Source: an uncultured Thermomicrobium sp.
GTDB taxonomy: Bacteria > Chloroflexota > Chloroflexia > Thermomicrobiales > Thermomicrobiaceae
Assembly: GCA_938028665.1 (NCBI GenBank)
Contig: CALIMB010000079.1
Location: 1-32,641, forward strand
Length of the DNA: 32,641 nucleotides
Direction of reading: 5' to 3'
Positions within the stretch are counted from its first letter, which is position 1. Each line of letters opens with the position of its first letter. The notes under the pieces were generated by a model. That model saw nothing but the letters and a program-made list of their open reading frames with translations, made no database searches and was not told the origin of the DNA. The position numbers and the translations under genes were made by a program. Positions 1-32,641 of the stretch are shown here, in pieces.

Positions 1-165
1 AAAAGGTATCGCCAGGGCGCCATTGCTCTGTGGTATAGCGGGAAACGGGGTGAGAGGGCTTGTGCATACCCTGCGAGTTGTGCAGCTTCGGTCGATCTTC
101 CGGTCGTCATTGGGGTGGTTGATACAGCAGAGTGGATGGCAGGTGTTTTGCCGAAACTCGTCTAG
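1..165 (+). pseudogene. C-terminal part of a DUF190 family protein, frameshifted
   Basis: The window opens inside this gene. In frame 2 the start reads GIAGNGVRGLVHTLRVVQL, which resembles the GIxGFGxxxxxHTxRLLxL stretch of DUF190 proteins. The family's next block, DLPVVIGVVDTAEW, is found only in frame 1, starting near base 91 and ending at the TAG at 163-165. Adding one T in the CTTCGG at 86-91 would join the two as VVQLSVDLPVVI, so a single-base deletion (or a sequence error) is the simplest reading. DUF190 proteins are small, PII-like alpha/beta proteins often found beside fluoride channels (crcB/fluC); no such gene is visible here because the window starts too late. The family match is from memory of the consensus. 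Confidence 0.6.
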
Positions 166-357
166 ATGGTTCATGAGGGACTCATCATCATGGTGGACTG
201 CAGGATCATTGCCGATCGATCGGCGGGTCAGCGAGGCAAGGTGGCTGGAGGAACAGGGTGCTGAGGTAGAGGGTTTCACGGGTTCCCGGGAGTGTGCGAG
301 AATTGCGGTGCGTCACCGGATGGATCTTTTCCGTAAGTGAACGGCGGGGGACGCGGA

Positions 358-789
358 GTGGACGAGGCGCAGCGGTTGCTGCATTATCTCGCGGAGCACT
401 ATACCGGCCGTGAGGAAGCGAAAGATCTCGAGCGGAGCTCGGCGGGGCTCGAGGAACACGAGATCGCCGCTGAGCAGCGGCGTGTCATGCGGCGAGAGCA
501 TCAGCTTGCTGAAAAACTAGCGCGTGCGTTCCAGCGGGGGCTGCGCCGGGCCTACGCGGCGTACTTGGCCGGGGGAAACGCGATCACGCTTGATGACCGC
601 AAGCGCGATGAGAACGAGATGGCCGAGGCACTGATCCACTTTCTCGTTGGCACGGGCTTGGCGAAATCGACGACGCGCGAAACTGAGCCGCTGCATTATC
701 TCTACATTATCGCAGTTGACTGGGATGCCTTAGCCCGCGTAGCGCGGGAAGCACAGATTGACTTGGCAGCACTGCTTGAGGTTCACTGA
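358..789 (+). CDS. Uncharacterised 143-aa charged helical protein
   Basis: I do not recognise this family. The protein is rich in Arg, Glu and Ala and looks almost wholly helical; the first half (LHYLAEHYTGREEAK and following) is strongly charged and the second half is more hydrophobic (EMAEALIHFLVGTGL, HYLYIIAVDWDALARVA). There is no signal peptide or membrane segment, so it is probably cytoplasmic. The chosen GTG start lies about 6 bases after GGGGGA; an in-frame GTG at 337 would add seven mostly Gly/Arg residues and has no better ribosome site. The stop is 3 bases before the RNase III start, so the two are very likely cotranscribed. A role in RNA metabolism would be inferred from position only. 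Confidence 0.6.
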   Translation: MDEAQRLLHYLAEHYTGREEAKDLERSSAGLEEHEIAAEQRRVMRREHQLAEKLARAFQRGLRRAYAAYLAGGNAITLDDRKRDENEMAEALIHFLVGTGLAKSTTRETEPLHYLYIIAVDWDALARVAREAQIDLAALLEVH

Positions 790-792
790 CGG

Positions 793-1551
793 ATGGGTGA
801 GCACGAAACGGCGCGAGCAGCAGTACCAGCTCGCGACGAGCGGCTCGAGCAAGCAATGGCGTCGCTTGGGATCCGCTTTCGGCACCCGCACCTGCTGCGC
901 CAGGCGCTCACCCATCTTTCCTATGTTCATGAGCGGAGTCGCAGCCTCCGTACAGCGGTGGAAGAGGCTAACGAGCGACTCGAGTTCCTGGGAGATGCAG
1001 TACTTGAGCTTGTGGTGAGCGAGTTTCTCTACCGACGCTTTCCGAATGCCAGCGAAGGTGAATTGACTGCGTATCGCGCTGCGCTCGTCCGCACACCGAC
1101 GCTTGCTCGCTGGGCACGGCGACTGGGGTTGGAATCGTTACTGTATCTTGGACGCGGGGAGGAACCACGACCCGGGCGACCAGTCCGAGAGCGCATTCTG
1201 GCTGGGGCCTTTGAAGCGGTCTTGGCCGCGATCTACCTAGATCGCGGGATTCGGGCCACGCGAGCCTTTTTGCAGCGGCTGCTGATGGAGGAAGCGGACG
1301 GGCTTATCACTGTCGGTCAGGATGAGAACTACAAGGGGAGACTCCAGGAGCTCACCCAGGAACGGTTGCATATCACGCCGGTTTACCGCACCATTGCGGT
1401 GACGGGACCGGCGCACCAGCGTACGTTCACGGCCGAGGTGCTAATCGGGGAGCGTCCGTACGGAGTCGGGCACGGTCCCAGCAAGCGCGCAGCCGAGCAG
1501 GAGGCTGCACGGCGTGCACTCGAACGATTACGGATGGAGGGGATCGGCTGA
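793..1551 (+). CDS. rnc: Ribonuclease III
   Basis: Endoribonuclease that cuts double-stranded RNA in rRNA and mRNA processing. The 252-aa protein has the usual order: an endonuclease domain (about residues 20-165) with the signature NERLEFLGDAV at 60-70, then a double-stranded RNA-binding domain (about 177-250) starting at ENYKGRLQEL and ending with the GPSKRAAEQEAA helix. Of the four metal-binding acidic residues known in E. coli (E38, D45, D114, E117), E61, D68 and E141 are present, but the position matching D114 is Gly138 (ILAGAFEA instead of ILADxxEA). Whether activity is kept is unknown. The ATG sits 10 bases after GAGG. The gene follows the unknown protein by 3 bases and precedes prs by 4 bases. 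Confidence 0.95.
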   Translation: MGEHETARAAVPARDERLEQAMASLGIRFRHPHLLRQALTHLSYVHERSRSLRTAVEEANERLEFLGDAVLELVVSEFLYRRFPNASEGELTAYRAALVRTPTLARWARRLGLESLLYLGRGEEPRPGRPVRERILAGAFEAVLAAIYLDRGIRATRAFLQRLLMEEADGLITVGQDENYKGRLQELTQERLHITPVYRTIAVTGPAHQRTFTAEVLIGERPYGVGHGPSKRAAEQEAARRALERLRMEGIG

Positions 1552-1555
1552 CCAA

Positions 1556-2530
1556 ATGGGTGGACTCTACGACCAACTGACGATCTTCGGCGGGAACTCG
1601 AATCCTGAACTCACCCGGGCTATCTGCTCCTATATTGATATTCCTCCCGGACGAATTGAGGTCTTTAAGTTTAGTAATGAGAACATCTTCGTTCGTATTG
1701 GAGAGAGTGTTCGTGAGAATGATGTCTTTGTCATTCAGTCATTCTCAAGCCCGGTAAATGAGAGCATCATGGAATTACTCATTATCATCGATGCATTGAA
1801 ACGTGCCTCTGCCGGACGGATCACGGCGGTGATTCCTTACTATGCCTATGGCCGAACGGACAAAAAGGACCAGCCACGTGTGCCAATCACTGCGCGGCTG
1901 ATTGCCGATATGATCACCGTCGCGGGGGCAGACCGAATCCTCACTGTCGACTTGCATGCTGGTCAGATCCAAGGATTCTTCAATATTCCTGTGGATGAGA
2001 TGACAGCACTCCCGATCTTGGCACGATACTTTCAAGAGAAACGTCTTCAGAACACGGTTGTCGTCTCCCCAGACCTGGGAAGTACAAAGCGTGCGCGTAA
2101 TTTCGCTGAGGAACTCAATGCGCCGCTCGCCATTATCGAAAAGCGGCGAGTTGGTAATGATGACCGGACCGAGGTCTTGAATCTCATCGGATCGGTGGAC
2201 GATGCTCAGGTCATCTTGATCGACGACGAGATCGATACGGCTGGATCAATTACTCAGGCTGCAGAGCTCTGCATCGCTTGTGGTGCTCGCGAGGTGTATG
2301 CGGCCTGCACGCATCCGGTCCTCAGTGGCCCAGCAGTCGAACGCCTCGCATTGAGTCCAATTAAGGAGATTGTCGTCACCGATACCATTCCGTTGCCGCC
2401 ACAGAAGCGACTAGACAAGATCACTGTCCTTTCGGTAGCACCGCTCCTTGGGGAGTCGATCCAGCGAATCCACACAGGAGCAAGTGTCAGTCTGGCTTAC
2501 CGGAGTGCTGCGCGTTTACCTCTCCGCTGA
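1556..2530 (+). CDS. prs: Ribose-phosphate pyrophosphokinase (PRPP synthetase)
   Basis: Makes 5-phosphoribosyl 1-pyrophosphate from ribose 5-phosphate and ATP, feeding purine, pyrimidine, NAD, His and Trp synthesis. The 324-aa length is normal. Visible family motifs are YAYGRTDKKDQPRVPITARL (ATP/flexible loop region, residues about 95-114), DLHAGQIQGFF (about 130-140) and the PRPP-binding loop VILIDDEIDTAGSI (about 220-233). The start ATG lies 4 bases after the rnc stop, with GGAGG about 15 bases upstream inside the end of rnc; an in-frame start at 1514 would add 14 residues overlapping rnc and is less likely. The first half uses visibly more AT-ending codons (ATT, AAT, TTT, AAG) than its neighbours, which may reflect selection or transfer. 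Confidence 0.95.
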   Translation: MGGLYDQLTIFGGNSNPELTRAICSYIDIPPGRIEVFKFSNENIFVRIGESVRENDVFVIQSFSSPVNESIMELLIIIDALKRASAGRITAVIPYYAYGRTDKKDQPRVPITARLIADMITVAGADRILTVDLHAGQIQGFFNIPVDEMTALPILARYFQEKRLQNTVVVSPDLGSTKRARNFAEELNAPLAIIEKRRVGNDDRTEVLNLIGSVDDAQVILIDDEIDTAGSITQAAELCIACGAREVYAACTHPVLSGPAVERLALSPIKEIVVTDTIPLPPQKRLDKITVLSVAPLLGESIQRIHTGASVSLAYRSAARLPLR

Positions 2531-3063
2531 ACACGCCATCCACTCGCGGAGGCACAATCGAGAGTGTTCTGGAGCCCGACTTTTTCGGATGCGAAAGGCG
2601 AGATCGCTGGGACGAGTACAGTCGTTCTTGAGGGCCGACAGCGGTCGCCGCCCAGCCGGTAGAGTGCTAACATTGGCCCTCCGAACACCGCCGGGACTGT
2701 GGCGCTTGCTGAAGCTACGGCCAGACACTTTGCTGCGTCGAGGTTGGGATGGAAACGGTTGCTCAGAGCAGGCTCCAGCTCTCGGTCGCTTGGTCTACAA
2801 AGTCCGTCGCCCTAGCGGCAGCGAGGAGCTATGAGGTGAAGCTCCGCTCTCTGGGTGAGCAAGGCTGATGGCTATGGCGATCGACAAGCTACGTCCAGGG
2901 GATGAAAGAGCCATACCGCTAAGCAAAAGACGCTCATGCTGCAGCTAGTCGTCGGCCAGGAACGTGGTGGGTGGAGATCCGGGTTGCTGCTTGACGATAC
3001 AAAGGGAGACATGGAACGATTCTCGAGCGCTGGGGCAGGCAGGTAGCTGGTGGGGTGTGAAGG
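2531..3063. other. Intergenic region between prs and the PBP gene
   Basis: 533 bases with no convincing gene. The short open frames on either strand have no family features and poor ribosome sites. I found no tRNA, no terminator with a U-run after prs, and no riboswitch I could name. The promoter of the PBP gene presumably lies in the distal part. GAAGG just before the ATG at 3064, with GGTGGGG further up, is the only ribosome-site candidate. Confidence 0.5.
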
Positions 3064-5235
3064 ATGTCCCGCTCTCCCTTCCGGTCTCCGAGACGGCGAC
3101 GCAACCTTGGCCCACTGCTTGCCGGTTTCGTTGCCTTTTTCGTCGTGACAGGAGGCCTAGTCGCGGTAGCACTTGAGTATGGAACAGCAACCCGTGGGAC
3201 GAACCGGACTACCGCGGGTTCCCCTGCGGCCATGGTAGCTTCTCCCCGACGAGAAAGCCCCCAAACGGCCAAGGAAGCGGCCGAAGCCTTTCTGCGCGCT
3301 TGGCAATCGAGTGACTACCGAGCAATGTATGCACTGATTTCTCGCGCAGCGCAGCAACAGATTGATGAGGACTCGTTCGTCGCGCGGTACGAAGGCATCG
3401 CTCGTGAGATTGGTCAGCGGTCAATCGAGATAACGCTCGGTGAACCGCTTCCGGGCACCATGCGGTTTCCCATCCATGTGGTTCGGGAATCTACCCGCGT
3501 TGGTCAGCTTGAGGAAGATAACGCCATACCGGTGATTCGCGAGGAAGATGGGTACCGGATTGACTGGACGCCCTCACTTATCATTGCGGATCTCGGCGAT
3601 GGCCGAGTGCGGTGGATTCCGACAGTACCGCAGCGGGGGAGGATCCTGGACCATAAGGGGAGGTCGCTGGCTGAACTGGGCTTTGTCAATAAAATCGGGG
3701 TGATTCCGGGACAGATTCAAGATGAGAAGCTGCTTCTCGAGCGGTTGAGCCAGCTTTTGAGTGTGCCACCGGAAACAATTCGGCAGCGGTACGCTGGTGG
3801 GCAACCGGATTGGTTTATGCCTATCGCAACGCTTCCAGATCCACTGGATCCCCAACTGTTGGAGCAGCTCGCCGGAATTCCTGGTGTCGTTGTCCGCCAG
3901 TGGCCGGAACGTGTCTATGCACTGGGGCCAGCTGCGGCCCATGTCACCGGGTATCTCTCCGAGGTATCTGCCGATGAACTTCAGACACTGGCTGAAAAAG
4001 GGTACGAATCTGGCGATCGGATAGGCCGAACCGGGATCGAAGCCTGGGCTGAAGACTGGCTCCGTGGGCGACGAGGAGGGCGCCTTGTCATCATTGGTCC
4101 TGATGGGCGCGAGCGACGTGTACTGGCCGAGAAACCTGCCCAACCAGCCGCTGATGTTGTCACCACGATCGATCGTGATCTCCAGCGCGCAGCCTACGAA
4201 GCGCTCGGTGATCGAGTTGGAAGCGTTGTGGCCATCGATCCCCGGACGGGAGCAATCCGCGCGCTTGTCAGCCGTCCGAGTTTTGACCCGAATCGTTTCA
4301 TCCTTGGTCTCCGCCCAGAAGAGTGGCAGGCATTGAATGACGAGCAGCAGCGGCCGCTCCTGGATCGGGCAATCGGGGTTGGCTATCCAACCGGCTCGAC
4401 CTTTAAGATTGTGACCATGGCCGCAGGCATGGAGTATCTTGGGCTTGATGCGGAGCACCCGTTCGATTGTCCGCCCACGTTCAGCTTGCCGGGGAGTACA
4501 GTTGTCTGGCGCGATTGGAACCCGCAAGGGCAAGGACGACTGACACTCCACACGGCGCTGGTTCAGTCCTGTAATACAGTCTTCTTTCAGGTGGGGGCAG
4601 CGCTTGACGAGCGTGATCCCAATTTGTTGCCACAGATGGCACGGGCTTTCGGCTTTGGTTCGGAGACCGGATTGGCTGAACTTCCAGAACATCCCGGTCT
4701 TGTTCCGGATCCGGCCTGGAAATTGCGCGAGCGCGGTGACTACTGGGCCCGCGGTGACGCAGTCAATCTTTCCATCGGACAAGGGTTCTTCCTCGCTACA
4801 CCACTTCAGGTCGCGGACGCCTATGCGGCTGTTGCCAACGGAGGCAGGCTGTGGCGGCCGTACGTTGTGGAGCGCGTTGTTGCCATCGATGGGAGCGACC
4901 TCCTGCAAACAGAGCCGAAGGTACGGGGCACGCTCACCGTTTCGGCGGAGCATCTCCTAGCCATTCGGGCCGCCTTGCGCGATGTTGTGGCTCGACCCAA
5001 TGGGACAGCCTACAGTGCCTTCCAGGGCTTTCCCTTGCCCGTTGCGGGGAAGACGGGAACGGCTGAGTCGGGACGTGAGACTCCGCATGCTTGGTTTGTG
5101 GCCATCGCACCAGCTGATCACCCTCAGCTCGTCCTCGTGGTACTGGTTGAGCACGGTGGTGAGGGCTCACGAGTTGCAGCACCGATTGCACGACAAATTC
5201 TCGATGCTGCAGTTCAGAGTGGTTACTTCGATTGA
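3064..5235 (+). CDS. Class B penicillin-binding protein (MecA-type N-terminal domain, transpeptidase)
   Basis: D,D-transpeptidase that cross-links peptidoglycan outside the cytoplasmic membrane. The 723-aa protein has an Arg-rich N-terminus and one membrane anchor (about residues 17-40). An NTF2-like MecA N-terminal domain follows (about 70-190: AAEAFLRAWQSSDYRAMY to DGYRIDWTPSLI), then a PBP dimerisation domain (PQRGRILDHKGRSLAELG onward to about 360) and a transpeptidase domain. All three active-site motifs are present: S445-T-F-K448 (nucleophile), S502-C-N504 and K663-T-G665. The MecA-type N-terminal domain is known from PBP2a and related class B enzymes; here it does not by itself indicate beta-lactam resistance. 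The last 13 bases overlap the convergent desaturase gene. Confidence 0.93.
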   Translation: MSRSPFRSPRRRRNLGPLLAGFVAFFVVTGGLVAVALEYGTATRGTNRTTAGSPAAMVASPRRESPQTAKEAAEAFLRAWQSSDYRAMYALISRAAQQQIDEDSFVARYEGIAREIGQRSIEITLGEPLPGTMRFPIHVVRESTRVGQLEEDNAIPVIREEDGYRIDWTPSLIIADLGDGRVRWIPTVPQRGRILDHKGRSLAELGFVNKIGVIPGQIQDEKLLLERLSQLLSVPPETIRQRYAGGQPDWFMPIATLPDPLDPQLLEQLAGIPGVVVRQWPERVYALGPAAAHVTGYLSEVSADELQTLAEKGYESGDRIGRTGIEAWAEDWLRGRRGGRLVIIGPDGRERRVLAEKPAQPAADVVTTIDRDLQRAAYEALGDRVGSVVAIDPRTGAIRALVSRPSFDPNRFILGLRPEEWQALNDEQQRPLLDRAIGVGYPTGSTFKIVTMAAGMEYLGLDAEHPFDCPPTFSLPGSTVVWRDWNPQGQGRLTLHTALVQSCNTVFFQVGAALDERDPNLLPQMARAFGFGSETGLAELPEHPGLVPDPAWKLRERGDYWARGDAVNLSIGQGFFLATPLQVADAYAAVANGGRLWRPYVVERVVAIDGSDLLQTEPKVRGTLTVSAEHLLAIRAALRDVVARPNGTAYSAFQGFPLPVAGKTGTAESGRETPHAWFVAIAPADHPQLVLVVLVEHGGEGSRVAAPIARQILDAAVQSGYFD

Positions 5236-6776
5236 ACCGGTTGCCGGATCGGGTGAGGGATTCCCATTGTGATGTCAAATTGAGGTGGGTCCGCTCTCAG
5301 AATGAGATCACGTCCCAGGTGTCGCAGGATGGCTCGGGCAACGCGCAACCCGGCCAGTGCCGTTGCAGGAATGGACTGGCCTGGAAAGACGCTATCCCCC
5401 ACAAGCCAGAAATGAGGAGCTAGTACAGTTGGCCAGGATGCACGGAGGTGAACCTGGGGGAATCCCCCTACCCACCCAAAAGGTCGGCGCGTGAAACGAG
5501 CAAAGGTGAGCGGAGTTCCGGGAAGAACCATGCGAACCGCCTCAGGAAGCCAGGGAAGAGCAGTCGCCGCTGTTTCGAGAATCCGCTCTTGATAGCGGGA
5601 TTTTTCGGCCTCGTAGGCAACACGATCGCGCATGGCGAACTCCCACCAATGCTGGTAGTTCGTATGCGTGCTTATGGTGGCAACCCGTCGACCGGATGGT
5701 GCACGCGTCGTGTCCCAGGCAGGACTCAACGAGACGAAGACCGAATTTCCCTCGCCCAGCGGACCGGGTCGTAGTATCTGATGATGCAGCGGTGCATCCG
5801 GCGGTATCTTTGCAGCATCCAGACTGACATAGAGGACAAAAGCACCCCACCCGGCTGGCGGTTTCTCAGTCCGCTTCCGGAGCCAGCTGGGAGCCTCTTG
5901 CCAGAGTCGCGTCAGGGCCCAAGGAGTGACGTTTGCAATCACCACGTCGGCGGAAAGCTCAAGTCCGCGCTGAGTGCGAATCTGCCATCCCTTCGAGCCG
6001 GCGCGGAGGTGCGTGACCTCCTGCCGATAGAACACCGTTCCACCATGCTCTTGGATGCTCTGTGCGAGCACGGAGGCGATCGCGCCGATACCGCCGGCTA
6101 CCTCAACCACACCGCTTCTCGGCAAATCGAGGGCTGCTGCGCCATAGAGTGCAAAAACATCTTGCGCCGTTGCCTGCGCGCTGATCAACAGTTGGGCGTC
6201 GATGAACTGGCGAAACCGAGGATCAGCGGGCAGATGGTGCGCCAGGGGAGTGAAAAGATCAACAAAGAGGCTCGGCGGAGGCCGTCGTTCTACCATCCAG
6301 GACAGAGCGATGCGCGCGGCTTCTCCCCATGTGCGGAGAGTACGAGGGCGAACTTCGGGAAGGCGAAGAGCAAAGTCCCAGAGGAGAGTGGCCGTGGTCT
6401 CTTGCCACTGCCAAAAGGGCAAACTCTTGGGAAAGACTTCAGCATACGTGGTCCATCGTCGGTCATCTCCCCAGCGTTCAACGACCGTGCCGTCCGGCAG
6501 ATGAACGACCATTGCCAAGGTGGTAGGTCGGACAGGCCAGGACGGAATGCCTGCTGCCCGACCTAGGAATTGCATCGGCTGTCCAGGGCCAAAACCGGCC
6601 GCCAACGTGGCACCAGCGTCAAACCAGTGACTCTGGTAGCGAAATGTCCCGGCACAGCCTCCCGGATAAATGTGAGCTTCAAGCACAGTGACATCGAGTC
6701 CCGCATGTGCCAGAGCTGCTGCTGCGCTGAGCCCACCAATACCAGAACCGATCACCGCAACAGAAGAGTTTTTCAT
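5223..6776 (-). CDS. FAD-dependent carotenoid desaturase/isomerase (CrtI/CrtISO superfamily)
   Basis: Probably oxidises or isomerises a carotenoid at the membrane, in keeping with pigmented Thermomicrobia. The 517-aa protein opens with the dinucleotide-binding fold IGSGIGGLSAAAALAHAGLD (about residues 9-28) followed by the ribose-binding acidic end VTVLEAH, then PGGCAGTF. It closes with the FAD-contact motif LVGDSVFPGQSIPATALAGL, which resembles carotenoid isomerases and CrtI-type desaturases. The exact substrate cannot be read from the sequence; phytoene-type desaturase, CrtISO or CrtD are all possible. The ATG at 6776 has a strong site (GGAAGGAGAAGGG) and overlaps the photolyase stop in an ATGA, so it is translationally coupled to that gene. 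The 3' end overlaps the PBP gene by 13 bases. Confidence 0.85.
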   Translation of the reverse strand: MKNSSVAVIGSGIGGLSAAAALAHAGLDVTVLEAHIYPGGCAGTFRYQSHWFDAGATLAAGFGPGQPMQFLGRAAGIPSWPVRPTTLAMVVHLPDGTVVERWGDDRRWTTYAEVFPKSLPFWQWQETTATLLWDFALRLPEVRPRTLRTWGEAARIALSWMVERRPPPSLFVDLFTPLAHHLPADPRFRQFIDAQLLISAQATAQDVFALYGAAALDLPRSGVVEVAGGIGAIASVLAQSIQEHGGTVFYRQEVTHLRAGSKGWQIRTQRGLELSADVVIANVTPWALTRLWQEAPSWLRKRTEKPPAGWGAFVLYVSLDAAKIPPDAPLHHQILRPGPLGEGNSVFVSLSPAWDTTRAPSGRRVATISTHTNYQHWWEFAMRDRVAYEAEKSRYQERILETAATALPWLPEAVRMVLPGTPLTFARFTRRPFGWVGGFPQVHLRASWPTVLAPHFWLVGDSVFPGQSIPATALAGLRVARAILRHLGRDLILRADPPQFDITMGIPHPIRQPVQSK

Positions 6777-8206
6777 CCCTTCTCCTTCCTTGTCCTCGGG
6801 CGATTCGGTGTTGACGTGCTGACGGCGGCAAACCAAGCGAGAGAGCGCTCTCGTGCCGCGTCATACTCGATGAGAGGAGCGGGATAGTGGCGACCGATGA
6901 TGCAGCCCGCGGCGTGTTGTACCAACGGTGGCATTCGCCAAGGAGCTGCAAGAAACTCTTGTGGCACCAGTGCGAGTTCTGGGATCCATTGACGAATCCA
7001 GTTTCCGGTTGGATCGAACAGTTCCGCTTGGCGCATTGGATTGAAGAGACGGAAGTACGGTGCAGCATCCGTACCCGTGCCGGCTGACCATTGCCAACCT
7101 CCAACATTCGCTGCCACATCACCATCGAGGAGCTCGCGCCGAAAGTGCCGTTCCCCGTGCCGCCAATCAATGAGGAGCAGTTTGGTCAGGAAGTTCGCGA
7201 CAATCATGCGGGCCCGATTACTCATCCACCCCTCAGTTCTCAGCTGTCGCATAGCGGCGTCGATGACGGGAAAACCCGTGTTCCCTTCCCGCCAGGCATC
7301 GAGATGGGAGGGTATTCCTGGCCACTTCAGGGTGCGAAATGCTGCGCGCATACTCAGACGAGCGCTCTCTGGAAAAGCTGCAAGGAGATGGTGGTAAAAC
7401 TCGCGCCAGACGAGCTCATTGAGCCAGGCGCGGGCTCCCTCCGCAGTTTCTGGATTTTCCAGGTACGACTGTGCCTGACACCAGGCCTCCCGCACACTGA
7501 GGAGACCGAAGCGAAAGTACGGTGAAAGCTGCGAGGTGCCACTGCCATCCAGCAGATTGCGCTCCTTGCTGTATGAAGCAAGGCGAGTGTGGAGAAAGTG
7601 ACTGAGCCGGCGACGAGCCTCCGCTTCAGTTGGTGGGAAGGAGCCCGGTAGCGGACCGGAAGGATGGGGTAGAGGATCACTCCACACCTCTGGGAGCGGT
7701 GGTAGTTGCATTGGAGCCGGATACAGGTCGGTGAGAACAGGCTGACGAAGTTTCCACCAGGACCGTGCAAACTGGCTGTAAACGGTGAATGGCTTCCCAG
7801 TCTCTGCACGGATGGAACCGGGTGCATGGATGGTGAGGCCTGGAGTAAGGACCAGTGGCGCAACCAGCGCTACTTCTGTGTCTCGGCGCTGCGCGTACGG
7901 TGTGTAATCTGCTTCAGCGACCACAATACTGGCGTGAGACTCTTTCACCAGCTGTGGGACAACTTCTCGGGGATCACCGTGGCGAACCACAAGGCGACTG
8001 CCTCGGCGCTGGAGTTCTGTGTCAAGACTGCGAAGGGCATGGAGGAGAAAACGTATGCGCCTTTCACTGCGGGCCGGATGTGCAATGAGGTGAGGGTCGA
8101 GGACAAAGAGTGGGATAACGTATTGCGCAGAACACAGAGCTTGATGCAGTGCCTGATTATCATGTAGGCGCAGGTCGCGGCGGATCCACCAAATTGCCAC
8201 TGTCAC
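6773..8206 (-). CDS. phr: Deoxyribodipyrimidine photolyase, class I
   Basis: Repairs UV-induced cyclobutane pyrimidine dimers with blue light. The 477-aa protein has the N-terminal antenna domain (WWIRRDLRLHDNQAL, residues 6-20) and the C-terminal FAD domain: TSQLSPYFRFG at 224-234, ELVWREFYHHLL at 264-275, GNTGFPVIDAAMRQLRTEGW at 308-327, and NVGGWQWSAGTGTDAAPYFR at 367-386. Tryptophans W327, W371 and W407 sit where the electron-transfer Trps of E. coli PhrB lie. If the cell makes F420 (two LLM genes nearby suggest this), an 8-HDF antenna is plausible, but this is inference. GTG at 8206 is chosen because AGAGGAA lies about 7 bases upstream; an ATG at 8260 would add 18 residues with no family match. 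The stop overlaps the desaturase start (ATGA). Confidence 0.93.
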   Translation of the reverse strand: MTVAIWWIRRDLRLHDNQALHQALCSAQYVIPLFVLDPHLIAHPARSERRIRFLLHALRSLDTELQRRGSRLVVRHGDPREVVPQLVKESHASIVVAEADYTPYAQRRDTEVALVAPLVLTPGLTIHAPGSIRAETGKPFTVYSQFARSWWKLRQPVLTDLYPAPMQLPPLPEVWSDPLPHPSGPLPGSFPPTEAEARRRLSHFLHTRLASYSKERNLLDGSGTSQLSPYFRFGLLSVREAWCQAQSYLENPETAEGARAWLNELVWREFYHHLLAAFPESARLSMRAAFRTLKWPGIPSHLDAWREGNTGFPVIDAAMRQLRTEGWMSNRARMIVANFLTKLLLIDWRHGERHFRRELLDGDVAANVGGWQWSAGTGTDAAPYFRLFNPMRQAELFDPTGNWIRQWIPELALVPQEFLAAPWRMPPLVQHAAGCIIGRHYPAPLIEYDAARERSLAWFAAVSTSTPNRPRTRKEKG

Positions 8207-8361
8207 AGGAGTATTCCTCTCCGTTTGGTCGTTGAGCAGGAGTCGTTGATGGCGTCGCAATTTAAGGCCGCGGCTTCCTCCGTCCGCATGGCCAGCGGCT
8301 CACTCGGCACTCGGGTAGCAGCAGTGGTGAATCTCTCTGCTCATGACACAAGGTACCGACC

Positions 8362-9732
8362 TTAGTAGTGGATGCTGACTACTGACCCGATATGTAGGAA
8401 GTTCCAGAACCACTCAGCGTCACTATTCTGGAGACCGACACAACCGTTGGACGTGAAGTTGCCAAACTGTGAGGGCGGCGTCCAGTAGTTTCCGTGGAGT
8501 GCATAGCCACCCGCTTTGAAGTACTGTGTGAACTGCACGTTCGTGAGATAGTAATAGCCCGGTGAGCCCGGCGGGATTCCAACGGTGGCAGCGTCCATCG
8601 TTTCATTGCGAACGCGATAGAAAATCTGGAAGACTCCGACGGGTGTTTTGCCATCCCGTCCTGCAGTGATGATCGCCACGTAGACTGGCCGGTCACCGTC
8701 ATAGGCGACGGCGTAGAAGGAGCGGAGACTCACATCAACCCAGTGACCACCGAACCGTTGTGGTGGGATATCTGGAACCAGTGGTTCGACCCAAGCGGCC
8801 GCGATGTAACGACCATCCCCGACGTCGTACCAAATCGGATTACCCTCGACTGGATCACCAAGAGTCAGGCCCCGGATCGGCACCGGGTGGCGTGCATATG
8901 TCCAGGCGAGGATGGACGCGTTGTTGCTCGGGGCACTGCGGATAGCTAGTGTCCTTGCAGTCACACGCCCAAAGACGGCACCGTCATCGGTGGCCACAGC
9001 CCGTGACCATCGGTAGTCCAAGAGTTGCGGTGGAACCTCGATGGCGTCCGGACGCTTCGTGACTGGACGGGTGTCAACGCCACGTGCCTGGGCGTACTGC
9101 GCACCCAGCCGACCGAGGAGAACCTCGAATGGAGTTCCCACATTCTCTGGGTGATACTCAAAGCGTGCTCGTTCGAAGTACTGCACTGTGTAGAACTGTC
9201 CCGTGTCGGGATTCCATTCGGTGAACTCTTCTGAAATAGGGTAGCCAAAGGTATAGAGGCCGCCGTTCGCTTCCCAATAGGCTTTAAAGCCATATGCGAG
9301 TGTGTGACCAGTCTCTGGGAAGTATCGCCGCTGGAGATCACTGTTGGCGATCTGTGGGTCGATCTGGATAGGGCGAAAAGCTGCTTCTTCACGCCGGGAT
9401 GCGGCGATCCAATTGCCGAGAAGGGTTGCCAGGACGACATAGCGTGTTCCCTGGTGCTGTGGATGGTATTCAAAGCGCGCTCGCTCAAAGTACTGGACTA
9501 CCATGCCGTCCTGCGTAAATGGTTCGGTGATAGGAAAGCCAAAGGTCATGAGCCCCCCGTTACTTATCCAGGCCCAAAGGAAGTCACCGCTCAGGTGGTG
9601 CCCCGTCTGTGGGAAGTACAGCACGAGTTGATGCCAGCCGGCGGCAGCCATGGGCCGGGTTGTCGGGGCAGTGAGCGAGAGCAGAAACAAGCCAAGTAAC
9701 GCCACCGAACCGGAGACCAAGCGCCGTGCCAT
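8362..9732 (-). CDS. Secreted L,D-transpeptidase (YkuD) with two LGFP-like repeats and an SH3-like domain
   Basis: Likely cross-links or modifies peptidoglycan outside the cell. The 456-aa protein has an N-terminal signal or anchor segment (LVSGSVALLGLFLLSLTA, residues 5-22). Two repeats of about 75 residues follow, each running YFPxTGHxL ... NGGLxTFGxPI ... VQYFERARFEYHP; they resemble LGFP-type cell-wall repeats. Next is an SH3-like segment (TLAIRSAPSNNASILAW to AAAWVEPL), then the YkuD domain (about 330-456). The catalytic region has H413 and C431, but the usual SHGC is SNGC (428-431) and the following position is Gly where Asn or Arg is usual. AGGGAAGGGG precedes the ATG. The upstream gene encodes another secreted protein with related repeats. 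Confidence 0.85.
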   Translation of the reverse strand: MARRLVSGSVALLGLFLLSLTAPTTRPMAAAGWHQLVLYFPQTGHHLSGDFLWAWISNGGLMTFGFPITEPFTQDGMVVQYFERARFEYHPQHQGTRYVVLATLLGNWIAASRREEAAFRPIQIDPQIANSDLQRRYFPETGHTLAYGFKAYWEANGGLYTFGYPISEEFTEWNPDTGQFYTVQYFERARFEYHPENVGTPFEVLLGRLGAQYAQARGVDTRPVTKRPDAIEVPPQLLDYRWSRAVATDDGAVFGRVTARTLAIRSAPSNNASILAWTYARHPVPIRGLTLGDPVEGNPIWYDVGDGRYIAAAWVEPLVPDIPPQRFGGHWVDVSLRSFYAVAYDGDRPVYVAIITAGRDGKTPVGVFQIFYRVRNETMDAATVGIPPGSPGYYYLTNVQFTQYFKAGGYALHGNYWTPPSQFGNFTSNGCVGLQNSDAEWFWNFLHIGSVVSIHY

Positions 9733-9835
9733 CCGTTACCCCTTCCCTGCCCTGCTGGAGGGTTCAATGGGGAGCTCACGAGCCCCCGTCTCTACTTAGT
9801 CTAACGCAGTATCGTAACGGTCGGTTCCATCGCCG

Positions 9836-11329
9836 TTAGGATGGGGCGGTGAACTCGCGCAGCTGCGCCGCATATTGGTCCGTTGTCCACTGCACAATAC
9901 CGAGGTTTGGGCTAAACCAGAGTGAACTATTGAGGTAAGAGAGCACAAGCCTCGGTGGGTCACTGGTCTGGAGGGTGAGGCGCCACGCGGGCACGACGCC
10001 GTAGGGTGTTCCAACGAGCGTCTGCTCGTCTACCTGGACACGAAGGGTCAAGGTGTGTGCGCTTACCCGGGTTGAGAGATAGGTGACCGTCGTTTCCTGG
10101 ATGTTTCCTTCGAAGAGGTCGCCAGCGCTGAGAAGATGTAAGGGCGGCCAGAAGACAACCATCTCGACAAAGGTGCCTGCTCGGGTGTAGCGTTCCCACC
10201 CGCAGAGTGCGATCCCGTTCTCCGTGACTGCCCAGTAGGTAATCCAGCGGCTTGACCCCCGAAGTTCCTCACGGGCAACAAGCTCAGAACCAGCGATAAA
10301 ACTCTCGATCGGCCCACTGACCTGCCAGATCTCATCGAAGCGGCTACTTGATCCGAAGACTGCCCGTGTGCCTGGCCGCAAGCCGAAGTATCCGGCGCTC
10401 GGGTGCATACGGACCGGCGGCGTGAACTGGTAGCGCCAACGCCAGTAGTGCAGGCCAATGTTTCCCATTTCTACCTGCCAGCCAGGAGGGTTACTCGGTG
10501 TGTACGTTAGGATACGGCGCTCATATGGCTGAACCAGTACCCAGGTCGGTTCGTTGCGGAGACGCACCTGGACCCAGAAGGGGTCGGCAATCGGATAGCC
10601 GAGCACGAAAAGCCAGTCGAACAGCGGGTCGGCTGGTGCCGGGTTACCATCACGCCAGACGAGTCCCGGCTGTGTCATAAAAGCCCAAAAAGCTTGCGGG
10701 ATGTTGTAACCGACTAGTTCGCCTACCGGTCCGGCGTACGTAATGTAGCGAACGAACGTCGCTCCGGGATCGCTCGCCGCTTCTGGCCGCTCCTGCCAGC
10801 CTTCTGCCGTGAGCCAACACGTCACTGCTTGGCCGGTTCGATCCGGTTGTGCTTGATCGATGACAGTAGCTAAGTCAGCATAGGTGGGGAAGGAATTGTC
10901 GGGATCGCCTGCAATTGCAATTCGTGCCCCGCTGCCAGCATTGAGGAACAGTGCGTCGCCGAGCTGGATCGTGCCACTGATCAGTTCGCGGGTCAGCAGT
11001 CCTCCGGTAACATACCAGGGTGAGGCCGGGTCCTCGGAGGGATGCGTCAACTCCATACGTCCCTTGTCGAAGTACTGGACAAGACGAGAACGTTGCGGCG
11101 ACTCCTGATACCACTCAGTCAATGGGCCACTGAGCGGTGCCGGCCCCCAGATCCAAGAGCGCTGGGTGACTCCCGCAGCAACGGGGCGATCGACGTATTC
11201 CCAGCGTGCGGCGAACGCTGGATCTGCAAACAGTGGCTCAGCATGTGCTGGGGGAGGAGATAGTTGCGACTGGCTGAGCACGCCGACCAGAACAAGGAAG
11301 CAGAACCATCGCGTGGAATCACTCGTCAC
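9836..11329 (-). CDS. Secreted protein of unknown function with LGFP-like repeat traces
   Basis: 497 aa with a signal peptide (FCFLVLVGVLSQSQL hydrophobic core, probable cleavage after AHA at residue 30). No enzyme motif was recognised. Two stretches resemble the repeats of the next gene: LVQYFDKGRMELTHP (near residue 85) and FVLGYPIADPFWV ... VQPYERRILTYTP (near residue 250), matching the GYPIxxPF ... VQYFERARFEYHP pattern. The C-terminal 200 residues look beta-rich. The GTG start has GGGGAGGAG about 6 bases upstream and lies 12 bases after the stop of the metallo-hydrolase gene, so the two are probably cotranscribed. A wall-associated role is inferred from the repeats and from the L,D-transpeptidase downstream. 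Confidence 0.75.
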   Translation of the reverse strand: MTSDSTRWFCFLVLVGVLSQSQLSPPPAHAEPLFADPAFAARWEYVDRPVAAGVTQRSWIWGPAPLSGPLTEWYQESPQRSRLVQYFDKGRMELTHPSEDPASPWYVTGGLLTRELISGTIQLGDALFLNAGSGARIAIAGDPDNSFPTYADLATVIDQAQPDRTGQAVTCWLTAEGWQERPEAASDPGATFVRYITYAGPVGELVGYNIPQAFWAFMTQPGLVWRDGNPAPADPLFDWLFVLGYPIADPFWVQVRLRNEPTWVLVQPYERRILTYTPSNPPGWQVEMGNIGLHYWRWRYQFTPPVRMHPSAGYFGLRPGTRAVFGSSSRFDEIWQVSGPIESFIAGSELVAREELRGSSRWITYWAVTENGIALCGWERYTRAGTFVEMVVFWPPLHLLSAGDLFEGNIQETTVTYLSTRVSAHTLTLRVQVDEQTLVGTPYGVVPAWRLTLQTSDPPRLVLSYLNSSLWFSPNLGIVQWTTDQYAAQLREFTAPS

Positions 11330-11341
11330 TTTCTCCTCCCC

Positions 11342-12112
11342 TCACACCCGAACTTGCAATCCATCGTACGCCAAGGCGACCCCGTCAGGCAGCAGATCGC
11401 TCCACTTGGCATGGACGACCTCGTGACTCACATGGGTCAGGTAGCTTCGCCTCGGTCCGATCTCCTCGATAATGGCCAAGGCCTCCGCCAAGCTCAGGTG
11501 CGTTGGGTGCGGTCGATCGCGTAGCGCGTTCAGCACCAGAACCTCAACACCCTGGAGCAGCGCAAGCGATGTGGGCGGTATCGTTTTCGCATCGGTGATG
11601 TAGGCAAGCGGCCCGCAGCGGAATCCGTAAACCGTCCAACTGCCGTGCAGAACCGGTACCGGGATAATGGGGTAACCGAAAAGCTCAAAGGGACCGTCGA
11701 ATTCATGCAGGTGCACGTCTGGTTTTCCACCGTAGAACGGTAATGGATTGCTGAACGCGTACGCGAAGCGTGTGCGGAGTTCGCGCGCTGTTGTAGGATC
11801 CGCGTAGACTGGTAAGGGGGCTTGCGCGAGGTAGTTGAACTGGCGGAGATCATCGAATCCTCCGACATGGTCGGCGTGGGCGTGGGTAAACAGGACGGCG
11901 TCAACACGGGTCAATCCGCAGGCAACTGCCTGGAGCCGGAGCTCCGGTGCAGTATCGATGAGGATGTTCCGTTCGCCGAGATGCAGGACAGCCGAGCAGC
12001 GGGTACGTCGGTCGCGCGGGTCGGCCGACGTACAGGCGTGGCAGTGACAACCGATCACCGGTATTCCGTTCGAGGTTCCTGTTCCCAGAAAGGTCAGTCC
12101 CAGCAGCCGCAT
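11342..12112 (-). CDS. PhnP-like metallo-beta-lactamase-fold hydrolase
   Basis: Metal-dependent hydrolase of the PhnP/RNase Z-like branch, cytoplasmic, 256 aa. The first strand carries GTGTSNGIP (10-18) and the Cys cluster C22-x-C24-x-x-C27, which in PhnP helps bind a structural zinc. The metal-binding motif HAHADH is at 77-82, and later ligands are likely the His in VPVLHGSW, the Asp in YITDAKTIP and the His in LTHVSHEV. PhnP itself cleaves cyclic ribose phosphodiesters in phosphonate breakdown, but no other phn gene is present here, so the substrate is open. It heads the leftward gene run. Its 5' leader holds an inverted repeat CTGGTCC/GGACCAG (12124-12166), which may be incidental. Confidence 0.88.
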   Translation of the reverse strand: MRLLGLTFLGTGTSNGIPVIGCHCHACTSADPRDRRTRCSAVLHLGERNILIDTAPELRLQAVACGLTRVDAVLFTHAHADHVGGFDDLRQFNYLAQAPLPVYADPTTARELRTRFAYAFSNPLPFYGGKPDVHLHEFDGPFELFGYPIIPVPVLHGSWTVYGFRCGPLAYITDAKTIPPTSLALLQGVEVLVLNALRDRPHPTHLSLAEALAIIEEIGPRRSYLTHVSHEVVHAKWSDLLPDGVALAYDGLQVRV

Positions 12113-12267
12113 CGTCTTGCTTGCTGGTCCCCTCTCCCAGCGAAGTTGTGGCTCGCGGAGGACCAGCCTCCCCTCCGGACCGGTACCGATGATACTCGTT
12201 TTCTCTCTCGATACTGTCGATCGTGTTGATGAGCGCGGTAGCGCAGGCGTCGCTGTAGGGTTAGAAG

Positions 12268-14460
12268 ATGAGCGATCGCAGGCTGCGTTGGCTGAGCCGG
12301 GGGAAAGTCATATCGCAAGAGGGGGCAGCGCGTAGCCTCGATACCGCTCTGCTCTCCTGCCTTGACCAATTGGCAGACTTGGTCGTACGCACTCCGGTCG
12401 AGGAGCTGGCCTGGAGCCACGTCGTCGAACTCGTGCGACAGGCTCTGACGAGCGATCTGGTTCGGCTCTGGACTTACCGTTCGGAAGAAGGACTTCGTCT
12501 CCTGGCTCAGAGTGGTGAAACGACGGAGCTTCCCAGGGGAGCGACTCGTCCAGCCCCGCTGGGCTTCGAGAATCTACCACCGCGAATGCTCGTCACCGGC
12601 TCCCTCGCTGGTACATCGTGGGAAGCGGTGCTCAGCCACGAGGATGAAACTGAGTTCTGGCGGGAAAAGATCGCGCAGGTCCTCGTGCTGCCGCTTCATG
12701 TTGGAGGGCGTGTCGTGGGCCGGCTGGATGTCGGCCGTCGACTCGCGCAGGCGTTCGCTGAACCGGACCGTGCGCGTGCGGTGCTCCTGGCTGGACTGTT
12801 GGGGGCGCTCATTGGCCAACTCGTGGGCCGTCCAGAACCTGCTGCACTTGAACGAGCGGCGCTTCTCCTCCGGGACGCACTCGCCACGGCCACCAGCGCA
12901 CGCGAAGTGACTGTGCGTCTCTTGGAGGCGGTGCGCTGGCGGAGCCGTGCCGAGACCATGCTGCTTGTAGGCTGGACGCGCGAGGAGCGGGCAGAACTGG
13001 TAGCGAGTGTTGGTGCTCCGGGAGTGCAGCCTGACCCGGCTGCCTTCGCCAGTGCTCGCGTCACCGCGATGCTGCGCGAGGTATTGCTACAAGGGCGAGT
13101 TCAAGCGTGGCGTGAGGGAACAGAAGTCGGCTTACTCTTCCCCACAGGCGTCTCCTCGGTCCTTGCGCTGCCACTTCCAGAGCAGGTAGAGACGACACGC
13201 GGGCTTATTCTCGCCGCCTGGCGTGCGAGTGATGCGGAAGGGGAGGAGGAGGCACGTGCACTCTTGGCATTCCTTGCAGCCGACTTTGTGACGCTCCTTG
13301 TTCTGATTGAGGGTGAATCACGACTTTCTGGTCTGCGTGCACGCACTCAGTGGTTAGAGGAGGTTGTAGGGGCACTTGTTGCGCAGGGTCATCCAGCAGC
13401 GGTGGCTCGCGCAGTTTGGCATCTCCTGGCTGAACGCTTTGCTGTCTCGGCGGTTGGACTTGTTCTCCGCCAAAATGCCGAACTTACCTGGCTCTGGGTG
13501 GTTGCTGGGAAATCACAGTTGGCTCGTCAGGAAGGCGCTCGGGAATCACCTCTTGCGCCGCATCTTCTGGAGGGGCGAGTGACGCGCGTCCCTGCGGAGC
13601 AGTGGGAAGAGTGGCGCTCGGTCCTGCCGCAGGGTGTCCGACCGGCGACCGGGGTTGTCGCTCCCTTGCCGCATGGCGAGGGAGCTGTGGTTGTGTTGAG
13701 CGAAGGAATGTTGAAACCGGAGATCGAGGGCTGGCTAGCGTGCCTCGCAGAGGCGATCGGCGCGCATGTGCGGGAACTCAGCCAGCGTCTCGATGAGAGC
13801 GTGGTTGAGGAGCGTCAAGAACGTGCGCTGGTGGACACACTGGCAACGGAAGAGCGGGAACGGCGTGAACTCGTCGAGGTGATCCATGACCGAGTTCTGC
13901 AGGGATTAGCTTCTAGTCTCTACCGCATCGAATTCACCTTGCGGCGAGCTGAGCAGCAAGCGATCGAACAGACAGTGCTTGAACTCGAGCAGGTGCGAGA
14001 CCTGCTGGCGGATCAGATTGCGGTGCTACGAGATACAATCTTCCGGATCCGGCCTGCATCCTTGGACCATCTTGGCCTTGTGGCTGCACTGCGTGACTAC
14101 TTGTCCCAACTTGAGCGTACAAGGGGGATCGAGGTCGAGTTCTTGGGTGAGCTGCGTGAGCGTCCTGCACCGGAAATTGAAGAGCGACTCTATCGTGTTG
14201 TGCAGATTGTGATTGAGCAGGCACGGCTACCTGCTGGAATCAGGCGACTTGCCATCCGTTTGCGGCAACGGCAGGATGGGACGATACTGCTTGTGATCGC
14301 CGATGACGGGCGGTGGTCAGGGCAGGAGGACTGGGAACGTCTCCCTGGAATTGCGCTCGCTGAGGAATGGGTGCGCCTCAGTGGGGGGACGATCCAAGCC
14401 ACCGGTATAGCTGACGGCGGGACTACCGTAGCGATGACGATGCCGATTCCTCGTAGCTGA
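12268..14460 (+). CDS. Soluble GAF-type histidine kinase, NarL/DesK class, with degenerate ATP-binding site
   Basis: Probable sensor for the response regulator that follows. The 730-aa protein has no membrane segment. It seems to hold about three GAF-like sensory units (about residues 30-190, 200-345 and 350-500), then a HisKA_3 dimerisation helix (EERERRELVEVIHDRVLQGL) with the phospho-accepting His at 540, then RPASLDHLGLVAALRDYL, typical of the NarL/DesK class. The catalytic domain is odd: the N-box, normally QEALxNAxKHA, reads QIVIEQARLPA (the Asn is Gln651), and the D-box reads ADDGRWSG instead of DDGxGF. The C-terminal GGTTVAMTMP is retained. It may bind ATP weakly or act mainly as a phosphatase. 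The ribosome site (AGGG) is weak. Confidence 0.85.
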   Translation: MSDRRLRWLSRGKVISQEGAARSLDTALLSCLDQLADLVVRTPVEELAWSHVVELVRQALTSDLVRLWTYRSEEGLRLLAQSGETTELPRGATRPAPLGFENLPPRMLVTGSLAGTSWEAVLSHEDETEFWREKIAQVLVLPLHVGGRVVGRLDVGRRLAQAFAEPDRARAVLLAGLLGALIGQLVGRPEPAALERAALLLRDALATATSAREVTVRLLEAVRWRSRAETMLLVGWTREERAELVASVGAPGVQPDPAAFASARVTAMLREVLLQGRVQAWREGTEVGLLFPTGVSSVLALPLPEQVETTRGLILAAWRASDAEGEEEARALLAFLAADFVTLLVLIEGESRLSGLRARTQWLEEVVGALVAQGHPAAVARAVWHLLAERFAVSAVGLVLRQNAELTWLWVVAGKSQLARQEGARESPLAPHLLEGRVTRVPAEQWEEWRSVLPQGVRPATGVVAPLPHGEGAVVVLSEGMLKPEIEGWLACLAEAIGAHVRELSQRLDESVVEERQERALVDTLATEERERRELVEVIHDRVLQGLASSLYRIEFTLRRAEQQAIEQTVLELEQVRDLLADQIAVLRDTIFRIRPASLDHLGLVAALRDYLSQLERTRGIEVEFLGELRERPAPEIEERLYRVVQIVIEQARLPAGIRRLAIRLRQRQDGTILLVIADDGRWSGQEDWERLPGIALAEEWVRLSGGTIQATGIADGGTTVAMTMPIPRS

Positions 14461-14576
14461 ACTTGATCACGAAATAGGACGATCCGGGGATGACAAATGG
14501 GTGGAGAGTGGGGTTGAATGGAGCAGGGGTTGAGCTGTCCTTGAGCACGACCACGACAGGTGAGCGGGAGCGAGCA

Positions 14577-15254
14577 ATGGCAGGCCAGCAGCGAATTCGA
14601 GTGCTCATTGTCGACGATCATGATCTCTTTCGGGAAGGGCTCCGGCAGCTGATTGAGAGTGACGAGACGATTGAGGTGGTGGGAGAGGCGGCGAACGGCC
14701 GGGCAGCTTTACGGCTTGTTGCCGAGCTCCAACCGGATGTGGTGCTCATGGATATCAACATGCCCGGCATGGATGGGATCCGAGCAACCGAGGCGATTGT
14801 CCAGCAGCACCGTCGTGTACACGTCATCATGCTCACCATGTACGACGATGAGGAGTATGTGTTGCACGCCATCCGTGCCGGAGCACGGAGCTATCTCGTC
14901 AAGAACAGTAAACCGGAGGAATTGCTCCGCGCGATTCACGTGGCGGCCGAGGGCGGAGCCACGATTGACCCGGAACTTGCACCGATCCTGATGCGTGAGT
15001 ACCAGCGCCTGCTCGCCAAGACACCGTCACGCGGTCAGGAACTTTCGGATCGTGAGTTGACGATGCTGCGGCTCCTGGCGCAGGGATATAACAACCGCCA
15101 GATCGCCGATGCGTTGAACTTGGCCGAAAGCACAGTAAAAAACAACCTTTCTGCGCTTTTTCAAAAGCTTGGGGTCCGCGATCGCACTCAAGCCGTCATT
15201 TACGCGATCTCGCATGGGCTCGTCCCACGTCCGACGGATGTCCCACGGCGGTAG
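14577..15254 (+). CDS. NarL/LuxR-type response regulator
   Basis: DNA-binding transcription regulator controlled by phosphorylation, very likely the partner of the kinase 116 bases upstream. The 225-aa protein has a receiver domain (VLIVDDHDLFREGL, residues 9-22; phospho-accepting Asp59 in LMDINMPGMDG; conserved Lys in YLVKNSKP) and a LuxR helix-turn-helix (LSDRELTMLRLLAQGYNNRQ onward, then ALNLAESTVKNNLSALFQKLGV). The ATG at 14577 was chosen because GGGAG lies about 7 bases upstream and the receiver fold begins directly after it; an ATG at 14490 would add 29 residues unlike the family. Target genes cannot be read from the sequence. A hairpin follows the stop. Confidence 0.93.
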   Translation: MAGQQRIRVLIVDDHDLFREGLRQLIESDETIEVVGEAANGRAALRLVAELQPDVVLMDINMPGMDGIRATEAIVQQHRRVHVIMLTMYDDEEYVLHAIRAGARSYLVKNSKPEELLRAIHVAAEGGATIDPELAPILMREYQRLLAKTPSRGQELSDRELTMLRLLAQGYNNRQIADALNLAESTVKNNLSALFQKLGVRDRTQAVIYAISHGLVPRPTDVPRR

Positions 15255-15296
15255 AGATCTAGCGCCCAGCGCGTGAATGTGGCAGAGTAAGAGCTG

Positions 15297-15317
15297 CGCC
15301 ACCGTTTTCCGGTGGCG
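15297..15317 (+). terminator. Hairpin after the response regulator gene
   Basis: CGCCACCG at 15297-15304 pairs with CGGTGGCG at 15310-15317 across a 5-base loop (TTTTC). The bases that follow (TTCGTCGTT) are only moderately U-rich, so termination may be partial. It separates the two-component operon from the CoA-transferase gene. Confidence 0.5.
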
Positions 15318-15355
15318 TTCGTCGTTACGGTTGGATGGGTGGGAGGCGAGCGAGG

Positions 15356-16546
15356 ATGGAGCGACTTCCTCTCAGTGGTGTCCGTGTTGTCGATCTCACG
15401 CGCGTGATGGCTGGCCCGTACTGCACGATGCTGCTTGGTGATCTCGGCGCGGATGTGATCAAGATCGAGCGACCAGGGACGGGTGATGATACTCGGGCCT
15501 GGGGTCCGCCGTTCATCGACGGGGTAAGCGCATACTATCTCTCGGTCAATCGGAACAAGCGCAGTATCACGCTGGATCTCAAGCACCCAGCAGGCCAAGA
15601 GGTCTTTTGGCGACTCGTTGATCAGGCAGACGTCGTCGTCGAGAATTTCAGCCCGGGGACTGTGGAACGGCTGGGCATTGGCTATCAGGCTGTGTACAGT
15701 CGACGCCCGGAGATCATCTACTGCTCGATTTCTGGTTTTGGGCAAACGGGTCCAGGCAAGGATCGCACGGCGTATGACCTCATTGTCCAAGGAATGTCGG
15801 GGCTCATGAGCGTGACCGGTTTCCCGGACGGCGAGCCGGTTCGTTTCGGCGTGCCGATTGCCGATATCGGGGCGGGTATGTTCGCCGCGCTCGCCATCGT
15901 CGCGGCTCTCTACCATCGAGCGCAGACAGGTGAGGGGCAGTACATCGATACGTCGATGCTTGGTGGCCAGGTTGCTCTCCTGACGTATCAGGCCGGGATC
16001 TACTTTGCAACCGGCGAAGTACCGAAGCGTACCGGAAATGCGCATCCGATTGTCGCGCCCTACCAGACCTTTCGCAGTGCTGACGGCCACGTGAATATCG
16101 CAGCGGGCAACGATGCTATCTTCACACGAATGTGCCGCGCGTTAGGGCTTGATGACTTGCTCGACGATCCGCGCTTCGCGGCGAATGCTGGTCGAATTAC
16201 GAATCTTCCGGAACTCGTTGAACGAATCGAGGCGGTGACGCGCACCCTCACGACTGCTGAAATTGTGGCCCGTCTTGATGCTGCACAAGTCCCGTGTGGG
16301 CCGATCTACACCGTGCCTGAGGTCTTCGCCGATCCACAAGTGCAGCACCTAGAGCTTCGCCAGCGCATTCCACACCCGACTTTAGGGGTGATTGATCAAA
16401 CGGGCTTCCCCTGGCGGTTCTCGCGAACACCAGCGGTGATTCGGCGGCATCCACCGCTGCTCGGCGAACACACTGACGAGGTACTGCGGGCTCTCGGTTA
16501 CACCAGTGATCAGATCGCGGCGATGCGCCAAGTGGGAGCGATCTAG
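15356..16546 (+). CDS. Class III CoA-transferase (CaiB/BaiF family)
   Basis: Transfers CoA between carboxylic acids in the cytoplasm. The 396-aa length is normal. The N-terminus LSGVRVVDLTRVMAGPYCTM and LGDLGADVIKIERPGTGDD are typical of the family, as is NRNKRSITLDLKHPAG. The catalytic Asp, which forms the acyl anhydride in studied members, is D141 in RTAYDLIVQGMSG. No partner gene (acyl-CoA dehydrogenase, racemase or hydratase) lies next to it, so the substrate is unknown; formyl-, succinyl- and carnitine-type transferases all share these motifs. ATG 15356 is preferred because GGGAGG lies 7 bases upstream; ATG 15335 would put that site inside the gene. The stop overlaps the end of the convergent ECF gene by 4 bases. 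Confidence 0.92.
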   Translation: MERLPLSGVRVVDLTRVMAGPYCTMLLGDLGADVIKIERPGTGDDTRAWGPPFIDGVSAYYLSVNRNKRSITLDLKHPAGQEVFWRLVDQADVVVENFSPGTVERLGIGYQAVYSRRPEIIYCSISGFGQTGPGKDRTAYDLIVQGMSGLMSVTGFPDGEPVRFGVPIADIGAGMFAALAIVAALYHRAQTGEGQYIDTSMLGGQVALLTYQAGIYFATGEVPKRTGNAHPIVAPYQTFRSADGHVNIAAGNDAIFTRMCRALGLDDLLDDPRFAANAGRITNLPELVERIEAVTRTLTTAEIVARLDAAQVPCGPIYTVPEVFADPQVQHLELRQRIPHPTLGVIDQTGFPWRFSRTPAVIRRHPPLLGEHTDEVLRALGYTSDQIAAMRQVGAI

Positions 16547-17358
16547 TCACTTGGGATGAGTTTGTGCCACGGCCGCCAGCTCAGGCGGCCTCGCCACCGT
16601 TCCAGCGCTTGACACACCGTCTCACCCAGGAGCAGGACCAGAATGACGTTCCCAAGGGCGCGCGTACTGTCGAAGAGTAGGGAAGTGGCGAGGTAGAAGC
16701 GGGCGTAGGCCTGGAGGGTTGCACTGAGCGACATCCCTGGAGTCCAGTAGAGCCCACCGCTTTCGGCAACGCCTGGTGCGGCGAACGGCCAGAACCAGAG
16801 GTTCATCAGTGCACCGAAGAGAAAGCCCCAGACGGCTCCAAACGCAGCCAGCCAGAATCGCCGAGCCCTTCCTGCACGCCGTGGTAACCAGCCGGCGGTG
16901 GCACCCATCCAACCGGCGGAGAGCATTTGGAAAGGTAACCAGGGACCTATCCCGCCAGTTAGGGCAGCAGAGGTAAGCAATGTCAAAGAACCCATCAAGA
17001 ATCCAAATCGTGTGCCAAAGACGTAGCCGCTCGCGATGATGAGCAGAAAGATCGGGCTTGCACCGATAAAACTGGGAATGAAACGCAAAACGGAGTCGAT
17101 CGCAACGAGTACCGCGAGGAGAGCGACCGCACGGGAGTACTCCGTCTGAGCGAAGTGGCCATCAGTGAGCTGCGTAAGCAGCACAACAAGTGAGACGATC
17201 GCCAGGAGCGTAAACAGCAACACGATTTCGATGCCACGCTGTCGAGGAACTTCAGCACCGAGCGCCGCGAGCAGGAATGGGTAGAGGAAGGCGGCAATTC
17301 CGCCAATGGTGGCAAGTACGAGGCTCAGATGGCTCGTCAGGGTTGCAAGGCGACTCAT
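16543..17358 (-). CDS. ECF transporter S-component, CbrT-like (substrate-binding membrane subunit)
   Basis: Membrane protein that would capture a vitamin and pass it through an energy-coupling-factor transporter. The 271-aa protein has about seven or eight hydrophobic segments, including an N-terminal pair (LSLVLATIGGIAAFLYPFLL; IEIVLLFTLLAIVSLVVLL) before the S-component core. The core has RFIPSFIGASPIFLLIIASG, FGFLMGSLTLLTSAALTGGI and PWLPFQMLSAGWMGATAGWL, as in CbrT-type S-components linked to cobalamin. No EcfA ATPase or EcfT scaffold lies nearby, so it probably shares a module encoded elsewhere. The ATG overlaps the stop of the BtuF-like gene (ATGA), giving translational coupling. B12 as substrate is inferred from this neighbour and the family. 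Confidence 0.78.
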   Translation of the reverse strand: MSRLATLTSHLSLVLATIGGIAAFLYPFLLAALGAEVPRQRGIEIVLLFTLLAIVSLVVLLTQLTDGHFAQTEYSRAVALLAVLVAIDSVLRFIPSFIGASPIFLLIIASGYVFGTRFGFLMGSLTLLTSAALTGGIGPWLPFQMLSAGWMGATAGWLPRRAGRARRFWLAAFGAVWGFLFGALMNLWFWPFAAPGVAESGGLYWTPGMSLSATLQAYARFYLATSLLFDSTRALGNVILVLLLGETVCQALERWRGRLSWRPWHKLIPSD

Positions 17359-18287
17359 GCCGACGGAGAGGAAGGTACCGGCCGAACCGGTGCAGCATGC
17401 CGCTGGGGATCCAGGACGCAGCGCTCCGGATGAAAGAGTGCGGTCAGAATTTCCACACCATGGATCACTCGTGGACCAGGACGGCTGAAGAAGTGGGTTG
17501 CATCAACAGCCCATACTGCCTCCCGAATGACCGCGGGTGTACGGCGCAGTGCTGGATGTGCAAGTAGTTCGCTGCTGAGTCGCAGTGTTCCCTCAAGATC
17601 ATAACCGCAGGGCATCGCAACCAGAATATCTGGAGCGGCTTCGGCCACACGTTCCCACGTCACCGTGAAGGAGGGATGCCCGAGGATGCCAAGGACATCC
17701 ACACCGCCAGCGTGCGCCACCATCTCCGGGACCCAGTGGCCAGCGACAATCGGCGGATCGAGCCACTCGAGACAAACGACGCGCGGTCGGGTTGCTGGCT
17801 CACCCACGCGCTCGGTAATCCACGCGAGTCTCCGCTCCAGAGCGGCGACCAGAGCATGTGCAGTGTTGGGGCGATTGGTAGCCTCACCAACGGTGAGGAT
17901 TGAGTCAAAGATCTCTCGCAGGGTCGTCGGCTCAACGGAGACAACCCGCGGTGGCCGAGGAAGGGTGGCGGCGAGTCGGCAGACGTCATCGACTGAGACG
18001 GCGCAGACCGGGCAGAGTGCTTGGGTAAGAATCAGATCAGGCTCAAGCGCTCGAAGGCGTACGACATCGAGTTCGTAGAGCGGTAGTCCCGCCGCCACGC
18101 GTTCTCGCACAGCGGCGTCGATCTCCGCCTGAGTCAGCCCAGAAGGAAGCAGGCTACGCGTCACGCGCGGCTTGGAGCGGACAGCGGGGGGATAGTCACA
18201 CTCATGTGTGACGGCAACAAGTTCGTCGGCTAAGCCGAGTGCCCAGACGATCTCAGTTAAGCTTGGGAGCAGCGAGACGATGCGCAC
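17355..18287 (-). CDS. BtuF-like cobalamin-binding protein without signal peptide
   Basis: 310-aa protein of the periplasmic-binding family for cobalamin and iron chelates. It starts RIVSLLPSLTEIVWALGLAD and holds the marker THECDYPP, then a second lobe (RVVCLEWLDPPIVAGHWVPE; PDILVAMPCGYDLEGTL). The GTG at 18287 was chosen because the fold begins at once and AAGGA lies about 9 bases upstream; upstream in-frame codons overlap the HxlR gene and do not form a signal peptide. A cytoplasmic location is therefore likely, which is unusual for an uptake binding protein; such signal-less homologues are often annotated simply as cobalamin-binding proteins. It follows hxlR by 19 bases and is coupled to the ECF S-component gene. 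Confidence 0.82.
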   Translation of the reverse strand: MRIVSLLPSLTEIVWALGLADELVAVTHECDYPPAVRSKPRVTRSLLPSGLTQAEIDAAVRERVAAGLPLYELDVVRLRALEPDLILTQALCPVCAVSVDDVCRLAATLPRPPRVVSVEPTTLREIFDSILTVGEATNRPNTAHALVAALERRLAWITERVGEPATRPRVVCLEWLDPPIVAGHWVPEMVAHAGGVDVLGILGHPSFTVTWERVAEAAPDILVAMPCGYDLEGTLRLSSELLAHPALRRTPAVIREAVWAVDATHFFSRPGPRVIHGVEILTALFHPERCVLDPQRHAAPVRPVPSSPSA

Positions 18288-18306
18288 TGCCTCGAATCCT
18301 TGTGGT

Positions 18307-18687
18307 TCATGCGGTAGCTGTACCAGATGCGTTGTGGTCAATCTTCGCGTCCTCGGCAGATGCAGGCTCCGGCGCAAGCCACCGTTCACCGTACTCGCGT
18401 AACTGCTCAATAACCGGGAGTGCTGCCCGTCCCTTCTCAGTCAGTGTGTACTCCACCCGCGGAGGAATCTCGGCGTATGGATGCCGTGTCACAAGTCCCT
18501 CTGCCTCCAGATAACGCAGCCGCTGGGACAACACAGCAGGACTGATCCCAGTGCCGACCAAGAGTTCCTGGAAGCGCCGGTTCCCGTGTGCCAGTTCGCG
18601 CAGGATCAAGAGCACCCAGTGATCGCCGAGTAAACGTGCCGCACGAGCGATTGGGCAGGTCGCTTCTTGATGCGTGTCGCGTCGCAT
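18307..18687 (-). CDS. HxlR-family winged-helix transcription regulator
   Basis: 126-aa DNA-binding protein. The family pattern is clear: C11PIARAARLLGDHWVLLILR, ELAHGNRRFQELL, ISPAVLSQRLRYLEAEGLV (recognition helix region) and the wing RVEYTLTEKGRAALPVI. The single N-terminal Cys11 is at the position that senses redox or electrophiles in YodB/HypR-type members, so thiol stress sensing is plausible but unproven. The ATG at 18687 follows GAGGATGAGCG. It heads the operon with the BtuF-like and ECF genes and is divergent from the YceI gene. A 5-bp dyad on the YceI promoter is a candidate binding site. Confidence 0.9.
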   Translation of the reverse strand: MRRDTHQEATCPIARAARLLGDHWVLLILRELAHGNRRFQELLVGTGISPAVLSQRLRYLEAEGLVTRHPYAEIPPRVEYTLTEKGRAALPVIEQLREYGERWLAPEPASAEDAKIDHNASGTATA

Positions 18688-18706
18688 CGCTCATCCTCGC
18701 TCCGTG

Positions 18707-18712
18707 ATTGTA
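18707..18712 (-). promoter_or_regulatory. Possible -10 box of the hxlR operon
   Basis: On the minus strand TACAAT lies 19 bases before the hxlR ATG, which would give a very short leader containing the ribosome site. No good -35 is seen 17-18 bases upstream, so an activator or a weak promoter would be needed. Next to it is the partly palindromic GTACCGTACGTA, a possible autoregulatory site. Confidence 0.35.
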
Positions 18713-19008
18713 CCGTACGTATCCGGATCGAAGAGAAATGTGCGTCGCCTCTCAACAGCGGAGTGTTGCGTAACCGAACGAGATATTGCACTCGTGCTTG
18801 CTTGTGACCGCTCGGCGCCGTTCTATCCACGGGGGCCAGGGAGACAGATGCGCGTGCGGTTTTTCAGTTCGCCAAGCGGAGACTGCTCGCGCCAAGGCTG
18901 CCACATGTCAATGGATGTGGTCCTTCACCCGCGGAAGCACTGCGTGTTTATGGACGCGGGTTGGCTACGCAGGTGGCATCAAGGATGATGCCGGGTCTCA
19001 CTGGCTCC

Positions 19009-19037
19009 TTGACATCCAGCTCTCCCAATACTACTAT
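19009..19037 (+). promoter_or_regulatory. Sigma-A type promoter of the YceI gene
   Basis: TTGACA at 19009-19014, a 17-base spacer, and TACTAT at 19032-19037. This is the best promoter match in the window. Transcription would start near 19044, giving a leader of about 50 bases. Confidence 0.75.
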
Positions 19038-19046
19038 ATCCGTAGT
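19030..19046. promoter_or_regulatory. Operator-like dyad on the -10 box (candidate HxlR site)
   Basis: ACTAC (19030-19034), seven bases, GTAGT (19042-19046) form a perfect inverted repeat covering the -10 element and the likely start point. It resembles the TACT-N7-AGTA boxes described for the HxlR-family repressor YodB. A second dyad, CGTAG-TTG-CTACG (19041-19053), overlaps it. Binding by the adjacent HxlR protein is inference. Confidence 0.55.
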
Positions 19047-19096
19047 TGCTACGAAGTGAGTAGGAAAGCAGTGAGTCGATGGAAGGGAGGACAGGT

Positions 19097-19660
19097 GTGA
19101 CGACTGTTGCGCCGGAGTTAACGGGTCTTGCGCGCTGGGAGATCGATCCAGCGCACAGCCAGATTACCTTCGCCGTTCGGCACCTCATGGTGACGACGGT
19201 CCGTGGTCAGTTTAAGAAGTTCTCCGGTTGGGTCGAGTTCGACCCGGCACAACCGGAGAACGGGAATGTGGAAGTGACCATCGATGCAGCCAGTATCGAC
19301 ACACGTGAAGAGCGACGTGATGCGCATCTCCGGTCGGCCGATTTTCTCGATGTCGAACACTCTCCCACAATTACCTTCGTGAGCAAGCGTGTCGAACCAC
19401 TCGGTGGGAATCGCTATCGCGTGATCGGTGACCTCACGATCCGTGGCGTCACCAAGGAAATTGCACTGGAGGCGGAATTCCACGGTGTTGCAAAGGATCC
19501 CTGGGGTGGCGTGCGAGCGGGTTTCGAGGCACGCACGAAGATTAACCGGCATGACTTCGGCGCAAGTTGGAACGTGGCGCTCGAGGCTGGTGGTTGGTTG
19601 GTCGGCGAGACGGTGGACATCTTCATTGAGGTGGAGCTTGTCCGTAAGGATGCCGCCTGA
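19097..19660 (+). CDS. YceI-family lipid-binding protein, no signal peptide
   Basis: 187-aa member of the YceI/TT1927b family, a lipocalin-like barrel that binds polyisoprenoid chains in studied homologues. Typical blocks are WEIDPAHSQITFAVRHLMVT (start), GWVEFDPAQPENGNVEVTID, SIDTREERRDAHLRSADFLD, GDLTIRGVTKEIALEAEFHG and FEARTKINRHDFGASWN. There is no signal peptide, so it is probably cytoplasmic, unlike E. coli YceI. GTG 19097 is preferred since GGGAGG lies 6 bases upstream; ATG 19079 would place that site inside the gene. It has its own promoter with a dyad and a strong terminator, so it forms a single-gene unit opposite the HxlR operon. Binding of a carotenoid or quinone-like lipid is possible but not shown. 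Confidence 0.92.
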   Translation: MTTVAPELTGLARWEIDPAHSQITFAVRHLMVTTVRGQFKKFSGWVEFDPAQPENGNVEVTIDAASIDTREERRDAHLRSADFLDVEHSPTITFVSKRVEPLGGNRYRVIGDLTIRGVTKEIALEAEFHGVAKDPWGGVRAGFEARTKINRHDFGASWNVALEAGGWLVGETVDIFIEVELVRKDAA

Positions 19661-19668
19661 CGATTGCC

Positions 19669-19705
19669 GGGACGGGGCACGATCCTTCTTGCCCCGTCCC
19701 TTTTT
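19669..19705 (+). terminator. Rho-independent terminator of the YceI gene
   Basis: GGGACGGGGC (19669-19678) pairs perfectly with GCCCCGTCCC (19691-19700) across a 12-base loop, followed by TTTTT. It starts 8 bases after the stop codon. Confidence 0.9.
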
Positions 19706-19718
19706 GCAAGAAGTGGGG

Positions 19719-19877
19719 GCGGGAAGCTACTGTGTGGGTGACAAGCAACTAACTCCAGAGCCCCCTGCGCCACACAATCACGTGCGGGAAGCTATTGTGT
19801 GGGTGAAAAGCCTTGCTAGATCCCACATTGGTCCACTCACAGGTCATGGGCGGGAAGCTACTGTGTGAGTGACAAGC
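19719..19877. repeat. Three 28-bp direct repeats spaced 65-66 bp, with hairpin arms
   Basis: Copies start at 19719, 19784 and 19850 and run GCGGGAAGCTA[C/T]TGTGTG[G/A]GTGA[C/A]AAGC. The 37- and 38-base spacers are different. Copy 2 pairs perfectly with upstream CCACACAAT (19770-19778 with 19794-19802), and copy 3 with upstream CACTCACA (19834-19841 with 19864-19871). In both, the base that differs from the other copies is matched in its own partner arm. No cas gene is near. They look more like a small family of structured repeats than a CRISPR array. Confidence 0.7.
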
Positions 19878-20680
19878 CCCTCTCTTGCCTAGTGGTAAGC
19901 GGAATCGCTGACCTCATATCCCATAAGGTTGCAGCATGGTCAACTCGGCGAATGTCCTTGTGGTGTGGCGAGTGATCATCGTGGGTGAAGCTGCTTCTCG
20001 ACGGTGCGAGGACCGTGGTCGGTTGTCCGCCGGTGGCCAAAGACTTACCTTGACAAGTTTCGCGGTTGGGTCACCTCTCAGGTGGCTAACTCGTGGGCAA
20101 GAAGTGACCTGGTTGCGTTGACGGAGCAGAGAAGGCTGTTGGCGGCTGAAGCATGGCTTGATTGGGCAGTTCTTGCGGTCATGGGGACCGTAACCGATGC
20201 CATAGGCACCGGCTTCCAAACCAACACACAACGCATCGCTCCGTACCCAATAGGTGAGAAGATAGGCGCTCCAAGATCCTCGCTGGGGAACAATCGTCGG
20301 TAACGCCTATAGATGTTTCATTCCAGAAAGCTCCCATGTTTCAGAAGACACGGGGGGGTCAATGTCTCGTCGGGCCTTTGCCTGGAACACTTCTCCGCCT
20401 CCGTAGGACCAGTGCACAGAGCGAACTGTTTGCTCTACAGTAGCTTGGCTCATTAAGCAGGAGGGCTGCGAACATCGTATCAACGTCATGCTCGTCTGTC
20501 TGTACGGATCGCAGTTGCTCGCGGCCCCGAGCGTGTACCTGCCGGCAACAAAGGGTCCTCATGCAGAGCAAAGGTGGGCTCAGGCTCGTGTGTGGTCCAG
20601 ACAGCGGCGAAGTTTCCAGGCGATTGAACAGAAACGCTGCCTGGTTGTCAGAGTTCTCTTCGACATGAAGGGAGAATGGC
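19878..20680. other. Gene-poor region upstream of the first LLM gene
   Basis: About 800 bases with no convincing gene. An open frame at 20004-20303 (+) contains an aliphatic stretch near its middle but has no ribosome site, no family match and competing frames on both strands, so I do not call it. Base composition looks less GC-rich than the coding DNA around it, and there is a run of seven G at about 20351-20357. It may be decayed mobile or coding DNA. Confidence 0.45.
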
Positions 20681-21595
20681 ATGAGCAATGAGCGCAGGAT
20701 ACGCTTCGGGCTGAATCTCGATCCGGTAGTTGATCGTCTACAGGAGACAGCAGCTCTTGCGAGTCTGGCCGAGGAAGCTGGCCTCGCACTGATCGCGATG
20801 CAGGACCATGCCTACAATCCACGTTTCGCTGAGTCCTGGACGATGCTGACGGCTCTAGCACTTCGGACGCAGCGTGTCCATGTCCTTCTGAACGTGGCCA
20901 CACTTGCCCTACGTCATCCGGCCATGCTGGCCAAGGCGGCAGCGACGCTCGATCGACTGAGCGGTGGACGTGTAGAGCTCGGCCTTGGTGCGGGCGCGCT
21001 CTGGGATGGGATTGCGGCGATGGGTGGGCCGCGTTGGTCACCGCAGGAAGCGCTGACGGCACTCGAGGATGCAGTGCGCCTCTGCCGGCTTCTCTGGGAC
21101 TCTGCAGACACTGGACAGCCAGTAACCTACGAGGGGCGTCTGTTTCATGTTGCTGGACTAATGTTCGGCCTCGCTCCAGCGCATCCGATCCCGCTCTGGG
21201 TTGGTGCCATCCGACCGCACGCACTCCGTCTTGCCGGTGCACTCGCAGATGGCCTGACAATCTCCACGCCCTATGTTCAGCCCGAACGTTTGGCCGAGGT
21301 GAATCGTCTGGTAGACGAAGGGGCAGCAAGAGCTGGGCGGGATCCGCGGTTGGTTCGGCGTCTTTACAACCTTCTCGGTGTCCTTGACGTACCGGGAAGT
21401 CGCTCGCTCCGGGTGAGCCGTCCCGGCTTCCTCAGTGGCTCGGTAGAGGACTGGGCCGATGCCATAGCCCGATTCGTGGAAAGTGGGATGGACACCTTTA
21501 TCTTCTGGCCAGTCGCTGGGGACTATGGAGCGCAAGCGCGTCGCTTTGTCGAAGAGGTTATCCCGCGCGTCCAGGCGCTACTTGGCGAGAGCTGA
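20681..21595 (+). CDS. LLM-class (luciferase-like) flavin/F420-dependent oxidoreductase
   Basis: 304-aa single-domain TIM-barrel oxidoreductase of the bacterial luciferase superfamily, cytoplasmic. Family blocks are RIRFGLNLDP (first strand), ASLAEEAGLALIAMQDH, TQRVHVLLNVATLALRHPAM, LDRLSGGRVELGLGAG (cofactor region) and PIPLWVGAIRPHALRLAGAL. The shape is that of F420-dependent members from Actinobacteria and Chloroflexota, but FMN cannot be ruled out and the substrate is unknown. The ATG follows AAGGGAGAATGGC. It faces the PIG-L gene with only 2 bases between stops. A second, distinct LLM protein lies at 29621-30553. Confidence 0.9.
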   Translation: MSNERRIRFGLNLDPVVDRLQETAALASLAEEAGLALIAMQDHAYNPRFAESWTMLTALALRTQRVHVLLNVATLALRHPAMLAKAAATLDRLSGGRVELGLGAGALWDGIAAMGGPRWSPQEALTALEDAVRLCRLLWDSADTGQPVTYEGRLFHVAGLMFGLAPAHPIPLWVGAIRPHALRLAGALADGLTISTPYVQPERLAEVNRLVDEGAARAGRDPRLVRRLYNLLGVLDVPGSRSLRVSRPGFLSGSVEDWADAIARFVESGMDTFIFWPVAGDYGAQARRFVEEVIPRVQALLGES

Positions 21596-21597
21596 AC

Positions 21598-22317
21598 TCA
21601 CTCGAGGTCGACCCAAAGGAATGCCTCGGCGAGTTCCAAGCCGACGGGAGCTGCAGCGTCACGTGCTCGCCTGCGGACGCGTGTTTCCATTCCTCCCGGG
21701 AAAGCGCCTAGCTGGCTCGTGTGGCAGCGGAGTGCTGCCAGTTTGCGCTCGAAGACCGGCGCGATGTCCACGAACGTATCGGGACGGTCGGAACCGAAGA
21801 GCAAAGCGATCGGTACCACGTGTGGTTGCAGACCAGCCGCATATTGTTCGGGAAAGAACGTGGCCAACCGACTGGCGGGAAACGCTGCAGCAAGTGCTGC
21901 CGCGCCGACCGCCCGGTGATCAGGATGTTGGCGGTAGAGGCGCGTCAGGGGATCGTGCGTCACGACGATGTCAGGCCGGAAACGGCGGATCTCCGCAGTG
22001 AGCTGGGCGCGGAGCGCAAGCGAGTCGAAGACCTCCCCGTCAGGAAGGCGCAAGAAGGTCACGCCTTGGACGCCGAGTTCGCGTGCTGCTGCAAGCTGCT
22101 CGATTTCGCGGATGTGGGCCAAGGATTGGTGGGTCTCCTGGTCTTCCGGCATTCCCTTGTCCCCAGAAGTCACGAGGACATAATGCACGGTTGTGCCTGC
22201 GGCGACCCAGCGGGCAACCGTCCCAGCGCAGAAGAATTCTGGATCGTCCGGATGGGCACCAATGATCAGGACGCGTTTGGCGGCTGGTGGTTCACCGACA
22301 TGTCGAGGCAGCGTCAT
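21598..22317 (-). CDS. PIG-L/LmbE family zinc deacetylase
   Basis: 239-aa zinc hydrolase of the family that removes N-acetyl groups from GlcNAc-type substrates (GlcNAc-PI, mycothiol and bacillithiol precursors, antibiotic intermediates). The zinc motif AHPDDPE spans 21-27 (H22 and D25 as ligands, D24 as likely base) and the third ligand is H134 in HPDH (131-134). There is no signal peptide, so it acts in the cytoplasm. The ATG overlaps the stop of the beta-lactamase-like gene (ATGA), so the two are coupled and may act on related molecules. A role in bacillithiol-like thiol synthesis (BshB) is possible, but no other bsh gene is in view. Confidence 0.9.
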   Translation of the reverse strand: MTLPRHVGEPPAAKRVLIIGAHPDDPEFFCAGTVARWVAAGTTVHYVLVTSGDKGMPEDQETHQSLAHIREIEQLAAARELGVQGVTFLRLPDGEVFDSLALRAQLTAEIRRFRPDIVVTHDPLTRLYRQHPDHRAVGAAALAAAFPASRLATFFPEQYAAGLQPHVVPIALLFGSDRPDTFVDIAPVFERKLAALRCHTSQLGAFPGGMETRVRRRARDAAAPVGLELAEAFLWVDLE

Positions 22318-23147
22318 TGGTCACGCTCACTTCCCCGCGAGCTGGTGGACGGGGCACCGGTCGTCTCCGTCCACCACTCGTTATAGACCACACGAGCCAG
22401 ATCGGCGAGGGCGCGACGCGTGAGCTCTGAATCCCGGACGTCGCTGGAGAGCAGCACGAGCGTTGCTCGGCCATGCGGGGCCCACAGCAGTGCGGCATCG
22501 TGGAGAAACCCTGGCAGGCTACCGGTCTTGTTCCCCACGCGAACCGCAGCCGGGAGTCGCGCAGGGATAATGTCGCGAAACTGCTGTGCAGTGAGGATTG
22601 TTCGGAGATCCTCAAGCCAGAGCCCTTCTGGGACAATCTTTCCTTGCTCCAGGGATGCAAGAAGCTGAGTGAGATCACGCGCACTAGTCACGTTTTCTTC
22701 CTCGCCAGGGAGCGCAGCTCGTCCGGCAAAGCGGCGGCGCAAGGCGGTTTGAGCGAGGCCGAGCTCGTGCGTCAGAGTCGCGAAAGCCGACCAGCCCAGC
22801 CGCTCGAGCAGCAGGTTTGATGCCGTGTTGTCGCTAACAATCACCATGAAGACGGCGAGGTCGCGCAGCGTCAAGGTTGGTCTCTGCTGGAGCCATCGGA
22901 GAACGCCACTGCCTGGGACCACGGCCTCTGGAGTGGGCGTCACCTGCTCGTTAGGGTCGAGATCGCCGCGGGCAAAGGCGCGATAGAGGGCCGCAAGCAC
23001 AAGCAGCTTGATCGTGCTTGCTGCGGTGACCGGGCGATCCGCGTCATGTGTCATCTCCCAATGGCGGTCGAGATCGCGAAAAACGAGACTGACACGAGCC
23101 GGAACCTGCTGCAGTGCCGACCATACTGCTTCGGGCAGGGACACCAT
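22314..23147 (-). CDS. Class A beta-lactamase-fold serine hydrolase lacking the catalytic Glu and signal peptide
   Basis: 277-aa protein with the penicillin-recognising serine enzyme motifs: S44-T-I-K47 (nucleophile and base), S105-D-N107 and K207-T-G209. The omega-loop motif RxExxLN, which gives class A beta-lactamases their deacylating Glu166, is absent: the stretch RRFAGRAALPGEEENVTSA (138-156) is shorter and has no Glu at that place. It may therefore be an amidase, peptidase or esterase of this fold rather than a resistance enzyme. ATG 23147 is chosen for the AGGAGGGG about 9 bases upstream; the frame stays open upstream but overlaps the divergent DUF711 gene. No export signal is seen, which is unusual. 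It is coupled to the PIG-L gene. Confidence 0.82.
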   Translation of the reverse strand: MVSLPEAVWSALQQVPARVSLVFRDLDRHWEMTHDADRPVTAASTIKLLVLAALYRAFARGDLDPNEQVTPTPEAVVPGSGVLRWLQQRPTLTLRDLAVFMVIVSDNTASNLLLERLGWSAFATLTHELGLAQTALRRRFAGRAALPGEEENVTSARDLTQLLASLEQGKIVPEGLWLEDLRTILTAQQFRDIIPARLPAAVRVGNKTGSLPGFLHDAALLWAPHGRATLVLLSSDVRDSELTRRALADLARVVYNEWWTETTGAPSTSSRGSERDQ

Positions 23148-23226
23148 ACTCGTCTGCCCCTCCTGCTTCAATGGCAGTATAGCGACGTCGGAAGGATGAG
23201 TCCGGCCAGTTTGGGAGGCAAAGGCG

Positions 23227-24435
23227 ATGCGCGTGCGAGCGGTGACCATCGGATGGAACGTCGTCTGGCAGTCCGGAGTGATTCTGAATAGCCACGAACT
23301 TGCAGGGCTAGCGGGGCGGGTACGTGACTTTTTGGCGCGAAGCAGTCTCGAACTCCAGACGGTCCGGTTGGCAACGCAGCCTTTTCCGGCCATCGTCGCG
23401 CCAGCCGAGGTGCAAGAGTTCGCGCAGCGCCTTTGTGCACTGGCCGGCGTCTGGGGCTTTGACTTCGTCTCCATGGGGCCAGTACGTCCGCATCAAGGTG
23501 CATGGGTTCCGGGGATGGTGGAAGCACTGATTCGAGAAGAGCGACTCTTCGCAGCGTTCGCTGTCACAGACGAAGAGGGAGTGATATCGCTCCCGGCTGT
23601 TGGTCAGTGTGGGCAGGTTATAGCGAGACTCGCCCAGCAGACCCCCGAGGGCTTAGGGAACCTGCGCTTCGCAGCGCTTGCACTTTGTCCACCGGGTATC
23701 CCGTTTTTCCCGGCGGCGTATCACGACGGAGGATCGCCCGCGTTCGCAATCGCCTGGGAGGTAGCTGATGAGGTGGTTGAGATCTTGAGCAAGGCACCAA
23801 ATCTCATGGAAGGAGAGCGGAGGTTAGAGGAACGTTTGGCCCAAGTAGCCAGGAACCTCGTGCGTGTGGCCGGGGAACTCGCTGAGGAATCGGGCGTGCG
23901 CTTCCTTGGTCTCGACTGTTCTCTGGCTCCCTTTCCAGAGGAACAGCGAAGTGTTGCCGCAGCATTCGAGCGGCTGGGGGTGGCGCCATTTGGGGGACCA
24001 GGCATGCTTGCGGTGGCAGCGATGATTACGCGTGTCCTGCAGCGACTGCCGGTGCCGCGTACCGGTTTTTGCGGTCTTATGCTGCCGGTGTTCGAGGACG
24101 CTGTCCTGGGTGCACGAGCACAGGAGGGGCGTCTACACCTGCATTCGCTTCTACTGATTTCGGCGGTCTGTGGTGTAGGGTTGGACGTCGTTCCTTTGCC
24201 TGGTGATCTGACAGCGGCGCAACTGAGTGGCATTGTGCTCGATATGGCCACACTTGCGACACGTCTTGGCAAGCCGCTGACGGCACGCCTGATGCCCATT
24301 CCGGGTCATCATGCCGGAGAGCGTGTGCGTATTGCTTTTCCCTTTTTTGCTCCCGCGGGAGTCTTGGCAGTGGAAGGCTCGGTACCGGTACAGTGGTTCA
24401 AAAACGATTCTGGACAGAATACTGAGGCAGGATGA
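23227..24435 (+). CDS. DUF711 family protein
   Basis: 402-aa protein of the DUF711 family, related to UPF0210, whose function is not established. Recognised blocks include RFAALALCPPGIPFFPAAYH, GSPAFAIAWEVADEVVE, FLGLDCSLAPFPEEQRSVAA, and SAVCGVGLDVVPLPGDLTAA; the LDxSLAPFP and CGxGLDxVPLPGD patterns are the most telling. No signal peptide or membrane segment is present. GGGAGG lies about 9 bases before the ATG. It is divergent from the beta-lactamase-like gene (79-base gap) and stands alone. Family fold predictions have compared it with glycyl radical-type barrels, but I see no basis here to name a reaction. Confidence 0.85.
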   Translation: MRVRAVTIGWNVVWQSGVILNSHELAGLAGRVRDFLARSSLELQTVRLATQPFPAIVAPAEVQEFAQRLCALAGVWGFDFVSMGPVRPHQGAWVPGMVEALIREERLFAAFAVTDEEGVISLPAVGQCGQVIARLAQQTPEGLGNLRFAALALCPPGIPFFPAAYHDGGSPAFAIAWEVADEVVEILSKAPNLMEGERRLEERLAQVARNLVRVAGELAEESGVRFLGLDCSLAPFPEEQRSVAAAFERLGVAPFGGPGMLAVAAMITRVLQRLPVPRTGFCGLMLPVFEDAVLGARAQEGRLHLHSLLLISAVCGVGLDVVPLPGDLTAAQLSGIVLDMATLATRLGKPLTARLMPIPGHHAGERVRIAFPFFAPAGVLAVEGSVPVQWFKNDSGQNTEAG

Positions 24436-24463
24436 GGCGGCAGAGGTTCGATGAGAGTGGGGC

Positions 24464-24492
24464 TTGCACGAGCTCTTGTGAGAGAGTAGAAT
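24464..24492 (+). promoter_or_regulatory. Likely promoter of the 155-aa protein gene
   Basis: TTGCAC at 24464-24469, a 17-base spacer and TAGAAT at 24487-24492. The leader would be about 38 bases and includes ACGGAGG before the start codon. Confidence 0.55.
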
Positions 24493-24536
24493 GCTGATGT
24501 TGACAATGTGAGTTGATGTTTTGACGGAGGATGACG

Positions 24537-25004
24537 ATGGCCCGGATCGTAATCACCATCGAGGGTGATTCTCAGGAAATCGGTGCGATTCAAGAAGTTC
24601 TCCAACGCCTTGCTGGCCTAACGGTGGCAGAACTCGAAGGCGGTGAAATACCGCGGGTAGCTGGTGAGCGAGAAGCCTGGACATTCGAAGAGTTCCAGCA
24701 GTTCTGGAGTCGGCTGCAAAATGGGGCACGACGGATCCTGACCGAGATTGCGAAGCGCCCCGAGGGGTATCCGATGGTCGAACTTGAGCGAGCGCTCGGT
24801 GTGCCGGCTCGCGTGATCGGGGGGCGCTTGAGTTCGGTCGGGCACGCGATGCGGCGGTTCCCGCACAAGGAGGAGCCGGTCGAGTTTCGTACTGGTGGCG
24901 ACGAGGCGCCAGGCCGGCGGATCTACTTTATGAAGCCAGAGATTGCACGGATGATCCGGCGTTTGGCCAGCCAAGAAGCTGCTGAGGAAGCTGCTGATTC
25001 ATGA
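24537..25004 (+). CDS. Uncharacterised 155-aa protein, possibly winged-helix
   Basis: I do not recognise the family. The start MARIVITIEGD suggests a short beta strand, followed by a helical stretch (IGAIQEVLQRLAGLTVAEL) and then a likely helix-turn-helix-like core: ILTEIAKRPEGYPMVELERA and LGVPARVIGGRLSSVGHAMR, then a wing-like GGDEAPGRRIYFMKPEIARM. Such a layout would fit a small DNA-binding protein. ATG 24537 is preferred over ATG 24531 because GGAGG ends directly before the latter, leaving no spacing. The C-terminus is Ala/Glu-rich. It has its own promoter; metE follows after 252 bases with another promoter, so a link to methionine is not implied. Confidence 0.72.
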   Translation: MARIVITIEGDSQEIGAIQEVLQRLAGLTVAELEGGEIPRVAGEREAWTFEEFQQFWSRLQNGARRILTEIAKRPEGYPMVELERALGVPARVIGGRLSSVGHAMRRFPHKEEPVEFRTGGDEAPGRRIYFMKPEIARMIRRLASQEAAEEAADS

Positions 25005-25158
25005 GGGGCGGTTGTGCAGAGAGCGAGCTTGCCATGTAGGCCCCCGCGGCGGTGACCGCAGCGCTCTCGTCCTCGATGACATTCGCTGCCTCATGGTGGC
25101 CAATGCGTATTCCTGCTTGCACCTGAGTCTGGTGCATGCACACCCCTGTTCCTGCCTT

Positions 25159-25187
25159 TTGACGCCGGGAGAGGTCGCGTGTTATCG
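25159..25187 (+). promoter_or_regulatory. Likely promoter of metE
   Basis: TTGACG at 25159-25164, a 17-base spacer and TTATCG at 25182-25187. The leader would be about 64 bases. It holds a small CTCC-GACAT-GGAG hairpin that could cover part of the ribosome site GGAGGGG. I see no known SAM or cobalamin riboswitch consensus. Confidence 0.5.
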
Positions 25188-25256
25188 TCGCCCGCAAGGG
25201 GCTTGGTGTCGCCCGGGTGCAGAATGCGCGAGCTCCGACATGGAGGGGAACATCCC

Positions 25257-27548
25257 ATGGTCAAGAGTTCTCTTCTCGGCTACCCCCGGATCGGGAAGCA
25301 GCGCGAACTCAAGCGCGCGTTGGAACGGTACTGGCTCGGCGAGAGTGATGAGGCGAGCTTGCTCGCTGTCGGGCAGGCGGTGCGCCAAGCTGCCTGGCGT
25401 GTGCAACGCGACGCAGGAATCGACCTTATTCCGTGTAACGACTTCAGCTTCTACGACCACGTGTTGGACACGATCTGCCTGGTTGGCCTCATACCGGAGC
25501 GCTTCGGTCCACCGGAAGCAGAGGTGAGTTTACAGACCTACTTTGCCATGGCGCGTGGCGCACCCGGTGTTCCCGCACTCGAATTAACGAAGTGGTTCGA
25601 TACGAACTATCATTACTTGGTTCCAGAATTCGATGCGCCAGGGCTGCACTTGGCCAGTGCCAAGCCGTTTGAGGAATTTGCTGAGGCGACAGCGTTCCTT
25701 GGTCGGCCGGCGAAGCCTGTTCTCCTCGGACCGCTTTCACTCCTGCTCCTCGGCAAGCGACACACTCGTCCACTGAGTGAGCATCTCGATCAGTTAGTGC
25801 CAATCTACATTGAGGTGTTAGAGCGGTTGGCACGTGCAGGTGCGGAGTGGGTCCAGATCGACGAGCCAGTGCTTGTCCAGGATCGGAGCCAGGAAGAACT
25901 CCAGCTTCTGCGTCGAGCTTACCACTCTCTCGGTCATGCAAGCACGCGTCCGCGGATTCTGTTGCAGACCTACTACGGGAGCCTGGACGATGCCAGTTGG
26001 GACGTTGTCACTGGTCTGCCGATTGAGGGAATTGGCCTCGATTTCGTCCGTGATGATGGGAATCGTGCCTTACTGAATCGGCATGGCTTCCCGCAGGGGA
26101 AGGTGCTCGGCGCCGGTGTGGTGAATGGGCGGAACGTTTGGCGGACGAATCTCGTGGAGGCGTTGGAGAAGCTTGAAGAGATCGCCGAGCATGTCACACC
26201 TGATCGGATCTGGGTGCAACCATCTTGCACGTTCCTCCACTTGCCACATGATGTTCAGCTGGAGACCTCGCTTCCCGAACCAGTACGCACACTATTGGCG
26301 TTTGCTGAGCAGCGTCTGGAGGAGCTCGTTATTCTCACGCGCGCTATGAATGAGGGGCGACAAGCGATCCTGGCGGAGCTGGAGCGGAATGCGGAGGCTT
26401 TTCGTGTTGCGCTGGATGGAGCGCGTCTGTACCGACGCGATGTGCGCGAGCGTCTTGCCGCGTTGACCGAAGACGACTTCCGTCGCTCGTCCCCTTATGA
26501 GGTGCGTGAACCTCTGCAGCGAGCGCGCTTCCAACTTCCGCTCTTCCCGACGACCACAATTGGAAGCTTTCCACAAACTCCTGACATACGACAGATGCGA
26601 GCTCGCTGGCGGGCCGGCAAACTGAGCGATGAGGAGTATTGGGCGTTCATTCGTGGGCGGATTGCTGATGTGATCCAGCGGCAAGAGGAGATCGGCCTTG
26701 ATGTGTTAGTGCATGGTGAGTTTGAGCGGCCTGATATGGTCGAGTATTTTGCCGAGCAGCTCGAGGGATTCGTTCTCACTGAGCATGGCTGGGTGCAGTC
26801 CTATGGAAGTCGGGTCGTACGACCGCCAATCATCTTTGGTGATGTTGCACGTTCCAAGCCAATGACCGTCGAGATAAGCCGCTATGCCCAGTCGCTGACG
26901 CCAAAGCCGGTGAAGGGAATGTTAACGGGGCCAGTGACAATCCTAAACTGGTCGTTCGTGCGCGAGGATATCCCCCGCTGGGAGGTTGCCTACCAGATTG
27001 CGCTGGCGTTGCGGGACGAAGTGCGTGACCTGGAGGCGGCGGGAATCAGCATTATTCAGATTGACGAGCCGGCCCTTCGAGAGGGGCTGCCACTACGACG
27101 TGCCGGTTGGCCGGAGTATCTCGACTGGGCCGTCCGAGCCTTCCGACTCGCCAGTTCCGGCGTGCGTGACGACACGCAGATCCACTCTCACATGTGCTAT
27201 AGCGAGTTCAACGACATCATCGAGGCGATCGATGCTCTCGACGCTGATGTGATCTCTATCGAAAACAGTCGTAGTCACGGTGAGCTCCTCCAGGCTTTCC
27301 AGGACTACCACTATCTCCGGCAGATCGGTCCCGGTGTTTATGACGTCCATTCAGCACGTGTCCCGAGTATCGAGGAGATCCTGCAGCTCCTTGAGCAAGC
27401 ACTCCAGTATCTGCGCCCTGAGCAGCTGTGGGTTAATCCGGACTGTGGGCTGAAAACGCGCCGACCGGAAGAAGTTTGGCCGTCACTGCAGAATATGGTC
27501 GAGGCGGCTCGTCGCTTGCGCGAGCGCTATATGGTGACCGCCTACTGA
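25257..27548 (+). CDS. metE: Cobalamin-independent methionine synthase
   Basis: Transfers a methyl group from methyltetrahydropteroyl-glutamate to homocysteine, the last step of methionine synthesis, in the cytoplasm. The 763-aa length is that of full two-barrel MetE. The N-terminus LLGYPRIGKQRELKRALERY is typical, and the C-terminal barrel begins at LPLFPTTTIGSFPQTPDIR. The zinc ligands are visible: H645 and C647 in HSHMCYSEF, and C730 in NPDCGLKTR. Substrate-binding stretches such as IQIDEPALREGLPL are intact. The ATG lies 9 bases after GGAGG; upstream in-frame starts have no family match. A strong terminator follows, so it is a single-gene unit. Its presence allows methionine synthesis without B12. 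Confidence 0.96.
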   Translation: MVKSSLLGYPRIGKQRELKRALERYWLGESDEASLLAVGQAVRQAAWRVQRDAGIDLIPCNDFSFYDHVLDTICLVGLIPERFGPPEAEVSLQTYFAMARGAPGVPALELTKWFDTNYHYLVPEFDAPGLHLASAKPFEEFAEATAFLGRPAKPVLLGPLSLLLLGKRHTRPLSEHLDQLVPIYIEVLERLARAGAEWVQIDEPVLVQDRSQEELQLLRRAYHSLGHASTRPRILLQTYYGSLDDASWDVVTGLPIEGIGLDFVRDDGNRALLNRHGFPQGKVLGAGVVNGRNVWRTNLVEALEKLEEIAEHVTPDRIWVQPSCTFLHLPHDVQLETSLPEPVRTLLAFAEQRLEELVILTRAMNEGRQAILAELERNAEAFRVALDGARLYRRDVRERLAALTEDDFRRSSPYEVREPLQRARFQLPLFPTTTIGSFPQTPDIRQMRARWRAGKLSDEEYWAFIRGRIADVIQRQEEIGLDVLVHGEFERPDMVEYFAEQLEGFVLTEHGWVQSYGSRVVRPPIIFGDVARSKPMTVEISRYAQSLTPKPVKGMLTGPVTILNWSFVREDIPRWEVAYQIALALRDEVRDLEAAGISIIQIDEPALREGLPLRRAGWPEYLDWAVRAFRLASSGVRDDTQIHSHMCYSEFNDIIEAIDALDADVISIENSRSHGELLQAFQDYHYLRQIGPGVYDVHSARVPSIEEILQLLEQALQYLRPEQLWVNPDCGLKTRRPEEVWPSLQNMVEAARRLRERYMVTAY

Positions 27549-27574
27549 GTCCATGCCACAGCGGAACGAGCGAT

Positions 27575-27615
27575 GCCCAGCGGGCCTCCACAGCACGGGA
27601 GGCCTGCTGGGCTTT
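27575..27615 (+). terminator. Rho-independent terminator of metE
   Basis: GCCCAGCGGGCCTCC (27575-27589) pairs with GGAGGCCTGCTGGGC (27598-27612) with a single mismatch, over an 8-base loop, followed by TTT. The U-run is short but the stem is very strong. Confidence 0.85.
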
Positions 27616-28043
27616 GAGGTGACTGCGGTAACCTCTTCAGGATCTTCCGCAAGGGGGTTCACATTCTCGTTTCAGCGGCGAGCGCGGTCAACTCTGAGGG
27701 GAAATCCCCCCAGGGGCCTTCATGGTGTCGTCGTGCTCGAAAAGCTTTTCGGTCTCCGGCCTTCTTCTGTCGTAGTAGACGGCCAAAGATCCGGTATGTT
27801 TCGGATGAGACAAGAGGAGCTCCTCATTGAGCAGGTACCGTGGTCCAACTCCCAAGGCGAAGCCTATGGTTCAGTTGCACGACGCGCACGCACATGGTGA
27901 TGCCGACGTTTCGTGGTGGCGAGTTGTGTTCGGTGACGGGTATCAGGCAGAGATGCGCTTGGCCCTTTTGTGGATCATCTCGCTTTCACCGCGTGATGAC
28001 CGTTGCCTGGGAGAATCGCTGTGTGCCGTGTTTGTCGGCTGTG
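27616..28043. other. Intergenic region between metE and the MFS gene (convergent)
   Basis: 428 bases without a convincing gene. Several overlapping frames stay open on the plus strand, but none has a ribosome site, consistent codon use or a known motif. No tRNA or repeat was seen. Confidence 0.45.
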
Positions 28044-29255
28044 TCAGCGGCTTGTTGCCGTCATGCGCTTGCTGGTGGTACTGGCCAGTGCTGGGCGGCG
28101 GAAGATCTGAGTGGGTACGACCCAGCAGAGTGTGAGCGCAATGAGGAGCGCCGTTGCAGTCGAAGCTAATGCGAGCTGGAGACCGATCCGGTCAGCGATC
28201 CAACCGGTCACGGGGGCACCGATTCCCCCGGTGACAAATCCCATGCCGAGGATGAAGCCAGAGGCGACACCGGTTCGCCCTGGTAAGAGCCGCTGCGCTG
28301 CGACAAGTGTAATGGAGATCGATGCATCAGCGAGTAAGCCGAAAGCCGCCGCAGCGATCAGCCCGAGCGGGCCACCGCTCGCGGCGAAGGACAGGAGAGC
28401 GGGGACGGCAAGTGTGAGCGAACCAAGGAGGACACGCCAGGCGCCGATACGATCGGCCAGGATTCCTCCCAGGAGTGTACCCACAGCGCCACTTGCCACA
28501 ATGATGGTTGCAACGACGCCGTACAAGAATTCATACCCCATTTCTCGATACCAAACGGGGGCGAAAGTTGCGACGGTCATAAATGTCCAGCTGCGCAACA
28601 TGACAATGGCTAGGATCGGCGCCAGTGCACGCCAGTCTGTCCTCTGTGAGGCAGGCCGATGAGACCGTTGGCTGGTCAAAGTGACTTCCGTAAAGCGACC
28701 CAGTCCCCAGCGGACGAGACCGGCTGCGACGAGCCCGAGCGGAAGCGCAGCCAGTGTTCCAGCCGAGCCAAAGGTGCGGAACAAGAGGACACCGACCAGT
28801 GGACCAAGTGCATACCCCACGGTCCCGCTGACGGTGTAGATGGACATCGTTGTGTTCCGATGTCGTTCTGGAGCGAGTTGCGCAGCGCGGGAAGCACCAA
28901 CCGGGTGGTAGGCTCCTGAACCGAGGCCGGCCAGGAATGCTACCAGATAGAGGAGTGTTGGATGATGGACAAACCCGTAGAGACCAAGAAGGAGTCCCGA
29001 CCAGGCCAAGCTCAATGGAGCGAGTTGCCGTACACCCCAGCGGTCGGCAAGGTAACCGAAGAGGGGTTGAGTTAGGGAGACAGCGGCGGTATAAGCGAGT
29101 GCGAGTGCGCCAATCTCCCGGTAATCGAGTCTGAGCTCCAGTGCCAGAAGCGGGTAGAGTGCTGGTAGGAGTCCACTCATCAAATCGACACTGAAGTGCC
29201 CAAGCATGAAAGTGGCCAGGCGAGCACGTTGCTGGTAGCCCTGCGCGACACGCAT
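28044..29255 (-). CDS. MFS transporter, fosmidomycin-resistance-like (FSR) type
   Basis: 403-aa inner-membrane exporter or sugar/drug transporter with 12 predicted membrane segments. The start LGHFSVDLMSGLLPALYPLL is typical of the Fsr-like branch, followed by the MFS loop motif GYLADRWGVRQ, then GLGSGAYHPVGASRAAQLAP, another Fsr-like mark; the second half repeats the loop as GGILADRIGAWR. Drug export is possible but the substrate is unknown. ATG 29255 is chosen for the AGGGAGG 6 bases upstream; the frame stays open a further 131 codons upstream without family match. The ribosome site lies within a perfect hairpin, suggesting controlled translation. Confidence 0.9.
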   Translation of the reverse strand: MRVAQGYQQRARLATFMLGHFSVDLMSGLLPALYPLLALELRLDYREIGALALAYTAAVSLTQPLFGYLADRWGVRQLAPLSLAWSGLLLGLYGFVHHPTLLYLVAFLAGLGSGAYHPVGASRAAQLAPERHRNTTMSIYTVSGTVGYALGPLVGVLLFRTFGSAGTLAALPLGLVAAGLVRWGLGRFTEVTLTSQRSHRPASQRTDWRALAPILAIVMLRSWTFMTVATFAPVWYREMGYEFLYGVVATIIVASGAVGTLLGGILADRIGAWRVLLGSLTLAVPALLSFAASGGPLGLIAAAAFGLLADASISITLVAAQRLLPGRTGVASGFILGMGFVTGGIGAPVTGWIADRIGLQLALASTATALLIALTLCWVVPTQIFRRPALASTTSKRMTATSR

Positions 29256-29260
29256 CCCCA

Positions 29261-29297
29261 ACCTCCCTCTGGGATCGTAACGCAAGAAGAGGGAGGT
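29261..29297 (-). promoter_or_regulatory. Leader hairpin that hides the ribosome site of the MFS gene
   Basis: On the minus strand ACCTCCCTCT (29297-29288) pairs perfectly with AGAGGGAGGT (29270-29261) over a 17-base loop. The 3' arm is the Shine-Dalgarno of the MFS gene, whose ATG is 6 bases on. In the mRNA this would block ribosome entry unless opened by heat, a ligand, a protein or a stalled ribosome. Confidence 0.7.
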
Positions 29298-29620
29298 GCA
29301 TACTCGAGAGTGCACAAGACACCGGCCTTCCTGTGTCCTGGAACTTGCTGCGGCACCGACACTGGTCGCGTGGCAGTGGTTCAGAGTGCCTCGAGTGCCG
29401 CTCGCGCGAGTGGGGGATGAGAGGAGGGTGGGGGAGCGGCGATCCGAATTCTCGGAGAACGGTCCTGATGGACCGCGCGTTCCAACGTCTTGTACTTTCC
29501 TCGGACGTTGTTCAGCGGAAAGCATGATCATGCTGGTCGCAGTCTTCCTCTTGCCGAGTGGGACATTTTCGGCGAAAAAGTGCGGTGCGTGTTTTGACTG
29601 GCCGTAGGGGAGTGAGCGAG
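29298..29620. other. Divergent intergenic region between the MFS and second LLM genes
   Basis: 323 bases that should hold both promoters; I found no clear -35/-10 pair. A small hairpin (GGTCC-TGAT-GGACC with outer GAAC/GTTC, 29457-29482) is the only structure noted. No gene is supported. Confidence 0.4.
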
Positions 29621-30553
29621 ATGCACGAGTCCTCGCGTCGAAGGCCACTGGAGGTCGGTATCCTTGTGCCCCAAGGCGAATTCCGTTGGAACGGACGGCT
29701 AGCGCGCTGGAACGACTTGCGAGCGATGGCTCGCCTCGCCGAGGAGATCGGACTGGATTCGCTGTGGGTTGTGGATCACCTACTCTATCGCACGCCGGAT
29801 GGAGAGCCGGAAGGTATCTGGGAGTGTTGGTCCTTGCTTTCGGCCTTTGCCGCTGTGACGGAACGGATCAGGTTGGGAACGCTCGTGCTCTGCACGAACT
29901 GGCGCAACCCTGCGCTCATTGCCAAGATGGCTGAGACTGTGGACGAGATCAGCGGTGGTCGATTGATCCTCGGCCTCGGCGCAGGGAATACCGAGCAGGA
30001 GTTCCGCCGGTTCGGCTTCCCGTGGGAGAGACGTGTTAGCCGCTTTGCTGAGGCACTCCACATCATCCATGGCCTGCTGCGGAATGGCTGGGTGGAGTTC
30101 TCAGGGGAGTTCTACACAATACGTGACTGTCTGCTCCGCCCGCGTGGCCCGCGACCACAAGGTCTACCGATCTTGGTCGGTGGTAACGGGCCACGAGTTC
30201 TGCGCTTGGCTGCACGCTACGCGGACATCTGGAACACCTACTATGACTTCACCGGGAATCGTGCGGCTGGCCTTCGTCCACAATTGGAGGCGTTTCGCGC
30301 TGCGTGCATCGCCGAGGGGCGAGATCCACACAGCGTGATGCTTTCTGCCTCCGCGCTTGTCGCTTTCCCTGGCCACGGTCGCATCTACGGGGTGGTTGCA
30401 GATCCAGTTCGTGGGACGCCGGAGGAGATCGCGGAGGAATTCCGGGCCTACGCGCGTGCTGGTGTCCGCCACTTACAGCTTCGCATCGAGCCTAACACGC
30501 TGGAGGGGCTCGAGCAACTCGGCCGGGTGCTGGAGGTACTGGACCGAGGGTGA
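29621..30553 (+). CDS. LLM-class (luciferase-like) F420-dependent oxidoreductase
   Basis: 310-aa TIM-barrel oxidoreductase of the luciferase superfamily. Typical blocks are MARLAEEIGLDSLWVVDHLL, TERIRLGTLVLCTNWRNPAL, VDEISGGRLILGLGAGNTEQ and EFRRFGFPWERRVSRFAEAL, then PILVGGNGPRVLRLAARYAD, the region that contacts the cofactor phosphate in studied members. It fits the F420-dependent group more closely than the first LLM protein in this window, though the substrate is unknown. ATG 29621 follows AGGGGAGTGAGCGAG; GTG at 29612 is an in-frame alternative. It is a single gene; a hairpin overlaps its stop codon. Confidence 0.91.
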   Translation: MHESSRRRPLEVGILVPQGEFRWNGRLARWNDLRAMARLAEEIGLDSLWVVDHLLYRTPDGEPEGIWECWSLLSAFAAVTERIRLGTLVLCTNWRNPALIAKMAETVDEISGGRLILGLGAGNTEQEFRRFGFPWERRVSRFAEALHIIHGLLRNGWVEFSGEFYTIRDCLLRPRGPRPQGLPILVGGNGPRVLRLAARYADIWNTYYDFTGNRAAGLRPQLEAFRAACIAEGRDPHSVMLSASALVAFPGHGRIYGVVADPVRGTPEEIAEEFRAYARAGVRHLQLRIEPNTLEGLEQLGRVLEVLDRG

Positions 30554-30572
30554 GAAGCGGCTTACTTCTCAC
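30550..30572 (+). terminator. Hairpin at the end of the second LLM gene
   Basis: GTGAGAAG (30550-30557) pairs perfectly with CTTCTCAC (30565-30572) across 7 bases. It includes the stop codon and lacks a U-run, so its role as a terminator is uncertain. Confidence 0.4.
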
Positions 30573-30887
30573 AGACGTGTCGTCCGTCTCTCTAGGACGA
30601 GGCTAACTGTTTGGCATCCGTTCTTCAAGGCTGGGTTGCAACGTGCAAGCAGTGATGGAATTTGCTCCCCTAGCGTGAGCAATTGAGGCGGATGACGCCT
30701 CGAATCTGTGGGGCCGTCGACGATGTCTTGTGCCATTAGGCATGCATGACGCGTTAGAGCACACCCAGTCAGGAGTAGCTTTCAGAGGGACAAAATTCGC
30801 CAGCTGCTCGATGAAGCCGAGCACGATGTGGGTGCGGCCTGCGGGAGCTACCGTCTCACGAGTGTTTCCGTAGCTTACCTTTCGGAA
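30573..30887. other. Intergenic region with two tandem hairpins (convergent genes)
   Basis: 315 bases without a gene. Two adjacent perfect hairpins, TTGCTC/GAGCAA (30662-30682) and GAGGCG-GATGA-CGCCTC (30685-30701), lie between convergent genes. They could slow transcription from either side. I saw no U-run and no tRNA. Confidence 0.45.
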
Positions 30888-31511
30888 TCACCGATCTGGC
30901 GAGAGTGAGCGCTGTCGCCTCCTGCGCCAGGAGCGATAGGTGAGGAGAGCCAGGACAATGCCAGCAAGCGCGGCAAGACTGGCGACAACTGTCGTATAGT
31001 GGTTGACCCAAATGACGACAACTTCCCAATTTTCGCCCAGTAACCAGCCGCTTCCCATCAGCAGCGTGTTCCACACCGCACTGCCGGCGATCGTCAAGAG
31101 ACTGAAAAGCCAGAACGGCATGCGGAATGTTCCAGCAGGAACTGACACCACGCTCCGTGCGATGGGGATCAACCGCCCCCAGAGGACAAACAGTGGTCCC
31201 CAGCGGGTAAACCACCGATCGGCAGTACCGAGCTTGGGTGCATCCAGTCGTAACCAGTGTCCATAGCGAAGAAGCAGTGAACGTCCCCCATAGCGCCCAG
31301 CTCCATAGAGGATCAGTGCACCAGTGTAGGACCCCAGCGTTGCGATGGTGATGGCGAGTCGAATGTCGAGGTAGCTGCGCCCGGCGAGAAACCCTGCCAA
31401 GGGAAGGATCACCTCAGAGGGAATGGGCGGGAAGACAGTTTCCAAGATAAGTAGCAGGAACAAACCGAAATAGCCAAGGGTGATGAGAATCTCGGTAACC
31501 CAGCTGTCCAC
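30888..31511 (-). CDS. DedA-family membrane protein
   Basis: 207-aa inner-membrane protein of the DedA (SNARE-associated/VTT) family. Members act as lipid flippases, for example for undecaprenyl phosphate (UptA) or phosphatidylethanolamine, and support membrane homeostasis. The family marks are ETVFPPIPSEVILPLAGFLA (24-43) and WGRLIPIARSVVSVPAGTFR (111-130), the latter with the conserved Arg residues; a further membrane pair and a basic C-terminus (RSWRRRRQR) follow. GTG 31511 was chosen because AGAAGGGGAC lies upstream and the first helix begins directly after it; longer starts add a non-matching polar stretch. A lipid-carrier role would fit the peptidoglycan genes in this window, but that is inference. 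Confidence 0.9.
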   Translation of the reverse strand: MDSWVTEILITLGYFGLFLLLILETVFPPIPSEVILPLAGFLAGRSYLDIRLAITIATLGSYTGALILYGAGRYGGRSLLLRYGHWLRLDAPKLGTADRWFTRWGPLFVLWGRLIPIARSVVSVPAGTFRMPFWLFSLLTIAGSAVWNTLLMGSGWLLGENWEVVVIWVNHYTTVVASLAALAGIVLALLTYRSWRRRRQRSLSPDR

Positions 31512-32467
31512 GTTTGTCCCCTTCTCTCCCTGCTTCGGTTGCCTCTCCTTCGTATACGCCACAGCTCCATGCCTCAATTTAGGCAGAAGAAGGAGCATGC
31601 CGTTGAGCGTGGCGATACACACCACTGTCTTTCAAGCCAAAGGCGCTTCCCCCGTCGAAGTGGTGCGTCGGGCAAACGCCTCCCGGCTCCTGTGCCCAGG
31701 GTAATGGACAACCGGAGCTTGACCAGCATCGTCGTTGTTGGGCAAGACGAGGAGGGTCGCATTGGTAGACACCGCTCAGTGACAGCTGGCATGTGCGTTG
31801 AGCACATTCTGCGCCACTGAGGGAGGAGTGTGGATGATGCGCACGTTGAGGTGCTTCGCACTCCATCTGCCCACGCATCTCAGGCGAATTCTCGCTCCTC
31901 TCCAATGGTGGCAGGGTCGAGGACAAGTGCCGTGCTGCGCTGCCCCACTGCATGGCTCGGACCAATGTGCGGCTGAATCGGTTCACAGGAGAAGCACAGG
32001 AGCTCCTCCCATAGGCGTTGGTCCTCTACCCGGGAGCGACCAGTACTGGGAGAGTAGCCAGCGGCTGTCCTCTGGCCGAAACCGAGTGGCCGTGCAGGAC
32101 CATCGGGATACGATGCGCACGTACCAACAGGGAGCGCGTCACTGTTTCTGAGATTCCCCCAGCCCAGTCGATGTCAGGTTCAACGTCTTTCACAGTGCCA
32201 GGCAGACGTCCGGGCACGAACGCCAGCAAGTATATGCGTACTCGCCGTTGGCAGTACGGATCGGTGGCTGAGCGCAGAACGCCGCGTAGGCCTCGGTCTG
32301 ATCAGGCAAGAATGGCCATTCTATGCATGAAAAGGATGTAAGACAAGCACGGCACATTCTATACGCATAATTTATGGATTCTTTTCTATACGTGAAAAAA
32401 ATGGTAAGGCACTCTTGCCGACACCAGTTAACCACAGAGGTAATTGGATCATTCGCTGCAAGAAAAG
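31512..32467. other. Gene-poor region with an AT-rich patch
   Basis: About 950 bases without a supported gene. Minus-strand frames at 32026-32229 and 32190-32474 have some protein-like stretches but belong to different frames, lack ribosome sites and match nothing I know. From about 32319 to 32405 the DNA is strikingly AT-rich for this genome and contains three copies of TTCTAT (32319, 32357, 32384), two of them as TTCTATACG. The patch may be a promoter region or imported DNA. Confidence 0.45.
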
Positions 32468-32641
32468 ATGTCAAGCCATCCTTCCGCGAACCACCGAGGA
32501 GGTGTCGGCCCAGGCCCAGCTTATCCAGCCAGCAGCCCTAGGTTCCCTGTCCTCACCACATGTGTCCTGCAACGTGTGGAAGAGCATCAAGGGCCGACGT
32601 CACCCATTGAGGCTATTGACTGGTCCGCAGTGCGGCAACTA
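32468..32641 (+). CDS. Possible start of a gene cut by the window edge
   Basis: From ATG 32468 the frame is open for 58 codons to the end of the window. The first half is rich in Pro, Gly and Ser and unconvincing, but the end, LQRVEEHQGPTSPIEAIDWS followed by AVRQL, is protein-like. The ribosome site is weak (AAGAAAAG). It lies just after the AT-rich patch, which could carry its promoter. I cannot name the product; it could also be chance. Confidence 0.3.
   Translation, partial: MSSHPSANHRGGVGPGPAYPASSPRFPVLTTCVLQRVEEHQGPTSPIEAIDWSAVRQL

Follow-up and report, generated by a model that had tools for sequence, protein, structure and literature searches.

The window, that is, the whole stretch of 32,641 nucleotides that was analyzed, contains the following features around the gene run of interest.

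16543..17358, minus strand: S-component of the ECF type, a distant CbrT relative, 271 amino acids (PF12822, 49.1 bits)
17355..17358, minus strand: 4-nucleotide overlap between the stop of the BtuF-like gene and the start of the S-component gene (from the coordinates)
17355..18287, minus strand: BtuF-like protein of a four-cysteine family, apparently cytoplasmic, 310 amino acids from a GTG start (PF01497, 69.5 bits)
18307..18687, minus strand: HxlR-family regulator, the first gene of the run (PF01638, 93.2 bits)
19041..19053, no strand: perfect 5-3-5 palindrome, an inverted repeat of CGTAG, candidate operator for HxlR at the promoter of yceI
19079..19660, plus strand: YceI-like gene, divergent to HxlR (PF04264, 184.2 bits)

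The run of HxlR, BtuF-like, and S-component genes at 16543-18687 that had been set out in a preliminary description was confirmed: all three genes lie on the minus strand, and each domain exceeds its cut-off (20.8 bits for PF01638, 27.5 bits for PF01497, and a curated 30.7 bits for PF12822). The same holds for the proposed coupling of the last two genes, as the stop of one and the start of the other share four nucleotides. This overlap measures four nucleotides in six of the seven family loci examined and one nucleotide in the remaining locus. Both reading frames are intact, and the order of BtuF-like gene followed by S-component gene is kept in all 16 same-family genomes that have the S gene. 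The BtuF-like gene had been listed with a TTG start at 18410, giving 351 amino acids. Because the homologous proteins start with the first strand (MRIVSLLPS), this start is probably too long, and we prefer the GTG at 18287, 19 nucleotides past HxlR.

The PF12822 domain of the S-component covers residues 77-244 and is preceded by an extra hydrophobic N-terminal region. A profile of 26 S homologues (A2) had CbrT (6fnp_A) as its top match, with an E value of 4.4e-5, ahead of the folate S-component FolT as runner-up (E values of 0.07 and 0.12). Judged from these profiles, the protein is nearer to CbrT than to other S-components, at a distance that indicates kinship only. The S gene is present in 84 of the 158 genomes of the class, and an EcfT of the type found on another contig of this genome, C100, occurs in 74 of these 84, compared to 5 of the 74 genomes lacking the S gene (Fisher P of 4e-27 over 158 genomes, a value that covers related genomes and hence is not a true probability). 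In sister families, the S-component shares its operons with EcfT and a cobalamin riboswitch. Outside the family, six of the seven scanned S loci have a cobalamin riboswitch over the cut-off; all six have EcfT and a toroid gene, and four have the double ATPase in the cluster. The CbrT profile match, the riboswitch operons, and the B12 regulon context of the homologues suggest that the substrate is cobalamin.

The S-component had been described as lone, with no ATPase or scaffold gene, and a search for ecfA and ecfT elsewhere in the genome had been proposed. The absence is correct for the neighborhood but not for the genome: contig C100 encodes an EcfT (331 amino acids) and a double ATPase (534 amino acids), which rules out an S-component without an ECF module. 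This EcfT scores 23.7 bits, just below the cut-off of 25, and those of relatives score 50.7 and 33.3 bits. A cobalamin-riboswitch-like element ahead of the module reaches 25.9 bits, below the cut-off of 31.5. On the evidence of gene content, the S-component is part of a split transporter whose module is encoded on another contig. More ECF modules are present on contigs C4 and C102. A CbiM-type cobalt uptake system also lies on C102, and this fits less well with an importer of finished B12 only. The C100 cluster further encodes a secreted alpha/alpha-toroid protein. This toroid and its neighbor, which by eye only resemble transcobalamin or intrinsic factor, gave no match to DUF4430; kinship with transcobalamin was not found, with no solved transcobalamin chain among the matches listed for profiles A5 (at an E of 0.01) and A6 (at an E of 10).

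The gene inventory indicates that the organism probably imports B12, because CobS was not found in the genome and yet a PduO-type adenosyltransferase, a class II (B12-dependent) ribonucleotide reductase on contig C37, and a class I ribonucleotide reductase on contig C85 are present. The large chain (PF00317/PF02867) and downstream small chain (PF00268) of the latter lie behind an 86-bit cobalamin riboswitch. A FecCD-type (btuC-type) permease had no match in the genome, which is 99.33% complete, with the control positive in 13 of 14 cases.

For the BtuF-like protein, the family profile had BtuF of Vibrio cholerae (5ysc) as its top match (E of 7e-28), and the score against the NCBIfam BtuF equivalog was 28.2 bits, far below the cut-off of 234. 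Its AlphaFold2 model (pLDDT of 95.2) has the class III binding-protein fold, and in structure comparison heme-binding proteins rank as high as BtuF. Four cysteines (C30, C92, C95, and C227) are conserved in 71 of 71 aligned sequences and are absent from all four signal-bearing BtuF paralogues. The alignment (A4) derives from 76 BtuF-family genes called in 80 loci, after removal of the four signal-bearing sequences (judged by eye) and two over-long ones; eight loci had no gene called by the simple caller used. The loci were fetched by patterns containing H-x-C-D and E-W-x-D-P, which in part accounts for the conservation of these residues; the patterns do not include C92, C95, C227, H184, R153, or R269.

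The preliminary description also noted that the BtuF-like protein appears cytoplasmic, and the signal-peptide analysis agreed with this. No hydrophobic leader precedes the domain in the window protein, from either the TTG or the GTG start. N-terminal hydropathy did not discriminate (median of 1.59 and values up to 2.07 for signal-less proteins, 1.87-2.51 for the four signal-bearing ones), owing to the hydrophobic character of the first strand and helix, and a test based on in-frame stops was used instead. Fewer than 20 residues are possible before the domain in 37 of 66 homologues, and there is room for at least 20 in the other 29, including one (L148) with a hydrophobic run before the called start. 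In this count one contig-edge case was set aside and five signal-less members not fitting the motif were omitted. The family thus appears from its sequences to be widespread and cytoplasmic.

Neighborhoods were compared for the best 80 of at least 590 homologous BtuF-like loci. B12-transport neighbors occur at 19 of the 80, or 22 when three loci with the S gene (L114-L116) are counted, and none of those searched for were found at 58. A cobalamin riboswitch is present in 10 loci, upstream on the same strand in 8. The homologues repeatedly adjoin DUF6580 (in 8 of the 80 loci) and TonB receptors, in several phyla; other neighbors are varied and include DNA ligase, squalene/phytoene synthase, and CBS/CNNM genes. 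Between the S gene and a strong BtuF-like gene there is no class-wide co-occurrence beyond chance (both in 29 genomes, Fisher P of 0.49), and outside the family only one of the 13 genomes with both genes (G100) has them side by side, in divergent orientation. This suggests that each gene can work alone.

The model of DUF6580 (pLDDT of 81) gave S-components as top Foldseek matches, with weak E values of 0.27 and 0.94. In VIA-align, ranks 1-22 were all S-components, with Z scores up to 14.7, and the alignment with 8c7p had a Z score of 14.0, 2.8 Å over 156 residues, and 20% identity in the structure alignment. DUF6580 is thus predicted to have the S-component fold; other S-components match the structure as well as BtuM does. 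In the reverse direction, a BtuF-like gene was found within 1.5 kb of 10 of 14 DUF6580 genes, in hand-chosen genomes from 50 of the 80 loci that include the nine already known. Literature searches on DUF6580, on BtuF-like proteins with cobalamin, and on transcobalamin-like proteins with a riboswitch returned nothing on point, with subscription journals mostly outside the search.

We give an even chance to the reading that the HxlR-BtuF-S run belongs to a split system for acquiring vitamin B12, with the BtuF-like protein as a cytoplasmic corrinoid receiver. The S-component would bind cobalamin and work with the EcfT and double ATPase of C100, as homology and context indicate. The BtuF-like protein would then take the corrinoid leaving the S-component, and its conserved cysteines and histidines may hold the cobalt, or reduce it and strip the upper ligand, before the corrinoid is handed to the PduO-type adenosyltransferase. 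The third element, present as genes, is the B12-dependent class II ribonucleotide reductase together with the riboswitch-controlled class I enzyme, in a genome with neither CobS nor a btuC-type permease. The earlier proposal of an intracellular acceptor or sensor under an HxlR switch holds in part: an internal cobalamin acceptor or processing protein is the best reading of the sequence data, with cobalamin supported by the CbrT profile, the riboswitch operons, and the homologue context, and the HxlR switch found little support.

By tblastn, 10 of 17 family genomes have HxlR ahead of the BtuF-like gene; it is missing at the other 7 loci, one of which is cut by a contig end. No conserved operator was found upstream of HxlR in the alignment. 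The only conserved palindrome found sits at yceI, about 350 nucleotides from the HxlR start, and is identical in five congeners, with 0.6 matches (at most two mismatches) expected per mononucleotide-shuffled window. It is a candidate HxlR operator, and HxlR probably belongs with the divergent yceI gene. These data bear on whether the BtuF-like protein, together with HxlR, senses B12 and regulates its uptake. The proximity of HxlR on the same strand and a periplasmic-binding-protein fold able to sense ligands would fit, but five genomes (G106 and G111-G114) keep the BtuF-S pair without HxlR, no DNA-binding domain was found in the BtuF-like protein, and the palindrome lies at yceI. We consider such a sensor quite unlikely.

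A decaying BtuFCD operon that has lost its permease, ATPase, and signal peptide would fit the lack of a FecCD gene. A btuCD set beside orthologues had been put forward as the sign of a broken ABC operon, and full BtuF-BtuD-BtuC sets do lie beside the BtuF-like gene at 3 of the 80 loci (L117, L124, and L139). However, these sets carry their own separate, signal-bearing BtuF, so the BtuF-like gene is not a broken ABC operon, and this coexistence largely refutes decay. The leader is also absent in homologues from several phyla, the family carries a four-cysteine signature of its own, and intact frames and pairing are kept in 16 genomes, which makes decay highly improbable. It is somewhat unlikely, on present evidence, that the protein has no particular link to B12 uptake, being a cytoplasmic metal, Fe-S, or tetrapyrrole protein of a general kind that adjoins the S-component by an accident of the lineage. 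The 58 loci without the B12-transport neighbors searched for, the varied neighbors, the lack of class-wide co-occurrence, and the fit of heme-binding proteins to the model all agree with that explanation, whereas the cobalamin riboswitches at 10 loci, the DUF6580 and TonB-receptor neighbors that recur in several phyla, and the S-gene pairing in 16 of 16 family genomes speak against it. More broadly, and only tentatively, the four-cysteine family could be a general cytoplasmic receiver of corrinoids brought in by membrane proteins of the S-component type. It would have joined up independently with two or more S-fold families, a CbrT-like one in Thermomicrobium relatives and DUF6580 in several other phyla. 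Its cysteines would serve to remove the upper ligand reductively or to reduce cobalt, which would make it a bacterial counterpart of CblC.

If the cytoplasmic receiver exists, a binding protein would act at the cytoplasmic face of the membrane. The reception, reduction, and upper-ligand stripping of imported cobalamin in bacteria are poorly known, and this family, with its BtuF fold, four cysteines, riboswitch operons, and S-fold neighbors, is a concrete and testable candidate. The locus also illustrates that the motor of an apparently lone S-component can be encoded on a different contig, and the predicted fold flags DUF6580 as a possible B12 transporter.

Compared to known systems, the BtuF-like protein has its fold and nearest sequence kin in BtuF of BtuCDF (1n4a, 5ysc), but it has no signal peptide and four extra conserved cysteines, in a genome without a BtuC-type permease. 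In animals, MMACHC/CblC is the cytoplasmic B12 acceptor and decyanase; its fold is not known to be related to the BtuF-like fold, and the function proposed here would likewise be to accept B12 in the cytoplasm and process its upper ligand. BtuM transports B12 as a solitary S-component-like protein and removes cyanide via a cysteine (PMC6072759). It shares with the system proposed here a small S-fold protein and the combination of B12 with thiol chemistry, and DUF6580 shares its predicted fold, although the DUF6580 profile had no sequence match to BtuM chains at an E value of 1; unlike the BtuF-like protein, BtuM is a membrane protein. Closest to the S-component is ECF-CbrT, the ECF transporter for vitamin B12 in Lactobacillus delbrueckii (structure 6FNP; PMC5997447). 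The S-component resembles it in its PF12822 domain, its best profile match, and its need for an EcfT/ATPase module, which is present in the genome. It differs in the extra hydrophobic N-terminal region, in a module that has a double ATPase and is encoded on another contig, and in the coupling of a BtuF-like gene to the S gene.

The HxlR regulator, BtuF-like protein and ECF S-component were each confirmed by Pfam, on one strand as the preliminary description had them. The window is an entire contig of a 2.78-Mb genome with 99.33% completeness, and the features discussed here are as follows.

16543-17358, minus strand, S-component
17355-18287, minus strand, BtuF-like protein (310 amino acids from the start common to its homologues), overlapping the S-component gene by 4 nt
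18307-18687, minus strand, HxlR regulator
19041-19053, perfect 13-base palindrome upstream of the yceI-like gene
19079-19660, yceI-like gene, divergent from HxlR

The S-component very probably takes B12 as its substrate and works with a separately encoded module, as a split ECF transporter. A profile built from 26 S-component homologues gave the CbrT chain of ECF-CbrT (6fnp_A) as top match (E 4.4e-5), with folate S-components ranking lower, at only E 0.07 and 0.12; PMC5997447 gives 6FNP as the ECF-CbrT structure entry. Of 158 class genomes, 84 have the S-component gene. A scan for RNA families covered seven S loci from beyond the window's family, picked for showing the cluster. In six (L090, L091, L092, L097, L098 and L099) the S gene is clustered with EcfT and a large alpha/alpha-toroid protein, and a cobalamin riboswitch above cut-off precedes the cluster; the seventh, L080, has none. 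The double ATPase also lies inside the cluster at L090, L091, L092 and L098. Three loci from a different family within the order, L080, L081 and L086, have a ribonucleotide reductase of the B12-dependent class II close to the place of the S gene (at L086 the gene is missing from the gene calls but was placed there by the class-wide survey). In that same family, the S gene of L080, L081, L082, L085 and L087 is divergent from or adjoins a long gene of one family, which in L081 encodes a PucR-type regulator, so that the regulatory setting differs.

The preliminary description saw a lone S-component with neither ATPase nor scaffold. This does not hold for the whole genome, as contig C100 carries the same cluster minus the S gene:

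6731-9165 of C100, minus strand, toroid and Thr/Pro-rich protein pair
9328-9470 of C100, cobalamin-riboswitch-like element (25.9 bits, below the cut-off of 31.5)

The secreted alpha/alpha-toroid protein has a leader. Next comes the Thr/Pro-rich protein, which contains Cys, has a hydrophobic C-terminal end and gave no Pfam or NCBIfam match, and after it EcfT and a 534-amino-acid double ATPase. Profile searches found no transcobalamin kinship for the first two, which are possibly an outer B12-capture pair. EcfT of the C100 type occurs in 74/84 class genomes with the S gene versus 5/74 without it (Fisher 4e-27, a value that exaggerates the evidence, as the genomes are related). Further ECF modules lie on C4 (riboflavin type) and C102 (CbiM type); one reading is that the remote C100 module serves the S-component of the window. 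The C102 system may point to uptake of cobalt or nickel, which calls for caution in reading B12 import. The genome contains no FecCD permease and no CobS, the one B12-biosynthesis enzyme looked for. It encodes a PduO-type adenosyltransferase, a class II ribonucleotide reductase (C37), one protein with a B12-binding domain (C61) and, downstream of an 86-bit cobalamin riboswitch, both chains, large and small, of a class I ribonucleotide reductase (C85). Such a gene set is that of a B12 user which, with B12 available, represses its B12-free isozyme.

The proposed HxlR switch over the BtuF-S genes has weak support. HxlR lies upstream of the BtuF-like gene in 10 of the 17 family genomes having that locus. 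The palindrome is identical across five congeners but is about 25 to 50 nt from the divergent yceI gene versus about 105 to 355 nt from HxlR. It is likely the HxlR operator of an HxlR/YceI pair. HxlR probably serves yceI first, with read-through into BtuF-S a possibility.

One contig scan gave at least 590 relatives of the BtuF-like protein, of which the best 80 loci span many phyla. Ten of these 80 have a cobalamin riboswitch, on the same strand and upstream of the BtuF-like gene in eight (L117, L120, L121, L124, L138, L154, L162 and L184). A TonB receptor, DUF6580, FecCD, a BtuD-like ATPase or a PP-loop enzyme is near in 19 loci, and three further loci have the S gene alongside. In L117, L124 and L139 a BtuF with a signal peptide, BtuD and BtuC come after the signal-less gene. 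DUF6580 (PF20221) adjoins the BtuF-like gene in eight loci and is one gene apart in a ninth; in riboswitch operons it lies at L120:6984-7511, L121:6986-7510 and L162:5424-5990, among others. Its predicted model (pLDDT 81) resembles S-components; the Foldseek matches are weak (E 0.27 and 0.94), those by VIA-align clear (ranks 1 to 22, Z 14.7 to 10.1, with BtuM at 14.0). No paper on it was found in the literature searched; with this predicted S-component fold and its place beside the four-cysteine BtuF-like gene in those operons, DUF6580 is a candidate B12 transporter. Two other neighbors recur:

PP-loop enzyme, Diphthami_syn_2 family (PF01902), in these same operons at 7/80 loci: L120:2987-3745, L121:5225-5917, also L129, L136, L138, L162 and L191
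Protein of 406 to 492 amino acids between TonB receptor and BtuF-like gene: L117:4512-5828, L124:4471-5928, L139:3-1223, L184:2124-3602

The latter had no Pfam match in the one member scanned; its repeats look propeller-like by eye, and it is perhaps a surface B12 binder.

For the BtuF-like protein itself, the preliminary idea of an intracellular acceptor for the vitamin is still the best single reading. An in-frame stop leaves no room for a signal peptide in 37 of 66 members. Fifty-eight of the 80 loci have none of the B12-type neighbors searched, which counts against a B12 role. Across the class, strongly matching BtuF-like genes occur together with the S gene no more than by chance (P 0.49). 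Among the 29 genomes with both, the two are adjacent in 16 of the window's family and in one of another (G100, divergently). Coupling is thus a trait of the lineage, and either protein can function without the other. Cysteines C30, C92, C95 and C227 are present in 71/71 aligned members and in 17 of 19 members of the class, and all four are absent from the four signal-bearing paralogues at the same loci. The two exceptions are second copies (L111:6940-7812 and L112:2479-3369) that retain C30 and C92; their joint loss of C95 and C227 is a hint that the two residues function together. We give even chances to an internal cobalamin acceptor or processing protein. Among known proteins, V. cholerae BtuF was the first match in the profile search (E 7e-28), followed by heme- and iron-binding proteins, and the predicted model, a confident one (pLDDT 95.2), was about as good a match to heme-binding as to B12-binding proteins.
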